A stretch of DNA of 64,000 nt from Oscillatoria sp. HE19RPO. Its GTDB lineage: Bacteria > Cyanobacteriota > Cyanobacteriia > Cyanobacteriales > Laspinemataceae. Positions 1-64,000 of this stretch are shown piece by piece. The DNA lies in NCBI RefSeq assembly GCF_024220515.1, contig NZ_JAMXOT010000051.1, forward strand, positions 1 to 64,000, in the 5' to 3' direction. The translations under genes were made by a program, and so were the position numbers. The notes beneath the pieces were generated by a model. The model saw only the letters and a list, made by a program, of their open reading frames with translations. It had not been told where the DNA came from and did no database searches. Position 1 is the first letter of the stretch; every line of letters starts with the position of its first letter.

Positions 1-38
1 CGCAATGCTTGCGCCCTCCGGAGGGCGCAAGCATTGCG
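1..38. repeat. Perfect palindrome at the window edge
   Basis: Both 19-base halves are exact reverse complements, centred between bases 19 and 20. The following bases, cgcccctaca, match the outer end of the GTAGGGGCG-type REP family seen elsewhere in the window, so the element probably continues to the left of base 1. Confidence 0.7.
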
Positions 39-125
39 CCCCTACAATCTACACACCTTGACAGGGCTACCCCTGAAGGGGTTATTTAAGGACTTGTTGC
101 AGTTTTAGCTAACTCCCTAAACCCC

Positions 126-1031
126 TCATTCTTGCTGCCGTTTGACAATAATCATCCTTGTCCCAACCACGGGACTGCGAGCTACCAAATTCCCTTGAGA
201 ATCGGCAATTTCCACCGTTCTAAAATCCAATTCTTTCCCCCGCACGAAGATTTGCTCGGCTAACTTATCTTGGCGAGAGGCGGTGATGTTGTACCACTCA
301 TCGCTAATCCGAACGAGCAACTCAGAGGCCCCAAAATTGGCTTGAATCGAGGCGATCGGAATATCTGCATCTTCAGTTACTTGTGCAACTTGGCTCTGAA
401 TCGCCGCAATGAGGGTTTGTTCCGGGGTTAAAGGAGCGGGTGGCGTTTCCACCACAGGAGGCGCTTTTTTAGGCTTGGGTGCCTCTTTCGGGGGGATGAC
501 TGGGGGTGGTTCTTTCTGAACTGGAGGGAGTTTCGGTGCTGGGGTGGGAACCTCGGAAACCGGGGGGAACTCCGTCGGAGGCATTTCCGAGACTTCTGAT
601 GAGGCAGGAGGGGGAACTTGTGCCACTTCTGCGGGTTTGGGGAAGAGGACGCTGGTTGTCGTCCAAGTAATTACTACCACAATCAAGGCGATCGCCCCAG
701 TTAATCCCCAATCGGACAAGGTTTGATTGAGTGCTCTCGGCAACAAGGCGCGAATCGGCGCTAAAATTTGGGATAAAACCGTCGGTTGCCGTTCTACCCC
801 AAGACCCTCTATCCTAACTTGGGCGGGAGTCTCGGATGGGGGAATCGGTTCCGCTTCCAGAGTCTCGACGACCCCTTCTAACAGTTGAATCATCGATCGC
901 AACGTGGCGATCGCCAGTGCTTTGAATCCCGATGGCGGAGGTTTCGGCGCAGGCGGCACAGGTGGAGACGAGTTTGCCGGTGTTGGGATTTGAGGGTCTG
1001 ACTCTGGTGGAGTTGGCGGATCTTGTGACAT
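126..1031 (-). CDS. Proline-rich single-pass membrane protein, function unknown
   Basis: I do not recognise the 301-residue product. The first 35 residues are rich in Pro and Ser. An amphipathic stretch (about 37-60) follows, then one hydrophobic segment near residues 113-131 (GAIALIVVVITWTTTSVLF). A long Pro/Glu/Lys linker (about 132-200) leads to a compact C-terminal domain of about 95 residues starting near LTPEQTLIAAIQSQVAQV. The layout suggests a cytoplasmic N-terminus, one membrane anchor and a Pro-rich spacer presenting a small folded domain outside the membrane. It is divergent from the metallophosphoesterase gene, about 115 bp away. The gene is probably real because the composition is coherent and the hydrophobic anchor is clear; the function is open. 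Confidence 0.75.
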   Translation of the reverse strand: MSQDPPTPPESDPQIPTPANSSPPVPPAPKPPPSGFKALAIATLRSMIQLLEGVVETLEAEPIPPSETPAQVRIEGLGVERQPTVLSQILAPIRALLPRALNQTLSDWGLTGAIALIVVVITWTTTSVLFPKPAEVAQVPPPASSEVSEMPPTEFPPVSEVPTPAPKLPPVQKEPPPVIPPKEAPKPKKAPPVVETPPAPLTPEQTLIAAIQSQVAQVTEDADIPIASIQANFGASELLVRISDEWYNITASRQDKLAEQIFVRGKELDFRTVEIADSQGNLVARSPVVGTRMIIVKRQQE

Positions 1032-1146
1032 CTTTTTCTAGGCGATCGACAAAGACAACAGGGAATACTGTAAAGGTGCGGCCATCCTTGGATTAATCTA
1101 TCATTTTGTTTGAAATGTCCCCTAATTCTTGCAAATTCCCGAACCA

Positions 1147-2052
1147 ATGAACGTGACACGCCGAGAATTTTTACTGGCTGGACTTAGTGCCTTAACCTTT
1201 GCTATCCTAGGCAAATCTCTCAGGGGGCTAACGAAAGAGAGGTCAGAGACTGAGTTGGATTTGATACCACCATCCCCAGATACCTTGCTGCTGCGGTTTG
1301 TCGCCGTGGCAGATACGGGTGCGGGTAATGAGGGTCAATATGCAGTCGGACGGGCGATCGCCCGTTACCATGAGCATAATCCTTTTGATTTAGTCTTGCT
1401 CGCCGGAGATAATATCTACAATCATGGCGAAATTGAGAAAATAGAGCGCGTTTTTGAGCAACCCTACCGATCGCTCCTCGATGCCCAGGTTAAATTTTAT
1501 GCCTGTCTGGGCAATCATGATATTAGAACGAATAATGGCAACGATCAAGTCCAATATCCGGGCTTTAATATGCAAGGGCGCTACTATAGTTTGCGCCGAG
1601 ATCAAGTAGAGTTTTTTGTCCTGGATACCAACCGAAATGCCAATTGGCAGAGTCAGTTACCTTGGTTAGAGACTCAACTCCAACAGAGTGATGCACCGTG
1701 GAAAATTGTCATGGGACATCATCCCCTCTATACCTCTGGGTTACATTTAGGCAGTCGATTCCTCCGTCGGAAACTGATGCCTTTATTCCTAGAACATGGG
1801 GTGGCACTCTATATTAATGGACATAATCATAACTACGAACGAAGTCGGGCGATCGGGAATACCACCTATTTAACTTGTGGTGCCGGTGCAAAAACCCGCC
1901 GGGTGGGACGTTCCAGTTGGACGGCGCGATCGGCGAGTCAACTCAGTTTTGCTGCCGTTGAAATTTACAGCGATCGCCTTCACATCACCGGCATTGACCA
2001 AAATAACCGAACCTTCGACCGAGGCGCGATCGCAATTCTAAATGATGTGTAA
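1147..2052 (+). CDS. Tat-exported metallophosphoesterase (purple acid phosphatase-like)
   Basis: Calcineurin-type phosphoesterase of 301 residues that probably hydrolyses phosphomonoesters outside the cytoplasm. The N-terminus has a twin-arginine signal (TRREFLLAGLSALTFAI). The metal-binding blocks appear in order: AVADTGAG, AGDNIYNHG, CLGNHD, GHHPLYTSG and NGHNHNYER, which is the full set for a two-metal phosphatase. An in-frame TTG at 1129 would add six residues. I prefer the ATG at 1147 because it places the Arg pair near the start, as Tat signals require. The gene stands alone, with dispersed palindromic repeats starting at its stop codon. The substrate cannot be read from the sequence. 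Confidence 0.88.
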   Translation: MNVTRREFLLAGLSALTFAILGKSLRGLTKERSETELDLIPPSPDTLLLRFVAVADTGAGNEGQYAVGRAIARYHEHNPFDLVLLAGDNIYNHGEIEKIERVFEQPYRSLLDAQVKFYACLGNHDIRTNNGNDQVQYPGFNMQGRYYSLRRDQVEFFVLDTNRNANWQSQLPWLETQLQQSDAPWKIVMGHHPLYTSGLHLGSRFLRRKLMPLFLEHGVALYINGHNHNYERSRAIGNTTYLTCGAGAKTRRVGRSSWTARSASQLSFAAVEIYSDRLHITGIDQNNRTFDRGAIAILNDV

Positions 2053-2139
2053 ATAAAATAGCGAGCAAGATGCTCGCACTCCTTAGCAATCTTAAATGAT
2101 GTGTAAATAAAATAGCGAGCAAGATGCTCGCACTCCTTA
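2040..2139. repeat. Two direct copies of a GCGAGCA-aga-TGCTCGC hairpin repeat
   Basis: A segment of about 45 bases is present twice in direct orientation. Each copy contains the hairpin GCGAGCA/TGCTCGC followed by actcc. The first copy overlaps the stop codon of the phosphoesterase, so that gene's last codons lie inside the repeat. The same family recurs at 28094-28140, just upstream of the NACHT gene. Confidence 0.85.
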
Positions 2140-2173
2140 GTTTCCCCCCCCAGAGTTCAATCATTTCCCCCTG

Positions 2174-2339
2174 TTCGTAGTAACGACTTCAGTCGTTTCC
2201 CCCAGTTCGTAGTAACGACTTCAGTCGTTCCCCTTCCAAGAGTTCAATCATCCCCCCCAGTTCGTAGTAACGACTTCAGTCGTTCCCCTTCCAAGAGTTC
2301 AATCATTCCCCCCAGTTCGTAGTAACGACTTCAGTCGTT
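2174..2339. repeat. Four copies of a 24-bp palindromic repeat (AACGACT-tc-AGTCGTT)
   Basis: Identical 24-base units start at 2174, 2206, 2261 and 2316. Each can fold into a 7-bp stem, AACGACT/AGTCGTT, with a two-base loop. Spacers are C-rich and vary from 8 to 31 bases. The family also occurs near 18244-18290 and inside the tandem array at 25351-25788. It fills the space between the phosphoesterase and the convergent methyltransferase gene. Confidence 0.9.
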
Positions 2340-2399
2340 CCCCCTCCAATGTTTCCTCATCATCCCAACCCAACAACCCAACTTCATCCCCTATCCCAA

Positions 2400-3242
2400 T
2401 CAATAGGAAGTCACAACCACTTCAGAAATTTTCCCCCGATGAGTTCCTTTAGAATTAATCGATCGCGCTGCGGAAACTTCATGAATTGGAAACTCCTCAT
2501 AAAGCTCTCGAATAAACGGACAATCCGAATTCGACAGCATCACTTTCACCCCTCGACTCGCCAGTTCCGCAAACACATCCCGTAACCGAAATTGGTCCTC
2601 TTCATCAAAATTATAGCGACTATACGACGTAAATTGACTTGTATTACTCAGAGGATAATAAGGCGGGTCAAAATAGACAAAATCTTGGTCAGTTTTGGCC
2701 TCCTCCAGCACCTTATAAAAATCCCGAACTTCTAATTGCACAGATTGCAAAGCCTGGGAGTCCGCCCGCAGTAACTCCGCATTACAAATGGTGGGATTTT
2801 TATATCGGCCAATCGGCACATTAAATTGCCCTTTAGAATTTTCTCGATACAATCCATTAAAACAAGTTTTGTTTAAATAAATAATTCGAGCGGCTTTTTT
2901 GACTGGCTTTTGGTTTTTCTGAGCTCTAATTTTATAATAATATTCAGAATTATGTTTGCGGTGATGAGATTCTAACTCTTTGATTAAAGCCTCTACGTCA
3001 GTTTGGACGCAGCGATACATATTAATCAACTCTTCATTGACATCGGATAAAACAGCCTGAAACCCCGAAGAATGCGCTTGAAATAGATAGAAAAAAACTG
3101 CCCCACCCCCTAAAAATGGCTCGTAATAGTTTGTAAACTGCGGGGGAAATAGGGGTTGATATTGTTGAAGCAGTTGGGTTTTGCCCCCAGCCCATTTCAG
3201 AAAAGGGCGCGGTAAAACTGTTAATGTAGTCGGATCGTTCAT
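2400..3242 (-). CDS. dam: Dam-type adenine-N6 DNA methyltransferase (D12 class)
   Basis: A class alpha N6-adenine methyltransferase of 280 residues, the usual length for Dam/M.DpnII proteins, expected to methylate adenine in GATC. The SAM-binding motif X (FLKWAGGKTQLL, near residue 14) is followed by motif I (EPFLGGGAVFFYL, near 42) and the catalytic motif IV (FVYFDPPYYPL, near 192). No restriction endonuclease gene is adjacent, so it is probably a solitary methyltransferase, as is common in cyanobacteria. GATC is the core of the HIP1 octamer that is abundant in this window. The family call is firm; the GATC specificity is inferred from similarity. Confidence 0.9.
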   Translation of the reverse strand: MNDPTTLTVLPRPFLKWAGGKTQLLQQYQPLFPPQFTNYYEPFLGGGAVFFYLFQAHSSGFQAVLSDVNEELINMYRCVQTDVEALIKELESHHRKHNSEYYYKIRAQKNQKPVKKAARIIYLNKTCFNGLYRENSKGQFNVPIGRYKNPTICNAELLRADSQALQSVQLEVRDFYKVLEEAKTDQDFVYFDPPYYPLSNTSQFTSYSRYNFDEEDQFRLRDVFAELASRGVKVMLSNSDCPFIRELYEEFPIHEVSAARSINSKGTHRGKISEVVVTSY

Positions 3243-3866
3243 CTATACCTAAAAGTGTAACTAATTTTGTAGCAACGTCCTCCCTTTTGGGTGAACCGAA
3301 CTCAATTGATGAACTCAAGGATTGCCCTTGATATTGTTTTGCGGGAGTTGGGAGAGGGGAAATAGGGGTGATCCGGTTTGGGCGATCGCACCCCAGGAAA
3401 CGAATCCCCTCAACGATACCTCCCCCCCTTTCCTGCATCACTCCCGCGCCCTTGCCTAGGCAATTCTGTCGCAATTTGGGGCTGTCTCAATCCCAACCCA
3501 ACTCCAAAAGTTCATGAATCCCTAACATACCACGATCGCGACTAGAATTCTGCGGTAGATCCCCCGGGAAAAACCAGGAGTAATCATTGATACGACAGGT
3601 GAAAACCGATTTTGGCATAATGGGTGTGGAACCCCCATTCCTTCAACGGGAGTGACCCACTCCAGAAAGGACTTCGCCCTCGAATTGTCTCAATTCGTAT
3701 CAAAACCTTGAGTCCTTTCGGTCTAAAATAGATACGCCCACTGCAATGAGATGGCAGTACAGCGGGTTGAATCAGTCAGATAGATCCATCCTTTCTCCCG
3801 AAAGCGCGATCGCTGCTTCAACTGAGTCCTTGCTTACGATCATGTATTTTCCAGGAGGTTTTCCAG
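3243..3866. other. Intergenic region between methyltransferase and small conserved gene
   Basis: I see no convincing gene in these 620 bases. The part at 3650-3730 can fold locally (gagtgacccactccag; aaaggact...agtccttt), so a long leader or small RNA upstream of the 3867 gene is possible but unproved. Confidence 0.4.
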
Positions 3867-4226
3867 ATGGATTCTCAGGATGTTATCCAAGCTATAGATC
3901 GCATTTTACCCGACCCTCAAATCTTTGAAGATGTCAATAATATGTTGCAAAAATACCGGGCTTCCGGCCAGAAAAAAGTTCAACTAGAAGATGAAGATAT
4001 CAGTGTCGCCATCCCCGAAGGGGTGCAAATTGATATTGTAACAAAAGCCTTTTTTAATGAATATTTTGATATTAATTTAGGAACAGGGTATCGGGTTCAG
4101 GTGGCAATGGGCGGAATTCAAAAACAAAAACGCGGCAGAGTCTATCCAGAACTCTGTTTTGCTACATTATTTTATGATGCCACCGGAAAAATGTTAATGA
4201 TTGATTTTCATCAAAACATGATATAA
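3867..4226 (+). CDS. Conserved small hypothetical protein
   Basis: A 119-residue soluble protein with no membrane segment or signal peptide. The start is well supported by the Shine-Dalgarno sequence caggaggt seven bases upstream of the ATG. The N-terminal third is helical (DSQDVIQAIDRILPDPQIF). The rest alternates like a beta-sheet domain and ends in LMIDFHQNMI. I do not recognise a named family. The ADP-ribosylglycohydrolase pseudogene follows 34 bases later on the same strand, so the two may once have been co-transcribed. Confidence 0.75.
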   Translation: MDSQDVIQAIDRILPDPQIFEDVNNMLQKYRASGQKKVQLEDEDISVAIPEGVQIDIVTKAFFNEYFDINLGTGYRVQVAMGGIQKQKRGRVYPELCFATLFYDATGKMLMIDFHQNMI

Positions 4227-4260
4227 TTAATGGCTTATATAGAAAATTAATCTAATATAA

Positions 4261-4819
4261 ATGAGCAGGCCAAAGGTATCCCGTTTAGAACAATTTAAGG
4301 GCTGTTTGATTGGACAGTGCCTCGGTGATGCTGTGGGCTGCCGTGTTGAAGGCTATGCTGAAGAAGTTTGTCAAAATTATGTAAATTACGAACTCAAACC
4401 CAAGCGAATTCGAGACCGCGATCGCTTCCCCTTTCCCTTTGGTCAATACACCGATGATTCCCAACTCGCCCGCGAACTCATCCAAAGTTACATCGCCTGT
4501 GGCCAATTCGACCCCGCAGACTATGCTCAACGCATTGGAGCAATTTTCACCGAAGAACGCATCGTCGGACGAGGACAGCCTCTATTCCTTCTTGAAAACC
4601 CCCGAGGATTACTGGGAAACCATCTGCACTGCGATTATCGTAGGGGGTGACGTGGACACCACCGCAGCGATGGCCGGGGCAATTTCCGGGGCCTATCTCG
4701 GATTGGATGCCATTCCCCGGGAACTGGCGGTGAATCTCAATGACCAAGGGACTTGGAAATTTACCGAACTGGTGCAACTCGCGGAACAATGCTACGGGGT
4801 ACAATGCAAACAGACTTAG
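4261..4819 (+). pseudogene. ADP-ribosylglycohydrolase (DraG/ARH family), internally deleted and frameshifted
   Basis: The N-terminal part (4261 to about 4570) has hallmarks of the DraG/ARH family: GCLIGQCLGDAVG and FGQYTDDSQLARE. The C-terminal part (about 4570-4819), in the next reading frame, has SLYSFLKTPEDYWETIC and the metal-binding motif GGDVDTTAAMAGAISGAY. Intact proteins are about 300 residues. Here the two ends together give only about 185, so roughly 100-120 residues of the all-helical core are missing. The junction lies near 4565-4578 (gacgaggacagcctctattc). Because the frame also shifts there, translation from 4261 runs into nonsense and stops at 4650. The first and last motifs are intact, so the loss looks recent. 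Confidence 0.85.
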
Positions 4820-4846
4820 CCGCTCCTGTTCAGAATCTGAATTTTT

Positions 4847-5053
4847 ATGTTTGATGACTTTTGGAGTAATATCCTTCGCTACCCGCGCTATTTTGTCACG
4901 ATCATTCTGGGTATCTTCTTTGCCCTGTTCGGTTGGGTTAAACCCCTGTTGCAAAAACCCGTGACTGCGATCGCCTTAGTCACTTTAGTGGTGACTGCCC
5001 TAATTTTTGTCGGATTGACCTTACGAGGGATGTTGGGATTGGCCGTAAGCTAG
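4847..5053 (+). CDS. DUF751 small membrane protein (Ycf33-like)
   Basis: A 68-residue protein with two hydrophobic segments, near residues 16-34 (FVTIILGIFFALFGWVKPL) and 41-63. The opening (MFDDFWSNILRYPRYF) is typical of the small cyanobacterial/plastid family DUF751, which I believe includes plastid Ycf33. It is presumably an inner or thylakoid membrane protein of unknown role. It starts 28 bases after the pseudogene. No signal peptide or catalytic motif is visible. Confidence 0.75.
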   Translation: MFDDFWSNILRYPRYFVTIILGIFFALFGWVKPLLQKPVTAIALVTLVVTALIFVGLTLRGMLGLAVS

Positions 5054-5172
5054 AGCATCGGGACAGTTTTGTTTAGATCCCAGGGATCGGAAACCGGGTT
5101 TTTGACCCAGATTTTGCCTCAAATTTAAGTACACCTCCAGTCCCCTCCCCTTCGCAAGGGGAGGGTTAGGGT

Positions 5173-5467
5173 CTTACAAGGGTAGGTTTTTTAGGCGGTA
5201 AATTTTTCAACAAGTTTTGGGTTCTCTTAGCCCTCCCCTTGGCAAGGGGAGGGTTGGGTGGGGTCCTCTTTACCCTAGATTAGAGGAAAGAGGTTTAATC
5301 CTTTACCTAATGAGGGTTTCATCGCCAATTCGGGTATCAAAAGTGGGTTTTTTGCGAACTGGGTGGACCCCACCCTAACCCTCCCCTTGGCAAGGGGAGG
5401 GGACCGGAAGGAAGTCCCCTTACTCTTAGGTAAATCACCCTGAACGTAAAAAATGTACCTTTGTAAG
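5173..5467. mobile_element. MITE-like element, copy 1 (terminal inverted repeats CTTACAAgGGTAg)
   Basis: A 295-bp non-coding element. The left end (CTTACAAGGGTAGGTTTTTT) and the reverse complement of the right end (CTTACAAAGGTACATTTTTT) match at 17 of 20 positions. The interior contains two copies of a CCTCCCCTTGGCAAGGGGAGG palindrome. A second copy of the whole element is at 34552-34840, with long near-identical stretches in the same order. No transposase is encoded, so movement would need an enzyme supplied in trans. Confidence 0.8.
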
Positions 5468-5658
5468 AGGGTTAGGGTGGGGTCCTCCTGACGTGGCCTA
5501 AGCCAAGTCACGAGGAATGAGTGGGTGAAGGGTGTCGGCGGTGACGCGGTTTGCTGTTGTAGCGGTAGCACGGATTAAAACTCTACACTACAAACAGGTG
5601 GATGCATTCAAATGCCACCTAAACAGATGAGTACCATGCAAACAAGGGAATCAATATT
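5468..5658. other. Leader region of rbfA
   Basis: A G-rich repeat remnant (gagggttagggtggggtcc) is followed by unremarkable sequence up to rbfA. There is no gene and no recognisable riboswitch. Confidence 0.4.
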
Positions 5659-6087
5659 ATGGCTACCGATCGTCGAGTAGAGCGTGTCGCGTCCTTGATT
5701 AAGCGCGAAGTCAGTTTAATGTTAATCGGCGACATTAAAGATGACCGAGTGGGTGCGGGAATGGTGAGCGTCACCGATGTTAATGTCTCCGGTGACCTCC
5801 AACACGCCAAGATTTTCGTCAGTATCTATGGCAGTGACGAAGCGCGGGCCGAAACAATGGAAGGGTTACAAGCAGCCACTGGATATATCCGCAGGGAACT
5901 CGGTCACCGCGTGCGATTGCGTCGGACTCCAGAGGTGATATTTTTAGAAGACCGATCCATTGAACGCGGGACGCGCATCCTAACACTGCTCAATCAAATC
6001 AGTGAAGAACGCAAACAGCATCATCCCGAGGGGGATGAGGAAGATGTGGATTTAAACGAGAGCGAAATTTCAGAAACTGAGGGTTAA
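5659..6087 (+). CDS. rbfA: Ribosome-binding factor A
   Basis: A 142-residue KH-type protein that binds the 30S subunit and assists maturation of the 16S rRNA 5' end. The start [19 protein letters not shown], the block [20 protein letters not shown] and the end of the domain, [20 protein letters not shown], are characteristic. The C-terminal tail (about residues 118-142) is strongly acidic. The glycoside hydrolase gene begins four bases after its stop codon, so the two genes are almost certainly one transcript. Confidence 0.95.
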
Positions 6088-6091
6088 ATCT

Positions 6092-7750
6092 GTGGATATG
6101 TCGGATCTGATCCCGGCACTGCCGGATCTCGAAACCTTATCGTTAGAAGAACAGGTGGCGCAGTTGTTCGTCGTGCGAGCATCTGGACATCTGTTTGACC
6201 ACCAAATCGAATATCCTGATTGGGAACCCCCAGCAGCACAGTTGCAGAAGCTGGTGCAGGAACAGGGCGTGGGGGGCGTGATTTTGGTGGGAGGCAGTGC
6301 GGGTGATTTGATGTTGCGATCGCAGCAGTTGCAATCCTGGGCGAAATATCCCCTGGTGATCGCTGCCGATATCGAGGAAGGTGTCGGACAGCGATTTGCT
6401 GGTGCAACTTGGTTTCCCCCGCCCATGGCGATCGCCAAGATTGCTGCAACAGAACCCTCGAAAGCTCAGGGTTATGCCACAGCAATGGGAGCCTATACCG
6501 CCCAGGAAGCCCTCGCCGTCGGGATTAATTGGGTCCTCGCCCCGGTGGTGGATGTGAATAACAATCCCGAAAATCCGGTGATTAATGTCCGTGCCTTTGG
6601 GGAAAATTCTGAAACTGCCAGTGAGTTAGCCCTAGCGTTTATGCGCGGTGCACAGAAATATCCAGTCCTCACCTGTGCCAAGCATTTTCCCGGACATGGG
6701 GATACCAGTGTGGATTCTCATATCGAGTTGCCGGTGTTGCGCCATTCTCTAGAACGACTAGAGTCGGTGGAACTTCCGCCATTTCAACGGGCGATCGCCG
6801 CTGGAGTCGATGCGGTGATGAGTGCTCACCTCTGTATTGAAGCCTGGGACTCGGAATATCCGGCGACTCTTTCCTCAAAGATTTTAACGGGACAGTTACG
6901 CCAACGGTTCGGGTTTGAGGGGTTAATTGTTACTGATGCTTTGGTGATGGGGGCGATCGCTAAACGGTATGGTCCAAATGAAGCCCCAATTTTAGCCTTA
7001 GAAGCTGGGGCGGATATTTTATTGATGCCTGTGGACCCAGCCGAGGCGATTACTGCCCTCTGTGATGCGGTCAAATCCGGTCGCATATCCCGCGATCGCA
7101 TTCTCCAATCCGTAACCCGCATTTGGAAGGCGAAACAAAAACTCTTCTCTCCTTCGACAGTGGTCAATCCTCCGACTTCCCCCACCGCCCAACTGATTAA
7201 TTTGTCTACTCCTGGGGCGATCAACTGTGTAGAACAGATTTTGCGGGAGTCTCAGCAAATGGGGGGGTCTTTGCCTTTATCCGTCCCTCCACCGGAATCC
7301 GGGGAGTATAGGAATAATTTATTGGTAACTGACTCTCTGGTTAATAGTGCGTTTCTGAATAAACAAGCCCCGGCGATCGTCATGCCGAAGTCTCAAGGCT
7401 ATCAATTTCAGGGCGTGGATTGTTCTACACCCTGCCGAGGGCAAGACTTGAAGGCAATGGGAACGGTCAAAACTTTACTGCAAGTCTTTATCCGGGGTAA
7501 TCCGTTTGGGGGACCCGCCCAGGTGACCCGCCTTGCCCGGGAATGGCTGACTCAATTATTAGAAACGGGACAATTGCAGGCGGTGGTGATTTACGGGAGT
7601 CCCTACGTTTTGGACGAATTTAAGGCCCTGTTGCCTCCATCGATTCCGTTTGTGTTTTCTTATGGTCAAATGGGGGCCGCCCAGGCGATCGCCCTGGAAA
7701 CTGTATTCGGACTGACTCCCACCCCCACCCAACCCAATCCGTTCTACTAA
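6092..7750 (+). CDS. Family 3 glycoside hydrolase (NagZ-like beta-N-acetylhexosaminidase)
   Basis: A 552-residue protein. The N-terminal TIM-barrel (about 20-345) carries the NagZ-type signature CAKHFPGHGDTSVDSH near residue 195 and the nucleophile region GLIVTDALVMGAI near 280. NagZ enzymes remove N-acetylglucosamine from cell-wall muropeptides. The roughly 200-residue C-terminal extension beyond the barrel is absent from short proteobacterial NagZ proteins but common in longer GH3 enzymes. No signal peptide is visible, so a cytoplasmic recycling role is likely. Start candidates are GTG 6092 and ATG 6098; both fit four to ten bases after rbfA. Confidence 0.85.
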   Translation: MDMSDLIPALPDLETLSLEEQVAQLFVVRASGHLFDHQIEYPDWEPPAAQLQKLVQEQGVGGVILVGGSAGDLMLRSQQLQSWAKYPLVIAADIEEGVGQRFAGATWFPPPMAIAKIAATEPSKAQGYATAMGAYTAQEALAVGINWVLAPVVDVNNNPENPVINVRAFGENSETASELALAFMRGAQKYPVLTCAKHFPGHGDTSVDSHIELPVLRHSLERLESVELPPFQRAIAAGVDAVMSAHLCIEAWDSEYPATLSSKILTGQLRQRFGFEGLIVTDALVMGAIAKRYGPNEAPILALEAGADILLMPVDPAEAITALCDAVKSGRISRDRILQSVTRIWKAKQKLFSPSTVVNPPTSPTAQLINLSTPGAINCVEQILRESQQMGGSLPLSVPPPESGEYRNNLLVTDSLVNSAFLNKQAPAIVMPKSQGYQFQGVDCSTPCRGQDLKAMGTVKTLLQVFIRGNPFGGPAQVTRLAREWLTQLLETGQLQAVVIYGSPYVLDEFKALLPPSIPFVFSYGQMGAAQAIALETVFGLTPTPTQPNPFY

Positions 7751-8379
7751 GGCGACAGATGAAATCTGCACCGGGAGTAAAAAGCTTGTATTGCTTTCTA
7801 TTGCTACAGTTACCGGCGCTACCGGCATCGGATTTCCATCGGATCTAATCTAGTTTATTCCTAGAAAGCGGTGATCCCTATCCGGTTAATCTCCGGGTGA
7901 TCCGGAGTCCGGTTTTGATAGACCTTTGAAAACCCGCACCCTTGAGGGCGTCGGTTTTTATAGACTTTGAAAATCGGATTTCGGATCGGGACCGGCTAGA
8001 GAAGCAGCTAATCTGCTGAAGTTTATATAAAGTTGCTTCCACAAATATCCCTACAACTATCCCCCTGTATAAACTTGGGCATCTCCCTACTCTACTTTAG
8101 ACTGAAATAATGCAATCATTAATCATTCCGAAACGGCCCGGGAAAGTACATCGAAAAAATTTATCTACCTGAAGGTGCATAATTCTTCATATTTTATTAA
8201 GATAAGTAGGAGTCAATTAGCGCGACAATAACAATGCTGCTGTATAGAATGTAACAAATACCCGAGAGACAGCCCAGTAGTCTCCCGTCTTCAACGAGCT
8301 ATTATGAATTATTCACCTAGCTGGGGGGTGGTCACAGATATACCGTTGATTAAAGAATCTATCTAGCGAGGTTTTAAAG
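7751..8379. other. Intergenic region with degraded repeat upstream of DUF4327 gene
   Basis: Bases 7908-7976 contain an imperfect inverted pair (gtccggttttgatagacctttgaaaac / atagactttgaaaatcggat) resembling the ends of the CCGGTT element at 52393-52525. The remainder is A+T-rich and probably holds the promoter and leader of the 8380 gene. No gene is seen. Confidence 0.45.
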
Positions 8380-8610
8380 ATGGCTCCATCTACATCTACC
8401 GTTCAATATTCCATCGAGTTTATCAAAGAAGAAGCTCGAACCTTGGTCAAAAATGGCTTTGTGGGCCGACAACAACCGATCTATACCCTCTGCCAATACA
8501 TCCCAGCGCGGGAATGGGCCGTGGTTGAATCTGAATTAGAAAAATACGATTTCTTACTGCGCGATCGCATTGTGGATCTCATGGGTCGCGAAGACTGGGA
8601 CAACGATTAA
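8380..8610 (+). CDS. DUF4327 family protein
   Basis: A 76-residue acidic cyanobacterial protein. The block ARTLVKNGFVGRQQPIYTLC, followed by YIPAREW, and the ending LLRDRIVDLMGREDWDND are typical of DUF4327. It has no membrane segment or known catalytic motif, and the role of the family is unknown. It is preceded by a gap of more than 600 bases and stands alone, so it is probably transcribed as a single gene with a long leader. Confidence 0.85.
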   Translation: MAPSTSTVQYSIEFIKEEARTLVKNGFVGRQQPIYTLCQYIPAREWAVVESELEKYDFLLRDRIVDLMGREDWDND

Positions 8611-8645
8611 ATAAAAAATGGTACATCATATCAAACAAGAGGACT

Positions 8646-8689
8646 CCTGTCAATAACAAGTTAAATCAATTTGACTTTTTATTGACAGG
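8646..8689 (+). terminator. Hairpin downstream of DUF4327 gene
   Basis: Perfect 11-bp inverted repeat CCTGTCAATAA / TTATTGACAGG with a 22-base loop, 36 bases after the stop codon. There is no following T-run, so it may be an mRNA-stabilising hairpin or a weak terminator. Confidence 0.45.
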
Positions 8690-9200
8690 GCATATCCCGA
8701 TCTAAACCAGAAGTGGTTTACGCTGAAATTCCGGTGGTTGTGCGATCGCCTTCTGGCCTCCTCCGGAGGTCGTTATACGGAAAACCCCAGGCCACGAATT
8801 CCCCTTCTGGTTTTAACCGGACACTCAACAGCCCCAAGCAAGACTGAAAAATTTTTCCCGGACATTCCCTCACCTCATCCCCTGACGTCTAGTCTAGGGT
8901 TACAGTAGAGGGAAGACAAACCCGGTTTATTCACAAAATTTTAGGCCAATGAAGGCCAAAAAAAGGGCCAGGAACCCAGTGTCTGACTCTACAGATCTAA
9001 CACTGTACCGGGTTCCTACTTGTGCTAAGTATTTGAGCTGGACGCCCCTCTGGGAACCGAGAGCGCCGGGACAGTATCGGGAAGACAACAGGGTTTCTGG
9101 ATCAACTGTGTTACGAATCAGCAGTTGGCTGTCACAAAAACCGGGTTTTGGTCCCTAGGCTTAAAGACCATACCGGCGTTCTCGCACCCAGAGCTTAACG
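8690..9200. other. Intergenic region with AAACCCGGTTT-type short repeats
   Basis: It contains copies of a short AAACCCGGTTT-like motif (8921, 9138) also found near 5089, 9660 and 9712. An open frame at 8949-9158 has no ribosome-binding site or protein-like composition and is not called. Confidence 0.4.
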
Positions 9201-9599
9201 TTACGAATCTTTCTGCTGTAAATTTTCTAACTCAGACCGCAACGCTGCAATTTGAGCGGTTAAGTCTTGTAAATCTTGGTAGACTTCCGGATTAGTTGCC
9301 GAAGTAGGCGGGGATGACGGAGGCTCAGAACTTGGCGCAGAGGGAGTGGCAGAGGATGGGGGTTCCCCGGGCGATCGCTGATGATCGATCAGGGTATCCA
9401 CAAAATTGCGGGCTTCCCGTTCGGTCAGTTCTCCTTTTTCAGCCCATTTTTTGGTCAAATCCTTGGCATCTAGTTTTAAATCCGCCAGATTTTCTTCTCG
9501 TTTTTGGGCGTCTTGAATGCTTTCGAGTAGGGAAGCCGTCGCGCCTACCCCAACTCGAAATCCGGTTTGTAAAAATTCCATAACGTTATCGGGGTTCAT
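9201..9599 (-). CDS. Phasin-like coiled-coil protein
   Basis: A 132-residue soluble protein with three parts. The helical N-terminus (MNPDNVMEFLQTGFRVGVGATASLLESIQD) continues into a charged helix (about 32-72, KREENLADLKLDAKDLTKKW). A Ser/Pro linker (about 76-103) follows, then a C-terminal heptad-like helix (YQDLQDLTAQIAALRSELENLQ). This matches short proteins usually annotated as phasin or polyhydroxyalkanoate granule-associated. No PHA synthase is nearby, so a role at storage granules is uncertain. It lies downstream of proB on the same strand, about 170 bases away, but probably has its own promoter. Confidence 0.65.
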   Translation of the reverse strand: MNPDNVMEFLQTGFRVGVGATASLLESIQDAQKREENLADLKLDAKDLTKKWAEKGELTEREARNFVDTLIDHQRSPGEPPSSATPSAPSSEPPSSPPTSATNPEVYQDLQDLTAQIAALRSELENLQQKDS

Positions 9600-9767
9600 C
9601 GTCTATGTTCTTCCGTGTTGTAGAAGTATTTTTAGTGTAACGACCTACAAGAGATCAGAAACCGGGTTTTTGACTGGGATTGGGGGTTACATGGCAAGGA
9701 TTTTGTAAAAAACCCGGTGGTCTTCTCTTGAGGGGACCGGCGTCCTCAAGCAACAGTCAAGCCGCTT

Positions 9768-10928
9768 TCAGTGCAGGGGGTCGGTGTTGTTCAACTCGGC
9801 GGCATCGCTACTGGAACCGCTTAAAACTAAGTTATCCCGGTGGATTACCGTGTCGGCAACAATATAACCTAAAATTTCGGGAATTTCATCAGACTTTCGT
9901 CCGCGAATGCGATCGAGTTCGTCACTGCTATAGTTAACCAGTCCCCGAGCAATTTCCCGACCCGAGCGATCGCACAGTTGCACCGCATCCGCCGCCTCAA
10001 ATTCTCCGAACACCTCCAGGATACCTGCGGCGAGGAGAGACTTTCCCCCTTGACAGATAGCCCGCACTGCCCCTTCATCTAAATAAAGTTTACCCGAGGG
10101 AATCACCGCATTAGCCAGCCAGCGCTTGCGGGCGTTACTCGTGCTCTTTTGCGGTGCAAAATGGGTGCCGATCGCCTCCCCCTGCAAAATCTTCTCCAAG
10201 TTACGCGGGGATTGAGACGAGGTAATCACCGTGCGGACTCCGGCACCTGTGGCAATGCGGGCCGCCTCAATTTTAGTCATCATTCCCCCAGTCCCCCAAT
10301 TGCTGCCACTGCCTCCGGTTTCCACCTGTAACTGCCGCAACTCATCGAGATGTTGAACCAGGGTAATCGGTTGGGCGTCGGGATGGCTGCGGGGGTCTGC
10401 GGAGTAGAGGCGATCGACATCGGTCATCAGAAACAGCCATTCCGCTTCGACTAAGCTGGCAACCATTGCCGAGAGGGTATCATTGTCGCCGAATTTGAGT
10501 TCTTCGGTGGCTACTGTATCATTTTCGTTGACAATCGGGATGACCCCGAGGCGGAGTAATTCTTGAAAGGTGTTGTAAGCGTTGACGTAGCGACTGCGTT
10601 GGACTAAATCGCTGCGTGTGAGGAGGACTTGGGCGATCGGCTGTTGCAGGGTGGTAAACAGGTCATCATAAACCCGCATTAAACGGCCCTGACCGACTGC
10701 AGCCACCGCTTGTTTGAGGGCGATCGTCCGGGGACGCTCTTTTAATCCCAGACGAGCACAGCCGACCCCCACGGCACCGGAGGAGACTAAGATGACGCGG
10801 TGCCCTTGGTGACGGAGGGCGCTGAGGGTTTCAATCAGGGCGGCAATGGTGGCGATCGCCAGGTTGCCAGTGCTCTCCTGGGTGAGACTAGAGGTGCCAA
10901 TTTTGACGACTAGGGTTTGCAGGTTCAT
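9768..10928 (-). CDS. proB: Glutamate 5-kinase
   Basis: The enzyme phosphorylates glutamate to glutamate 5-phosphate, the first committed step of proline synthesis. The 386-residue protein has an N-terminal amino-acid kinase domain: [11 protein letters not shown] near residue 6, [12 protein letters not shown] near 44, [20 protein letters not shown] near 134 and the [12 protein letters not shown] block near 211. A C-terminal PUA domain follows (about 280-365; [22 protein letters not shown]). This is the normal full-length bacterial architecture, in which proline feedback acts on the kinase domain. It is the last gene of the same-strand series DUF3727, mltG, yqeG, proB. Confidence 0.95.
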
Positions 10929-10991
10929 AAAAAAAGCGCGATCGTTGGGGATGAAGTCCGGGTTACCAGTGGATGACCGGATCCAATTGTA

Positions 10992-11035
10992 AAGCGCCCG
11001 CCTTGATTTCGGTGAAGGCAGGCGCTTGGTTTTTA
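10992..11035. terminator. Strong hairpin between yqeG and proB
   Basis: Inverted repeat AAGCGCCCGCCTT / AAGGCAGGCGCTT (12 of 13 pairs match) with a ten-base loop. A T-rich run follows on the + strand, although both flanking genes are on the - strand. It could end antisense transcription or separate yqeG from proB. Confidence 0.4.
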
Positions 11036-11191
11036 TAAAACTGAATGATCGGGAGGGCCTTGCTCAAGGCTACCCCCTATAAACTCATCTTGATGCCGCT
11101 TGATAATTTGGTGTCAGCCTCAATATTTTAAGATGCAAAGATGCAGCGCTCTATAGGGTTTTTTAAAGGGGTGTTCCAGCTCAATGACCTA

Positions 11192-11716
11192 TTACTTCTT
11201 CTGAGCGAGGGAAGCGCCGAGGATTTGAGATAACCAGACTTCCAGCGATCGCACCGGATGCTTGGTTTGCATGATTTCCCCGGGTTCCACCATCGGTTCT
11301 ACCAAAATGGTAAACATTCCCAAGCGGTTACCAGCGAGGACATCGGTAAAGAGGCGATCGCCCACCATTGCCACCTTTTCCACCGGCAGATTCATCCCCG
11401 TCACCGCCTGTCGTAACTTGCGCCGCGAGGGTTTGGCTGCACCTGTAATATAGGGCAGATTTAAAGAGCGAGCAATCCCACCGATGCGAGCTTCACTGAT
11501 ATTATTGCTAACCAACCACAAGGTAGCAACCGGGCGAATTTGTTCAACCCACTGCCGGAGATACTCAGACACTTGAATTTCTCGAAGGGGGACGAGGGTT
11601 TCATCCACATCCAAAACCAGACCCTTGAGGTCATATTCTTTAACGATTTCTGGTGTCAGGCTTAAAATTGAGTCCCCTAAAAATAAATCGGGCTCTAAAA
11701 GTTTTCCCCAAGACAT
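11192..11716 (-). CDS. yqeG: YqeG-family HAD phosphatase
   Basis: A 174-residue HAD subclass IIIA protein. It shows the nucleophile motif LVLDVDETLVP near residue 33, motif II WLVSNN near 67, the lysine motif AKPSRRKLRQA near 98 and the acidic motif VGDRLFTDVLAGN near 120. Family members are phosphatases of uncertain substrate, and some relatives act on phosphatidylglycerophosphate. The frame is open upstream to 11890, but that extension (58 residues) does not look conserved, so I place the start at ATG 11716. It lies downstream of mltG in the same direction. Confidence 0.85.
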   Translation of the reverse strand: MSWGKLLEPDLFLGDSILSLTPEIVKEYDLKGLVLDVDETLVPLREIQVSEYLRQWVEQIRPVATLWLVSNNISEARIGGIARSLNLPYITGAAKPSRRKLRQAVTGMNLPVEKVAMVGDRLFTDVLAGNRLGMFTILVEPMVEPGEIMQTKHPVRSLEVWLSQILGASLAQKK

Positions 11717-11942
11717 AGTAATTGACCTTCGCTGACTAACACTAACCACCGCCCTAGAACCTGCCGTGACCCAATAATTTGGTTTGACAGCGCGATCGCC
11801 GGGTTCACCAGGATGCGTTTTAGAAACGGCATTCCCCGCAGAATGATTTTGACATATTAAGGTGGCATAGCCCACGGCGATCGCCCTCAATTCTCAGAAA
11901 TCCCCCCAGGAGCTTGTGCGAAGGGCTACTGGGGGAATATCA

Positions 11943-13061
11943 TTACCGTAACGTCGGGTCCCGCTCATCCCAGATGGCATCTTGAGCCGCTTCATGTTCA
12001 GCTAAGGTGCGACTAAAAATATGGGTGCCATCATAGAGGGCCACAAAATAGAGATATTCCGTCTCTTCTGGGGCTAAAGTGGCTTCTAAACTGGCAACTC
12101 CAGGAGCAGCGATCGGGGTCGGGGGTAAACCTGCATTCAGATAAGTATTGTAAGGGTTAGGGGTGTTCACCTGGGCCAGGGTTAAGGGTTGATCTTCCGT
12201 TTGTCGGATATTTAATCCATATTCCACCGTCGGATCAGCACCCAGAGTCATCCCCTGTTTGAGGCGGTTGGTAAAGACACCGGCAATGCGATGGCGTTCC
12301 GATGCCACCACGGACTCTTTTTCCACAATACTCGCTAAGGTGACCCATTCTTTGAGACTGAGATTGGTTTGATTTTGAGGGTTTTGATAGACTGGGAGAG
12401 CCACCTGTTCAAACCGATTCAGCATGGGTTGAATAATTGCTTGCGGAGTGATATTATCCGCGCGCAGCTTGTAAGTATCCGGGTATAAAAAGCCTTCTAA
12501 ATGGGGGATATCTTTAGGAAGCCAGGGATATTCAGCCCAGGGAATTTCCTGAGTGGCGGCGAGAAATTCTTCAGCGGTAAAAAAACCTTGAGACTCGAAA
12601 TGTGCAGCCATTTGCCGCAAATTCCACCCTTCGGGAACGGTGAAACTCAGCTGCATGACTTCCCCATTCCAAATTTTTTGGGCGATCGCCTGCATCGGCT
12701 CATCGGGAGAGAGTTGGTAGGTTCCCGCCTTGTAACCTCCATCTGGGTTTTGGCGAATTAACCACCGAGTCCACATATTCCAAGCATTGGCGGACCGAAT
12801 TAAACCCTGTTCTTCGAGTTTAATGCCGATGAGTTGTCCAGGTTCCCCGGGGTCAATTTTTACGACTTCCAGCCGATTGTCTGGGACGACAGAATCCCGA
12901 GGTAAAGATTCGGATACGGGTGCACTAGCCGATAGCCACCACCGCCAACCTTGCCATGCACTGATTCCGATCGCAGCGCACAGGATAAGCGCCACATATA
13001 ACAACCAATTTGTTTTTCGTTGACTCGCTGCTTTCATCTTCTGGTGATCTGTAACAACCAT
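11943..13061 (-). CDS. mltG: Endolytic murein transglycosylase MltG
   Basis: The enzyme cuts nascent peptidoglycan strands inside the chain and sets glycan length. The 372-residue protein has an N-terminal membrane anchor (NWLLYVALILCAAIGISAW, about 18-36). A LysM-like subdomain follows (GQLIGIKLEEQGLI). The YceG catalytic domain carries the glutamate motif WVTLASIVEKESVV near residue 240 and the substrate-binding block GMTLGADPTVEYGLN near 270. The ending LAEHEAAQDAIW fits. The neighbours DUF3727 upstream and yqeG downstream match the usual cyanobacterial arrangement. Confidence 0.92.
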   Translation of the reverse strand: MVVTDHQKMKAASQRKTNWLLYVALILCAAIGISAWQGWRWWLSASAPVSESLPRDSVVPDNRLEVVKIDPGEPGQLIGIKLEEQGLIRSANAWNMWTRWLIRQNPDGGYKAGTYQLSPDEPMQAIAQKIWNGEVMQLSFTVPEGWNLRQMAAHFESQGFFTAEEFLAATQEIPWAEYPWLPKDIPHLEGFLYPDTYKLRADNITPQAIIQPMLNRFEQVALPVYQNPQNQTNLSLKEWVTLASIVEKESVVASERHRIAGVFTNRLKQGMTLGADPTVEYGLNIRQTEDQPLTLAQVNTPNPYNTYLNAGLPPTPIAAPGVASLEATLAPEETEYLYFVALYDGTHIFSRTLAEHEAAQDAIWDERDPTLR

Positions 13062-13565
13062 GATGGGATGCCGCGAAGATCGTGGGGGATCTTGCCCGGA
13101 TGGAGAAGCGATCGCCCGCCATCACCCCGAAGGGATCTTGGGATCTTCATCGCGGCATTTATCTATTCCAGGGTAGTCTTTAATCTGTGAATTGATAGAC
13201 TCCACATCCGACGGTGAATTCGGTTTTATGTTCTCCTAGAGCTTAGACCACTCATAGAGCTAGAGGGTACTCTCCACAGCCAGGGATCTTTTGCTTTGTG
13301 CATCGAAGCACCTGATTCCCTAAAAGTTGGAGTCGCCTTTGTTGGGTCCAGCAAGAGTCAAGCGGGCGACGACTCTGAGTCTGAGTCAAATCCGAGTTGA
13401 GAAGATCCGATGCGATCGCCGATCCACCCTGATGTTCCATTAGTTCAAGCTGCTGAGCCCGCTAAAAATTTTTTTGAAATGGGACCGATCGGGCTTCAAT
13501 ATTGATTCGAGTCCCACATCTCTTGGGGTTGCTGAGTCAGACTGAGGACAATCTTTGTTTCGTCC
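13062..13565. other. Intergenic region between DUF3727 gene and mltG
   Basis: About 500 bases without a supportable gene. It presumably holds the mltG promoter. I see no repeat or riboswitch. Confidence 0.4.
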
Positions 13566-14147
13566 TTATTCGAGTTCTTCAAACAACCGTTCTTCGATCA
13601 TGCCTTCTAAAGTAGACATCATCGGTTCGAGTTCCTGTAACTCCTCATCGGAAAGTAACTCAGGGTTTCCGTCTTCATTGAGGCGCGCCAAAATGAAGAC
13701 GGGGTCTAAAGGAGAGTAGATGGCATACTCGGCTTCTTCATGATAAAAACTGGCTAACCACTGAAGTTCCTCATATTCTGCCGCTTCACCTAGCTCATCA
13801 TCACTGATTTCCTCTTCCGTAAATTCCGGAAGATCGCCACTAACCGTCAGAGTAATAGCGCTGCGTTTGAGGGTGAGGTTTTGTTCTTCGAGAACCGCTT
13901 TAGCCGTATCAAAAATAGTATCTACTTCCTCCTCACTAATCGGAATGGGTTCATCATCCTCATCCTCAGCTTGCCATGCGAAAATTTCCACCGGCGTATC
14001 AATGGGAGTGAGTAAAACGTAAGTATTGTCGTTTACTTCTACCGAATGTTCGATGTAACAAGATAGCGATCGCCCGGACTCATCCGTCAAAATTGTGGAT
14101 GAAGTGTGGGATTGCCCATTCTCTTTTGATGATTCCGATCGGGACAT
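13566..14147 (-). CDS. DUF3727 family protein with DUF1292-like N-terminus
   Basis: A very acidic 193-residue soluble protein. The first half (about 18-60, ILTDESGRSLSCYIEHSVEV...YVLLTPIDTPVEIF) resembles the DUF1292 beta-sheet domain. The second half (FYHEEAEYAIYSPLDPVFIL and a Glu-rich ending) matches cyanobacterial DUF3727 proteins. Function is unknown. It lies upstream of mltG on the same strand, a pairing common in cyanobacteria, which suggests a link to cell-envelope genes. No membrane segment is present. Confidence 0.8.
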   Translation of the reverse strand: MSRSESSKENGQSHTSSTILTDESGRSLSCYIEHSVEVNDNTYVLLTPIDTPVEIFAWQAEDEDDEPIPISEEEVDTIFDTAKAVLEEQNLTLKRSAITLTVSGDLPEFTEEEISDDELGEAAEYEELQWLASFYHEEAEYAIYSPLDPVFILARLNEDGNPELLSDEELQELEPMMSTLEGMIEERLFEELE

Positions 14148-14711
14148 GACAGATAATAGGAAGATAAAGAGCAGTAGCGAGGAGCAAAACGGAATCAGAA
14201 AACCGGAAAACGCCCTTCCCGCATTTCGGTCGAGGCGTACAGGTTTTTTGATTGCCCTAAACCCAGGAAGAGCAAATCCTAGGGCAAAACCAGAATATCA
14301 CGGGAGCGAGCCGATCCGATTTCTATTTTGTGGAGTGGGACTCTTGGCGATCGCCCCGGTGCGGGTTGGGCAGATTGGGGGTCAGTCATCATCCTGGGAT
14401 CAAGCCGAAACGGGCCATTCTTGAGGAGAAACGTTGGATGGCGAGAACGGGACCCGGGAGGAGGAATCCCTTGCGGCAGTCGCTCTTTCCATGTGCTGAT
14501 TGTCACCCTTGGAGGGAGCGTTCCATCCGGAAGGGGTACAAATCCCCGGAATGAAGATACTCAGATAAAGGTTCTCCCTAAATCCCGGTCTAGCCAGACT
14601 TGAGTCTAACTTTGGACTCAACTCAACATTTTGGGCCAAGACAGGATTGCGGGTTAACTGTTCTGTCATTTCAGTGACTCATCACTGCCGTCCCCGGATT
14701 TAACGAGTATC
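14148..14711. other. Divergent intergenic region
   Basis: It lies between the divergent DUF3727 and HTH-protein genes. Several open frames overlap here on both strands, but none has a convincing start or protein-like composition. It probably carries two promoters. Confidence 0.4.
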
Positions 14712-15743
14712 ATGGCACTTGAAACCCTCTCCCAGGCCACACTTCCTCCAGAGGAACTGACCGCTATCCTCACTCAAATTGAGTCGGAACTGTATCGGAC
14801 AAAAGTTTATCGCACCGCATTGGGATTCCTTAAACAGAGACTCGGTGAGTCGGCTGATGGTTCCTCTATGCTGCTACAAGCGGTGGCTAAAAAAGCGATT
14901 TGGCTGACGCTTAAGCAATGGATTTCCCCGGTTCAGGACGATTCAGAACCCCTAAATGAGTCTGAGTCGATCGTGGATGACCTAGACTTATCTCAGAGGT
15001 CCGGCGATCGCCAAGAGTCCCAGGCATTAGAGGACATCCGAACACCGGAAAGCCATTCCCCATCCCTTGGCGATTCAGAGCCCGCCGCGATCGCCCGGAA
15101 GACACCCTCTTCCTTGTCGTTACCCGCTACAATCAACCCCTTTCACCGGCACAAAAAACAGTTACAAGCTCAACAGCAAGCCCAAATCATTGCCCAGCAA
15201 CAACAATGGGCCGATCGCCTGACTCAAATTGGGCAAGAACTCCAAGCGGCACGCTGCGATCGCGGGTTATCGATTCTGGAATTGCATAAACAGACCCTGG
15301 TTCCTTGCCGTCATATTGAAGCGATCGAGAACGGCTATCTATCCCAGTTGCCCGAAGATGTTTATGTGCGGAGTTTTATTCATAAAATTGGGGATATCTT
15401 AGACTTAGACGGAGCGAGACTGGCGAATTTTTTACCTGTTCCCCCGAAACAGAATGCACCCATCCCGTCCTGGCACCATCAGGACTTTAACCTAGACTTG
15501 AACGTCAGTCCCCTGCATCTGTATGTCGGCTACACCGCTCTCATGGCTGGGGCGATCGGGGGACTCGGGTGGATGAATGGGCAATCTGCTCCCACAATCG
15601 TGCCAGAACCAGACCCAACTTTAACTGCCCCCGCGAGGGATTCTCGTCAAGGGGTGCTGCCGATGCAAACACCGGGGATTACCTCACAGGCGATCGCCTG
15701 TGCCGTCTTTGAGATAGCCCCACCCGAAGCCCTAGAGTGGTAA
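14712..15743 (+). CDS. RodZ-like membrane protein with helix-turn-helix domain
   Basis: A 343-residue protein. The N-terminal helical region (about 8-80) is followed by a variable linker rich in Ser, Asp and Gln. An HTH_25-type domain spans about 169-236 (IGQELQAARCDRGLSILELH, PEDVYVRSFIHKIGDILDLDG). One membrane segment lies near residues 267-286 (YVGYTALMAGAIGGLGWM). The arrangement of HTH, membrane anchor and outer tail resembles RodZ, which links MreB to the wall machinery, but the extra N-terminal domain is not in standard RodZ. The outer part is short (about 55 residues) and Pro-rich, so it may be a RodZ relative with a different partner. Confidence 0.75.
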   Translation: MALETLSQATLPPEELTAILTQIESELYRTKVYRTALGFLKQRLGESADGSSMLLQAVAKKAIWLTLKQWISPVQDDSEPLNESESIVDDLDLSQRSGDRQESQALEDIRTPESHSPSLGDSEPAAIARKTPSSLSLPATINPFHRHKKQLQAQQQAQIIAQQQQWADRLTQIGQELQAARCDRGLSILELHKQTLVPCRHIEAIENGYLSQLPEDVYVRSFIHKIGDILDLDGARLANFLPVPPKQNAPIPSWHHQDFNLDLNVSPLHLYVGYTALMAGAIGGLGWMNGQSAPTIVPEPDPTLTAPARDSRQGVLPMQTPGITSQAIACAVFEIAPPEALEW

Positions 15744-15791
15744 CCCCGTCTCAGGAAACCTCGACCCCATCCCACCCCTTGGACGAGGGTT

Positions 15792-16400
15792 TCAGGGTTC
15801 CTTCTGGGTATTAACATCGATCCAGTTGAGTAACCAGAGTCCCGTGACAAGCCCGATAAAGTGGGCCACAATGGTATGGGTATTGGCCAAAACCACAAAA
15901 ATATCCAAGGCTTGAATAAAATCTTGGGGGCGCAACGCCGTCACCAGGGAACCACCGCCTTGGTACTGGAGGGCCTTGGCTAGGAGGATACCGCCAATCG
16001 CTTCGGCGGCAATTAGGGTAAAGGACATCCCGGCTAAATTGACCATTAAACCCCGACGCACGATTTGCACCGTCTTCACTCGACCAGGGCGCAGCTTAGA
16101 ATTTGCAGAACTAAGCTGTTGAGATAGACGAGTATAGCGATAAGCCCAATAGATACTCAGTCCGAGGGCAGCCAGTCCCAGAACTGCAAAAAAGATACCC
16201 GGCGCGATGCTGACATTACTGGTTCTGGCTGCTTCGCGGGGTCCCGGAGATTCAATCAAAATTGCAAATAAGAAAATCAGTCCGGCAACAACGGCGAGAA
16301 CTAACTGTGTCCAAAAACTGATCCAGCCGATTCTGCGTAAGGCAGGGATGACGCGCTGGACGGGGGGTGGAAGTGCTTTAAAGTCTGTTTGATTTGACAT
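15792..16400 (-). CDS. DUF3611 family membrane protein
   Basis: A 202-residue protein with four hydrophobic segments: near residues 25-47 (WISFWTQLVLAVVAGLIFLF), 68-88, about 120-140 and 175-195 (HFIGLVTGLWLLNWI). It fits DUF3611, a four-helix membrane family of cyanobacteria and plants without known function. The frame is open to 16469, but the ATG at 16400 (MSNQTDFKALPPPVQRVIPA) gives the usual N-terminus. It converges on the RodZ-like gene, with 48 bases between stop codons. Confidence 0.82.
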   Translation of the reverse strand: MSNQTDFKALPPPVQRVIPALRRIGWISFWTQLVLAVVAGLIFLFAILIESPGPREAARTSNVSIAPGIFFAVLGLAALGLSIYWAYRYTRLSQQLSSANSKLRPGRVKTVQIVRRGLMVNLAGMSFTLIAAEAIGGILLAKALQYQGGGSLVTALRPQDFIQALDIFVVLANTHTIVAHFIGLVTGLWLLNWIDVNTQKEP

Positions 16401-17754
16401 ACGCAGAACGCAGTTACCGTTTTGGAGCGTTGAGATTGATGACTCTTGCTCAATCATAGAGCACCGCACCTCCGGATTGCCGTTGGCCGGTGATATTGAG
16501 GTGCAATTGCTGTATTTGCCCTGTTTATTTTAAATTAACTTGTAAAGAAAAATAGAGAACAAAAAAACACCGATGCGCGTCAGCCCATAAAGAATGCATC
16601 TTTTCGGCAGGCGATCGGCCCATTGGTTTGGGTAAATTCTGAGCATCTGGGTTTTTTTAGCGATTTGTCTGAGCACTATCTGATGATCCGTGCTGGAAAT
16701 TGGGGTGCAACTCAGGCCAAGTTTCAGGGGAACTTGACTTGATCCGTGGGAGAAGATGGCGATCGCCGGTAACCGGGTTAACCCAGTCCCGGTTGACTAC
16801 CCAGATTTTCAAAGAAAAATCGGGGTAAAATGCCCGCAGGGTTCATGACTACAAGCTTGTCTACAGGCTTTCAACGGGGGTGCGGTATCACCGACCCCGA
16901 GTCACAATCCTACAGCTGAAGCAGATTTAAGACTTCAACAGGTTCTGATTGAGCTGTGGATTGATTGCTCCAGTCGGCCTAGGAAAGAGGAAGGGTGCGC
17001 TCAGGTTTGAGAAAATCAAGCCATCTTCTGCCTGAGTCAATTCCGCCGACTGAACCACAGACTAACCCGAACGATCGCAGGGGTTGATGATCCATCCCTC
17101 GGTCTATCTGGGTATTAACAGGGGTGCAAATTACTACTAATAAATCAGGGCTGGCTTGCCGTTAGAGATAATTTTTAACAAGTTTGGTTCTAACGTTCAA
17201 GTCCTCAGAAGTTGTATTTATTTTATTTGGGTGCTGACTTTCGCTGATTCCCTCAGTAAGAGTCTGTATAAAAAAAATTGAGAGCGGATGTTTTGCGAGT
17301 TAGCTGGTAATTTTCCTGGCTGAACTCTCTCTGAAACTCGCTTGAACCAGATGGCGGCAATCAGACGAGGTTACGATCCTTTTGTTCCGGTATTATAGGA
17401 AGTTATTTAAAACTTTCTGCAATACAAATTATCTGAAAATTTGGAGCAACTTTCTTCTGGTACTCCGATTCTAGTTCAGGCAATTAAAAAAGGATGAATT
17501 CTCATTCACTCTGTGCCGACTAACTGGCTTCTTTGGCAGTTTCATCCAGCAACGCATCTATACCGAAGGGAACAAAATAACAAATCTTCAATCTTCCCGA
17601 CGCTCGGGACGGTATCTGGGTTGACTTTGAGTTGACTTTGAACTGTAGATTTTTCACCACTCAAGAGAGCGGTCAAGCTACGAAACGTCAATCTTTCAGT
17701 GCGTCAATTCCTGTATCAATTGGTATTTTAAGGGGTATTCAGCGGGTAACTCAA
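16401..17754. other. 1.35 kb region without a protein gene
   Basis: The longest gene-free stretch in the window. It contains the foldable segment at 16941-17067, and the rest is A+T-rich leader-like DNA before the PadR gene. No open frame with a ribosome-binding site was found. Confidence 0.5.
16941..17067. ncRNA. Candidate structured RNA (nested inverted repeats)
   Basis: Nested pairs enclose one another: GGTT 16941 / AACC 17064, CTGTGG 16954 / CCACAG 17055, CAGTCGGC 16971 / GCCGACTG 17045 (8 bp, perfect) and CTCAGG 17000 / CCTGAG 17031. An inner GGTTTGA-gaaaa-TCAAGCC hairpin competes with the last pair. Three perfect stems in the right order within 107 bases are more than I expect by chance. 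The long irregular helix is 6S RNA-like in shape, but I cannot match it to a known family. The strand is unknown. Confidence 0.4.
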
Positions 17755-18162
17755 ATGAATTTTGAAGAGATCTATGACTTTTTTCAAAACCCTCCGCCGA
17801 TCTATCTGAATAAAGAACTAACCGTCTGTTATGTTCTCTCAGTGTTATTGACGGGTGACTCTTATGGCACAGAACTGATTCAGCAATTAGAGCGGGAATA
17901 TCCAGCCTATCGACTTTCGGATACGGTACTCTACAGCGCTCTGAAATTTTTAGAAAATGAAAGAGTCATTAAGGGTTACTGGAAAAAGGTTGAAGGCCGG
18001 GGAAGACCCAGACGAATGTATCAGGTTCATCCGGAATTCCAGGGACAAGCTCATGATTTCGCTCTACTCTGGCAACAGTATGCTCTTGAAGGTCACGGCA
18101 TACCGAATTCTCCTCCAGATCACGTCCATTCCCATGAAAACAAGAACCAGGGTACGGGTTGA
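17755..18162 (+). CDS. PadR-family transcriptional regulator (possibly Pex-like)
   Basis: A 135-residue winged-helix regulator. The conserved PadR blocks are LNKELTVCYVLSVLLTGDSY followed by GTELIQQLE, LSDTVLYSALKFLENERVIK and WKKVEGRGRPRRMYQVHPE, covering about residues 19-95. The extended, very conserved N-terminus (FEEIYDFFQNPPPIYLN) is typical of the cyanobacterial group that includes, as I recall, the circadian period protein Pex, a repressor of kaiA. The frame is open to 17632, but only through a TTG and without conserved sequence, so ATG 17755 is preferred. No kai gene is nearby, so a clock role is speculation. Confidence 0.78.
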   Translation: MNFEEIYDFFQNPPPIYLNKELTVCYVLSVLLTGDSYGTELIQQLEREYPAYRLSDTVLYSALKFLENERVIKGYWKKVEGRGRPRRMYQVHPEFQGQAHDFALLWQQYALEGHGIPNSPPDHVHSHENKNQGTG

Positions 18163-18172
18163 ATCGGGAGGA

Positions 18173-18234
18173 GGGGAGATGGGGGAGATGGGGGAGATGG
18201 GGGAGATGGGGGAGATGGGGGAGATGGGGGAGAT
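18173..18234. repeat. Tandem repeat, unit GGGGGAGAT, about seven copies
   Basis: Six perfect nine-base units (18181-18234) are preceded by one shortened unit. The array begins just after the PadR stop codon and faces a similar array of opposite strand sense at 18292-18345. Confidence 0.95.
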
Positions 18235-18243
18235 TTTCGTAGT

Positions 18244-18290
18244 AACGCCTTCAGGCGTTATCCTCTTATTTTCTTAGTAACGACTTCAGT
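18244..18290. repeat. Two AACGACT-family hairpins, one with compensatory change
   Basis: The first hairpin is AACGCCT-tc-AGGCGTT, in which both members of one base pair differ from the usual AACGACT/AGTCGTT. The second (taacgacttcagtcatt) is the normal form with one loss of pairing. Confidence 0.75.
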
Positions 18291-18291
18291 C

Positions 18292-18345
18292 ATTCCTCCC
18301 CATCCTCCCCATCCTCCCCATCCTCCCCATCCTCCCCATCCTCCC
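18292..18345. repeat. Tandem repeat, unit CATCCTCCC, six copies
   Basis: Five perfect nine-base units (18301-18345) plus one variant. On the other strand the unit reads GGGAGGATG, close to the GGGGGAGAT unit at 18173-18234, so the pair forms an imperfect inverted arrangement around two short hairpins. Confidence 0.95.
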
Positions 18346-18442
18346 TCGGGAGGACCGTAATTCGTCCGGTGATGGGTGCGGCCCTTGCATTGCCCCGATC
18401 CGGGATGTCCGGTTAAATAATAGGTCCCTGTTATCCCGGGAC

Positions 18443-18479
18443 AAGCTAGGTTAGGCCAGTCGCCGTCCTAGCTTTTTTT
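18443..18479 (+). terminator. Rho-independent terminator
   Basis: AAGCTAGG / CCTAGCTT stem followed by seven T on the + strand. It overlaps the stop codon of the convergent TPR gene. It would end transcripts coming from the PadR gene. Confidence 0.75.
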
Positions 18480-19760
18480 CATGTCTAGCATTGCAGCATT
18501 CCGATATCTCCAAGCAGTGGGGTCATCGGGTCGCAGTTGCAGGGCCCGTTCATAAGCGGCGATCGCCTCGGGAATCCGATGTAACCTTTCCAGGGTTTGA
18601 CCCAGGCACAACCAGCCATGATAATCATGAGACTGGATTTCCAAGAGTTTCTCAAAGGCGGCGATCGCCTCGCCATACCGATGCAGATTCCCCAAAGCGG
18701 CCCCCCGATTAAACCAAGCGGCAGCATAGTCCGGTTGCAAGTCCAGGGCTTTATCATAGGCAGCGATCGCCTCTTCATACCGCTGCAAATCATAAAAAAC
18801 ATTGCCCCAGTCATACCACCCTCGATGGGATTCTCTATGGATTGTCAGGGCTTCTTCATAAGCGGCGATCGCCTCCTCCGGTTGCTTTAACTGCATCAGG
18901 GCCTTCCCTCGGGCACAAGATTCCTCCGGCGTATTCGGTTTCATCCCCACCGCCGACTCAAAATCCGCCGTCGCTGCTGCTAAATCATCCACAGCTTTAT
19001 AGGCTAACCCCCGCTGAGTCAGGGCCGCCACAAACTCGGGTTTTTGAGCTAATGCCTCGGTTAAATGGCCGACTGCCTCTTGATACAGTCCCATGCGGTG
19101 ACAAACCAACCCGAGTCCATACAAGACTTCTGGGTGATTGGGGGAATGGGTTGCCGCTTGCTCAAACGTGGTTAACGCCGAGGGATATTGACGGCGATCG
19201 AGATGAATCTGTCCCAGTTGTAAATAGTGTTCTAGGGTAAATTCCGAGGCGGGGGTAGCTGGGGATGGAGTATTTGCTTCGCGATCGAGCAACTTTTGAC
19301 CAATTTCTCCCGCCACTGTCGAGAGTTTGCCACAGTTTAACGCTCCTAACTGCACCATCCGCCTTGCTAATTCTTGATTGGGGACTGGGGAATTCAGCAG
19401 ACGAGTGCCAAATTGCCGTAACCAGAGTACATAAGCATCAGAACTCTCAATCTCCGCATCCTTGAGATTAACTGTAGAGTCTGGTCCTATTTTCTCCAGA
19501 AATTGGGTAACCTGAGCTTGACTCCAGCCCCGATGCACCCCATCAAGTAATTCAGAAAAGAGAAATTCGTACTCTGCCGCAGAGAGAGGTTTGGTGGGTT
19601 GGTGACGAGGACCCGTGAGCGTCTGGAAGCGAACTCGGTTTTCCGGCTTTTTCGGGAAAGATTGAGGAGGCGATCGGCGAAACCACTGTTTCCACAAGCG
19701 GATAAGCTGCTGCCAGATTCGGCCCAAAGTTTTCCCAACCCGTTGCATGAACTGCATCAT
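18468..19760 (-). CDS. TPR-repeat protein
   Basis: A 430-residue protein. The N-terminus is basic and aromatic (GRIWQQLIRLWKQWFRRS), followed by a helical domain (about 50-160). The C-terminal 250 residues hold about seven tetratricopeptide repeats, for example YEEAIAAYDKALDLQPDYAA and PEAIAAYERALQLRPDDPTA. TPR arrays bind other proteins; the partner is unknown. I choose the first ATG of the MMQFMQRV start (19760); the frame is open to 19826. The repeats make the N-terminal half of the DNA more variable than the C-terminal half. Confidence 0.85.
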   Translation of the reverse strand: MMQFMQRVGKTLGRIWQQLIRLWKQWFRRSPPQSFPKKPENRVRFQTLTGPRHQPTKPLSAAEYEFLFSELLDGVHRGWSQAQVTQFLEKIGPDSTVNLKDAEIESSDAYVLWLRQFGTRLLNSPVPNQELARRMVQLGALNCGKLSTVAGEIGQKLLDREANTPSPATPASEFTLEHYLQLGQIHLDRRQYPSALTTFEQAATHSPNHPEVLYGLGLVCHRMGLYQEAVGHLTEALAQKPEFVAALTQRGLAYKAVDDLAAATADFESAVGMKPNTPEESCARGKALMQLKQPEEAIAAYEEALTIHRESHRGWYDWGNVFYDLQRYEEAIAAYDKALDLQPDYAAAWFNRGAALGNLHRYGEAIAAFEKLLEIQSHDYHGWLCLGQTLERLHRIPEAIAAYERALQLRPDDPTAWRYRNAAMLDMKKS

Positions 19761-20335
19761 TGATAAATTTATCCCTCTGTCCCTACGGATTTCTTTTCTA
19801 TTCCCAGTCCCACCCCATCGCTGCATTTTTCCGATGCTGGCAGCGTGTTGCCTTCACTCTCATCAAACCTGCCTGCGACCTGGCCAGAGCCTATCCCGGG
19901 TCAATGGGGAGGCGCTCCAGCCCAATCCTAAACCGCCTCTTCTGCCACCGATATCTATCTATAGGGTTAGGAAGGGAATAGGCCGGTGCTATTCTATTTT
20001 AGAATGGGGATTGGCGCTTTTCCCTTTAAAATTGCAGATTGGGAGCCTTTTTCTTCCGGTCAAAAAAGGCAAATTTTTCACAACCGAGGGAAACCAGCAG
20101 AAAGAGGGACCCTTGATACGGAATCCGGTTGTCAAAGGTCTGCAAAAACCCGCAGGCTGAAGCCTGGGGCTATACGGACGAAGCCCGCCTGCGCGGGCTA
20201 ATACAGAAAATCGACTTTTACCAACCGGATCTGGTAACCCTGACAACCCTCCTGCTTGCTTTTGTAGTGTCTAAAAAAGTCTGTTCGCTTCCCCCCTATT
20301 CTTGTTCATAGATATCCCAGAAAGTCTAAAATCCT
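19761..20335. other. Divergent intergenic region containing a repeat element
   Basis: It separates the TPR gene from the RNase H-DnaX gene. It includes the CCGGTT-ended element at 20122-20231. The remaining sequence holds no convincing gene. Confidence 0.5.
20122..20231. mobile_element. Small element with CCGGTTG/CAACCGG ends, copy 1
   Basis: The element starts AATCCGGTTGTCAAAGGTC and ends CAACCGGAT. Its core contains the hairpins GCAGGCTGAAGCCTG and GCCCGCCTGCGCGGGC, with tatacggacgaag between them. Related cores occur at 26746-26833, 28008-28068, 30986-31147 and (degraded) 52393-52525. Confidence 0.7.
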
Positions 20336-23300
20336 ATGATTCGTATTGTTACTGATGGCTCATGTATTGGTAATCCAGGGCCTGGGGGCTGGGCTGCAAT
20401 TATTATTCGTGACGGTACAGTAGAAGAAATTGGGGGTCACGATTCTCAGACTACCTCTAATCGAATGGAATTAATGGCAGCTATCGAAGGACTGCGCCAC
20501 CTATCGACTACTGAACCAGTGCATATCCAAACAGATAGTGACTACCTCCTTAAAGGCATAACTGAATGGTTACCCGGTTGGAAAAAAAGAGGATGGAAAA
20601 CTGGAGATAAAAAACCTGTAGCCAATCAAGAATTGTGGGAGGAATTGGAAAAACTTACGGGAAATCACGTCACTTGGGAGCATATCAAAGCTCATGCTGG
20701 ACATCCAGAAAATGAGCGGGCTGACAGACTAGCGAAGGCTTATGCCAAGGGAAAAAAGAATCAGAGTAGTACAAAAATTTTTGACCCCCCAATTGAAGGG
20801 GATTCTGGAGAGCTTAGTCAGGAATCCTACAGCAAAAGTTTAACAGGTAATCAACAAGTTTTCGCGCCATCCATGCCATACGAACCGCTACATCACAAAT
20901 ATCGCCCCCAAACCTTTGCGGATTTGGTGGGACAAGAGGCGATCGCCACCACCCTAACCAATGCGATTCGCCAAAACAGAATCGCACCCGCCTATTTATT
21001 TACCGGACCCCGAGGCACCGGCAAAACGTCCAGCGCCCGGATTCTCGCCAAATCCCTCAACTGCCTCAACTCCAACGGTCCCACCGAGACCCCCTGCGGT
21101 GAATGCGAAGTCTGTCGCACCATTGCCAGAGGAACCTCATTAGACACCATTGAGATTGACGCCGCCAGCAATACCGGAGTTGATAACATCCGTGAACTCA
21201 TCGAACGCGCGCAATTTGCCCCCGTACAATGTCGCCAAAAAGTTTACATTATTGATGAATGTTTAACGGGTGATACCCTGGTGCAAACTGCTGAGGGGTT
21301 GATGAGAATTGATGACCCTTCTCTGCAAAACCAACAGGTTCTCAGTTATAACGAATCGAACGGGAACTGGGAATGGAAAAAAGTCCTCCGCTGGCTAGAA
21401 CGGGGGGAACGACAAACACTGATTATTAAAACAGGTAATCGAGAAATCCGATGCACCGCCAACCATCTGATTCGGACGGAAAACGGCTGGATAGCTGCCG
21501 GGAAAGTGAAACCGGGAATGAACATTCTTGCGCCTTCAGTGAGCCAGAAAACCGTCAACAGCGAGAGTAAAGCCAAACTACCCTCGCCCAGCTTGAATCT
21601 ATCTAGGCAATTAGTTGCAGTAGGTGCGGGGAAAACGCAGATACTACCCGAAACAGGATTGACGCATATTTTCCGAGGGATTCCTAAATGTAGAGGCGAT
21701 TCGCGAATCGCCTCTACATTCCCTATTCAATCCCATGAATGGATTACAAGTTTGGAGAAGGTCGAATCTGTTGCAATGGCAGATCCGCGTCAAGTTTACG
21801 ATATTGAAGTAGAAACTCATCATAACTTTGTGGCAAATGGACTGTTAGTTCATAATTGCCATATGTTGAGTACGGCTGCTTTTAATTCGTTGCTCAAGAC
21901 TTTAGAAGAACCACCCGATCGCGTGGTCTTTGTCTTAGCCACAACGGACCCCCAACGAGTTTTACCGACGATTATTTCTCGCTGTCAACGATTTGATTTT
22001 CGCCGGATTCCTGTAGCTTCAATGGTTCAGCATTTGAAGCATATTGCGGGCAATGAAACCATTAATATCAGCGATGAAGCGGTTTTGACCGTAGCTCAAA
22101 TTGCTCAGGGGGGATTGAGGGATGCAGAAAGTCTCCTGGATCAGCTTTCGTTATTGGAAGAACAGGTTACCGTAGAGCGGGTTTGGGATTTGGTGGGGTC
22201 GGTCCCGGAGCGAGATTTGATTCAGTTGTTAGAGGCGATCGCTGCCGATAATCCAGAACAAGTCCTGGATAAAGCCCGAGAATTGATGAATCGGGGTCGA
22301 GAACCCCTGATTGTTTTACAAAATTTAGCCGGGTTTTATCGGGATTTATTAATTGCTAACACCGCCCCCAATCGTCCCGATTTAGTTGCCGTTACCCCTC
22401 CAACTTGGCAACAGTTATGTGCTGTGGCTCAAGACTGGGAAATGCCGACTATTTTAGCCGGACAACAACATTTACGCAGCAGCGAGGCGCAAATTAAAAA
22501 TACCACTCAGCCGCGTTTATGGTTAGAGGTGACTCTGTTGGGATTATTACCCTCGGCATTAATTACACCGACTCAGGGACGGCAAGAAACATCCAGTCGA
22601 GGGGGTGGGAATGCGGCATCACCAGGGAGAACCTCTGCACGTCCTTCCTCTGCTGAGAATGTCCCTCAGTCTCCCCCAGTACAGGGGATGAACCAGGGGA
22701 GTTCCGTTGGCGCTGCCTCTCCCCAGGAGAATCGCCAAGCCTCTCCCCAGGAGAATCGCCAAGCCTCTCCCCCACCATCGGCACCGATTCAGGGGTCTGG
22801 TAACCCGCAACCAGCCGGTGTAGAACCGAGTGGCAACCTGGAACAAACCTGGCAAACTTTGATGGAATACCTGTCTCTGGGAAGCAAAGCGCTGTTGCAG
22901 CAACATGGACGGCTGATTGCGTTTAGTAACAACCAAGCTCAGATTGCGATTCGCTCGGCGAACCTGTTTAAGATGGCTCAGAGCAAAGTATCGGATATGG
23001 AAGCTGCCTTTTTTAAGGCGTTTAATCTGCGAGTTAAAGTGGTGATTCAGGTATCTGGGGAGGGACCGCCTCCGGCTTCGGCTGCGATCGCCCCGAGTCA
23101 TTCAGAACCCCCCTCCGCAAGGATGGAGCCACCGCCGACTCCGATGGGCAATGGACAGGCCAACTCCACCCCACAAAGCCCCGTAAATCCCGAAAATTCA
23201 CCGCCTCAATCCCCCCCTCAAAATCCCCGAATTGAAACGGGTAACGGGCCAGAAAATCGCCCTCCGGTGTCCGTTGGGGCGACGGGAAGACGGGATATTC

Positions 23301-23554
23301 CCCGAGGTGAGGAGACGGATGATGATGAGGTCATGCGGGCTGCTCAACGATTTAGCAACCATTTTAATGGGAAATTAATCAGCCTCCCGGATGACCCGGA
23401 GGCAAAGGCTAGGGCTCAGGCAATTGAGGCAGAATTTAGCCATACCTGGGATGTTCAAAACCCGAGCTCTGAGGAGGAAATGGGGGGAGTTGTAGAGAGT
23501 CCCAATCCTGCTGATGATTTAGAAGATGACCCGTTTGGGGGGTTGGATTTTTGA
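20336..23554 (+). CDS. dnaX: RNase HI fused to DNA polymerase III gamma/tau (DnaX), with intein
   Basis: One open frame of 1,072 codons. Residues 1-145 are a complete RNase HI with the catalytic set D7, E45, D67, H120 and D130 (VTDGSCIGNPGPGGW, TSNRMELMAAIE, KAHAGHPENERADRLA). After a linker, DnaX starts at about residue 180 (MPYEPLHHKYRPQTFADLVGQ). It has Walker A GPRGTGKTS (224-232), a Cys zinc module (CGECEVC), Walker B YIIDE split from CH by the intein (309-507), and the arginine-finger SRC motif (IISRCQRF). A Pro/Ser-rich tau tail follows. DnaX is the clamp-loader ATPase; RNase HI removes RNA from RNA:DNA hybrids. DnaX could also be translated separately from ATG 20873. The RNase H part lacks HIP1 sites and looks more A+T-rich than the dnaX part. 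Confidence 0.9.
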   Translation: MIRIVTDGSCIGNPGPGGWAAIIIRDGTVEEIGGHDSQTTSNRMELMAAIEGLRHLSTTEPVHIQTDSDYLLKGITEWLPGWKKRGWKTGDKKPVANQELWEELEKLTGNHVTWEHIKAHAGHPENERADRLAKAYAKGKKNQSSTKIFDPPIEGDSGELSQESYSKSLTGNQQVFAPSMPYEPLHHKYRPQTFADLVGQEAIATTLTNAIRQNRIAPAYLFTGPRGTGKTSSARILAKSLNCLNSNGPTETPCGECEVCRTIARGTSLDTIEIDAASNTGVDNIRELIERAQFAPVQCRQKVYIIDECLTGDTLVQTAEGLMRIDDPSLQNQQVLSYNESNGNWEWKKVLRWLERGERQTLIIKTGNREIRCTANHLIRTENGWIAAGKVKPGMNILAPSVSQKTVNSESKAKLPSPSLNLSRQLVAVGAGKTQILPETGLTHIFRGIPKCRGDSRIASTFPIQSHEWITSLEKVESVAMADPRQVYDIEVETHHNFVANGLLVHNCHMLSTAAFNSLLKTLEEPPDRVVFVLATTDPQRVLPTIISRCQRFDFRRIPVASMVQHLKHIAGNETINISDEAVLTVAQIAQGGLRDAESLLDQLSLLEEQVTVERVWDLVGSVPERDLIQLLEAIAADNPEQVLDKARELMNRGREPLIVLQNLAGFYRDLLIANTAPNRPDLVAVTPPTWQQLCAVAQDWEMPTILAGQQHLRSSEAQIKNTTQPRLWLEVTLLGLLPSALITPTQGRQETSSRGGGNAASPGRTSARPSSAENVPQSPPVQGMNQGSSVGAASPQENRQASPQENRQASPPPSAPIQGSGNPQPAGVEPSGNLEQTWQTLMEYLSLGSKALLQQHGRLIAFSNNQAQIAIRSANLFKMAQSKVSDMEAAFFKAFNLRVKVVIQVSGEGPPPASAAIAPSHSEPPSARMEPPPTPMGNGQANSTPQSPVNPENSPPQSPPQNPRIETGNGPENRPPVSVGATGRRDIPRGEETDDDEVMRAAQRFSNHFNGKLISLPDDPEAKARAQAIEAEFSHTWDVQNPSSEEEMGGVVESPNPADDLEDDPFGGLDF
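21260..21856 (+). other. DnaX mini-intein (199 residues)
   Basis: It starts at Cys309 (CLTGDTLVQT, block A), carries the TxxH motif in RCTANHLIRT (block B) and VYDIEVETHHNFVANG (block F), and ends LLVHN (block G). Cys508 is the first residue of the C-extein. It interrupts the DnaX Walker B box between DE and CH, as in other cyanobacterial DnaX inteins. No LAGLIDADG motifs are present, so the homing endonuclease is lost. The linker instead holds the palindrome at 21687-21720. All splicing residues are intact. Confidence 0.93.
21687..21720. repeat. REP palindrome inside the intein coding region
   Basis: A perfect 34-bp palindrome containing GTAGAGGCGATTCG and its complement. In the reading frame it encodes KCRGDSRIAST. 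The same palindrome, longer, is at 39083-39126 in non-coding DNA. Confidence 0.92.
22722..22769 (+). repeat. In-frame 24-bp tandem duplication in dnaX
   Basis: Two exact copies of a 24-base unit encode SPQENRQA twice in the Pro/Ser-rich tau linker; a third begins (SPP). The frame is kept, and the region is a flexible linker. Confidence 0.9.
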
Positions 23555-23594
23555 CGGGATAGGATTTAAGCCTGTTTTCCCAGCAACCCCACAA

Positions 23595-23623
23595 TGTAGG
23601 GGCGATTCGCGAATCGCCCCACA
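23595..23623. repeat. REP palindrome (GTAGGGGCGATTCG type)
   Basis: A near-perfect palindrome downstream of dnaX, of the same family as the array at 60934-61435. Confidence 0.85.
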
Positions 23624-23639
23624 GGGTCAGGCGGGAGAA

Positions 23640-25061
23640 TTATGCAGGTAATTCGCCGCTGCCTTGATGAACAGTTTTCACCCATTTGAGCTGTTTGGGA
23701 CGGACCGAAATCCGGAGGGTGATGCTAGAAATCACCACCACCCAATGCAGGAGGTAAATGATACCCCGCACAGTTTGGATGAGGGTTTGGACGGGTGATG
23801 CGGGGCGAGATTTGGCGATTTGAGCGGTTTGTCGTTCAATGCGCCGGAGCCCAGTAAACATTCCCACCAGGGAAAGACTCATGGCAAGGGTGGTTAGGGG
23901 GCTGTAAATGGGGAAATGTTTGAAGCCGATCGCCAGGATTAAATCGGGGATTGCGGCTGCCGGGAGGAAATATTGGATTATCCAAAAGGCCAACATATCC
24001 CAGGATTTGGAGTTGGGGAGGCGATCGCTGAAAATTAGCCGCCAATAGTCTAAATAGCGCTGATATCCCCCTTCTCCCCAGCGATTGCGTTGATGCCAGA
24101 GGGCCAAAGGACGAGTCACGCCCTCTTCTTTCACCGGGACGGTGATAAATTGGACATCCCAACGGTCCAAATGCAGCCGCATGGTCAAATCTAGGTCATC
24201 GGTGATGGTTTCTTCGTTGAATCCGCCACAGCGATCGAGGGCTTGACGGCGGATAAATTGACCGTTACCGCGCAGTTCCCCAATGCCACCGACGGCGATG
24301 CGTTGCTGTTGGAAATAGCTATCTAAGGCCATTTCTGCCACTTGTCCCTTGGTCCAGAAATTGACCGCAGGATTGGCGATCGCCTTCCGCATTTGCACGG
24401 CCCCCACTTGGGGCGGATGGAAGGTTGGGAGGACTCGTTGCAGGAAGTCTGGGGAGACTTGAGCATCGGCATCAAAAACCCCGATAAATTCTCCGTGAGT
24501 CAGGGGAATGACTTGATTGAGCGCCCCCGATTTTCCCCCCGTGGCATCGGCAGAACGCCGAAAAACATTGAGGTTGTCGTATTTTTCGGCGAGTTGCTGT
24601 AACACCTGGGGGGTGCGATCGCTGCTGTTATCGTCGATCGCCCAAACTTCATAGCGATCGCGGGGATAATCCAGATTGCACAGGACATCAATCAGCTTAC
24701 TAATCACGGCTTCTTCGTTCTTAGCCGCTACCAGCAAGGAAACTTGGGGCCAGTGTTCCTGGTTTTCCGGGTCCAGGGGTTGTGGGGTGGGAAAGGCTTT
24801 CGCCCGGACAATCCGAATCGCATGGAGTGCTAACAGTGCCGTAAAGCCCAACACCAGCCAATATCCCCAAGAGAGGAAATGAAGGACAAGGGTGAGAATA
24901 GAAATCCCCAATAACAATACAGCAGCTTTGAGTCGGCGACCCAGATACCCCGGATAGGAAAAGTCTTCGACCTGATCAGAATCTTCAAAAGCAGACAAAA
25001 TCAAATGAAGAGGCTCGAATTCCTCGAAGGAATTGTTTTCGGGCCAGGAATTGGCTGGCAT
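23640..25061 (-). CDS. mgdA: Processive family 2 glycosyltransferase, likely monoglucosyldiacylglycerol synthase
   Basis: A 473-residue inner-membrane GT2 enzyme. Two hydrophobic segments (about 46-85) precede the catalytic domain. The domain shows VSLLVAAKNEEAVISKL, AIDDNSSDRTP (nucleotide binding), VFDADAQVSP (DxD-like), ETITDDLDLTMRL (catalytic Asp) and HQRNRWGEGG (QxxRW product motif). Three or four C-terminal membrane helices follow. Length, opening (MPANSWPENN) and motifs resemble, as I recall, Synechocystis Sll1377, which transfers glucose from UDP-glucose to diacylglycerol in galactolipid synthesis. A polysaccharide synthase is the alternative. It is convergent with dnaX. Confidence 0.72.
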   Translation of the reverse strand: MPANSWPENNSFEEFEPLHLILSAFEDSDQVEDFSYPGYLGRRLKAAVLLLGISILTLVLHFLSWGYWLVLGFTALLALHAIRIVRAKAFPTPQPLDPENQEHWPQVSLLVAAKNEEAVISKLIDVLCNLDYPRDRYEVWAIDDNSSDRTPQVLQQLAEKYDNLNVFRRSADATGGKSGALNQVIPLTHGEFIGVFDADAQVSPDFLQRVLPTFHPPQVGAVQMRKAIANPAVNFWTKGQVAEMALDSYFQQQRIAVGGIGELRGNGQFIRRQALDRCGGFNEETITDDLDLTMRLHLDRWDVQFITVPVKEEGVTRPLALWHQRNRWGEGGYQRYLDYWRLIFSDRLPNSKSWDMLAFWIIQYFLPAAAIPDLILAIGFKHFPIYSPLTTLAMSLSLVGMFTGLRRIERQTAQIAKSRPASPVQTLIQTVRGIIYLLHWVVVISSITLRISVRPKQLKWVKTVHQGSGELPA

Positions 25062-25350
25062 AGTTTACTTAGGTAAAAAAGCAATACAGGTTCAGTGGTT
25101 TCTCAGCCCCTAGACTCCAGGGGGTGACAGGGATTCCGTGGGAAATGCCAGTCAGGATGAAAGGCGATCGGCCCCAGACTGCGGTTTCCGTTAGGGAATC
25201 CTCGCCCTCGATGTCTCTAAGGCTTCAACGCCAGTCGAAACAGGAGCGTTAGGAGCTTAGAGAAACCTTAATGTTGTTTTATTGTATCCTTGATTGTTAT
25301 TTTTCTACCTCGTTGCTGCAATTGAGCCGGATTCAGCCTTCTAAAAAAAA
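25062..25350. other. Upstream region of the glycosyltransferase gene
   Basis: It holds the presumed promoter of the leftward glycosyltransferase gene. No gene is seen before the tandem array. Confidence 0.4.
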
Positions 25351-25788
25351 TGTTCGTAGTAACGACTTCAGTCGTTACCCCGTGACGAAAGCGGATGCTT
25401 TCGTCACGCACCCCTCTACGCCGCCTCCAGTGATAGTGCGTGTTATGGCATCCGCCATAACACGCAAGCAACGACTGAAGTCGTTACTACGAACAATCAG
25501 AAACCACCCAAGTCTTTCTCTAGGAAAAATGTTTGTAGTAACGACTTCAGTCGTTATCGCGTGACGAAAGCATCAGGCCAAGTCACGCACCCCTCTACGC
25601 CGCCTCCAAGGATTGTGCGTGTTATGGCATTCGCCATAACACGCAAGCAACGACTGAAGTCGTTACTACGAACAATCAGAAACGCCTCAAGTCTTTCTCT
25701 GGGAAAAATGTTTGTAGTAACGACTTCAGTCGTTACCGCGTGACGAAGGCGTAAGGCCAAGTCACGCACCCATCTACGCCGCCTCCAC
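25351..25788. repeat. 179-bp tandem repeat, about 2.4 copies
   Basis: Copies begin at 25351, 25530 and 25709 with an exact 179-base period. Each full unit carries the AACGACT-tc-AGTCGTT hairpin, a TGACGAAAGC/GCTTTCGTCA hairpin (intact only in the first copy), a GCGTGTTATGGC/GCCATAACACGC hairpin and an inverted AACGACT hairpin. Short open frames inside are not protein-like. The third copy breaks off after the second hairpin. Confidence 0.92.
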
Positions 25789-25799
25789 TGAGTCCGCAA

Positions 25800-25915
25800 G
25801 AGGAGGGTTAGGGTGGGGTCCCCACTTCACGAGGAAAACCCACATTAACAAACCACCTCCGGTCCCCTCCCCTTGGCAAGGGGAGGGTTAGGGTGGGGTC
25901 CCCATGTTACGGGGA
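25800..25915. repeat. CCTCCCCTTGGCAAGGGGAGG-type repeats
   Basis: A full palindromic unit at 25873-25892, followed by gttagggtggggtcc, with a partial unit before it. The same block is found inside both copies of the MITE at 5173 and 34552. Confidence 0.8.
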
Positions 25916-25992
25916 AATCCAAAAGCTCAACTGCTCACCCCATCATAAGTTTCACCCCTACAGACTCCGGTCCCTTCTCCTGTGTCTTGGGG

Positions 25993-26205
25993 TAGGGCTG
26001 TTTCATTCTCAAATTTTCCCGACACTGTAAGCATTACAGCCCAAGGGTTTTCGGCATTATTTCTTAAGTTAAAGCTAAGAAAAAGAGACCACCCCGTCCC
26101 TTCGGGACACCCCTCCAAGGGAGGGGAATCAGCCTGTATCCTTCGCCAGACAAAGGTTAGCGACAACACAAAAATCAATTTTGCCGGGAGAATGAAACAG
26201 CCCTA
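25993..26205. mobile_element. Short element with perfect 18-bp terminal inverted repeats and TA flanks
   Basis: The left end TAGGGCTGTTTCATTCTC (25993-26010) is the exact reverse complement of the right end (26188-26205). If the outer TA is a target duplication, the element is about 209 bp, starting GGGCTGTTTCATTCTC. No transposase is present. TA duplication and small size suggest a MITE moved by an IS630/Tc1-type enzyme. It appears to interrupt a CCCCTTGGCAAGGGG repeat. Confidence 0.75.
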
Positions 26206-26342
26206 CTGGCCAAGGGGAGGGCGGGACCCTAAAACTTGCCAAAATTGATGAGGATAAGGGAATCATGACCGGAAGACTTAAATTCCCCACCCCCTTCTCC
26301 ACTACACTTTTTATTGATACTGGACTAGAAGGAGCAGCGAGC

Positions 26343-26723
26343 ATGGGTAATAACCTCGATCAACTTCAGCCTGCTGACAATCGGGAGATAGGGGTCTATA
26401 TCCCTTACTACCAAGGCAATAAACGAGCGGTGTTACCGAGAGCGATTAGCCTTTATCGTCAAGGGAATTTGGAGGGTGAGCGCAAAATAGAGGGCGGTGA
26501 GAATATTCCATTTGTAGCAAGCTGGCACGTTTCCTCTCTCCCGGCTGATCTGACCCGGTGTCGCATCCAGTTTGATGGCAATGCTGACCTCAGCTATGAG
26601 GTGACGATGGCAAATTTTGAGTTTATCGACCACTTAATCGATGTGATTATCAGTCATAAGCGATACCATTCGGTGGATTTTTCTAAGGGGTTCTATCGGA
26701 AGTTGCTGCTACTGGATGACTAG
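26343..26723 (+). CDS. Conserved hypothetical protein upstream of the P-loop/DRTGG gene
   Basis: A 126-residue soluble protein (MGNNLDQLQPADNREIGVYI to YRKLLLLDD) that I do not assign to a named family. The middle (FVASWHVSSLPADLTRCRIQ) and the end (FEFIDHLIDVIISHKRYHSV) are well structured, with no membrane segment. The frame is open to 26265, but the ATG at 26343 has a good Shine-Dalgarno (aaggag) 11 bases upstream and the upstream residues overlap repeat-rich DNA. The next gene is on the same strand 174 bases later, with a repeat remnant between them. Confidence 0.72.
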   Translation: MGNNLDQLQPADNREIGVYIPYYQGNKRAVLPRAISLYRQGNLEGERKIEGGENIPFVASWHVSSLPADLTRCRIQFDGNADLSYEVTMANFEFIDHLIDVIISHKRYHSVDFSKGFYRKLLLLDD

Positions 26724-26737
26724 AATAAAGACTAACG

Positions 26738-26833
26738 ATTAGCTAAGACCCGCACCCTGAAGGGTGGGGCACTTGCGGACGAAGCCTGCCTACGCAGGCT
26801 AGTACAGAAAACTGACTTTTTACAACTGGATTT
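26738..26833. repeat. GCAGGCT-type repeat core, one copy
   Basis: It contains ccctgaaggg, gcggacgaagcctgcctacgcaggct and the right-end-like tttacaactggatt, related to the element at 20122-20231. Confidence 0.7.
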
Positions 26834-26897
26834 GGGAGAAGACCTCATCTGAAGACCCAAACCAGACTATCAACACAAGAGAATAGGGAGTGAGTGC

Positions 26898-28001
26898 GTG
26901 CCAACATCTGCCAAATCAAAATCTAAATATCTCGCGATCGGATCAACTCGGCCTTATAGCGGTAAATCCTCGATTATCCTAGGCATGGCCCAGCAATTCC
27001 AAGCTAAGGGGCTGGATATTGCGTATTCTAAGCCCCTGGGAACTTGTTTCAGTGAATTGGGAAATGATGGGATAGACGAGGACCATCGATTTTTAGCCAA
27101 GACTTTGAATCTGCCGGATAATCGACTGGGGGAGACCCTGCTGTTTTTAGATGCGCCGACCCTGGAGAAACGTCTGCAAGGTACCGGACAAACGGACTAC
27201 TCTGAGAGTCTGGTGAATTCGTTGGAAAAACTCGGGGGAGATTTAACGATTTTAGAGGGGGCTGGGACTTTAGATCAAGGCCGGTTATTTAATTTGTCGG
27301 TGCCTAAAGTTGCCAGTCTGATTGAGGCGTCGGTATTGTTGGTGGCGCGCTTCCACTCGATGTTAGATGTGGGGGAACTGCTATCGGTTCAGGACCGCTT
27401 GGGCGATCGCCTCCTAGGAGTGGTTCTCACGGATATCCCGGAAGAAGTTATCCCCAGTGCCTCGACGATTCTGCGTCCGTTTTTGGAAGAACAGGGGATT
27501 CGGGTGTTTGGGTTGCTGCCAAGGAGCAATTTGCTTCGCAGTGTCAGCGTTCGAGAGTTGGTGCAACGGCTGAATGCGGAAGTGCTCTGTCGTCCCGATC
27601 GCCTAGATTTGATGGTGGAAACCCTGAAAATTGGGGCGATGAATGTCAACTCTGCTTTAAAGTATTTCTCCCAAGCTCAAAATATGGCGGTGATTACCGG
27701 AGGCGATCGGTCAGAACTTCAACTGGCGGCCCTGGAAACCTCCACCCAATGTCTGATTCTCACCGGACATATGCCACCGAGTCAGATGATTCTCAATCGC
27801 GCTGAAGAGGTCGAGGTTCCGGTTTTATCCGTTGATTTGGATACTCTGAAAACCGTGGAAATTATCGATGAAACCTTCGGTCAAGTTCGCCTACATGAAC
27901 CGATTAAAGTGGAATTTATGCGAAAACTCATGTCAGAGCATTTTGACGTAGACCGCTTGCTGTCTATTTTAGGTTTGGAACCTGTACTTTCTGGGCGGTA
28001 A
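26898..28001 (+). CDS. Phosphotransacetylase-family P-loop protein with DRTGG domain
   Basis: A 367-residue protein. The N-terminal BioD-like P-loop domain has Walker A GSTRPYSGKSSII (about 12-24), the switch-like block LTILEGAGTLDQG (near 115) and LLGVVLTDIPEEV (near 175). The C-terminal DRTGG domain is about 210-330 (FSQAQNMAVITGGDRSELQL, CLILTGHMPPSQMI). The same two domains precede the acetyltransferase in long Pta enzymes, where they are regulatory. Here the catalytic Pta domain is absent, so the protein may be a nucleotide-sensing regulator. The start is GTG at 26898; no better ATG is near. Confidence 0.85.
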   Translation: MPTSAKSKSKYLAIGSTRPYSGKSSIILGMAQQFQAKGLDIAYSKPLGTCFSELGNDGIDEDHRFLAKTLNLPDNRLGETLLFLDAPTLEKRLQGTGQTDYSESLVNSLEKLGGDLTILEGAGTLDQGRLFNLSVPKVASLIEASVLLVARFHSMLDVGELLSVQDRLGDRLLGVVLTDIPEEVIPSASTILRPFLEEQGIRVFGLLPRSNLLRSVSVRELVQRLNAEVLCRPDRLDLMVETLKIGAMNVNSALKYFSQAQNMAVITGGDRSELQLAALETSTQCLILTGHMPPSQMILNRAEEVEVPVLSVDLDTLKTVEIIDETFGQVRLHEPIKVEFMRKLMSEHFDVDRLLSILGLEPVLSGR

Positions 28002-28007
28002 AAGGAA

Positions 28008-28140
28008 TAGATTAACCGCACCCTAAAGGGTGGGGCTATACGGACGAAGCCCGCCTGCGCGGGCTAATTTTTAATTAAAAATTCCTAGGGAATGCGAGCA
28101 TCTTGCTCGCTATTGTTCTTTTCGTGCAAGATGCTCGCAC
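28008..28140. repeat. Repeat cluster between the DRTGG and NACHT genes
   Basis: A GCAGGCT-type core (28014-28066; ctatacggacgaagcccgcc) is followed by two hairpins of the GCGAGCA/TGCTCGC family (28094-28114 and 28125-28138). The apparent upstream extension of the NACHT frame lies in this repeat and is not coding. Confidence 0.8.
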
Positions 28141-28178
28141 TCCAACAGCGAGCAACCACTATTTGCGAGGGGGATGTC

Positions 28179-30812
28179 ATGTCAAATCAGCAAAATCGAT
28201 TTTTTCGGTATCTTCGGTTGGCGTTTGTGGCCCTGGCATTTGTTCTCTATCCTTATTTTATCAACCAACTGCCTCCCTTGCCGGAGTGGATAGGGAATGT
28301 GCCAACCCCAGTGGCAATTTGTGGGGCGATTGTTTTTGCCCTCATTGTTGTGGTTGGACCGGAATTATTAAATGTAAAAGAAACGCCCCCGGAAGAGTTA
28401 TGGCGTAAACTTCTGCAAGAGAATCAGAAACTCATTAACGATCGCCTGAAAAATTCGCTGGATCAAGACAGCCATATTCCTATCACCACTATTGATTCTC
28501 CGGGTGATTTGGAACGACCCCGAAGGAAAGCGCCTCAAGAATCATCCGTCAAGGGGTGGAGAACGTGGTGGCAAAATTTGCAGCCTTCCGCCAGTTTACC
28601 AAAAGCGATCGCTGATAAATTGCCTCTAATCAAAACTCGGCGAAATTTGGAGAATTTACAGACAGAAGAAGTCACCCAATTATCACCCAGTAAACCGATT
28701 GTAGAGATTTTCAAGGAAGCCAACAAGCGTTTATTAATTTTAGGAGAACCGGGTAGCGGCAAAACGACAGAATTGCTAAAATTAGCCCAAGCATTAGGAG
28801 AAGTAGCCGAGAACAATCCCAAAGAACCTATCCCATTTATTTTTGAGCTTTCTGCTTGGCGGGGAGAAAGGATGCTGGATTGGATGGTGGGAGAAATAGT
28901 GGCACAGTATGGACTAAATCCAAAGTTATGCCGGGAGTGGCTGATTTTTGACCGCATTGTGCCGTTGCTTGATGGTTTGGATGAGTTGGGAGAGGAACGA
29001 GCAAAAGAAGCAATTCGGGCGATCGATGCATTACAAGCGGATTATCACAATCAGCAAAAGGCATTAGTTATCTGCTGTCGAGTCACAAACTATGAAAGAA
29101 TCACCGATAACAACCGTCGTATCCGTTTAAAGGGAGTCGAACGAGCAGTCAGGCTTTGTGAATTGACTGATGACCAGATTGAAGGGTATTTAAAGCAGCG
29201 TAAAGCAGAACATATTTGGGATGAACTCCAATCCAATTCTGGGTTAATGGAGTTAGCGCGGAATCCCATGTTATTAAACCTTATGCCTATTGCTTATCCG
29301 GATGAATTACCAGACAACCTTCCTCAAAACTCCCAAGATTTCCAAAGCCGACTGTTTGACGCCTTTTTGCATCGAAAACTCTCTTCAACCCTTGCAGGCT
29401 ACGACCCAGAAAAAACTAAATATTATTTAGCATGGTTGGCTGCAAGTATGGGCCGAGAAGATATTAATCAACGGGAGTTTTTGATTGAAAGGCTGCAACC
29501 AAATTGGCTAGAAACTCAAAAACAGCGAAATCAATACTCAAGGATTAATAAGCTGATACTTGGACTGATTGGAGGACTAATTTCAGGACTGATTTTAGGG
29601 CTGATTTTAGGGCCTGTTTATGGGCTAATGGGCGGGCTGATTTTAGGGCCTATTTACGGGATAATGGGCGGGCTGATATCTAATTTTGATTCTATTGACT
29701 TAATAGAAAAATTTGATATTTCTGGGAAAAATTTGAAAAGGGCATTTCTTGTGGGTTTATACTATTCAGTCATTTTAGGAATCTTTTTAGGACTGATATC
29801 ATGGTCATATTACTGGCTAATTGGAGGGTTAGTTTACGGACTTAATTACGGGCTGATTGAAGGCTTAAAAACCGACATTAAAATTAGAAAGTTTCCTAAT
29901 CAAGGAACCAGAAAAACTGGTTGGAACTCTCTAATCACAATGGTAATCGCTATTCCTTTTTGTTTCTTAATTTGGATTGTACCTCGTTGGGCTACAGGAC
30001 AGGATTGGGACTGGACTGGAACCTTGAGTGTGGGAGGATTTTTGGGCATTTTCTTTGGGTATTACCTTGGCGGTGGGAAGGCATTTATTCAACACTTTAC
30101 TTTGCACTGGGTGTTGTGTCATCACGGACGCATTCCCCGAAATTATGTTCACTTTCTGAACGAAGCAAGTGCCTGTGGTATTTTAAAGCAATCTGGGGGC
30201 CGATATCGGTTTTATCATGATAAATTCCGAGAGCATTTAGCCTTTACCATTCAGTTGAAAGTTGAGCCAGTATCATCCCGTAAAAAATATAATTTTTTTG
30301 GAGTTTCTTTACAGGAGATAGGAATTGTATTTACCGCGATTTTATTAGCGGTAATTCTGACTAACACTTTTGGATTTAACCCCGATTCAGTGAGTGCCAT
30401 GAATCCGCTCATCCAAACTAGCGATCGCGTTTTCTTCGATCGCCTAACCTATCCTCGATGGCGACAGCCCCAGCGCTACCAAGTTATTAGTTTTGCAACT
30501 AAGAACTTAGAAGAGAACTTCTCCAAGCACTTCGCCTCTCGCCGCATCCTTGCCCTGCCTGGTGAAAGGTTAGAAATTAGCTCCGGTCAAATCATTCTCA
30601 ATGGCAAACCTTTGGATGATAACCGGATAAAACTTCCCTCGGATTTCAACCAGTCACTCATTACCCTCGCGACTGATGAATATTATGTGGTGGCAGACAA
30701 TTTGAATTATGCCAATTTTGAAACCTTTGGCGCGGTAGTTCCTCAGCAGAAGATTAGAGGTCAATTAATCCTGCGTGTTTACCCCTTCGATCGCCTTGGA
30801 CTGATTCGCTAG
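28179..30812 (+). CDS. Membrane NACHT ATPase with C-terminal inactive signal-peptidase-like domain
   Basis: An 877-residue protein. Two membrane helices lie near residues 8-65. A NACHT-type NTPase follows: Walker A ILGEPGSGKTTELL (about 189-202), Walker B PLLDGLDELGEERA (near 264), then LVICCRVTNYE. A Gly/Leu-rich region (about 461-504; GLIGGLISGLILGLILG) and further helices look membrane-embedded. The last 140 residues follow a final helix and resemble type I signal peptidase (TSDRVFFDRLTYP, RILALPGERLEI, NGKPLDD, EYYVVADN). The Ser of the usual SMEPT box is Ala (SAMNPL), and the Lys before RxxxLPG is Arg, so it is probably catalytically dead. NACHT proteins are often anti-phage sensors. Start ATG 28179 has a gagggg ribosome site; the frame is open to 28092 inside a repeat. 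Confidence 0.85.
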   Translation: MSNQQNRFFRYLRLAFVALAFVLYPYFINQLPPLPEWIGNVPTPVAICGAIVFALIVVVGPELLNVKETPPEELWRKLLQENQKLINDRLKNSLDQDSHIPITTIDSPGDLERPRRKAPQESSVKGWRTWWQNLQPSASLPKAIADKLPLIKTRRNLENLQTEEVTQLSPSKPIVEIFKEANKRLLILGEPGSGKTTELLKLAQALGEVAENNPKEPIPFIFELSAWRGERMLDWMVGEIVAQYGLNPKLCREWLIFDRIVPLLDGLDELGEERAKEAIRAIDALQADYHNQQKALVICCRVTNYERITDNNRRIRLKGVERAVRLCELTDDQIEGYLKQRKAEHIWDELQSNSGLMELARNPMLLNLMPIAYPDELPDNLPQNSQDFQSRLFDAFLHRKLSSTLAGYDPEKTKYYLAWLAASMGREDINQREFLIERLQPNWLETQKQRNQYSRINKLILGLIGGLISGLILGLILGPVYGLMGGLILGPIYGIMGGLISNFDSIDLIEKFDISGKNLKRAFLVGLYYSVILGIFLGLISWSYYWLIGGLVYGLNYGLIEGLKTDIKIRKFPNQGTRKTGWNSLITMVIAIPFCFLIWIVPRWATGQDWDWTGTLSVGGFLGIFFGYYLGGGKAFIQHFTLHWVLCHHGRIPRNYVHFLNEASACGILKQSGGRYRFYHDKFREHLAFTIQLKVEPVSSRKKYNFFGVSLQEIGIVFTAILLAVILTNTFGFNPDSVSAMNPLIQTSDRVFFDRLTYPRWRQPQRYQVISFATKNLEENFSKHFASRRILALPGERLEISSGQIILNGKPLDDNRIKLPSDFNQSLITLATDEYYVVADNLNYANFETFGAVVPQQKIRGQLILRVYPFDRLGLIR

Positions 30813-30985
30813 TTTTAGGTGAGGATGGTGCATTCCAGGGAAGATTTTGATTGTTGGTCAAAGATTTGGGTGAGTCGCAGGATCCGGCTAGGGTTTAAAC
30901 CGGCGCTGGTTCTCTGGAGGCAGAGCCTCCAGAAGTGTGTGACTCGGCAGAGCCAAGTCACAAGGAGATTTGGGTAGGTACGCGG
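30813..30985. other. Spacer after the NACHT gene
   Basis: A short stretch with a tgtgactcggcagagccaagtcaca hairpin (30939-30961). No gene. Confidence 0.5.
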
Positions 30986-31147
30986 CTATTTGCATTGTTT
31001 TCCCTCTTAGCCTGCGTAGGCAGGCTTCGTCCGTATAGCCCCAGGCTTCAGCCTGCGGGGCTATTTCTATTTGCATTGTTTTCCCTCTTAGCCTGCGTAG
31101 GCAGGCTTCGTCCGTATAGCCCCAGGCTTCAGCCTGCGGGGCTATTT
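30986..31147. repeat. 81-bp tandem duplication (GCAGGCT-type repeat)
   Basis: Two copies of an 81-base unit (30986-31066 and 31067-31147) are essentially identical and contain gcctgcgtaggcaggc and caggcttcagcctg. The end of the second copy includes the stop codon of the carotenoid oxygenase gene. Confidence 0.92.
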
Positions 31148-32581
31148 CCCCGCATTCCAAGTCCCATGAAACCCCAACGGAATCACCCCCGGCAACCCTA
31201 ACCGACATTGCGGTTCCTCTTCCAACCTATCGCCATCAAAAATCCATACCTGACTCTGATGTTGGTTCGCATCATAAACCACCGTTAAAACCCACCCTTG
31301 TTCAGCCCGATCGCCATCTGGTGCATAAATCGGTTCACTCGGATAACAGTTCTCTGGAATAGGGGCCTCGGTCAAATGGCCGGTTTGATAGTCGAACCGC
31401 CCGATCGCCCCCACAGGTTCTTTCCCTAACTCCACTCCCTCTCGATGCAAGGATAAATAGGTATAGCGCCACTCCTGTCCCACTTCTCGGAAATCTACTG
31501 TGGGAAACTCACAGTGGCGATCTATCATCGTCTCTGTCTCCATCACTTGGACAGTCTGGGGATTCACTCGGACTCGGCAGAGGGTCCCTTTGGCTGCTGT
31601 CTCCGTCTCCAAGGTGGCAAACTCTTTGAGATATTGATTCGTCTGGAAATCCTGATAGCGCACCACATCTAAGCTAATCTCTCCACTGCCATTCACGGCA
31701 CCATTGCCAAAATGCCACTGATACCAGGGTTCCGCTTCCCCCCGACTCACCAGTTCTAAACTAGAACGGTCAATCACTAAAATTTGAGTCCCTAACTCGG
31801 GATGCCAGGTTAAGGAATCGCTAAAACTTTTCAGGTGCAACAGGACGGGTAACGCCGACATCCGTACCGGGGGAATCACAAAGATTAAATAGGGTCCCGC
31901 CATCACAAAATCATGAATCAGGGGCATTCCCTCTAGGTCAAAAGCGGCCTGTTGTTGGATTTGGCCCTGGTTGTTGCTGCGGTAAACGTGCAATTGGGCG
32001 TTTTTTCCCGGGGAGACGCCAAAATTATAGATTTCCCCGGTTTGGGGGTCCCGTTTGGGGTGGGCGGAATAGCCCCAGTTCGGTGCCAATCCGCCTAAGT
32101 TGTCCAGTCCGAAGGTTTCTAGGGTTTCTAAATCTAATCCGTGGGGATGTCCCCCTTCCCAAAGGGCTAAGAGTTTGTCCGGGAGGGCAATTACCGAGGT
32201 ATTGGCGGGATTTTTCATTCCCTTGCCGAATCGTTTCCAGATAGGTCCCGGGGGGAGGGTGCCATATCCGCCAAATTGCAGGCGGCCCTCGGCTTCTTCG
32301 GCTTGATATCCGGCGGTTTGGACGTAGCGGTAAAGGGCGCGGCTGTCCCTGCCGGTAAAATGAACACCTAAAATTGCTCCATCCCCATCAAACCAATGTC
32401 CCACGCGGTTTTCCCCTCGGGTGAGTCGGGCTGGACCATTGCGGTAGAGGGCTCCGCGCAATCCGGGGGGGAGGGTTCCAGCGATGATTTTGAGGGGAGT
32501 GGAGGGAAATTCCTGGGCGGGGGTGGCGATCGCCTTTGTCCAACTTTGCTCTCGGATTTCGGGTTTGCTAATCGTTTTCAT
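31142..32581 (-). CDS. Carotenoid oxygenase (CCD/RPE65 family)
   Basis: A 479-residue non-haem iron enzyme that cleaves double bonds in carotenoids or apocarotenals, giving aldehydes such as retinal. The four iron-binding histidines lie in the expected blocks: WGYSAHPKRDP, PLIHDFVMAGPY, YQWHFGNGAV and LGFHGTW, the last at the extreme C-terminus. The N-terminal part has the family signature LPPGLRGALYRNGPARLTRG and HWFDGDGAILGVHF. Length matches the cyanobacterial apocarotenoid oxygenase group. No signal peptide is present. Whether it acts on apocarotenals or intact carotenoids cannot be told. Confidence 0.92.
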   Translation of the reverse strand: MKTISKPEIREQSWTKAIATPAQEFPSTPLKIIAGTLPPGLRGALYRNGPARLTRGENRVGHWFDGDGAILGVHFTGRDSRALYRYVQTAGYQAEEAEGRLQFGGYGTLPPGPIWKRFGKGMKNPANTSVIALPDKLLALWEGGHPHGLDLETLETFGLDNLGGLAPNWGYSAHPKRDPQTGEIYNFGVSPGKNAQLHVYRSNNQGQIQQQAAFDLEGMPLIHDFVMAGPYLIFVIPPVRMSALPVLLHLKSFSDSLTWHPELGTQILVIDRSSLELVSRGEAEPWYQWHFGNGAVNGSGEISLDVVRYQDFQTNQYLKEFATLETETAAKGTLCRVRVNPQTVQVMETETMIDRHCEFPTVDFREVGQEWRYTYLSLHREGVELGKEPVGAIGRFDYQTGHLTEAPIPENCYPSEPIYAPDGDRAEQGWVLTVVYDANQHQSQVWIFDGDRLEEEPQCRLGLPGVIPLGFHGTWNAGK

Positions 32582-32661
32582 GGCTATTTTTAATCTATTT
32601 ATCGTACTTGGTCTTATCTTTGCTAAAATAACTGCGTTGTTCTAGTTATTTCTTACCGTCT

Positions 32662-33168
32662 TTGAGTCAATCAATAGACACATCACCCGGGATCGATACT
32701 CTGGCGCAAGAACTGGCCTCGATCCAGCAAACGGGTTCTAAACGGATTTCCCTCTTGGGTTCCCGTCATGTTCCGATTACCCATCAAGCGCTCATTGAGC
32801 GAATGACCTATGCTTTGGTCTTGGAAGGGAATCGAATTCTGACCTCCGGTGCCACGGGCACCAATTCTGCTGCGATTAAAGGCGCGATGAAGGCAGATCC
32901 GAATATGCTGACGGTAATTCTCCCCCAAAGCCTGGATCGTCAACCCCGAGAGTCGCGCAAGCAACTCGAAAAGGTGATCCACTTGGTGGAAAATCCCGCG
33001 AATGACCATTTATCCTTAGCCGAAGCCAGTGCTTTGTGCAATTTGGAAATTGTCTCTCGCTGTCAGCAGTTAATCTGCTTTGCATTCCATGATAGCCACA
33101 CGCTATTGCAAACTTGTCAGGATGCGGAGGAACAACGCCGACTTGTGACGTTGTTCTATTTTGATTAA
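32662..33168 (+). CDS. DprA-like Rossmann protein (DNA recombination-mediator protein A type)
   Basis: A 168-residue protein with a single Rossmann fold like the core of DprA/Smf and LOG proteins: KRISLLGSRHVPITH (near residue 27), ILTSGATGTNSAAIKGA (near 59) and LTVILPQSLDRQP (near 84). DprA loads RecA on single-stranded DNA during transformation; this protein is much shorter and lacks extra domains, so its biochemical role is unproved. The start appears to be TTG at 32662, since no ATG occurs in frame before the conserved core. It is divergent from the carotenoid oxygenase gene, 80 bases apart. Confidence 0.75.
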   Translation: MSQSIDTSPGIDTLAQELASIQQTGSKRISLLGSRHVPITHQALIERMTYALVLEGNRILTSGATGTNSAAIKGAMKADPNMLTVILPQSLDRQPRESRKQLEKVIHLVENPANDHLSLAEASALCNLEIVSRCQQLICFAFHDSHTLLQTCQDAEEQRRLVTLFYFD

Positions 33169-33492
33169 GGGCATCCTCGTTTACCTAGGCTTGACCCTGC
33201 GATCGGATTTCCCATTTGGCGTTTGGATCCGCTTGTGTCTGCTCCCGTTTTACTCTAAAATTTCCCCCGCGAAGAAGAGATGAAACTGCCGTTGCCTAGG
33301 TCAGTTATTGTTTAAAGACTCCCAGGCAATGGCCCCGAGGCTACTCGATTCGTCTAAGTTCCGGAAGAACGTTGCAAGGCGAACTCACGGAGGCGATCGC
33401 TGATGTCTGGCACTGGCAGTTTGTCCCCCTCTTCGAGTGGTTTCATGTTCTAGTAATTTCTAGTTGTACAGATAATTAGTCCCGTATTATTC
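33169..33492. other. Intergenic region upstream of yajQ
   Basis: 324 bases with no gene or repeat of note. It probably holds the yajQ promoter. Confidence 0.45.
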
Positions 33493-33984
33493 ATGGCTTC
33501 AACGTATTCTTTTGATATTGTCAGCGATTTTGACCGCCAGGAACTGGTTAATACCATAGACCAAACCAATCGCGAAATTACCAGCCGTTACGACCTGAAA
33601 GATACCAATACTACGGTTGAACTTGGGGATGATGAAATTGTCATCAATACTAATAGCAACATGACGCTAGAGGCGGTTCAATCGGTACTGCAACAAAAGG
33701 CGGTTAAGCGGAATTTATCGTTGAAAATTTTTGAGTATGGCAAGGAGGAATCCGCCAGTGGTAACCGGATTCGTCAGGTGATTAAGCTCAAAAAAGGCAT
33801 CGCCCAAGAGGTGGGTAAACAAATTACCAAGTTACTTAGGGATGAGTTGAAGAAGGTTCAAGGCTCAATTCAAGGCGATGCGGTGCGGGTTTCTAGTAAG
33901 TCTAAAGATGATTTGCAAGAAGCGATGCAGTTGATTAAACAAGAAGATTGGCCGGTAGCGTTACAGTTTACCAACTATCGGTAA
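33493..33984 (+). CDS. yajQ: YajQ family nucleotide-binding protein
   Basis: A 163-residue protein made of two ferredoxin-like folds. The opening [33 protein letters not shown] and the end [16 protein letters not shown] are family hallmarks. Family members bind nucleotides, and some bind cyclic di-GMP and act as transcription co-regulators. The length is exactly typical. It stands 95 bases upstream of the DUF202 gene with a REP palindrome between, so joint transcription is possible. Confidence 0.93.
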
Positions 33985-34024
33985 TTGGGTAGGGGGAGAA
34001 GTTTCTGGGAAACCGATCGCTATC

Positions 34025-34055
34025 TGTAGGGGCGAGAAAGCGAATCGCCCCTACA
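34025..34055. repeat. REP palindrome (TGTAGGGGCGA / TCGCCCCTACA)
   Basis: Perfect 11-bp arms around a nine-base loop, of the RAYT-associated family, between yajQ and the DUF202 gene. Confidence 0.85.
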
Positions 34056-34079
34056 AATTAGGGGTTAATGGGAGTGGCA

Positions 34080-34532
34080 ATGACTCAGGAAAAAATAGAC
34101 CGACAACGAGAACATCAAGCTAATGAACGGACGTTTTTGGCTTGGTTGCGGACTTCCATTGGTATGATTGGCTTTGGATTTGCGATCGCTCGTTTTGGTC
34201 TATTTTTACGGGAGTTGCAAGCCAGTGTGACAGGTGAACCGGAATCTGTACCGGCGATCGCCATTGATTCCCAAACTCTGGGAGTGGCATTGGTGATTAT
34301 GGGAATTATTTTTATTCCCCTCTCCGTCTGGCGCTACAATCGGGTTTTTCAACAAATCGAATTCAGCGCCTATCGCCCGAGTCGCTGGATGGTGTGGTTA
34401 ACGGCAGCAACCGTGATGATTGTCGGGGTTCTAACGATTCCCTTCGTGTTGTTGCGCCACTCTTCCCGGGAACCGATTCCCCTATTGGAACAGCAAAGTC
34501 AGGAAAATATGAGGGGCGATCGCGATCGATAG
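34080..34532 (+). CDS. DUF202 (YidH-type) membrane protein
   Basis: A 150-residue protein. The DUF202 signature NERTFLAWLRTSIGMIGFGF lies at about residues 14-33. Three membrane helices follow: about 25-45, 66-86 (GVALVIMGIIFIPLSVW) and 105-127 (WLTAATVMIVGVLTIPFVLL). The function of the family is unknown. Two starts are possible; I prefer ATG 34080 over ATG 34068 because a ggagtg ribosome site sits just upstream. A MITE copy begins 20 bases after the stop codon. Confidence 0.85.
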   Translation: MTQEKIDRQREHQANERTFLAWLRTSIGMIGFGFAIARFGLFLRELQASVTGEPESVPAIAIDSQTLGVALVIMGIIFIPLSVWRYNRVFQQIEFSAYRPSRWMVWLTAATVMIVGVLTIPFVLLRHSSREPIPLLEQQSQENMRGDRDR

Positions 34533-34551
34533 CTGACCCCTGAAGGGGTCA

Positions 34552-34840
34552 CTTACAAGGGTAGGTTTTTGACGAGGTAGTTTTTTTCAAGTGTTGCTTG
34601 TTCATAGCCCTCCCCTTGGCAAGGGGAGGGTTGGGTGGGGTCCTCTTCGCCCTAGATGATAAGAAAGAAGTTTAATCCTTTACCTCATCAGGGTTCCGTC
34701 GCCAATCCGGGTATCAAAACTGGTGTTTTTGCGAACTGGGTGGACCCCACCCTAACCCTCCCCTTGGCAAGGGGAGGGGACCGGAAGTACCCTTACTCTT
34801 AGGCAAATCTCCATAAACGTAAAAAATCTACTCTTGTAAG
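34552..34840. mobile_element. MITE-like element, copy 2
   Basis: A 289-bp relative of the element at 5173-5467 with the same terminal repeats: left CTTACAAGGGTAGG, right end complement CTTACAAGAGTAGA. Outside the ends there is an additional cccctgaa / ttcagggg inverted pair. The right flank supplies the last codons and stop of cbiD. Confidence 0.82.
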
Positions 34841-34841
34841 T

Positions 34842-35912
34842 TCAGGGGTTATCCCACCGGCAAGGCTTGATTTTAGTAATAATTTCCCCTTTCCGGTCAA
34901 ATAAAATAGTGCCAACTTCTAAAGCCGTATCGGCATATTTTTTAACATAATTCTGAGCATTCTGACTAATTTTATCGGCTAAGTTATTAAAAACTAAATC
35001 AGCCAATTCTCGTTCTTTAATTTCAAAATAAGCAGCATCAGCAGTTTTAGCTTGTAAAACCGCTTCTACCGTCGCTAAATCTCCACCCGCCTGAACCACT
35101 GCGGCGCTAAGAATTTCTAATTTGGCATCGGCAATATGGCTGGAAGTGTTAAAAATTCCCCCGGCTAATTTAATCAGTTTTCCCTGATATCCCAGTAACA
35201 GAACTGATTCTGCACCCCGCAATCCGGCTTCAACTAACAGCGCCCCGATCCAATTTCCCGTTTGTACAATGCTTGATTCGGGAATACCTAACCGTTGGGC
35301 GACTACTAGACCATTATTCCCAATGCAAAAGGTTAAATGAGGGGAATTTTTGACCTTGCACTGCAAATTCTGCCGAAATTCATCAAGATGATCGGCAGAG
35401 GACAGGGGTTGAGAAATTCCACTGGTTCCGAGTAAAGCGAGTCCTTCTAAGATGCCGAAAGCGGCGTTAGAAGTCCGGCTGGCGAGTTGTCGTCCTTCGG
35501 GTAAAATAATAGAGACAACAACGGTTTTATTGTCGGGAATTAAGGGGAATAAATTTCGCTCAAACAGTTGCCGCGCATAGTGATAAATGGCGGGTTCTCC
35601 CGTTTCGGTTTTGCCTAATCCTTCCCCAGCTTCTAGGATTAAGGGTTGAGTTTGGCGGGGGGTCCATTTCACCCAAGCCCAAATGGGAGTATTTCGAGTC
35701 AAGTCCAGATTATCCCCTGGATCGCTGAGGGCGATCGCCAAAGCGGACGTGCCATCAAGTTGAGCGACTTGATGGATGGGAATCTCGACGGATTCGGGAA
35801 TTAGGTCAAGGGTGACAGTTTTGGGGGCCTCTGCACTGGGAGAAAGCACCATCAGGGCCGCTTTCGCCGCAGCAACGGCGAAAACGGGTAGGGTGTAGCC
35901 GGTTTTTGCCAT
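34842..35912 (-). CDS. cbiD: Cobalt-precorrin-5B C1-methyltransferase
   Basis: CbiD methylates C-1 in the anaerobic branch of corrin ring synthesis for cobalamin. The 356-residue protein shows family blocks: GYTLPVFAVAAAKAALMVLS, LDLTRNTPIWAWVKW, EGLGKTETGEPAIYHYARQL, FGILEGLALLGTSGISQPLS and LLGYQGKLIKLAGGIFNTSSH. Length is close to normal. The last two residues (Asn-Pro) and the TGA stop are encoded by sequence flanking the MITE at 34552-34840, so the C-terminus may have been trimmed. No other cob or cbi gene and no cobalamin riboswitch are visible nearby. Confidence 0.92.
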   Translation of the reverse strand: MAKTGYTLPVFAVAAAKAALMVLSPSAEAPKTVTLDLIPESVEIPIHQVAQLDGTSALAIALSDPGDNLDLTRNTPIWAWVKWTPRQTQPLILEAGEGLGKTETGEPAIYHYARQLFERNLFPLIPDNKTVVVSIILPEGRQLASRTSNAAFGILEGLALLGTSGISQPLSSADHLDEFRQNLQCKVKNSPHLTFCIGNNGLVVAQRLGIPESSIVQTGNWIGALLVEAGLRGAESVLLLGYQGKLIKLAGGIFNTSSHIADAKLEILSAAVVQAGGDLATVEAVLQAKTADAAYFEIKERELADLVFNNLADKISQNAQNYVKKYADTALEVGTILFDRKGEIITKIKPCRWDNP

Positions 35913-35970
35913 GTTAAGAGGGCCAAGGACTGAAATAATGAATATTTAAGTTTACGGGGACGGGTGGAAA

Positions 35971-36858
35971 TTAGGGAAGATTTTTGCTAATGGGAGACTC
36001 GATACTGAGATTCGGTTTAAGTTCGTAGGCTTTATCATAACTGGCGGCAGCGCTACGGGTGCAATCTAAGGCTTCTAGGGCCAAGGCTCGATAATACCAG
36101 GCTTCGGCATTTTTGGGGTTGAGATTGACGGCTTTATCGAGGCTGACGATCGCCTCTTCATTGCGGTTGAGTTCTTGAAGCACGACTCCGCGATTGTACC
36201 AAGCCCAATGATAGTTAGGAAAGGATTGTACGGCTTTGTCGTAGCTGGCGATCGCTTCGGAATATCGCTTTAACAAGTATAAAGTGTTCCCACGATTGTT
36301 CCACACTTCGTAGAAGTCCGGTTGTGAGGCGAGGGCTTTATCGTAACAAGCGAGGGTTTTTTCCGTCAGTCCCATGCTTTTGAGGGCCAGTCCTCGGTGA
36401 TACCAGGCGCGGGAATAGTCCGGTTTGAATTCGATCGCCCGATCATAGCTGGCGATCGCTTCGTCATATTTACCTAAGTTCCCCAAGGCAATGCCCCGAT
36501 TATTCCAGGTGCGATGATGATCCGGTTTCAGGCGTAAGACGCGATCGTAGCTCTCAATGGCTTCTTGGTGGCGTCCGCTGTCATCGAGGGCGTTGCCACG
36601 ATTGATCAGGGCCTGGTAACAGCCTGGATTGAGCTCTAGCGCCATGTCGTAGCTTTTGATGGCAGGATTAGTCCGCCCCAAGTTGTACAGTGCATTGCCG
36701 CGACAGTACCAGATTTCATCTGTATTGGGTTCTAGTTCCAGAGCTTTGTCATAGCTGGCGATCGCTCCTGTATAGTTTCCCGCTTCACTCAGGCTTAATC
36801 CTTTCCGAAAGAAAAACTCAACCTCTAGGCCCTTAGCACAAGTTATGAAATTTGACAT
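35971..36858 (-). CDS. TPR-repeat protein
   Basis: A 295-residue protein formed almost entirely of eight consecutive 34-residue tetratricopeptide repeats, for example YDEAIASYDRAIEFKPDYSR and HQEAIESYDRVLRLKPDHHR, each containing W(Y/N)NRG-like spacing. No signal peptide, membrane helix or other domain is present, so it is probably a cytoplasmic scaffold. It lies 58 bases upstream of cbiD on the same strand and may be co-transcribed. The start is ATG 36858. Confidence 0.88.
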   Translation of the reverse strand: MSNFITCAKGLEVEFFFRKGLSLSEAGNYTGAIASYDKALELEPNTDEIWYCRGNALYNLGRTNPAIKSYDMALELNPGCYQALINRGNALDDSGRHQEAIESYDRVLRLKPDHHRTWNNRGIALGNLGKYDEAIASYDRAIEFKPDYSRAWYHRGLALKSMGLTEKTLACYDKALASQPDFYEVWNNRGNTLYLLKRYSEAIASYDKAVQSFPNYHWAWYNRGVVLQELNRNEEAIVSLDKAVNLNPKNAEAWYYRALALEALDCTRSAAASYDKAYELKPNLSIESPISKNLP

Positions 36859-37336
36859 CTTTCTTTTGGGAGACGTTTTTAAGATGATGTTAGCCAGGAT
36901 ACCATATTTTCTAGCGGTTGGGAAAACTTTAATTCTAAAATTTTCTGAAGCAATTTAGGGGCCTTTAAATCTGAAGCCCCCATTGCTCATACGGCTCTCC
37001 CCTTGATTATATCCAGGTTTGCGCGGTATTTTTGCAGAAAATTTGCACTACCCCGGTCCGGGATCTGAAGGGTTAACCCAGACGAAGGCTAGGGAGAGAG
37101 TCAGGAAAAAATCATAATGGAGGATTAGATGTCAAGAGCGTTGGGTAGAAATTTTGTAGCCCCAAAAAAAAAGAAGCACCGCTGTGCTCCTGTCCCGAAT
37201 GCATATCTATAGATTTATACCTATCGAGATGCATTTCATAATAGAGTTCATAGATGTCACCCCTAGGCTATATAGATAGAACAAACATCGGAAACATCAA
37301 ATATTCGCGCCGAGTCAGGGTTGCGGTGAGCATTGC
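36859..37336. other. Intergenic region with hairpin
   Basis: It contains a small possible ORF (37129-37212) and an imperfect hairpin, ATGCATATCTATAG / CTATCGAGATGCAT (about 37199-37233). Otherwise nothing is recognised. Confidence 0.45.
37129..37212 (+). CDS. Possible 27-residue basic peptide
   Basis: ATG at 37129 has a strong ribosome site (ggagg, five bases upstream). The frame runs to TAG at 37212 and encodes a basic peptide, MSRALGRNFVAPKKKKHRCA followed by seven residues. It could be a small protein or a chance frame; I recognise no family. Confidence 0.25.
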   Translation: MSRALGRNFVAPKKKKHRCAPVPNAYL

Positions 37337-37816
37337 TTAGGAAAGCCAACCCCATCGACTGCCTTGGGACTGAAGTAGAGTGACGGAGGAAGCGGTTTGT
37401 TGCGGAAACAGGAGAGAGGAAAGATCCCCAGAGAGTTTTTCGTATTCAGCCTCGCGCAAGTCCATGAGAATTTCCCGAATTTGTCCCACATTGGGGTTAT
37501 CAATGAAGCGATCGCGAACCGCTTCTACAGCGCGATCGAGGGCGAGATCGGCTTCAACATCATTTTGAGCTAATCCTAATTCGGCGTAGAGATTGTTGAG
37601 TTCTACTCGTAAGGGGTCTAATTCCGGGGAGTCGGGAAGCTTGTTGAGCAATGTGGCGATCGCCGCTTGGTTTTCCTGCGCAACCACCGAGGATGACTCC
37701 TGATTGTAAGTTGGGATGGAGATAATCTCAGGGTTTTGGTCAACCGCTTGTGCTGGGGTAAAGACCATCAGGGTTGAGATCAATAGACAGGATACACACA
37801 TTTTTCCTTTCCTCAA
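37337..37816 (-). CDS. Secreted hypothetical protein
   Basis: A 159-residue protein with a Sec signal peptide (MRKGKMCVSCLLISTLMVFT, cleavage after PAQA near residue 24). The mature part is helical and acidic (LLNKLPDSPELDPLRVELNN, AVEAVRDRFIDNPNVGQIRE). It is probably periplasmic. I do not recognise the family. It is a single gene: the TPR gene lies about 480 bases downstream and the RRM gene is divergent about 620 bases away. Confidence 0.75.
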   Translation of the reverse strand: MRKGKMCVSCLLISTLMVFTPAQAVDQNPEIISIPTYNQESSSVVAQENQAAIATLLNKLPDSPELDPLRVELNNLYAELGLAQNDVEADLALDRAVEAVRDRFIDNPNVGQIREILMDLREAEYEKLSGDLSSLLFPQQTASSVTLLQSQGSRWGWLS

Positions 37817-38434
37817 TATAGAGTAGTGTTTCTAGATCTTGGTGAGTCTTTCAGTTCAACCATGAGGCTAACCGGACTTTGACACAGAGTCTAGCAGGAA
37901 TGCAAAAAGAATGCAGAAGCAGTTACCATCAGCGGTTCAGAACTTCCGCAATGTTAGCAATGTCACCCGAACTGTAGGCAGGATAGGAAGTGACCCGACT
38001 CTCTAGGGGGGCGATCAAACAGTTCCAGGCTGGAAAGGGCCGCAGATCCAGGGGGGCCCGGTATGCTGTTTCCAGCATTTTCCCTCGTCACTTCCTCCGG
38101 GTTCAGGGGTAAGAGGTTCCTAAAATCACTCAAGAACCCTGGTGGGATTTTGAGGGTTGAGGGATTGATGCGGCGAGATTTATCCTCAAAAAAGAGGCGA
38201 TCGCCCGGGAATTTCAATCCCAGAAAATACCTAGAGTAAAGGGTTTCAGCCTATTTTACGAAAAATTACGGATGGCTTTGCCCAAACTGAAAAAACTGTG
38301 TTATTCTTATGGATGAGATTGAAATTCGGTTGCAGTGTTTGTTTCGAGTATTGATAGGTATTTCTCCCTTTCGTCTGGACAGGCTTCTCTCCGAAAACTT
38401 GACCTCTACATCCGTTGAATTTTGGAGTTAGTCC
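37817..38434. other. Divergent intergenic region and RRM gene leader
   Basis: About 620 bases. The part just before the RRM gene (about 38290-38434) is probably a long 5' leader, as is usual for cold-induced RRM genes of cyanobacteria. An open frame at 37963-38217 on the other strand is not protein-like. Confidence 0.45.
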
Positions 38435-38755
38435 ATGTCTATTTACGTTGGTAATCTCTCTTATGAAGTTACCCAAGAAGATCTGAGTGCCGTATTCGCA
38501 GAATACGGTTCTGTTAAGCGAGTCAACTTGCCCACCGACCGAGAAACGGGTCGTGTGCGCGGCTTTGCGTTTGTGGAAATGTCCACTGAAACTGAAGAAA
38601 CCGCTGCGATTGAAGCCCTTGATGGGGCTGAGTGGATGGGTCGCGATATGAAAGTCAACAAGGCCAAACCCCGTGAAGACCGTGGCTCCTTTGGCGGCGG
38701 CGGTGGTGGCGGTGGTCGTGGTGGCCGTCGCAATAACTTCTCGAAAGGCTACTAA
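38435..38755 (+). CDS. RRM-type RNA-binding protein with glycine-rich tail
   Basis: A 106-residue cyanobacterial Rbp protein. One RNA recognition motif covers residues 1-80, with RNP2 IYVGNLS (3-9) and RNP1 RGFAFVEM (42-49). The tail is Gly/Arg-rich (GGGGGGGGRGGRR). Such proteins bind single-stranded RNA and are often cold-inducible or involved in mRNA localisation; the Gly-rich tail marks the cold-responsive type. A long leader and a strong terminator (38911-38942) support single-gene transcription. Confidence 0.93.
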   Translation: MSIYVGNLSYEVTQEDLSAVFAEYGSVKRVNLPTDRETGRVRGFAFVEMSTETEETAAIEALDGAEWMGRDMKVNKAKPREDRGSFGGGGGGGGRGGRRNNFSKGY

Positions 38756-38910
38756 GTTTAGATTAGTGGAACTCCAAACGATGAAATCTCCCGAATGATA
38801 AGGTTACAGGCACTGAAACCTTCGGTGCCAGGATCCTCTAGTCACAATCGGAGAGTTTTTTTCTGGAAACCCATAAGATGAACCCTTTTCATTTTATAGC
38901 TTAACCCGAA

Positions 38911-38942
38911 AAAGCTCAGATATTCAATATCTGAGCTTTTTT
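38911..38942 (+). terminator. Rho-independent terminator of the RRM gene
   Basis: AAGCTCAGATATT-ca-ATATCTGAGCTT stem followed by T residues. It has an almost perfect 12-bp stem and lies 155 bases after the stop codon. Confidence 0.88.
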
Positions 38943-39082
38943 ATTGGCTTTAACCTTTAACTAAGGGGATTGCACAATATAAATCATTCAAACGTTCAAC
39001 GTCCCCCCTTCAGGGGTTTCTTTAAAGATGACTCGGTGAAGGAGTCACTACCAACATTTTGGAGGTTTGATTTTTTGGAGTT

Positions 39083-39126
39083 CCCTAAATGTAGAGGCGA
39101 TTCGCGAATCGCCTCTACATTTAGGG
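39083..39126. repeat. 44-bp perfect palindrome (REP)
   Basis: Both 22-base arms (CCCTAAATGTAGAGGCGATT plus CG) are exact complements. The inner 34 bases are identical to the palindrome inside the DnaX intein (21687-21720), and neighbouring bases (ttccctaaatg / ttcctaaatg) also agree. Confidence 0.95.
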
Positions 39127-39155
39127 TGGATTTTCAACGGATGCGCAACTCCTGC

Positions 39156-39635
39156 CTACTCCCGATTGAATGCAAACCGCCCATTAACTTTTTCCCCCTG
39201 AATATCCGTGAGAATTGCCACCTTATACTCCCCAGATACTTCCGCAGGTAGGAAGGCGGCATAATGTTCCCCGGGTTCGTCATAGGCTAGTTCTAGGGTT
39301 CGTTGTTCCCCAGTGGGCGTTTCCACCTGCGCGGTAACCGTAGCACCGGGAATCGCTTCGTGAGTCTCTTCGGTTTGTAGATAAAAATCTAATTGGACTC
39401 CTCCGGGCTCCGGTAACGCCACGAACTCTAAATGATACGGACCGACTTTAATCTCCTGTACCCCTTGGGTCAGGGGTTTTTCTGGGGTCGTTGCCGGGGG
39501 TGTTGCTGTGGTTTCCGTGGGGGTTTCCATCTCACTTTCTAGCACAGTTGAGTCCGGTTCTCCGGTTCCACAGGCGGTTAACCCGATTAATCCCAGACTA
39601 ACGGCAATACAACCTAATTTGAGCGATCGCCACAT
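39156..39635 (-). CDS. Periplasmic lipoprotein (YtkA/FixH-like) of the metal efflux locus
   Basis: A 159-residue lipoprotein. The signal peptide ends in the lipobox LTAC (LGLIGLTACGTGEPDS), giving lipidation at about Cys22. A Thr/Pro/Glu-rich linker precedes a beta-sandwich domain (about 62-159; GPYHLEFVALPEPGGVQLDF, YAAFLPAEVSGEYKVAILTD) resembling YtkA/FixH-like domains. The frame is open to 39674, but the ATG at 39635 gives a proper signal peptide. It directly follows the RND pump gene (43 bases), so it is likely a periplasmic accessory of that pump, perhaps a metal-binding factor. Few Met, His or Cys are present in the domain. Confidence 0.72.
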   Translation of the reverse strand: MWRSLKLGCIAVSLGLIGLTACGTGEPDSTVLESEMETPTETTATPPATTPEKPLTQGVQEIKVGPYHLEFVALPEPGGVQLDFYLQTEETHEAIPGATVTAQVETPTGEQRTLELAYDEPGEHYAAFLPAEVSGEYKVAILTDIQGEKVNGRFAFNRE

Positions 39636-39678
39636 TTTGAGTTCTCCTTGAGTATGACCTTCTATTCTTGACAATAGC

Positions 39679-42600
39679 TTAAGAATTCGTAACGGGTTTC
39701 ACTCCATCATCAAACCGTTCCTCCCTATTTTCTATAGAAGCTTGTTTCGGCTTTAACCTCCGGCCAAATTGAGAATAAAGCGCCGGAATTACTAACAAGG
39801 TTAACGCCGTGGAACTAAATAATCCCCCCAAGACCACCACCGCCAAGGGTTGTAAAATCTCCTTTCCGGCCCCGGTTCCGATCGCCAAGGGTAACATCCC
39901 TAAAGCTGAAGTTAAAGCAGTCATTAAAATCGCCGTCAACCGTTCCATTGAACCCTGAAAAATTACCGATTTGAGCGGCATTCCTTCAGCGAGTTTAGAA
40001 TTATAATTATCCACCAATAACAGCCCATTGCGGGTAGCAACCCCAAACAAGGTAATAAATCCCACCATCGAAGCGACAGAAAGAACACCACCCCCCAAAG
40101 CAACGGAAAAAATTCCGCCGGTAATTGCTAAGGGGAGATTGAGCATAATCATCACCGTACTCGCTAGAGATTTAACTGCAAAATACATTAAAATAGCAAT
40201 CACAATCAGGGCTAATGACCCAAATATTAGGAAGTTTTGGGTCGCCCGTTGTTCTGCTTCAAACTGTCCCCCATATTGGATAAAATATCCTGCTGGAAGT
40301 TGCACCGATTCGCGAATCTTTTCTCTAACTTCCTCTACAATACTGCCTAAATCTCCCTTAGAAACATTGGCCGAAACAACAATTAAGCGGGAGACATTTT
40401 CCCGGTTAATGGTATTAGGACCCGTGCCATAATCAATCCGGGCGACTTGGGCGAGAGGAATTTTTGTACCATTAGGGGTATCAACTAATAAGTTGCGAAT
40501 GGTATCTAAATTGTTGCGAAAATCTTCTTTTAGCCAGACGACCAAATCAAACAATTGTTGTTGTTCTAGCACTTGGGAAACAACCCGTCCATTCAAGGCG
40601 GTTTCCACCATGTCTGACAAGTCCCCCACAGTTAATCCATAGCGGGCAGCAGCAGGGCGATCAAAGTGAATTTGCACCTGACGGATGGGGACTTGGGGTT
40701 CGAGTTGCAAGTCTACTATGCTGGGAATATCCTGCATCACATCCCGGACTTGCCCCCCCAGAATGCGGAGTTCCGGGAGTTCAGGACCGAAGACTTTGAC
40801 GGCGATCGCACTTCTGACTCCGGAGAGGACTTCATCCATGCGGTGAGAGATAAATCCGCCAATGCTGGGGGCAACTCCCGGTAATTTGTCGAATTCTTCC
40901 CGTAACTTGGCGATCGCCTCTTCCCGATTTTCTATCCCCTCATCACTCAACTCCACATCCAAATGTCCTAAGGTTACGCCCCCAGCATCAGCATCTCCCG
41001 GTGCTCGTCCTGATCGCATCTGTACCCAACTAAACCGGGGGTCATCTTTCAGGGCATCTTGAATCGCTAAACCCGCCCGATTAGTCATTTCTAAAGATAC
41101 TCCCGGATAGAGGACCATTGCATTCATTAAAGATCGTTCCTGAAACTCTGGTAAAAACACCCGTCCCAAGGATGGCAAGACAATCAAAGAAGCAATAAAT
41201 GCAGCCGTAGCTATCCCTATAACCAGAGTGGGCAATTGAATCGAAAATTGCAATAAAGGCCGATACAGTCGTTCTGAAACCCGTGAAACCCAGGTTTCTT
41301 CTTCCGGTAAGGGTTGAGAGGCTAATAAAAACGCACATAAGGCCGGGGATAGAGTCAATGCCACAAAGGTTGAGGCGAAAATCGACACTAAATAGGCCAC
41401 TCCCATCGGTGCAAAAATTCGCCCTTCAACGCCGGTTAAGGTGAAAATAGGGGCAAAGATAACGGCAATAATGATCGTAGAAAATACCACACTGACCCGC
41501 ACTTCTACCGAAGTATCATAAACCACTTGAAGCGGAGAAACTGGATTCTCTGACGCTTGGTTTTTTCTTAGCCCTCGGTAACAGTTTTCCATATCTACAA
41601 TGGAGTCATCTACCACGGAACCAATGGCAACGGCCAGTCCGCCCAGAGTCATGGTATTAATGGCTTGACCGAAGAGATTCATCACCATTAATCCAATAAT
41701 TAAGGATAAGGGAATGGCACTCAGGGTAATCACGGCAGTGCGCCAATTCATTAAGAACAGAAACAGAATAATTGAAACGATGATAATTCCATCTCGCAGA
41801 GAATCGCTGACATTTTTAATAGAAGCATCAATAAAATCCGATTGCCGAAAGGTGACCATTATCTTGACATCGGGCGGTAAGCTTGCCTGGAGTTCTGAGA
41901 TCGCCTCCTCCACCGCTTTCGTTACTGTTGGAGTATCTGCTAGGGGTTGTTTATTCACCATCAGCACCACGGCAGATTGTCCATTCACACTCCCATCGCC
42001 CCGTTTCAAGGCAGCCCCAATTTTTACCTCGGCCACATCTTCTAATAGAATGGGCGTACCATTACGGGATGTTACCACAGATTTTTGTAAATCTTCTATG
42101 GATTCTATCCGCCCAATTCCTCGGATAATTAATTCCCGGTCTGGACTCTGTAAAAAACCCCCAGCCGCATTGGTGTTAGCTGCTTCCGCTGCCTCTTCAA
42201 CTTGAGTTAAAGACACATTATAAGCCTGTAATTGTACCGGGTCCGCTAAAACCTGATATTGACGAACATCGCCGCCATAGGCAATGGCTTGAGTCACTCC
42301 TTGGACTGCCAGTAACCGATTAATAATATCGAGATCGACCCATCGTCTTAACTCCATTAAGGTGGTTTCTCCCTCTCCCGTCACCGTAAAGGCATATTGA
42401 AGAATTGTGCCAATCGGAGAAGACATCGGAGAAATTTGTGGCGTTTCCACCCCTTCGGGTAATTTACTGACTGCTTGCTGCAATCGTTCGGTGACTAATT
42501 GCCTCGCTTGATACTCATCAGTCCCCCATTTAAAAATCACTTTGACCACCGATAGTCCGATTCCAGAAGCGGATCGCACGGTTTCTAATCCGGGAGTTCC

Positions 42601-42822
42601 ATTAATGGCACTTTCAATGGGATAGGTGATCAAAGATTCCACCTCTTCCGGGGCTAATCCGGGGGCTTCGGTTTGAACTTCCACTTGAGGAGGAGCAAAA
42701 TTGGGAAACACATCTAAGGGCATTTGGGAAATTGTATGAATGCCCAAAATTGTGACAATTATCGCTCCAATCACGACTAACCATCGCTGGGCGATCGACC
42801 ATTTCAGGATACTATTGAGCAT
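39679..42822 (-). CDS. CusA/CzcA-family heavy-metal efflux RND pump
   Basis: A 1,047-residue inner-membrane proton-driven exporter with 12 membrane helices and two large periplasmic loops. The start (MLNSILKWSIAQRWLVVIGA), PLDVFPNFAPPQVEVQTEAP, ESLITYPIESAINGTPGLET and GSVVDDSIVDMENCYRGLRK (helix 4, with the acidic proton-relay pair) are characteristic of heavy-metal RND pumps. Cus-type pumps export Cu(I)/Ag(I) and Czc-type export Co/Zn/Cd; the motifs I can see do not separate the two. The adaptor gene is 180 bases upstream and the lipoprotein gene 43 bases downstream, forming one transcription unit. No outer-membrane TolC-type gene is present here. Confidence 0.93.
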   Translation of the reverse strand: MLNSILKWSIAQRWLVVIGAIIVTILGIHTISQMPLDVFPNFAPPQVEVQTEAPGLAPEEVESLITYPIESAINGTPGLETVRSASGIGLSVVKVIFKWGTDEYQARQLVTERLQQAVSKLPEGVETPQISPMSSPIGTILQYAFTVTGEGETTLMELRRWVDLDIINRLLAVQGVTQAIAYGGDVRQYQVLADPVQLQAYNVSLTQVEEAAEAANTNAAGGFLQSPDRELIIRGIGRIESIEDLQKSVVTSRNGTPILLEDVAEVKIGAALKRGDGSVNGQSAVVLMVNKQPLADTPTVTKAVEEAISELQASLPPDVKIMVTFRQSDFIDASIKNVSDSLRDGIIIVSIILFLFLMNWRTAVITLSAIPLSLIIGLMVMNLFGQAINTMTLGGLAVAIGSVVDDSIVDMENCYRGLRKNQASENPVSPLQVVYDTSVEVRVSVVFSTIIIAVIFAPIFTLTGVEGRIFAPMGVAYLVSIFASTFVALTLSPALCAFLLASQPLPEEETWVSRVSERLYRPLLQFSIQLPTLVIGIATAAFIASLIVLPSLGRVFLPEFQERSLMNAMVLYPGVSLEMTNRAGLAIQDALKDDPRFSWVQMRSGRAPGDADAGGVTLGHLDVELSDEGIENREEAIAKLREEFDKLPGVAPSIGGFISHRMDEVLSGVRSAIAVKVFGPELPELRILGGQVRDVMQDIPSIVDLQLEPQVPIRQVQIHFDRPAAARYGLTVGDLSDMVETALNGRVVSQVLEQQQLFDLVVWLKEDFRNNLDTIRNLLVDTPNGTKIPLAQVARIDYGTGPNTINRENVSRLIVVSANVSKGDLGSIVEEVREKIRESVQLPAGYFIQYGGQFEAEQRATQNFLIFGSLALIVIAILMYFAVKSLASTVMIMLNLPLAITGGIFSVALGGGVLSVASMVGFITLFGVATRNGLLLVDNYNSKLAEGMPLKSVIFQGSMERLTAILMTALTSALGMLPLAIGTGAGKEILQPLAVVVLGGLFSSTALTLLVIPALYSQFGRRLKPKQASIENREERFDDGVKPVTNS

Positions 42823-43001
42823 TGATCACTAGGGGGTAATTTTAATGTTTATCTGCGAGGTAAAATTGAGGAAAAATTACAAGCAAACTCTTGATGATAA
42901 CTTTCCCAAAAATAGAGCTTTACATCAAGTGTTTTTTTTAATTACCTTAAATTTTATTGTTAAATTTAATTCTTTCACTATTAATTTATCCTGGTGTATT
43001 T

Positions 43002-45161
43002 TTATTTTTGATTAACATGATGATTATTTTTGACTAGAACTGGCAGTTCGCAAGAGTCACCGCTCTCAGACTCAGGCAACTCATACCCTTCTGGGGTAAA
43101 ATTGGGGTCCGGTGCAGTTGGTTTTTTCACCACTTTAGTGCGCCGTCCCAACCAAAATGCACCGGCTGCGATCGCCCCTGCTAGAGGTAGCCATCCCCAC
43201 TGCATTAACCCTGATGCATTCATCTCAGTTGCCTCAGTTTCGGTTTCTTCGGCGTGATCATCGCCGCTATTACTGCCCCCTCGGAGGGATTGGGCGTAGA
43301 GTTGCATCGCCCCTTGGGTGACAATGCGATCGCCCGCAAATAATCCATCCTTGACCTCAATTCGCTCTCCAAATTTCTGCCCCAGTCTCACCTCAACCGG
43401 CTGGAATTGTTGTCCATTTTGGACATAAACCACCGGCAAATTATTCACCTCTACAATAGCACTTTCCGGAATACTGGTTACCCCTTCGCTGGTTCTATTT
43501 GTAGCAATTTCTAACTCAGCAAACATTCCCGGTTTTAATTCTCCCCCCACATTATCTACTTCCGCCCTCACGGGAATCACTCGGCTTTCTCCTTGGACAT
43601 CGGGGGCAATATAATCAATTCTTCCAGTAAAGATGCGATTGGGAAAACTTGCGACTCTAATATTGACTTGTTGTCCTATTTTGACTTGGGGTAAATCTTT
43701 TTCATATAGATTGGCGGTGGCCCCCACCCGCGCCTGATTTTGGATTTTCATTAAAGTCGTTCCGGCTGCCTCCACCGATTGACCCGGGGTAATCTCTCGA
43801 TGAGCAACTACGCCAGAAATGGGAGATTTCACGGTAACGGTTCCCTGTTCATCCGGCGTAATATTTAACTGATTTAGGCGAGTTTGATAGGTGCGATCGC
43901 TCAAGTTAACCTGATATTTAGCGGCTTTTAATTCCGCATCCGCTCGTTTTAATTCGGCTTCTGCTGCAATCACCCCTTGGCGACTTTTCGCCCGAGTCAG
44001 TTGCCCTCGCGCTTCGGCTAATAAATCTTCAGATTCCCGCAAATCTCTTAACGGTAAATCTACTTCAGCCCGTTTTACTTCGGCTTGAGCTTCCAGTTGT
44101 CCCAAACGGCTTTGAGCGCGGGCTAATTCGGTTTGCGATCGCGCTAATAATTCTTCTGATTCCCGCAAGTCTCTTAAGGGTAAATCGATTTCGGCTCGTT
44201 TCACTTCGGATTCGGCTTCCAGTTGCCCTAACCGACTTTCAGCGCGTTTTAAGGCAGATTTTGACGCCGCAAACTGGGCTTCGGAATCCAGCATCTGACG
44301 GCGTGGAATTGCCCCTTGTTCGACTAATTCCCGATCCCGTTCAAACCGTTCCTGGGCAACATCTAATTCCGTTTCCGCTTGAGCAATTTCGGCTTCTGCA
44401 AGTTCCATTTGGCGCTGATAGTTTTCTCGGGCAACAGAAAGCACTCCGCCTTCTTCCACTAACTGCCGATCTCGTTCATAGCGAGACTGAGCAATTTCTA
44501 CTTGTTTCTGCGCTGCAGCAATTTCCGATTCTGCTAATTCCACTTGGCGGCGATACCCTTCTTCTGCGGCGGTTAATACCCCGCGTTCCTCCACCAAATT
44601 CCGATCCCGTTCATAGCGCGATTGAGCTGTTGCCACTTGCTGTTCCGCTTGGGCCATTTCTGCATCAGCAATGGTTACCTGTCGTTGATAATTTTGTTGT
44701 GCCAGTTGCCAATTTGCCTCAGCTTGCTTGAGATTAGATTCAGCTTCTGCCTGGTTTTGGAGTGCATCGACTCGCAAAGCTGCTAATTCTGGACTTGACA
44801 AAATTGCCACAGCATCTCCCGCTTGAACCGCATCTCCCGGTTGCACTAATAATTCAATGATTTTCCCGGCGATCGGTGCAGTGACCTCTACAGTTTGATT
44901 GGGTAACGTTTCAATTTGTCCTGTGACTTTGATTCCTGTATCCATCACCGATTGTTGCACGGGTTCCACTAAAATTCCCATGCGTTCAAGGGTTTGAGCA
45001 TCAACTTCAACTCCCCCAGGTGTGTGGCTGGCATCTGCACCTCCTTCAAACTCATTTCCATGTCCATGTCCAGGACCAGCTAAAACTGGCGTAGGCGTCA
45101 TCACAAGCAGGATAGCAGCCAGTAAGGTCGGGGTTAGGTTAGAGTAATTGAGCGATCGCAT
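43002..45161 (-). CDS. CusB-like periplasmic adaptor with enlarged coiled coil
   Basis: A 719-residue adaptor, much longer than the usual 380-500. The signal peptide (LLAAILLVMTPTPVLAG) leads to a Gly/His-rich start (GPGHGHGNEFEGG). A lipoyl/barrel domain begins near residue 65 (IETLPNQTVEVTAPIAGKII). The hairpin region (about 120-430) holds near-identical blocks: SRYERDRNLVEE, SRYERDRQLVEE, ERFERDRELVEQ, and LPLRDLRESEELLARSQTEL then LPLRDLRESEDLLAEARGQL. The barrel and membrane-proximal part follow (GVVAHREITPGQSVEAAGT, ATNRTSEGVTSIPESAIVEV). A C-terminal membrane helix (WGWLPLAGAIAAGAFWLG, about 665) is unusual for the family. Product and function are clear; metal specificity is not. Confidence 0.88.
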   Translation of the reverse strand: MRSLNYSNLTPTLLAAILLVMTPTPVLAGPGHGHGNEFEGGADASHTPGGVEVDAQTLERMGILVEPVQQSVMDTGIKVTGQIETLPNQTVEVTAPIAGKIIELLVQPGDAVQAGDAVAILSSPELAALRVDALQNQAEAESNLKQAEANWQLAQQNYQRQVTIADAEMAQAEQQVATAQSRYERDRNLVEERGVLTAAEEGYRRQVELAESEIAAAQKQVEIAQSRYERDRQLVEEGGVLSVARENYQRQMELAEAEIAQAETELDVAQERFERDRELVEQGAIPRRQMLDSEAQFAASKSALKRAESRLGQLEAESEVKRAEIDLPLRDLRESEELLARSQTELARAQSRLGQLEAQAEVKRAEVDLPLRDLRESEDLLAEARGQLTRAKSRQGVIAAEAELKRADAELKAAKYQVNLSDRTYQTRLNQLNITPDEQGTVTVKSPISGVVAHREITPGQSVEAAGTTLMKIQNQARVGATANLYEKDLPQVKIGQQVNIRVASFPNRIFTGRIDYIAPDVQGESRVIPVRAEVDNVGGELKPGMFAELEIATNRTSEGVTSIPESAIVEVNNLPVVYVQNGQQFQPVEVRLGQKFGERIEVKDGLFAGDRIVTQGAMQLYAQSLRGGSNSGDDHAEETETEATEMNASGLMQWGWLPLAGAIAAGAFWLGRRTKVVKKPTAPDPNFTPEGYELPESESGDSCELPVLVKNNHHVNQK

Positions 45162-45224
45162 AAGTCGAAGGATCTACTAATAATGGTGAATGATATTTCA
45201 CTTACCCAGCTTAACAGGGAAAAA

Positions 45225-45241
45225 TGAAATGGGGATGAAAT
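45225..45241. promoter_or_regulatory. Direct repeat TGAAAT-N5-TGAAAT (candidate regulator site)
   Basis: Two identical six-base half-sites with an 11-bp period lie between the divergent adaptor and CDF genes. On the other strand they read ATTTCA, that is, TTTCAT-type half-sites spaced five apart, which resembles what I remember of the CopR binding site of Synechocystis. Confidence 0.6.
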
Positions 45242-45427
45242 CTCAGGCGATCGCCGTATGCCAGCCACTCCAGGGAGTTTTTCATCATAAATCCTCCCGT
45301 GGGAGGATTCGGCATCTGTAGCGATCGCCGCTAAACTTGTAAAAATTCATACTTATGTGCATTATGAGGAAGATAGCGCTTTAGCGCAACTAGAAACTCG
45401 TCCATCTAACCTTTAAAAGGATTCCAA

Positions 45428-46336
45428 ATGACTCATCACCATCATAATCATACCCACGCGAACAATACAACCCGTAACATAAAATTTGCCTTTTTGCTGA
45501 ATTTAGGCTTTACCATTTTTGAACTGATTGGCGGTTTCTGGACAAATAGCCTTGCGATTATGTCAGACGCCCTCCACGATTTAGGCGATAGCTTTTCCTT
45601 GGGTTTATCCTGGTATCTAGAAAAATATTCCCAGCGAGGCAGAACCAATAAATATTCTTATGGATATCGCCGCTTCTCCTTACTTGGTGCGGCAATTAAC
45701 GCGATCGTGTTAAGCATGGGGTCGCTAATTATCTTATCCGAAGCGATTCCAAGACTGTTTAATCCCGAACCTGCTGACGCTCAAGGAATGGTTTTGTTTG
45801 CCATTGTCGGTGTCATCGTTAATGGAATGGCGGTTTTGCGGTTGCGAGGGAGTCAAGGCATGAGTGCACGGGTGGTTTCCTGGCATTTACTCGAAGATGT
45901 CCTCGGTTGGATTGCTGTCTTAATTGTCAGTATCGTGCTGTTGTTTTCTAACCTATACATCCTCGATCCGTTGCTGTCTATTGGGATTACCCTGTACGTC
46001 CTCTACAATGCCCTGCGAAATTTAAAATCAACCGTAGAAATTTTTCTCCAAGCTACCCCTTCTAATGTTAATGTTAAAGAAATAGAAACGCAAATTTGCG
46101 AAATCGAGCGGGTCAAATCCACCCATCACACTCATGTTTGGTCACAAGAAGGAGAAAATAACGTGATGACGACTCATGTAGTGGTGGATAAAAATGCAAC
46201 CAAAGCAGAAATTTTGGAGGTAAAAAGGCGGGTAAAAGATATTGCCACTCCAATCGCTTTAGAACATATAACGGTAGAAATCGAATATGAAAATGAAGAA
46301 TGCAATCTCAGAGAGCATGAGGAGCCTCATCATTAG
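45428..46336 (+). CDS. Cation diffusion facilitator (CzcD-like)
   Basis: A 302-residue CDF transporter exporting divalent metals such as Zn, Co or Ni. A His-rich N-terminus (MTHHHHNHTHANN) is followed by six membrane helices. The first metal-site motif is in ALHDLGDSFSLGLSW (helix 2; HDxxD arrangement), with a second in helix 5 (HLLEDVLGWIAVLI). The C-terminal cytoplasmic domain (about 205-302; STHHTHVWSQEGENNVMTTH) ends in acidic and His residues. It is divergent from the adaptor/pump operon and sits inside the metal locus. Its stop codon touches the stop codon of the convergent sensor kinase gene. Confidence 0.92.
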   Translation: MTHHHHNHTHANNTTRNIKFAFLLNLGFTIFELIGGFWTNSLAIMSDALHDLGDSFSLGLSWYLEKYSQRGRTNKYSYGYRRFSLLGAAINAIVLSMGSLIILSEAIPRLFNPEPADAQGMVLFAIVGVIVNGMAVLRLRGSQGMSARVVSWHLLEDVLGWIAVLIVSIVLLFSNLYILDPLLSIGITLYVLYNALRNLKSTVEIFLQATPSNVNVKEIETQICEIERVKSTHHTHVWSQEGENNVMTTHVVVDKNATKAEILEVKRRVKDIATPIALEHITVEIEYENEECNLREHEEPHH

Positions 46337-47677
46337 TTACTCCAAAATCGGCAATCGTACCGTAAACAAACTGCCTTTATTAAATTCGCTGTAGACTTGG
46401 ATATTGCCGTGATGAGTTTTGGCGATCGCCTGAGCAATAGCGAGTCCCAAACCTGAACCTCCGGTATGGCGGGCGCGGTCACTATTCACCCGATAAAAAC
46501 GGTCAAAAATCCGGTTTAAATCTTGAGGATGAATTCCAATACCCGTATCTTTAACCTGAATAATGGCATGGCGATCGCTGACATCTAAAATTAGAGTAAC
46601 TTCCCCTCCTGATGGAGTATATTGAATTCCGTTACTGACTAAATTAAACACCAGTCGATAGAGTTCTTCTTCATTCCCTTTCACCCGGACTACCTGCTGA
46701 ACTCGAATCTCTTTCCTGAGCTTGACTTTGGAGGCGATCGCCAAGGCGGCGATTTCTTCTTCCACATCGCTAATCACATCATTTAGACAGCAATGGGAAG
46801 ATTTGATGGGGAGTTCTTGTTGATCCATTCGGGATAATAATAACAAATCATTCACAAGTTGAGAGAGGCGTGAATTTTGGCGATCCACGGTTTTTAAGGT
46901 ATCGAAAATCTCCTCAAAATTAGGGCTTTGAACTCTTAAATTTGATTCAACTGTGGCTCGAATTGCGGCTAACGGCGTTCGTAATTCATGGGCAGCATCG
47001 GCGGTAAATTGCTGAATTTGACGATAGGACTGATAAATCGGCTGCATGGCAACTCCCGCTAATCCCCAACTGGCAGTACCCACCCCTAATAAAGCAATAG
47101 GTAATCCGATTAACATCATCACTTTAACTGCCCCTAAATAGTCATCAAATTCTTTCAAACTTCGCCCCACTTGCAAACTTCCCCAATCTCGGCCATCTTC
47201 TGTATGTAAAACGACAGAAATTTGATGAAATCGAGTCCCTTGACTATCCGTGAGAGTTTGCCATATTTCTGCATTTTCTACCTCGGATAATCCATCAGAA
47301 CTAACTCCCGCTACGGCGATTAAATTGCCGGTTAAATCGAGTAATCGAACATAATAATTCCCTTGATGAAGCGCCCCGAACGCGTGTCGTTCCCGATTAA
47401 GTTCTCGGTCCCAACACTGCTCATCTTGAGTAGATAAATCTGGCAAAAATCGGCCCATTTCGGGCTCTAATTGTGCTGGTTCTTGCAATACGGTTTCCAA
47501 ACTATTATGGAGGGCCCCGGCAACGGATTCTAATTCGCGATCCAGGGTCATCCAATGGGCGTGGGCGATCGCTTCATACATTCCCCACCCACATAACCCC
47601 AAAATCACCCCCATAACTCCAGCATACCAACAAGCCAGTTGTAAGCGAGTTTTTTGAAAAAGTTGATTGTGATTCAC
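46337..47677 (-). CDS. Sensor histidine kinase of the metal locus
   Basis: A 446-residue membrane kinase. Helix 1 is near residues 13-33 (LACWYAGVMGVILGLCGWGM). A periplasmic sensor region of about 150 residues (35-185) contains single His and Cys residues (DEQCWDREL). Helix 2 (MMLIGLPIALLGVGTASWGL) is followed by the H-box AAHELRTPLAAIRAT. The ATP-binding domain carries the N box (LVFNLVSNGIQYTPSGG), DTGIGIHP and GGSGLGLAIAQAIAKTH. It resembles the RppB/NrsS or CopS type of Synechocystis. The response regulator gene is 21 bases upstream. Metal sensing is inferred from context. Confidence 0.88.
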   Translation of the reverse strand: MNHNQLFQKTRLQLACWYAGVMGVILGLCGWGMYEAIAHAHWMTLDRELESVAGALHNSLETVLQEPAQLEPEMGRFLPDLSTQDEQCWDRELNRERHAFGALHQGNYYVRLLDLTGNLIAVAGVSSDGLSEVENAEIWQTLTDSQGTRFHQISVVLHTEDGRDWGSLQVGRSLKEFDDYLGAVKVMMLIGLPIALLGVGTASWGLAGVAMQPIYQSYRQIQQFTADAAHELRTPLAAIRATVESNLRVQSPNFEEIFDTLKTVDRQNSRLSQLVNDLLLLSRMDQQELPIKSSHCCLNDVISDVEEEIAALAIASKVKLRKEIRVQQVVRVKGNEEELYRLVFNLVSNGIQYTPSGGEVTLILDVSDRHAIIQVKDTGIGIHPQDLNRIFDRFYRVNSDRARHTGGSGLGLAIAQAIAKTHHGNIQVYSEFNKGSLFTVRLPILE

Positions 47678-47698
47678 GCTGTTTTATTCCCCTTTGGT

Positions 47699-48409
47699 TT
47701 AGTCTTCAGCTTTGAAGCGATATCCCAATCCATACACCGTTTCTATGAGGCGATCATAACCCTGTTCGGCGAGTTTCCGACGCAGCAGACGCATTTGGGC
47801 GGCGACTACATTGCTTCCGGGTTCTGACCCCAATTCCCACAGCCGATCCAAAATGCGATCGCGGGTAATAATTTGCTGAGGATGACGCATCAAATATTCT
47901 AACAACTGAAACTCTTTATTGGTCATAGAAATAGCGACAGGTTCCCCGGTTTTCTGATGGCAATAGAGGGTACGAGTGCCGTAATCGAGAGTCAGATTTC
48001 CCACCTGAATCTGCTGGGGTTGCAATTGAGGCGATCGCCGCTGTAATGCCCTCAACCTTGCCAATAATTCCGCCATCCCAAACGGTTTAACTAAATAATC
48101 ATCCGCACCAGCATCTAACCCAGCCACTTTATCTTCCATACTATCTTTTGCAGTTAGCATCAGTACAGGTAAAGCACTGCCCGAAGCCCGCAGGCGCTTA
48201 CACAATTCTATCCCTGATAATGCCGGTAATAACCAATCAAATATCGCCAGGGTATAGGGGGTTTCTACAGGTTGCAAGCTATAACTCTCAATATAATCAT
48301 AACCCTCTTTCCCATCCTTAGCCCAGTCTACCACGTAAGCTTCCCGCTCTAGGGTCCGTTTAATCGCTGCCCCTAAATCGGGTTCATCTTCTACTAAGAG
48401 TACCTTCAT
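47699..48409 (-). CDS. OmpR-family response regulator of the metal locus
   Basis: A 236-residue regulator. The receiver domain (1-115) has DE at 8-9 of MKVLLVEDEPDLG, the phosphoacceptor Asp in YTLAIFDWLLPALSG and the LTAK/KPF motifs (LMLTAKDS, DDYLVKPFGMAELL). The winged-helix output domain covers about 130-232 (EFQLLEYLMRHPQQIITRDR, VYGLGYRFKAED). It resembles RppA/NrsR and CopR proteins. The frame continues three codons upstream to TTG, but ATG 48409 gives the standard start. The direct repeat at 48641-48657 lies in its own upstream region, so autoregulation is likely. Confidence 0.9.
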   Translation of the reverse strand: MKVLLVEDEPDLGAAIKRTLEREAYVVDWAKDGKEGYDYIESYSLQPVETPYTLAIFDWLLPALSGIELCKRLRASGSALPVLMLTAKDSMEDKVAGLDAGADDYLVKPFGMAELLARLRALQRRSPQLQPQQIQVGNLTLDYGTRTLYCHQKTGEPVAISMTNKEFQLLEYLMRHPQQIITRDRILDRLWELGSEPGSNVVAAQMRLLRRKLAEQGYDRLIETVYGLGYRFKAED

Positions 48410-48640
48410 ATTGACCAACCGTTCTCTATTCCTCTCTATGATACTATAACCCTGGGATATTCAGTTATGCGAAGCTATTTGAAATTGTTATATTGACAAC
48501 AATTAATAAATAATCGTTCTCTCTGGATTTCATAAATATAAGTTTTTATTTTTGATTTCTTCAAATCATACCCCTACAAATTAAATGATTTTTATCCCGG
48601 GCTTCCCTGAACAAATCTTTTGCAGGGTATAACCTGAAAG

Positions 48641-48657
48641 TGAAACCAAGATGAAAT
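48641..48657. promoter_or_regulatory. Direct repeat TGAAAC-N5-TGAAAT (candidate regulator site)
   Basis: Half-sites at 48641 and 48652 have the same 11-bp period as at 45225-45241, with a third weaker TGAAAG at 48635. It lies between the divergent regulator and Cys-rich protein genes. Confidence 0.55.
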
Positions 48658-48772
48658 TGGCATCCGCCAGAAGAGATAGAACTTTATCCACTCTTTAGAT
48701 AGAGGATATTGCCACCCTGCACCGATAATGTAGAGGCTAGAACTTCATCGGAAACAAAGGAGGAAAATTTTC

Positions 48773-49102
48773 ATGCCTCATGAAATTAATCAATCTAGTA
48801 TAGATGCGATCGTGAATTGTGCTATTCATTGCGAGCATTGTGCCGACGAATGTATTGGCAATATGCCCGATTGCGCTCGCTTATGCCGAGATTGCTCTCA
48901 AATGTGCTGGACCATTGCCGGGTTTATGAGTCGAGGTTCTCAATTCATTGAACAAGTCTCTCGCGCCTGCATCGACATCTGCGAAGCTTGTGCGAAAGAA
49001 TGTGAAACCAATGACAACCCACATTGTCAAAAGTGTGCGGAAGCCTGTCGTCAATCCCTGGACGTATTCAAGAAGATTTCAAGCGTTGCCGCTGGTCGAT
49101 AA
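48773..49102 (+). CDS. Four-helix-bundle copper-storage-type protein (Csp/DUF326)
   Basis: A 109-residue protein with 14 Cys residues placed along predicted helices: NCAIHCEHCADEC, CARLCRDCSQMC, CIDICEACAKEC and CQKCAEACRQ. This pattern (CxxxC and CxxC stripes inside a four-helix bundle) matches Csp3/YhjQ proteins that store many Cu(I) ions in the cytosol. No signal peptide is present. A strong aaaggagg ribosome site lies upstream. The adjacent two-component genes and efflux pump support a copper role for the whole locus. Confidence 0.88.
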   Translation: MPHEINQSSIDAIVNCAIHCEHCADECIGNMPDCARLCRDCSQMCWTIAGFMSRGSQFIEQVSRACIDICEACAKECETNDNPHCQKCAEACRQSLDVFKKISSVAAGR

Positions 49103-49633
49103 TATCTCTGTGTTTATAATCCAAAATACACAGCAAGACAGCTTTTCGGAGATCTCGCTGGGTATTTTGGGTCGGTTGTGCGTTTGGCTTCTTGACACTC
49201 AGTCTCCTTCACGGTGCAATTCTTTGGAAAACCCTAATGTTTGAGGGACTCATTAGGGTTCTAGGGGAGTGGAGTAGAAGCCAGAACCTCTCTGGTAGTT
49301 TATACTTAATATGAAAGGTTTTTGAAGGTGTTAAACAGACTCCATATTACCCTCTCTACTGCGCTTCAGACCGTGACCCAGAAGGCACGGAACTTCCAAT
49401 TTAGATTATAACTCAATATAGCAAAAAATAACATAAAAACCCTGAAACAATTGCTCTGTATAGAAACTGACTCATAGAGAAAGCCCTTTGGTGTAATCAA
49501 TCTTATCTTGAGAATCGTTTATAGGAACTAGAAGAAATTCTAATTATGGAAAGGGCTGAAATTTGACCATTTCGCTTAAACTAGCGCTTATAATTAAACC
49601 CACTATCTAATCAGCTTCAGTAGGGAGAGTTTT
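49103..49633. other. Intergenic region after the copper protein gene
   Basis: It contains the hairpin at 49230-49260 and otherwise A+T-rich DNA with no convincing gene. Confidence 0.45.
49230..49260. terminator. Hairpin AACCCTAATG / CATTAGGGTT
   Basis: Perfect 10-bp stem with an 11-base loop, about 130 bases after the copper protein gene. There is no T-run on either side, so it is only a possible terminator. Confidence 0.4.
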
Positions 49634-49852
49634 ATGGTGCTATCAAATTGGTTTGAATTTATCCTTTTGACCTTATTTAATGCAACGATATGTGTATTAT
49701 TGCCTAGAGTTCTTACCTTAAATTGGTCCCAGATTTTCAGTCAACTGAAGGGACAAAGTAAGCGACTCCCCAACCTGAGGGGGGAAGATGTTGCTAATCC
49801 GGGATTAGTCTCGTCATTAAAACCCACATCCCTGCACAATCAGGTACAGTGA
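49634..49852 (+). CDS. Small hypothetical membrane protein
   Basis: A 72-residue frame beginning with a membrane segment (MVLSNWFEFILLTLFNATIC, continuing VLLPRVL) and ending in a polar tail (KGQSKRLPNLRGEDV). A good ribosome site (agggagag) lies six bases upstream of ATG, which supports a real gene. I do not recognise the family. Confidence 0.5.
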   Translation: MVLSNWFEFILLTLFNATICVLLPRVLTLNWSQIFSQLKGQSKRLPNLRGEDVANPGLVSSLKPTSLHNQVQ

Positions 49853-50280
49853 TGATACTTTGATGAAAATTGGCCAATGGGGAACGCTTCAGGTTTTTTA
49901 GACTCGGTTATTTCTAGTCCGAGGCGCGATCGCTTCTATCGCTTCTGTTTAATGGCGAGATGGCAATTTTGACCAACAATTCCAATCCGGTGGAATCGAT
50001 TCGGTTTGATGCCACACCCTGTAACGTCAACGCCTTATCCATTCTAGGATTTAAACCCTGAAGCCCTCCCCTAGACCCTGGCGCATTCAAGCTGAAAAAC
50101 TCGGTAAATTTTACTCGGTCAACGAGACGATTTTGATACCCGAAACTTGGAAAATTAGCATAAAATAGCAAATAGGGGAATTTGTAACCAAAGCGTTCGA
50201 TGTTCATTGAACGCTCTATTCTCCTGGAATGAACCCAACAGGTGCTGGGCGATCGCAGATGACCCAAACTAGGAGGTATT
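49853..50280. other. Intergenic region
   Basis: No gene seen. A frame on the - strand at 49914-50267 lacks a ribosome site and protein-like composition. Confidence 0.4.
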
Positions 50281-50487
50281 ATGGACGAAAAGAAGCCACA
50301 GTCAGAACCTCTGCGACGATTTATCTCCCCTCAACAGTTGGGTTTGGTGGCATTTATGATTTTATTTTGGGCGATGGTCCTTCATTACACCCTGCGGCAA
50401 TTTTGGCAGACTCAGGATGATTGTCCGGTGATTGTCCAGCAGTCCAGCGCATCGGTTCGCAATATTAAAGGATGTGTTGAGGAGTAA
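50281..50487 (+). CDS. Small single-pass membrane protein
   Basis: A 68-residue protein. A polar N-terminus (MDEKKPQSEPLRRFISPQQ) leads into one membrane helix (LGLVAFMILFWAMVLHYTL, about 20-38) and a short tail with two Cys. A near-perfect ribosome site (aggaggt) three bases before ATG makes translation likely. Function and family are unknown. Confidence 0.65.
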   Translation: MDEKKPQSEPLRRFISPQQLGLVAFMILFWAMVLHYTLRQFWQTQDDCPVIVQQSSASVRNIKGCVEE

Positions 50488-50692
50488 TCGTCCGATCGCC
50501 TGTTCTGAAATGTGGCAGTTCGGGAAATGCACAAGTCCATCAGCAAGGGTTGACTCGGATTGGGGATTAACTCCGATCAAATCGCCTCCAAAACATCCGG
50601 ATCCAGCAACCAATTCAGAGAGTGACACGAGAGTATCCCCAAGAAATTAGCAAGCATTTTAGGGTGGGATTGTCGCGTTCAACTGAGATCCC

Positions 50693-50980
50693 ATGTTTAG
50701 TTTTTTAAACAACCTCTTTGCTCCCCATCCCACCCGAATCAAAGAATATCAAGACCCCAACTTAAAATATACTCTTGGCAGACCCGGAGAAATTGGCATT
50801 GTGGATGAGATGATTCGAGGCCCCTATATAGCCGGGAGAGTCCATTTTAGAGGCAGTTATTGGCCTGCGCGGTGCGATCTCGAAGTTGCGATCGGACCCG
50901 GAGAACCTGTTCGCATTGTCGGCATTCACTGTATTACCTTATTAGTCCAACCTGTGGGAGTTTTTGAAGAACCCTGTTAA
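50693..50980 (+). CDS. NfeD-like OB-fold protein
   Basis: A 95-residue protein without membrane segments. The part from residue 29 (GRPGEIGIVDEMIRGPYIAG, then RVHFRGSYWPARCD) to the end (VRIVGIHCITLLVQPVGVF) follows the NfeD C-terminal OB-fold pattern: G-x-V, W-A, G-x-x-V-x-V, T-L-x-V. NfeD proteins usually work with a stomatin-like membrane protein; none is adjacent. The assignment rests on pattern only. Confidence 0.65.
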   Translation: MFSFLNNLFAPHPTRIKEYQDPNLKYTLGRPGEIGIVDEMIRGPYIAGRVHFRGSYWPARCDLEVAIGPGEPVRIVGIHCITLLVQPVGVFEEPC

Positions 50981-51453
50981 TCTCCGGGCGATCGCAATTT
51001 TGGCGAACCCTCGAACCTCAGATCCTCTGGCGTTGGGCCCATTCCGAGTCACCCTCCTCTTGAGCTAATTCCTTCTTTACCCTTCAGTTCTACAAACCCC
51101 CGGGGAGGATTCTGAGGGATGGTGAATGGCAACCTGCCTCTGAGCAGATTCGTCAATGGATCAAGAGGCAGGCGATCGCTTATGCTGGAAGTAGACTGAA
51201 TCAACCGGCCTTAAACAGTCCAGGAGTCTTGAAAATATCAAGGTCTTTGGTTGAGTCGTAAAAGATATCAGACAGGACTGACGCCGGATGTTTTAAGAGG
51301 TCACTCCATCTGTAGAGAGGGCAGTCTATCAATTGCCCAGATGATCGGACAAGGGGATATCTCAGTCCTGGAAGCATTGCGATCGCGGTTAAAATACCTG
51401 AGATCAATTCCAACCTATCAGTCCTGTTTGTTCACACATTCCTCACATTAATT
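50981..51453. other. Intergenic region upstream of the M48 gene
   Basis: About 470 bases with no convincing gene or recognised element. Confidence 0.4.
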
Positions 51454-52302
51454 ATGTTCAACTTTTACGCTTGGATTTCTCATCGAGTTAATCGTCGCTG
51501 GATTTACCCGATTATTTCTGCGATTATGGCGATCGCCTTAATCTTCAGTTCATCCTATCCGAGTTCGGCAAAGAACCCCCGGAGGTTAATTGGGCCGGGA
51601 CTTGAGGTACTCCAACTGAGTACCATGTCCGATGCCCAGGAAGTTGCACTGGGTGAACAAATCAACCAGCAAATTCTCAGTCGTCAATTTAAGCGATATG
51701 GAAATACTCAAATTAATAACTACGTTAGGGAATTAGGCGAGCAGTTAGCAGCGCAAAGCGATCGGCCCAATCTTCCCTACACCTTCCAGGTTGTTGAGGA
51801 TGACAGCATTAATGCCTTTGCCACAATGGGCGGGTTTGTTTATGTGACCACAGGGCTTTTGAAAGCCGTGGATAATGAAGCGCAATTAGCGGGAGTGATG
51901 AGTCATGAAATTGGCCATATTGTCCATAAACATTCCATTCGGCAAATGCGCGAAGTGATCATTGCCCGAGGGTTAGCAGGTGCTGCCGGTGTCGATAACA
52001 ATATTGCGGTACAACTCGGGGTAGAATTAGCCCTCCGGTTGCCTCGGAGTCGTCAACATGAATATGAGGCCGATCGCGGGGCTTTAGCCATTCTCATGGA
52101 TGCCGGTTACTCCCCTCGGGGTCTCGTTCAATTTTTTGAAAAACTCCTCGACAAACCCTCTCCACCGACCTTTTTAAGTACCCATCCCGCCAGTAGCGAT
52201 CGCATTGCCGCCCTCGAACAAATGATTCCTCCGGATCGGGCAAATCAAGGAATGGGTTTAGATGAAGCAGCCTATCGAAACAGAATCCGTCCCCTGTTAT
52301 AA
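51454..52302 (+). CDS. M48 family metalloprotease
   Basis: A 282-residue zinc endopeptidase. The N-terminal hydrophobic segment (YPIISAIMAIALIFSSSYPS, about 18-37) is a signal peptide or anchor. The catalytic motif HEIGHIVHKHS (HExxH, near residue 151) and the third zinc ligand in EYEADRGALAI (near 206) are intact. The flanking block INAFATMGGFVYVTTGLLK is typical of BepA/Oma1-like periplasmic M48 proteases that act on misfolded envelope proteins. No TPR domain follows, unlike BepA. A terminator (52334-52360) ends the transcript. Confidence 0.9.
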   Translation: MFNFYAWISHRVNRRWIYPIISAIMAIALIFSSSYPSSAKNPRRLIGPGLEVLQLSTMSDAQEVALGEQINQQILSRQFKRYGNTQINNYVRELGEQLAAQSDRPNLPYTFQVVEDDSINAFATMGGFVYVTTGLLKAVDNEAQLAGVMSHEIGHIVHKHSIRQMREVIIARGLAGAAGVDNNIAVQLGVELALRLPRSRQHEYEADRGALAILMDAGYSPRGLVQFFEKLLDKPSPPTFLSTHPASSDRIAALEQMIPPDRANQGMGLDEAAYRNRIRPLL

Positions 52303-52333
52303 TCCCTCAAACATTTTTCTTTAAATTCCGATT

Positions 52334-52360
52334 AACCGGGTTATCAAGCCCGGTTTTTTT
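52334..52360 (+). terminator. Rho-independent terminator of the M48 gene
   Basis: AACCGGG / CCCGGTT stem with an eight-base loop and a T-run, about 30 bases after the stop codon. Confidence 0.85.
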
Positions 52361-52392
52361 ATGAGAAACTTTTCTGAATTTAATTAATACCC

Positions 52393-52525
52393 AATCCGGT
52401 TGTAAAAAGTTGTTTTTCTCTTAGCCCGCGCCCCCTGGCTGAGTCTCTGTAGCCCCACCCTTTGCTTACGGAACGCTCATAGAACAGGCTGTGGGTTTGT
52501 TTCTATAGACCTTTGATAACCGGAT
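52393..52525. mobile_element. Small element with CCGGTT/AACCGG ends, degraded copy
   Basis: It begins AATCCGGTTGTAAAAAG and ends GATAACCGGATT. The interior (agcccgcgccccctggctgagtctctgtagcccc) is a diverged form of the core seen at 20122-20231. Confidence 0.65.
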
Positions 52526-52541
52526 TCCGGATAAGCACTTA

Positions 52542-53576
52542 TTAGTCTCCCTTCATTTCATCAATTTTACCTAAGCTAATTAATACACCACTAATTGGAA
52601 TTGCTAAAAATATTCCTATCAATCCTGCAACTCTAGCTCCAATCAATAACGCTAAAAACATAATAACTGGGTTGACATTGATAGAATCTTTCATGATTCG
52701 CGGCATGAGTAAATTTTCTTCCACCTGTTGCAGCAAAATACAAGTAACTAATACTTTGATACTCAGCCAAATTCCTTGGGGTAATAAAATCAGCGAAATT
52801 AAACTAATTCCTATAGTTGCCCCAATTCCCGGAATTAAATCAAAAAGTCCGCCCACTGCTGCCAAAATTAAAGCATAAGGAATATCAATAATGACAAACA
52901 CCACAAAACAAGAAATTGCAAAAAATATGGATAAAATTAACCGCCCCCAAAAAAATCCCAGAAAATTTTTCTGAATAGCCAGGGTAACCTCTCTTCGCCA
53001 ATGAGAGGGGAAAATTTTTAGAAATAAATCCCAAATTTCTCTGCCATCTAACAGCATGAAAAACGCAACAACGGCTATTAAAATCAAATCTACCAAGTTA
53101 GATAATATTTTTTGAACCGTCATTAAACCTACCCCAATTCCTGCCAAGGCTTCCTCGCGCAGACGGTTTTCAATGGCGGTTAAATCTAATTCTAAATTCC
53201 GGCGCGCTAAGACTTCTTGGATGTAGTCTAATAAATCCAATAGACCCTGTAAGAGTTCAGGAGATTGTTCCAGGAGTTGTTGAGCTTGGGATAAGACAGA
53301 GACCCCTAGAGTAATCGTGAGTCCCCCAAATATGAGAATACTGGTTAGAAAAACTATAATAACTGCAAGATTATGGGGAACCCATCGCTGAATCCATTTG
53401 ACAGGATAATTCAGCAAAAAAGCTAGAATAGCCGCAAAAATAAAAATAACGATAACGGTTTCAAAATATTCTAAGACTTGAATAATCGCCCAACCAAACG
53501 CGATTAAAAGCAAGTAACGTAAAATTTTATTATTGTTGAAGTGCGCCCCAATATTTTGCCGAGAGGGTTTGCTCAT
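52542..53576 (-). CDS. AI-2E family transporter (PerM/YdiK type)
   Basis: A 344-residue inner-membrane protein with about eight helices. The first pair (YLLLIAFGWAIIQVLEYFET, VIVIFIFAAILAFLLNYPV) is followed by a soluble loop (about 85-150, LLEQSPELLQGLLDLLDYIQ). The family block PYALILAAVGGLFDLIPGIG and the end block MKDSINVNPVIMFLALLIGA, ARVAGLIGIFLAIPISGVL complete it. Members of this family transport varied substrates, so autoinducer export should not be assumed. The frame is open to 53642, but MSKPSRQN at 53576 is the better start. Confidence 0.88.
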   Translation of the reverse strand: MSKPSRQNIGAHFNNNKILRYLLLIAFGWAIIQVLEYFETVIVIFIFAAILAFLLNYPVKWIQRWVPHNLAVIIVFLTSILIFGGLTITLGVSVLSQAQQLLEQSPELLQGLLDLLDYIQEVLARRNLELDLTAIENRLREEALAGIGVGLMTVQKILSNLVDLILIAVVAFFMLLDGREIWDLFLKIFPSHWRREVTLAIQKNFLGFFWGRLILSIFFAISCFVVFVIIDIPYALILAAVGGLFDLIPGIGATIGISLISLILLPQGIWLSIKVLVTCILLQQVEENLLMPRIMKDSINVNPVIMFLALLIGARVAGLIGIFLAIPISGVLISLGKIDEMKGD

Positions 53577-54419
53577 TGTTTTAGTATAACAACTTTTAGA
53601 ATAGGAAAGTAAAAAATGCCCGACTTGGTAACTTGAATTCATGAAAATACAGGAAACAACCCATCAATAGGTTATACTTCCGCAGTTGGGAAGTAATGGA
53701 TGGTTTTAAAAATCATGGTTTAAGTTTACCTCAAAAATTGTTTCTCTCTTTTCCCGATAAATCGAATAAATTGGGGATGAACTCACCCGGTTTATACCGG
53801 AAGTAGGGGAGGGTCGGTTCGCGTTCCATTGGGCTTATGATTAGGAATTATGGATTATTTTATCATAATTTTGACCCATACATTTTGGGAAAATTCCTCA
53901 AGGGTAAAAGTACAGGATTTGCTCAGACAGGAGGAATCGGGTCAATCCGCGATCGCCGAGGAAAATCCATCATCAGGAAATCTGCATCCGAAGCCAGAGA
54001 ACAAGAATTACCACTGTAGAGGGATGTCACGAGATAAAAATCGTGAATTCCATCACCTCCCCATCCTGTGGAGATCCGCTTGATCAACCTGTGGTGACCC
54101 CAGACCCTCAAAAACGGCGATCGCCCGGTGAACAACCCTGGAGAATTTGGGAAATTTAGCTTCTCTTCAAAAAATTTCTGGAAGTGCCATCGGGTAAGGG
54201 TTTTAGGAGAACAGCATCTCCGGAAATGAACAGGTTCACCGCAAAAATCGCGAGCAATCTGCATAATTTGCCCGAAATATTCCTAATAAATAAATCAGAG
54301 GCAACACACAGGAGAGTGGGTTGAACAGATTCACCCGAAAAAGGGCGAATCGCCTAAGCAACCCTAGCTTTCAACCCCCTTGTCTCTGTCAAATCCAGAT
54401 CACCAGGAGTAATCTACTC
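53577..54419. other. Divergent intergenic region before the giant protein gene
   Basis: About 840 bases. Short frames at 53837-54083 overlap each other and are not protein-like. It presumably carries both divergent promoters. Confidence 0.45.
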
Positions 54420-57400
54420 ATGTTCAACTTGTTTTTTCGGTCTCAAAAGCGTCCAGAAGCGGAGGGGTTCCAACCCCAATCCCGACGGTATCAAGGTCCA
54501 GCGATGCGTCTGGAAGAAATGAGAACCCCTAGCGGTATCCTCATCGATGACACGGAAACCACTGAGGATATCCCCGGGGTTGCCGATACAGAGTTAGATT
54601 GGGATGTCCTCCCAGAGGATAGCGAACAGGCAGATGAATTTTCCGGGGATGAGACTGACCCTGATGGGGTGGATGTTGTCTCCGATGGCAGTACAGAAGC
54701 GGATCTGGCGGATGCAGAGTTAGAGGAACTTCCCTATTTAGAGATTGATGCCGACGAACCCAGTGGCGACACCGAAAGTGACTTCGTAAGCGATACCACC
54801 GATCGGGGTGAAGACGAATTCGACGAGAGTTTCCCAGAAACAACCGACGAGATTGACTCGGCAACCGACTCGGAGGACGAGGAACTTGCCTGGATCGACA
54901 GTGATGCCGAAACAGAGGACAACACGGGGGATGAAAGTGCGATCGAGACTGAGGTCGAACTGGACAGCGAACCTACCGAGGAGGTAGCGGAATCGGTCGA
55001 AACCGTAGCAACTGATGAGACCGATGCGGAAGTCGCTGAAGCAGATATCCTCGCACAAAGCGATGAAACTGAACCCCTCGACACCGCCAGCAGTGAGGAA
55101 GGAGAACCCGTTGATGCACAAATCACAGAAGTTGCAGCAGACGATCCTGAGATAGAGACCGACCCTGATGACATTGCCGAAGAGGCGATCGCGAATAGTC
55201 TGACCGAGGAAGAGAGTGAACCCTTCTCCACCGAGGAAACCGAGGAAGAGAGTGAAACCTTCGTCACCGACGAGGTTATAGACAATGACACCGAAGACAG
55301 CGTAACCCCCGAAACCGCAGAAACCACCGATAGTGAGACCAGCGAAACCGACGAAACCACTGAGGATAGTGATACAGAAGAGAGTGAGACCGAAGAGAGT
55401 GACTTGGTAGCGGACGCAGACTTGAGCAATCTGCAACCTAAATTTGAGTCCGGGACATTCACCGTGGGAGAAACCGGAGAAGTCGAGGTAGATTTCCTGT
55501 TTGACGGGGGTGCCTATAAAGGACAAGTGGCGATCGTTAGTTTGTCCGGAATGGAAACACTTGATCCCAACTCAATGGAGTTTTTCCAAGAAGCAATTTC
55601 TCGCGCTGCCAGTAATTCCGAACTGGGTTATACCATCATTGATGACCCTAGTGAAGGAGCCCGATTTAAAGGAAACTTAGGCGAAGCGAATTATAATTCG
55701 GGAGAGTATCAAGGGGTAAAGAGCTTTTCCATGCGTCCGGGAGATGAATTTTTCCTAGTTTTAGTCCCGAATGGAAGCGTCGAACAGGTTTTAAATAATC
55801 CCAATGCTGGAGGTGCATTGCGTCCTTTATTCTCCCTGGTTACTGCAAATCCCGATGATGGATATCACTTCGGACAAATTGCCGATATCACCGGGGATGG
55901 CAGTGCCTTTGCTTGGGAAGATATCCGGGTCGATGGAAATAGCGATCGCGACTATAACGACATCATTTTACAATTCCGAGGAGCCAAAGGTAACGCCGCA
56001 TTAATGGATGATGTCGTCGCCGCAGGCAAAGATTGGCGCGGCAGCGATTTGGGTCAAGCATTGATTGAGTATGTTAAAACTTATGTCACCCCCGATCCAC
56101 CGGATTTTGATGCCGCAGTCGAGGACTTATTAGCCAACTTAGAAGGTCTGTTTGATGAAGTCGATAGTTTCGAGGAAGATTTAGACAGTCTCCCGGATTC
56201 AGATATTTCAGAAGAGATTTCCCTAGAGGAAGAAACTCCGACTGAAGATGAGACTGAAGTCGCTGATGTCGTTGATGAAACTGAATTAGAATCAGTCACC
56301 GATAGTGAAGATGAAACTGAAGTCACCGAAGTTGTTGACGAATCTGAATTAGAAACAGTCACGGAAGTCGTTGACGAACCTGAATCAGAAACAGTCACCG
56401 ATAGTGAGGATGAAACTGAAGTCACCGAAGTTGTTGACGAATCTGAATTAGAAACAGTCACGGAAGTCGTTGAGGAACCTGAATTAGAAACAGTCCCCGA
56501 AGTCATTGATGAAACTGAAGTTGCTGATGGGGTTGACGAATCTGAATTAGAAACAGTCCCCGAAGTCATTGATGAAACTGAAGTTGCTGATGGGGTTGAC
56601 GAACCTGAATTAGAAACAGTCACCGCAGTTGTTGATGAAACTGAAGTTGCTGATGGGGTTGAGGAACCTGAATTAGAAACAGTCCCCGAAGTCATTGATG
56701 AAACTGAAGTTGCTGATGGGGTTGAGGAAACTGAATTAGAAACAGTCACCGAAGTCGTTGATGAAACTGAAGTTGCTGATGGGGTTGAGGAAACTGAATT
56801 AGAAACAGTCACCGCAGTTGACGATGTGGTTGACGAACCTGAATTAGAAGAAGTCACCGCAGTTGCCGATGAGACTACTTCAGAGAGTCCAGGAGAAGGG
56901 GAAGAAACCGAGACACCGGGATTCATATCAGAGGCGATCGCAGCGGAATCGGAATTGAGCGAAACCCCCCCACCGGAGGAATTTGTTGACACCGACCCGT
57001 TCTTTATTCCAGAGTTATCCCCCGCCGAATTGGCTAAATCCGAACTAATTTTCCGGTTAGAAAGCCTCACCGAAGTCTTAAACTTCCAATCCAACAACAG
57101 CGAAATATCTAGTTCAAATCCGGTCAATCCAGCCCTCATCGAACGCCTAGAAACCTTAACCCAAACCCTGCAAAATCAAACCCCATCTCAACCGATTAGC
57201 GACAGCACATTTGCCCTAGTTTATCGGTTAGAAGAAATGGTCTGGCAATCCTATCCCAGCATTCCAGTTGCAGAAACCAGTTTTAATTTTGCCCTAGAAA
57301 ATCAGCCCTTAGTCGGGATTATTGACACCGGATTTTCCGGAAACAATCCCGATATTGACTACTCGCGCATCACCTGGGGACAAGACCATATTGATGGGGA

Positions 57401-60188
57401 TAATGACCCCACAATAGCCTCCGGAGAAGGCAACGAACATGGAACACATACCCTAGGAATTATTGCCGCCCAACGAGACAATGACATCGGCATTGAGGGG
57501 ATTAATCCCGATGCGCCAATTTGGGCCGGACGAGCCGTCGGTTCCGGGAAATGGGCCGAATCCCTTGTGGAATTCGTTGATGCAGCGCGGGAGTCTGGTC
57601 AACCGAATGCCGTCGTGAATTTGAGCTTAGATTTAACCCAGATTGATGCTCAGGGGAATGTCACCACCCGCTATGAATTTACCCCAATGGAACGAGCGGC
57701 GATCGAATATGCAAGGCAACATAATGTCATGCTCGTTGCCGCTGCCGGAAATGATGGCGGAGTCATGTCTGTCTTGGGACAAGCCTCTCAAGAATTCGAC
57801 AACATTATTACCGTCGGTGCAGCAGAACGATTCAACGATGAAATCGCCTTCTCCAAAGCCTATAACCGCACCGAATATTCCAGCTATGGCTATGGATTAG
57901 ACATCGTTGCACCCGGGGGAACCATCGATAATCCCACATTATCCCTCAGTGGAGAAGAAGTCGGATCAATGGCCGGAACCTCCGTCGCCACCGCCAAAGT
58001 AACCGGCGCAATTTCCCAAGTCTGGGCCGCCAATCCCAACCTCAGCTATCGACAAGTCATCGAAATTATCAAAAACACCGCCACGGATTTAGGAACAACA
58101 AATTTCGACCTAGAAACCGGCGCAGGCTTGTTAAATATGGTAGCAGCAGTGCAGTTGGCGAAGGCTACAAACGGGGAAAATCATGATGTTTTAGCTACCG
58201 TTATTCCCGACAGTTGGAGTGGGGAAGGAATTTTCACTCCCTGGGAACGGGCCGCTGCCACGCAATTCATGGGTAAATACTATGAATGGCAATCCTATAC
58301 CATTAAATCGGGAGATACCTTGGGTGCGATCGCCTTCCGGACAATGGGGAATGGTTCGGCAACGTACTACAACTTTATTGCCCAGAAAAATGGCATTGCC
58401 AATGTCAACCTCATTTATCCCAATCAGACAATCCTAGTCCCCCGAGAAGTATCCGCACCGGCACCGGCACCCGCACCCGCACCGGCACCGGCACCGGCAC
58501 CCGCACCGGCACCGGCACCCGCACCGGCACCGGCACCGGCACCGGCACCCGCACCGGCACCGGCACCCGCACCCCCCCCAGGAACTCCCGGACAAACCCG
58601 ACAGTATATCGTCAAACCGGGCGATACACTCTCCGGAATTGCCCTGCGAGAATTGGGAAATGCCAACCGTTGGCGGGAAATCAAGAAAGCCAATGGCACC
58701 ACCTTTACAGAAGCAGAAGCGCGGAATTTGCAGGTCGGTCAATCGATTTATCTGCCGGTGAATCAACAGGTTGGGACAGGTCAACCTGTAACAACGAAAC
58801 CTAATCCGGCCCCAGTGGGGAATATCATTCTCAAACCCGGTTCAACTAATCTAGACTTCTCACGGGGTCAGCAGTGGGTGACCTCAACAGGTTACAGGTT
58901 TGTGTTTCAGACGGATGGCAATTTGGTTCTGTACAGTCCCCAAGGTAAAGCCCTTTGGGCCACTGGAACTGTGAATACTGGAGCAAATCGGCTGTCAATT
59001 CAACGGGATGGTAATGTTGTTCTATATAATGGGAAGACCCCATTATGGGCAAGTAACACAGCCGGACATCCTGGTGCATCTTTTGCCATTCAGAATGATG
59101 GAAACCTTGTGGTGTATTCCTCTAGTGGAAAGCCCCTCTTTAACAGCGCAACTCCTGGTGGCCGTCAAGGCACTTTATCGGCCTCAGCACGATGGATCCG
59201 AGACCGAAACTTAAGGCGCTTTCCTGGATTGCAGTTCTCGACAGTTGTCAGTAAGGCAACAAATAAAGCACTAGATGCAGGGGGCAAAAATAATTCAGTT
59301 TATCCTCATCCATCGCCTAATTCTGGGAATGAATTTCACCAATGGGGGTTTGAAAAGGTAGGTAATCACTACATGATTATCAACAAAGCTACTGGGAAAG
59401 CCCTAGATGGTGGCGGAGATGGAGGAAAACTAGCTTACGTCCATCCCGATCCTCGAAAAAACAATCCTTACCAGCTTTGGAAGCTTACAAAAGTGGGTGA
59501 TGCTTATCTAGTTGTTAACAAAGCTACGGGGCGTGCCTTAGATTCAGGTGGTGCTGGTGGCAATCAGATCTATATGCATCCGAAGCCTATGTCAGGGAAC
59601 AATTTCCACCTGTGGAAGTTTAACTTGCCAGGTAGTGGTATTAACCCTAACCCAAATTACACCTACAAGGAGTCTGACTACCTTAATACTTTGTATCAAG
59701 ATGGTACGGGGAACAAGATTACTTCTCGACGGAACGACGGTTATCACAACACGGGCCGAGCAATGGACTCCTATGGTGGACAGCCGAATAGCGGAATCTA
59801 TGCTCTAGTGGGTGGAGAAGTGATCGAAGCCAAAAACGGGAAAGAATTTTTTGCAAACAAGGTCGTGTCACACTGGGGCTATAATGGCACTGTTGCCATT
59901 TACAACAAAGCGCTAAACAAGACCTTTATCTATTGGCATTTGGCTGAAGGATCGATCAACCAGAACATGAAAGGTAAGACTATCGAACCGGGAACTTTTA
60001 TCGGACGAGAAGGTAACACAGGCTATAGCTTTGGCGTTCATACTCATGTAGAAGTACATAATGGTCGAGCCAACGTTAATATGTCTAATCCTAATCGTCC
60101 TCAATCACCTGCCAATTCTGGTCGTCTACATATTCCCACTATCTTCCAGGAGGCTGTTCGTAAGGGCTTAGTCAAGTTGTACAAATAG
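54420..60188 (+). CDS. Giant multidomain protein: DUF4114, subtilase, LysM, lectins, M23 peptidase
   Basis: A 1,922-residue protein (ATG 54420, ribosome site aggag; the frame is open from TTG 54321). Domains in order: a very acidic Thr/Glu/Asp region (about 20-330); DUF4114 (about 340-525; [20 protein letters not shown]); acidic repeats of about 20-26 residues (about 604-824; [20 protein letters not shown]); a subtilase with triad D969, H1007, S1188 ([27 protein letters not shown]); LysM (about 1291-1341); an Ala-Pro repeat (about 1347-1387); a second LysM (about 1394-1447); a bulb-type lectin (about 1471-1581; [11 protein letters not shown]); ricin-type QxW-like repeats (about 1607-1739); and M23 peptidase (about 1745-1921; [17 protein letters not shown] with H1874/H1876). 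No Sec signal is seen; DUF4114 proteins are often type I secretion substrates. It is likely a secreted, wall- or sugar-binding lytic protein. Confidence 0.9.
56245..56880 (+). repeat. In-frame tandem repeats encoding an acidic stalk
   Basis: Imperfect direct repeats of 60-78 bases (for example gaaactgaagttgctgatgg and gaattagaaacagtcacc) recur about ten times in frame within the giant gene. They encode Glu/Val/Thr-rich repeats and probably vary in number between strains. Confidence 0.9.
58456..58577 (+). repeat. Ala-Pro dipeptide repeat (gcaccg/gcaccc)n
   Basis: About 20 hexanucleotide units encode an uninterrupted Ala-Pro run between the two LysM domains. It would form a stiff extended spacer and is a hotspot for length change. 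Confidence 0.95.
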
Positions 60189-60273
60189 CAAACCCATACT
60201 CTCAAATTGAGAGTATCAAGAGTCCGTAGAGTGGGCAGGTCGGGAAAATTTCTGGCTACTCGTCCTCAGTTAA

Positions 60274-60341
60274 GTAGGGTGGGCAGGGCTTTAATAGATG
60301 AGGTTACTCTAAAAAGGCCCATTGGGCCCTGCCCACCCTAC
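60274..60341. repeat. Inverted repeat upstream of the transposase gene
   Basis: GTAGGGTGGGCAGGGC (60274-60289) and its exact complement (60326-60341) are separated by 36 bases. Confidence 0.88.
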
Positions 60342-60386
60342 AGCTTTTTAGATAGGATAAAAAAAACATGGAATAACCGTAAAACC

Positions 60387-60917
60387 ATGCCTTACGACCC
60401 TGAACGCCCACCCCGTAATTCCCTCCGACTGAAAGGATACGACTATACCCAACCCGGAGCCTATTTCGTAACGATTTGCACCCATAATCGCGAATGTTTC
60501 TTGGGTGAAATTGTCGGTGGTATTGTTCACTTAAATAAATATGATAAAATTGTTGCTGAAACCTGGCAATGGTTGGAACAACGATATCCCTATATAGAAT
60601 TAGATGCTTGGGTTGTGATGCCCAATCATTTACATGGAATTATCGTAATCACCGATAGATTTGCCGACATCAAACGGAAATCTTTGGGGCGTTTAGTTGG
60701 AGCATTCAAAACCGTTTCTGCACGAGAAATTAACCAATTACGTCAGATGTCCGGTTGTCCGGTTTGGCAACGAGATTTTTACGATCGCATCAACCGAAAC
60801 GAGCGATCGTTGGAAAGAATTCGTCAATACATTGCCGACAATCCCCTGAAATGGCATGAAGACACAGAAAATCCAGACTATGATGGGGAAATGCCATTCA
60901 AGGACCTTCCCTTTTAA
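60387..60917 (+). CDS. REP-associated tyrosine transposase (RAYT, Y1 HUH family)
   Basis: A 176-residue HUH nuclease related to IS200/IS605 TnpA. It has the N-terminal block YDYTQPGAYFVTICTHNREC, the HUH motif VVMPNHLHGIIVI (His-x-His), and the nucleophile region VWQRDFYDRINRNERSLERI with the likely catalytic Tyr. The ending IRQYIADNPLKWHEDTENP is typical of RAYT proteins. These enzymes cut and join single-stranded palindromic REP sequences. The long REP array immediately downstream (60934-61435) and related palindromes throughout the window fit this. The frame is open to 60207, but ATG 60387 (MPYDPERPPRNS) is the family start. All motifs are intact. Confidence 0.92.
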   Translation: MPYDPERPPRNSLRLKGYDYTQPGAYFVTICTHNRECFLGEIVGGIVHLNKYDKIVAETWQWLEQRYPYIELDAWVVMPNHLHGIIVITDRFADIKRKSLGRLVGAFKTVSAREINQLRQMSGCPVWQRDFYDRINRNERSLERIRQYIADNPLKWHEDTENPDYDGEMPFKDLPF

Positions 60918-60933
60918 TGCAATGGTTGTCCCC

Positions 60934-61435
60934 GTAGGCGCGATTCGAGAATCGCCCGTCTATCCAATTCCCAAAACCCCATGTAGGGGCGATTCGAGAA
61001 TCGCCAGTCCATCCAATTCCCAAAAAATTCCCAAAACCCCATGTAGGGGCGATTCGAGAATCGCCAGTCCATCCAATTCCCAAAACCCCATGTAGGGGCG
61101 ATTCGAGAATCGCCAGTCCATCCAATTCCCAAAAAATTCCCAAAACCCCATGTAGGGGCGATTCGAGAATCGCCAGTCCATCCAATTCCCAAAAAATTTC
61201 CCAAAACCCCATGTAGGGGCGATTCGAGAATCGCCAGTCCATCCAATTCCCCTAATTTTCTATATGGTTTGGGGTGAACATGGGGGGTTTTTTCGGGCGA
61301 TTCTCGAATCGCCCCTACATGGGTTTGGGGTGAACATGGGGGGTTTTTTTTCGGGCGATTCTCGAATCGCCCCTACATGGGTTTGGGGTGAACATGGGGG
61401 GTTTTTTTTCGGGCGATTCTCGAATCGCCGCTACA
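60934..61435. repeat. REP array: six units in one orientation, then three inverted
   Basis: Units of the GTAGGGGCGATTCGAGAATC type start at 60934 (variant), 60982, 61042, 61091, 61151 and 61222. Each is followed by agtccatccaattcccaaaa-like spacers. Three units in the opposite orientation follow at 61295, 61353 and 61411, separated by gggtttggggtgaacatggg. Stems are imperfect in the centre (TTCGAGAA). The array starts 17 bases after the RAYT stop codon. Confidence 0.95.
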
Positions 61436-61573
61436 GATTTTGGCCCGCCGTTTGTAAAGTTTTGTAATAATCATGCCTTGCCTGCATAATTTCGCGAGGT
61501 TGATCCTAATAAGACTATAGAAGCGTCACCCCGGCGCTTCTGTGTAGAGTCTCGAACCCTGGATGCGATCGCC

Positions 61574-63322
61574 ATGAACCCCCAACCCCTCTCCTCCGAA
61601 AACCCCTATCACCACTGGATTTGTCCCAACCTCGGCCCTTACTGGCAGATTGCTAGGGTTCGGGGTTCGGATACGGTGGTGTTGAAGTCTCGCGAAGGGA
61701 ATGGTCAATTTCCGTTTTCCCCGATGGAAGGATTTGCTTTACAGCATTTCACCGGGAAGTTGGCGATCGCCCAAATTCAAGGGCGTTGTCACCAGCAATT
61801 TGGCGACTCGGTTTCTGAGACTCTCGTCTGGGAACTGCTGCAAAAACTCATCGAATTCGGCATTTTAGCATCCGAGGAGGAAACCCCGATGGATTGGATT
61901 TGTCCGGATTTAACGCCATACTGGACTCTCACCCCCATTCCCGATTCTGACCAAATTCTCCTTAAGGCGATCGAGGGCAATTTGCGGGTAATTTTTTCTG
62001 CTGCTGAAGGGTATGCTTTAGCCTATTTTACTGGAGAATACACAGTTTTTGACATTCAAACCCGCTGTGAACAACAGTTTTCTGGGGGAATTTCGGCTGA
62101 TTTTATCGAAGTTTTACTGGACAAATTGATTGAATTAAATATCTTAGCCGAAGAGAGTCCAGGCGGGGAAGAAAGTTCATCGGATGCGGAACCATCGGCA
62201 GGCGATCGCCCCAAAAATTCTCATCAACTCAAATCCTGTGTGCAGTGGATTAATCATCCCGATGGATATTGGATTCTTCGTAACCCCGAGGATTTCACAT
62301 TTTTACAAATGAGTGATTCCGATAAGGTAATTATCGACCAACTCGGACGGCGATCGCCTACGGCAATTATTGAAGAATTCTGCATCACCCCACAAGAGTT
62401 GAAAAATCTCCTGCGACTGTTAACCACCTCCGCCATGTTGGAAGGGACGACGTTGCCAACTCCACCTCGGGGCAAATTTAACCCCATGCAATTGCTCTAT
62501 TTTCGGATTCCTTTATTCAATCCCGACCCTTGGCTGAATCGACATATTGACGGCATCCGCTGGATTTGGACAAAACCCTTTGCGGTGATTTTATTCCTCT
62601 GTTTAGCTGCTTCTGCTGTCCTGGGAATTCGTCAGCGAGAAGTCATTCTTTTTACGGGACAGCAACTCATGGAAGCGAATGGTCCGACTTTAATTATTCC
62701 CTTTGCTTTGCTATCAATGTTGGTGGTGGCATTCCATGAATTGGGTCATGCGTTTACGTTAAAAAACTTTGGCGGCGTGGTTCCGAATATGGGATTGCTG
62801 CTGATGATGTTTATGCCTGCGGCTTATACCAATACTACGGATTCCTACTGTTTATCCCGGTTTAAACGAGTGTTGGTTGTGGGGGCGGGTTTGTTGGTGC
62901 AATTCGCTATTTGGGCCGGGGCTTTGTGGTTTTGGAATTGGACAAATCCCAGTAGTTGGCTGCATACGGCAAGCTATTTACTGATGGTTGCGGCTTTAGT
63001 GACGGTGGCGATTAACCTGAATCCAATGGCTAAATTTGATGGCTATTATTTGGCGGTTGCCATGACGGGAATTAATAATCTGCGGGGGCGATCGTTTGCC
63101 TTGTATGGGAATCTCTTGCAGGGCAAACCGTTACGAGAAACTGCTGGAAATATCTGGATTTTAGCGATTTATGCTCCATTGAGTTTGGCCTATATTTATT
63201 TTGTTTTTGGTTTTTTATTCGCGAGAATTGCGGATTGGAGTTTAACTAAGATTCCGATGACGGCTTTACTGCTGTTAACAATTTGGCTAGTTTACTTTTT
63301 CTTTCCTCGGGACAAACGGTAA
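61574..63322 (+). CDS. PqqD-repeat M50 membrane metalloprotease (YydH-like)
   Basis: A 582-residue protein. Three winged-helix PqqD-like modules form the N-terminus: about 12-100 (HWICPNLGPYWQIARVRGSD), 105-195 (DWICPDLTPYWTLTPIPDSD) and 220-298 (QWINHPDGYWILRNPEDFTF). The site-2-protease core has the zinc motif AFHELGHAF (near 380) and the distal Asp motif NLNPMAKFDGYY (near 480) within six or seven membrane helices. The HlyD-type gene follows 44 bases later. M50/HlyD pairs of this kind accompany export of peptides or proteins. All catalytic residues are present. The giant protein upstream is a candidate substrate, but this is inference. Confidence 0.88.
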   Translation: MNPQPLSSENPYHHWICPNLGPYWQIARVRGSDTVVLKSREGNGQFPFSPMEGFALQHFTGKLAIAQIQGRCHQQFGDSVSETLVWELLQKLIEFGILASEEETPMDWICPDLTPYWTLTPIPDSDQILLKAIEGNLRVIFSAAEGYALAYFTGEYTVFDIQTRCEQQFSGGISADFIEVLLDKLIELNILAEESPGGEESSSDAEPSAGDRPKNSHQLKSCVQWINHPDGYWILRNPEDFTFLQMSDSDKVIIDQLGRRSPTAIIEEFCITPQELKNLLRLLTTSAMLEGTTLPTPPRGKFNPMQLLYFRIPLFNPDPWLNRHIDGIRWIWTKPFAVILFLCLAASAVLGIRQREVILFTGQQLMEANGPTLIIPFALLSMLVVAFHELGHAFTLKNFGGVVPNMGLLLMMFMPAAYTNTTDSYCLSRFKRVLVVGAGLLVQFAIWAGALWFWNWTNPSSWLHTASYLLMVAALVTVAINLNPMAKFDGYYLAVAMTGINNLRGRSFALYGNLLQGKPLRETAGNIWILAIYAPLSLAYIYFVFGFLFARIADWSLTKIPMTALLLLTIWLVYFFFPRDKR

Positions 63323-63366
63323 ATTTCACATTCTATTTACACTCTAAAATAAGGACATCTACTACC

Positions 63367-64000
63367 ATGACTGCTACAAATAATCCCTCTCCAAAGTCTC
63401 CTCTGAAAGTGGTTCCTCCGAAGGCGATCGCGCAACCTTCACCAGTCCCCACACCCCCAGTAACGCCGACTCCACCGGCAGCTTCCCCTTCAAAAGTACC
63501 GACTCCATCGAAGTCTTATGGGAAATGGTTGATGATGGCGATAGTTTTGGCAGGTGGGGTGATGGTTGCCCGAATGCCAATTTCTAATTACGTCATCGGC
63601 GAAGCAGAAGTCACCTCCCGTTTGGATGAACGTCAGCGTCTAGTTATGCCGGTATCGGGTCAGATTCAGCTAAAAGTGAAGAGTAATGCAGAAGTCGAGG
63701 AGGGGGACATTCTGGCGGAAGTTTCTAGTCCAGAAATCGAGAATCAAGTGGCGGAGGCAGAACGCAATTTACAGCATGGCAATGCCGCTCTTTTTGCAGC
63801 CCAAAAGCGGTTGAGTATTGCGCAGACGGAACTACAGTATGCTCAAAAGAATGTCGAGATTGCCCAAGATAGGGCGGAGAAAAAACAGCGAGAAGTTCAA
63901 GAGGTGATTGCCGGAAATAAGTTGCCGAGAATCCGGCAAATTGAGGCTGAAATCAGCAGTATTGAAAGTGAAATTGATGGGGTGAAGAATAGTCAAGTCG
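63367..64000 (+). CDS. HlyD-family membrane fusion protein (partial, runs off window)
   Basis: The 211 codons present are open to the window edge. A Pro/Ser-rich cytoplasmic start (VVPPKAIAQPSPVPTPPVTP) precedes one membrane helix near residues 57-72 (LMMAIVLAGGVMVARM). The half-lipoyl domain follows (EAEVTSRLDERQRLVMPVSG, EEGDILAEVSSPEIENQVAE), then a coiled coil (about 130-211). This is the standard adaptor layout for type I-like export. It is 44 bases after the M50 gene, so they are one operon. No ABC transporter gene is visible before the edge. Confidence 0.9.
   Translation, partial: MTATNNPSPKSPLKVVPPKAIAQPSPVPTPPVTPTPPAASPSKVPTPSKSYGKWLMMAIVLAGGVMVARMPISNYVIGEAEVTSRLDERQRLVMPVSGQIQLKVKSNAEVEEGDILAEVSSPEIENQVAEAERNLQHGNAALFAAQKRLSIAQTELQYAQKNVEIAQDRAEKKQREVQEVIAGNKLPRIRQIEAEISSIESEIDGVKNSQV

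What the first reader, a model, noticed from the sequence alone, without database searches (positions are those of the whole stretch)
28179..30812. NACHT ATPase linked to a catalytically dead signal peptidase fold
The protein combines N-terminal membrane helices, a NACHT NTPase, Gly/Leu-rich membrane repeats and a C-terminal region with signal-peptidase-I blocks. The Ser of the SMEPT box is Ala and the general-base Lys is Arg. NACHT proteins are known anti-phage sensors. A substrate-binding but inactive signal peptidase could sense unprocessed preproteins or phage-caused membrane damage. This architecture is new to me.
Basis: partly seen in the sequence, partly recalled or inferred. Interest (0 to 1): 0.75.

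Follow-up and report, generated by a model that had tools for sequence, protein, structure and literature searches.

The report
Membrane NACHT receptor, dead signal-peptidase ectodomain
A filamentous cyanobacterium carries an immune-receptor-like ATPase whose outer tip is a signal peptidase that has lost its catalytic residues; every relative found has lost its catalytic pair too, so this housekeeping enzyme was probably recycled into a sensor, although no one has yet tested what it detects.

Summary
Window 28179-30812 encodes 877 aa: an N-terminal membrane hairpin, a NACHT NTPase with intact motifs, Gly/Leu-rich membrane hairpins, a winged-helix-like block, one more membrane helix and a C-terminal signal-peptidase-I (S26) domain. 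Pfam, NCBIfam and a confident AlphaFold model agree on the S26 fold. The catalytic Ser is Ala740 and the Lys is Arg788.

The loss is family-wide. In 23 NACHT-linked S26 domains from 22 of 293 genomes of the order, the Ser is absent in all and the Lys in 19; all 29 free LepB controls keep both. The fused domains form a clade apart from LepB and are under purifying selection.

Relatives show a modular core. N-terminal partners are TIR, CHAT, kinase, cyclase or a membrane hairpin. C-terminal partners are WD40, TPR+ClpS, TM+Tll0287, TM+dead S26, or nothing. That is NLR logic (N-effector, NACHT, C-sensor) and places the dead peptidase in the sensor slot, predicted outside the cytoplasm. Near orthologs vary steeply there, and five have lost or disrupted it.

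Best reading: a stand-alone transmembrane NLR-like receptor with a non-catalytic signal-peptidase ectodomain as sensor or decoy. Ligand, output and anti-phage role are inferred. It is a new variant of a known kind.

The parts
28179..30812 (+). Whole gene: transmembrane NACHT protein with C-terminal non-catalytic signal peptidase domain (877 aa)
   Evidence: Open frame; Pfam NACHT and Peptidase_S26 over cut-off; full-length relatives
28218..28355 (+). N-terminal membrane hairpin, residues 14-59 (the slot that holds TIR, CHAT, kinase or cyclase in relatives)
   Evidence: Hydropathy; replacement in relatives
28713..29543 (+). NACHT NTPase module, residues 179-455
   Evidence: Pfam; invariant motif columns in alignment A2
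28743..28769 (+). Walker A GEPGSGKTT, residues 189-197
   Evidence: Invariant G189, S193-T197 in 16 full-length relatives
28962..28985 (+). Walker B region PLLDGLDE, residues 262-269
   Evidence: Invariant L263-D268
29544..30068 (+). Gly/Leu-rich membrane segment (GLIx repeats; three hairpins, six helices in most relatives), residues 456-630
   Evidence: Hydropathy; 12-nt repeat units in DNA
30069..30293 (+). Winged-helix-like block ending in RFYHDKFREHLA, residues 631-705; predicted cytoplasmic
   Evidence: Conserved across core relatives; helices and a beta hairpin in the full-length AF2 model; positively charged loop
30303..30359 (+). Last membrane helix, residues 709-727; places the S26 domain outside the cytoplasm
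   Evidence: Hydropathy, AF2 helix
30324..30809 (+). S26 signal-peptidase-I fold, catalytically dead (Pfam match starts at residue 716; domain to 877)
30396..30398 (+). Ala740 at the position of the catalytic Ser (LepB Ser90)
30540..30542 (+). Arg788 at the position of the general-base Lys (LepB Lys145)

Best explanation
The protein is a stand-alone, multi-pass membrane receptor of the bacterial NLR-like (NACHT/STAND) type. Its C-terminal ectodomain is a signal peptidase I that was captured once or a few times, lost catalysis, and kept its fold as a ligand-binding sensor or decoy. Proposed working: a ligand outside the cytoplasm (a signal peptide or preprotein, a signal-peptidase-targeting molecule, or a phage or competitor product) binds the dead cleft. 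The change passes through the last membrane helix and the winged-helix block to the cytoplasmic NACHT ATPase, which exchanges nucleotide and oligomerises. The output then goes through the N-terminal slot, here a membrane hairpin. Shown here: the domains, the loss of catalytic residues, the family-wide conservation of that loss, the modular slots and a hydropathy-based topology. Inferred: sensing, ligand, oligomerisation, output and an immune role.
For: S26 domain: over cut-off in Pfam and NCBIfam. AF2 model mean pLDDT 88.9. Foldseek's top hits are all signal peptidases or SipA. VIA Z is 13.4 to S. pyogenes SipA and 13.1 to E. coli LepB (tied). Dead in every copy: Ser 0/23 and Lys 4/23 in fused domains, against 29/29 for both in free LepB. 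All 23 fused domains are separated from LepB by one branch (support 100/100). Purifying selection: dN/dS of S26 0.17 (L018) and 0.38 (L009), beside 0.17 and 0.21 for the NACHT. Sensor slot: in relatives of the same core, the C-terminal slot holds WD40, TM+Tll0287-like, TPR+ClpS or TM+dead S26; the N-terminal slot holds TIR, CHAT, kinase or cyclase. Characterised antiviral STAND proteins have N-terminal effectors and variable C-terminal sensors (PMC10907252). Topology: 2+6+1 helices in five relatives, with a basic loop at the winged-helix block. Receptor-like evolution: flanking genes are mostly 91-99% identical to L. palackyanum, while 29601-30800 falls to 66-77%. S26 is lost or disrupted in five relatives. 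NACHT motifs are invariant.
Against: There are no functional data. The neighbours are housekeeping-type genes (glycosyltransferase, DRTGG, RPE65-type oxygenase, DUF520, CbiD), with no consistent partner gene and no defence island. PADLOC has no strong match, and NCBIfam's antiphage EruA matches only partly, at 36 bits against a cut-off of 1000. Five relatives have lost or broken the S26 part while keeping the core, so it is dispensable in some strains. The N-terminal hairpin has no recognisable effector activity. The full-length AF2 model is weak (pLDDT 62.9), so domain contacts are unknown. Part of the variable C-terminal stretch is simple repeat, which diverges fast without selection by invaders.
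Confidence: 0.55

Rival explanations
1. Envelope or secretion stress switch, not immunity: the dead peptidase reads unprocessed preproteins or secretion load in the periplasm or thylakoid lumen, and the NACHT ATPase regulates physiology or development.
For: Chromosomal housekeeping-type neighbourhood. Relatives with kinase and cyclase outputs and with the Tll0287-like ectodomain look like ordinary signalling proteins. Cyanobacterial genomes hold many such proteins: 30 NACHT matches in this genome, and 292 of 293 genomes have a relative.
Against: Patchy presence (22 of 293 genomes), repeated loss between close strains and steep local divergence fit conflict better than housekeeping. TIR and CHAT partners are typical of cell-death systems.
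Confidence: 0.25
2. Structural use only: the S26 fold is a dimerisation or anchoring module outside the membrane and binds no specific ligand.
For: SipA, the nearest solved dead relative, acts without catalysis, and its paper describes an octamer in the crystal (PMC4049620). The conserved fold core does not itself prove ligand binding.
Against: The same slot carries ligand- or partner-binding domains in relatives. Some relatives with the same core lack the module, so it is not needed for the core's architecture.
Confidence: 0.12
3. Decaying passenger: an old fusion whose peptidase part is no longer under selection.
For: Losses and in-frame stops at the junction in L011/L021, L025, L026, L049 and L053.
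Against: dN/dS well below 1. Conserved fold and own invariant residues across families. Free of stops in most members over large divergence.
Confidence: 0.05
4. A still active peptidase with an unusual catalytic arrangement.
For: Four members keep the Lys, and four have Thr at the Ser position.
Against: No member keeps both residues. The replacing residues differ between subgroups (A, G, M, T, I). The box E Gly-Ser-Asp support is not conserved either.
Confidence: 0.03

Closest known systems
Bacterial NLR-related NACHT proteins (bNACHT25, EruA, HyoA and kin)
   Same: Central NACHT NTPase, single gene; partial NCBIfam match to EruA. bNACHT25 is proposed to guard a host proteostasis factor, DnaJ (PMC12169576), which is the same idea as monitoring host machinery.
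   Different: Here the protein is multi-pass membrane with TM hairpins between the NACHT and the winged-helix block, and its predicted sensor is a dead signal peptidase outside the cytoplasm. No phage assay exists for it.
S. pyogenes SipA (signal-peptidase-like pilus assembly factor)
   Same: Signal peptidase I fold without the Ser-Lys dyad; best structural match, Z 13.4, tied with LepB (PMC4049620).
   Different: SipA is free-standing, acts in Gram-positive pilus assembly, has Asp/Gly at the dyad and is not linked to an NTPase.
Cyanobacterial signal peptidase I (LepB)
   Same: Same fold; clear sequence kinship, and likely source of the domain.
   Different: LepB keeps Ser, Lys, Gly272, Ser278 and Asp280 in 29 of 29 copies; the fused domains lost the dyad.
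STAND and EACC-type conflict systems of multicellular bacteria with variable C-terminal domains
   Same: Constant NTPase or adaptor part with exchangeable C-terminal sensor domains, some extracellular behind TM helices (CHASE2 in PMC8195603; PBP in PMC7159879; lectins in PMC10907252).
   Different: The term 'signal peptidase' does not occur in the main text of these three papers.
Plant NLRs with integrated decoys (NLR-ID)
   Same: Conceptual: a copy of a host component is built into an NLR as bait (PMC4246468, PMC4759852).
   Different: Analogy only; no pathogen molecule that targets signal peptidase is known here.

Membership tests
NACHT-clade STAND NTPase | NACHT domain over curated cut-off | tested here: met
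   PF05729 31.1 bits vs 26.7
NACHT-clade STAND NTPase | Intact Walker A and Walker B | tested here: met
   GEPGSGKTT and LLDGLDE, invariant or nearly so in alignment A2
NLR-like receptor | N-terminal effector slot, central NTPase, C-terminal sensor slot | tested here: met
   Met for the family by comparison: TIR, CHAT, kinase, cyclase at the N-terminus; WD40, TPR+ClpS, Tll0287, dead S26 at the C-terminus. The window protein's own N-terminal hairpin is not a known effector.
NLR-like receptor | Ligand-triggered oligomerisation | not testable with these tools
   Needs biochemistry
Anti-phage NACHT systems | Protection against phage | not testable with these tools
   No experiment; PADLOC shows no strong match
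Anti-phage NACHT systems (EruA equivalog) | NF058535 score over cut-off | tested here: not met
   36.3 bits vs 1000
Type I signal peptidase (S26) | S26 fold and profile | tested here: met
   PF10502, TIGR02227, AF2, Foldseek and VIA
Type I signal peptidase (S26) | Ser-Lys catalytic dyad | tested here: not met
   Ala740 and Arg788; Ser absent in 23/23 fused copies
SipA-like inactive signal peptidases | S26 fold without the dyad | tested here: met
SipA-like inactive signal peptidases | Pilus locus, free-standing protein | tested here: not met
   NACHT-fused; no pilus or sortase gene among the window neighbours scanned
Integrated-decoy NLR | Integrated domain derived from a host protein | tested here: met
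   Kinship with LepB shown
Integrated-decoy NLR | An invader molecule binds both the host protein and the decoy | not testable with these tools
   No binding data; no phage signal-peptidase inhibitor seen in one paper search

The most novel reading that the evidence does not exclude
A bacterial integrated decoy: signal peptidase I, an essential exposed enzyme, was copied into a transmembrane NACHT receptor, stripped of catalysis and kept as bait, so that any invader molecule or condition that engages signal peptidase outside the cytoplasm trips an internal NACHT response. ClpS-NACHT relatives would be the cytoplasmic counterpart, using another proteostasis component.
Probability: 0.25. Interest if true: 0.85.

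Novelty: new variant of a known kind. Interest (0 to 1): 0.62.

Why it matters
The bacterial NACHT defence proteins described in the papers read here sense from inside the cell. A membrane NACHT whose sensor is a dead, once essential secretion enzyme facing outward would mean that bacteria monitor the secretion pathway with an NLR-like switch. It would also offer a simple testable case of the decoy principle, known from plants, in a prokaryote. Relatives of the core occur in almost every genome of the order that was searched, so one worked-out member would help to read a large uncharacterised family. On the practical side, profile models name this protein 'signal peptidase I' (TIGR02227), which is misleading.

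Tried and rejected
Active peptidase: rejected on the dyad and box E. Decaying passenger: rejected on dN/dS and breadth.

Partner genes: the open frames around seven other S26-bearing genes show no gene that recurs next to them, by eye, so a multi-gene system is unlikely.

Mobile or viral origin: no relative by tblastn among viral contigs. On plasmids, only NACHT cores and free LepB copies turned up, with no place covering both, which is not proof of absence.

Full-length AF2 was too weak to read domain contacts. Bacteria outside cyanobacteria were not searched for the fusion, apart from the plasmid collection and the few candidate stretches. Papers: no hit joins NACHT, signal peptidase and cyanobacteria, and the two hits for prokaryotes look incidental; most subscription papers are not held.

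Full report
What is there. The frame 28179-30812 (+) encodes 877 residues. Pfam places NACHT at 185-310 and Peptidase_S26 at 716-862, both over cut-off, and NCBIfam gives signal peptidase I over its cut-off. Hydropathy shows two N-terminal helices, a Gly/Leu-rich membrane part, and one helix directly before the S26 domain. The membrane part is coded by 12-nt repeat units. Walker A and B are intact and conserved in 16 full-length relatives.

The peptidase is dead. Against three free signal peptidases of the same genome, the Ser is Ala740 and the Lys is Arg788. An alignment of 23 NACHT-linked S26 domains with 29 free LepB copies gives Ser in 0 of 23 and Lys in 4 of 23 fused domains, against 29 of 29 for both in LepB. 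The four that keep Lys have Gly for Ser. Replacements differ between subgroups: A, G, M, T or I for Ser; R or M for Lys. The box E Gly, Ser and Asp are no longer conserved either. The loss is therefore a family property, not a local accident, and it means that the model name 'signal peptidase I' misleads.

The fold is kept. AlphaFold2 on residues 706-877 with 21 sequences gives pLDDT 88.9 and pTM 0.82. Foldseek's leading hits in the PDB are SpsB, LepB and SipA. VIA-align gives Z 13.4 for SipA and 13.1 for LepB, a tie, with LexA-type folds lower at 6 to 8. SipA is itself a signal-peptidase fold without the dyad that keeps its peptide-binding cleft and works without catalysis (PMC4049620). Codon comparison shows purifying selection on the domain: dN/dS 0.17 against L018 and 0.38 against L009, with the NACHT at 0.17 and 0.21.

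How common it is. In 293 genomes of the order, a profile of the fused S26 finds 22 places at 184-233 bits in 21 genomes, then a gap down to free LepB copies at 146 bits or less. One further, more diverged copy (L098) makes 22 genomes. Not all are complete: L051 and L055 are fragments on their contigs, L052 holds an assembly gap, and L049 and L053 have one in-frame stop between core and S26. The 23 fused domains form one group apart from LepB, with support 100/100. On a tree of the NACHT cores the S26-bearing proteins fall into two groups, with repeated gain or loss: seven changes, six forced. Some rows scored as lacking S26 are cut by contig ends (L020, L027), so the number is an upper estimate.

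A modular receptor core. Relatives of the NACHT protein occur in 292 of 293 genomes. I read the ends of about 65 of them. N-terminal partners are a membrane hairpin, Ser/Thr kinase, adenylate/guanylate cyclase, TIR or CHAT. C-terminal partners are nothing, WD40, TM + Tll0287-like, TPR + ClpS, or TM + dead S26 (one or two of each kind were confirmed by Pfam, the rest read by eye). TIR and CHAT at the N-terminus and repeat or ligand domains at the C-terminus match the effector-switch-sensor order of NLRs and of tested antiviral STAND proteins (PMC10907252). By position, the dead peptidase is the sensor. This is inference from comparison, not a test.

Topology. Five relatives show 2+6+1 helices; others, the window protein included, score fewer because single helices fall under the threshold. 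An even number before the winged-helix block leaves NACHT and winged helix on the same side. The loop that holds the winged helix is rich in Lys and Arg, as expected inside. One more helix then puts S26 outside, which is where active signal peptidase also works.

Local evolution. The locus is syntenic in related strains. Against L. palackyanum the flanking genes are mostly 91-99% identical in DNA, the NACHT part 84-91%, and 29601-30800 only 66-77%, with a return to 97% in the next gene. In G113 the S26 is 95% identical in protein while the N-terminal hairpin is only 58%, so parts of the gene have separate histories, as in recombining receptors. S26 is deleted in D2d (L011/L021) and in L025, partly deleted in L026, and cut off by one in-frame stop in L049 and L053. 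This fits a costly, exchangeable sensor, but also a dispensable one.

Surroundings. Neighbours are a glycosyltransferase, a DRTGG protein, an RPE65-type oxygenase, DUF520, DUF202, CbiD and a TPR protein. Seven other S26-bearing loci show no recurring neighbour by eye. It looks like a single-gene system outside defence islands. No relative was found in viral contigs. Plasmids carry the NACHT core but no place covering both core and S26 was found.

Mechanism proposed. Outside ligand binds the dead cleft; the last helix and the winged helix relay; NACHT switches and oligomerises; the N-terminal slot acts. Only the architecture, the loss of catalytic residues and the slot pattern are shown. Candidate ligands are signal peptides or preproteins, signal-peptidase inhibitors, or phage products. 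The decoy reading is supported by the ancestry of the domain and by the ClpS fusions, and in spirit by bNACHT25, which is proposed to monitor DnaJ (PMC12169576). No binding partner is known.

Place among known things. It is a NACHT STAND NTPase by motif and profile, an S26 fold by structure, not a signal peptidase by catalytic residues, and not shown to be anti-phage. Extracellular variable domains behind TM helices are known in other conflict systems (CHASE2 in PMC8195603, PBP in PMC7159879), so the principle is known and the sensor is new. I found no paper that describes it, within a library that lacks most subscription journals.

Noticed in passing
L105:1000-3384, L107:1009-3429: Same NACHT core with a C-terminal TPR plus ClpS domain (Pfam ClpS E 4.5e-15 in L107; L105 similar by eye). 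L107 keeps LNDDF and HREG, the ClpS pocket motifs as I recall them. A second housekeeping proteostasis domain in the sensor slot.
   Followed up: partly
L059:349-3054, L060:839-3622: Same core with a C-terminal membrane helix and Tll0287-like ectodomain (E 4e-30 and 2e-26) holding a CxxCH motif: another predicted outside sensor.
   Followed up: partly
L099, L108, L104: Same membrane NACHT core with N-terminal TIR or CHAT domains, likely cell-death effectors.
   Followed up: partly
window 29541-29863: GLIx membrane repeats are 12-nt DNA repeats that vary in number between orthologs, likely by slippage.
   Followed up: partly
window 30986-31147: Exact 81-bp tandem duplication just downstream of the gene; related short repeats appear near 20142-20237 and 28005-28077.
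   Followed up: no
L049 near 2590, L053 near 2940: Single in-frame stop (TAA, TGA) at the junction between core and S26 in two genomes, with the S26 frame intact beyond it; pseudogene, sequencing error or switch not resolved.
   Followed up: partly
L015 (G000 C153), L080: Free LepB copies in open frames of 502 and 350 aa with extra N-terminal membrane segments and an intact dyad.
   Followed up: no
G000 (whole genome): 30 NACHT matches at E <= 0.001 in one 7.7 Mb genome.
   Followed up: no
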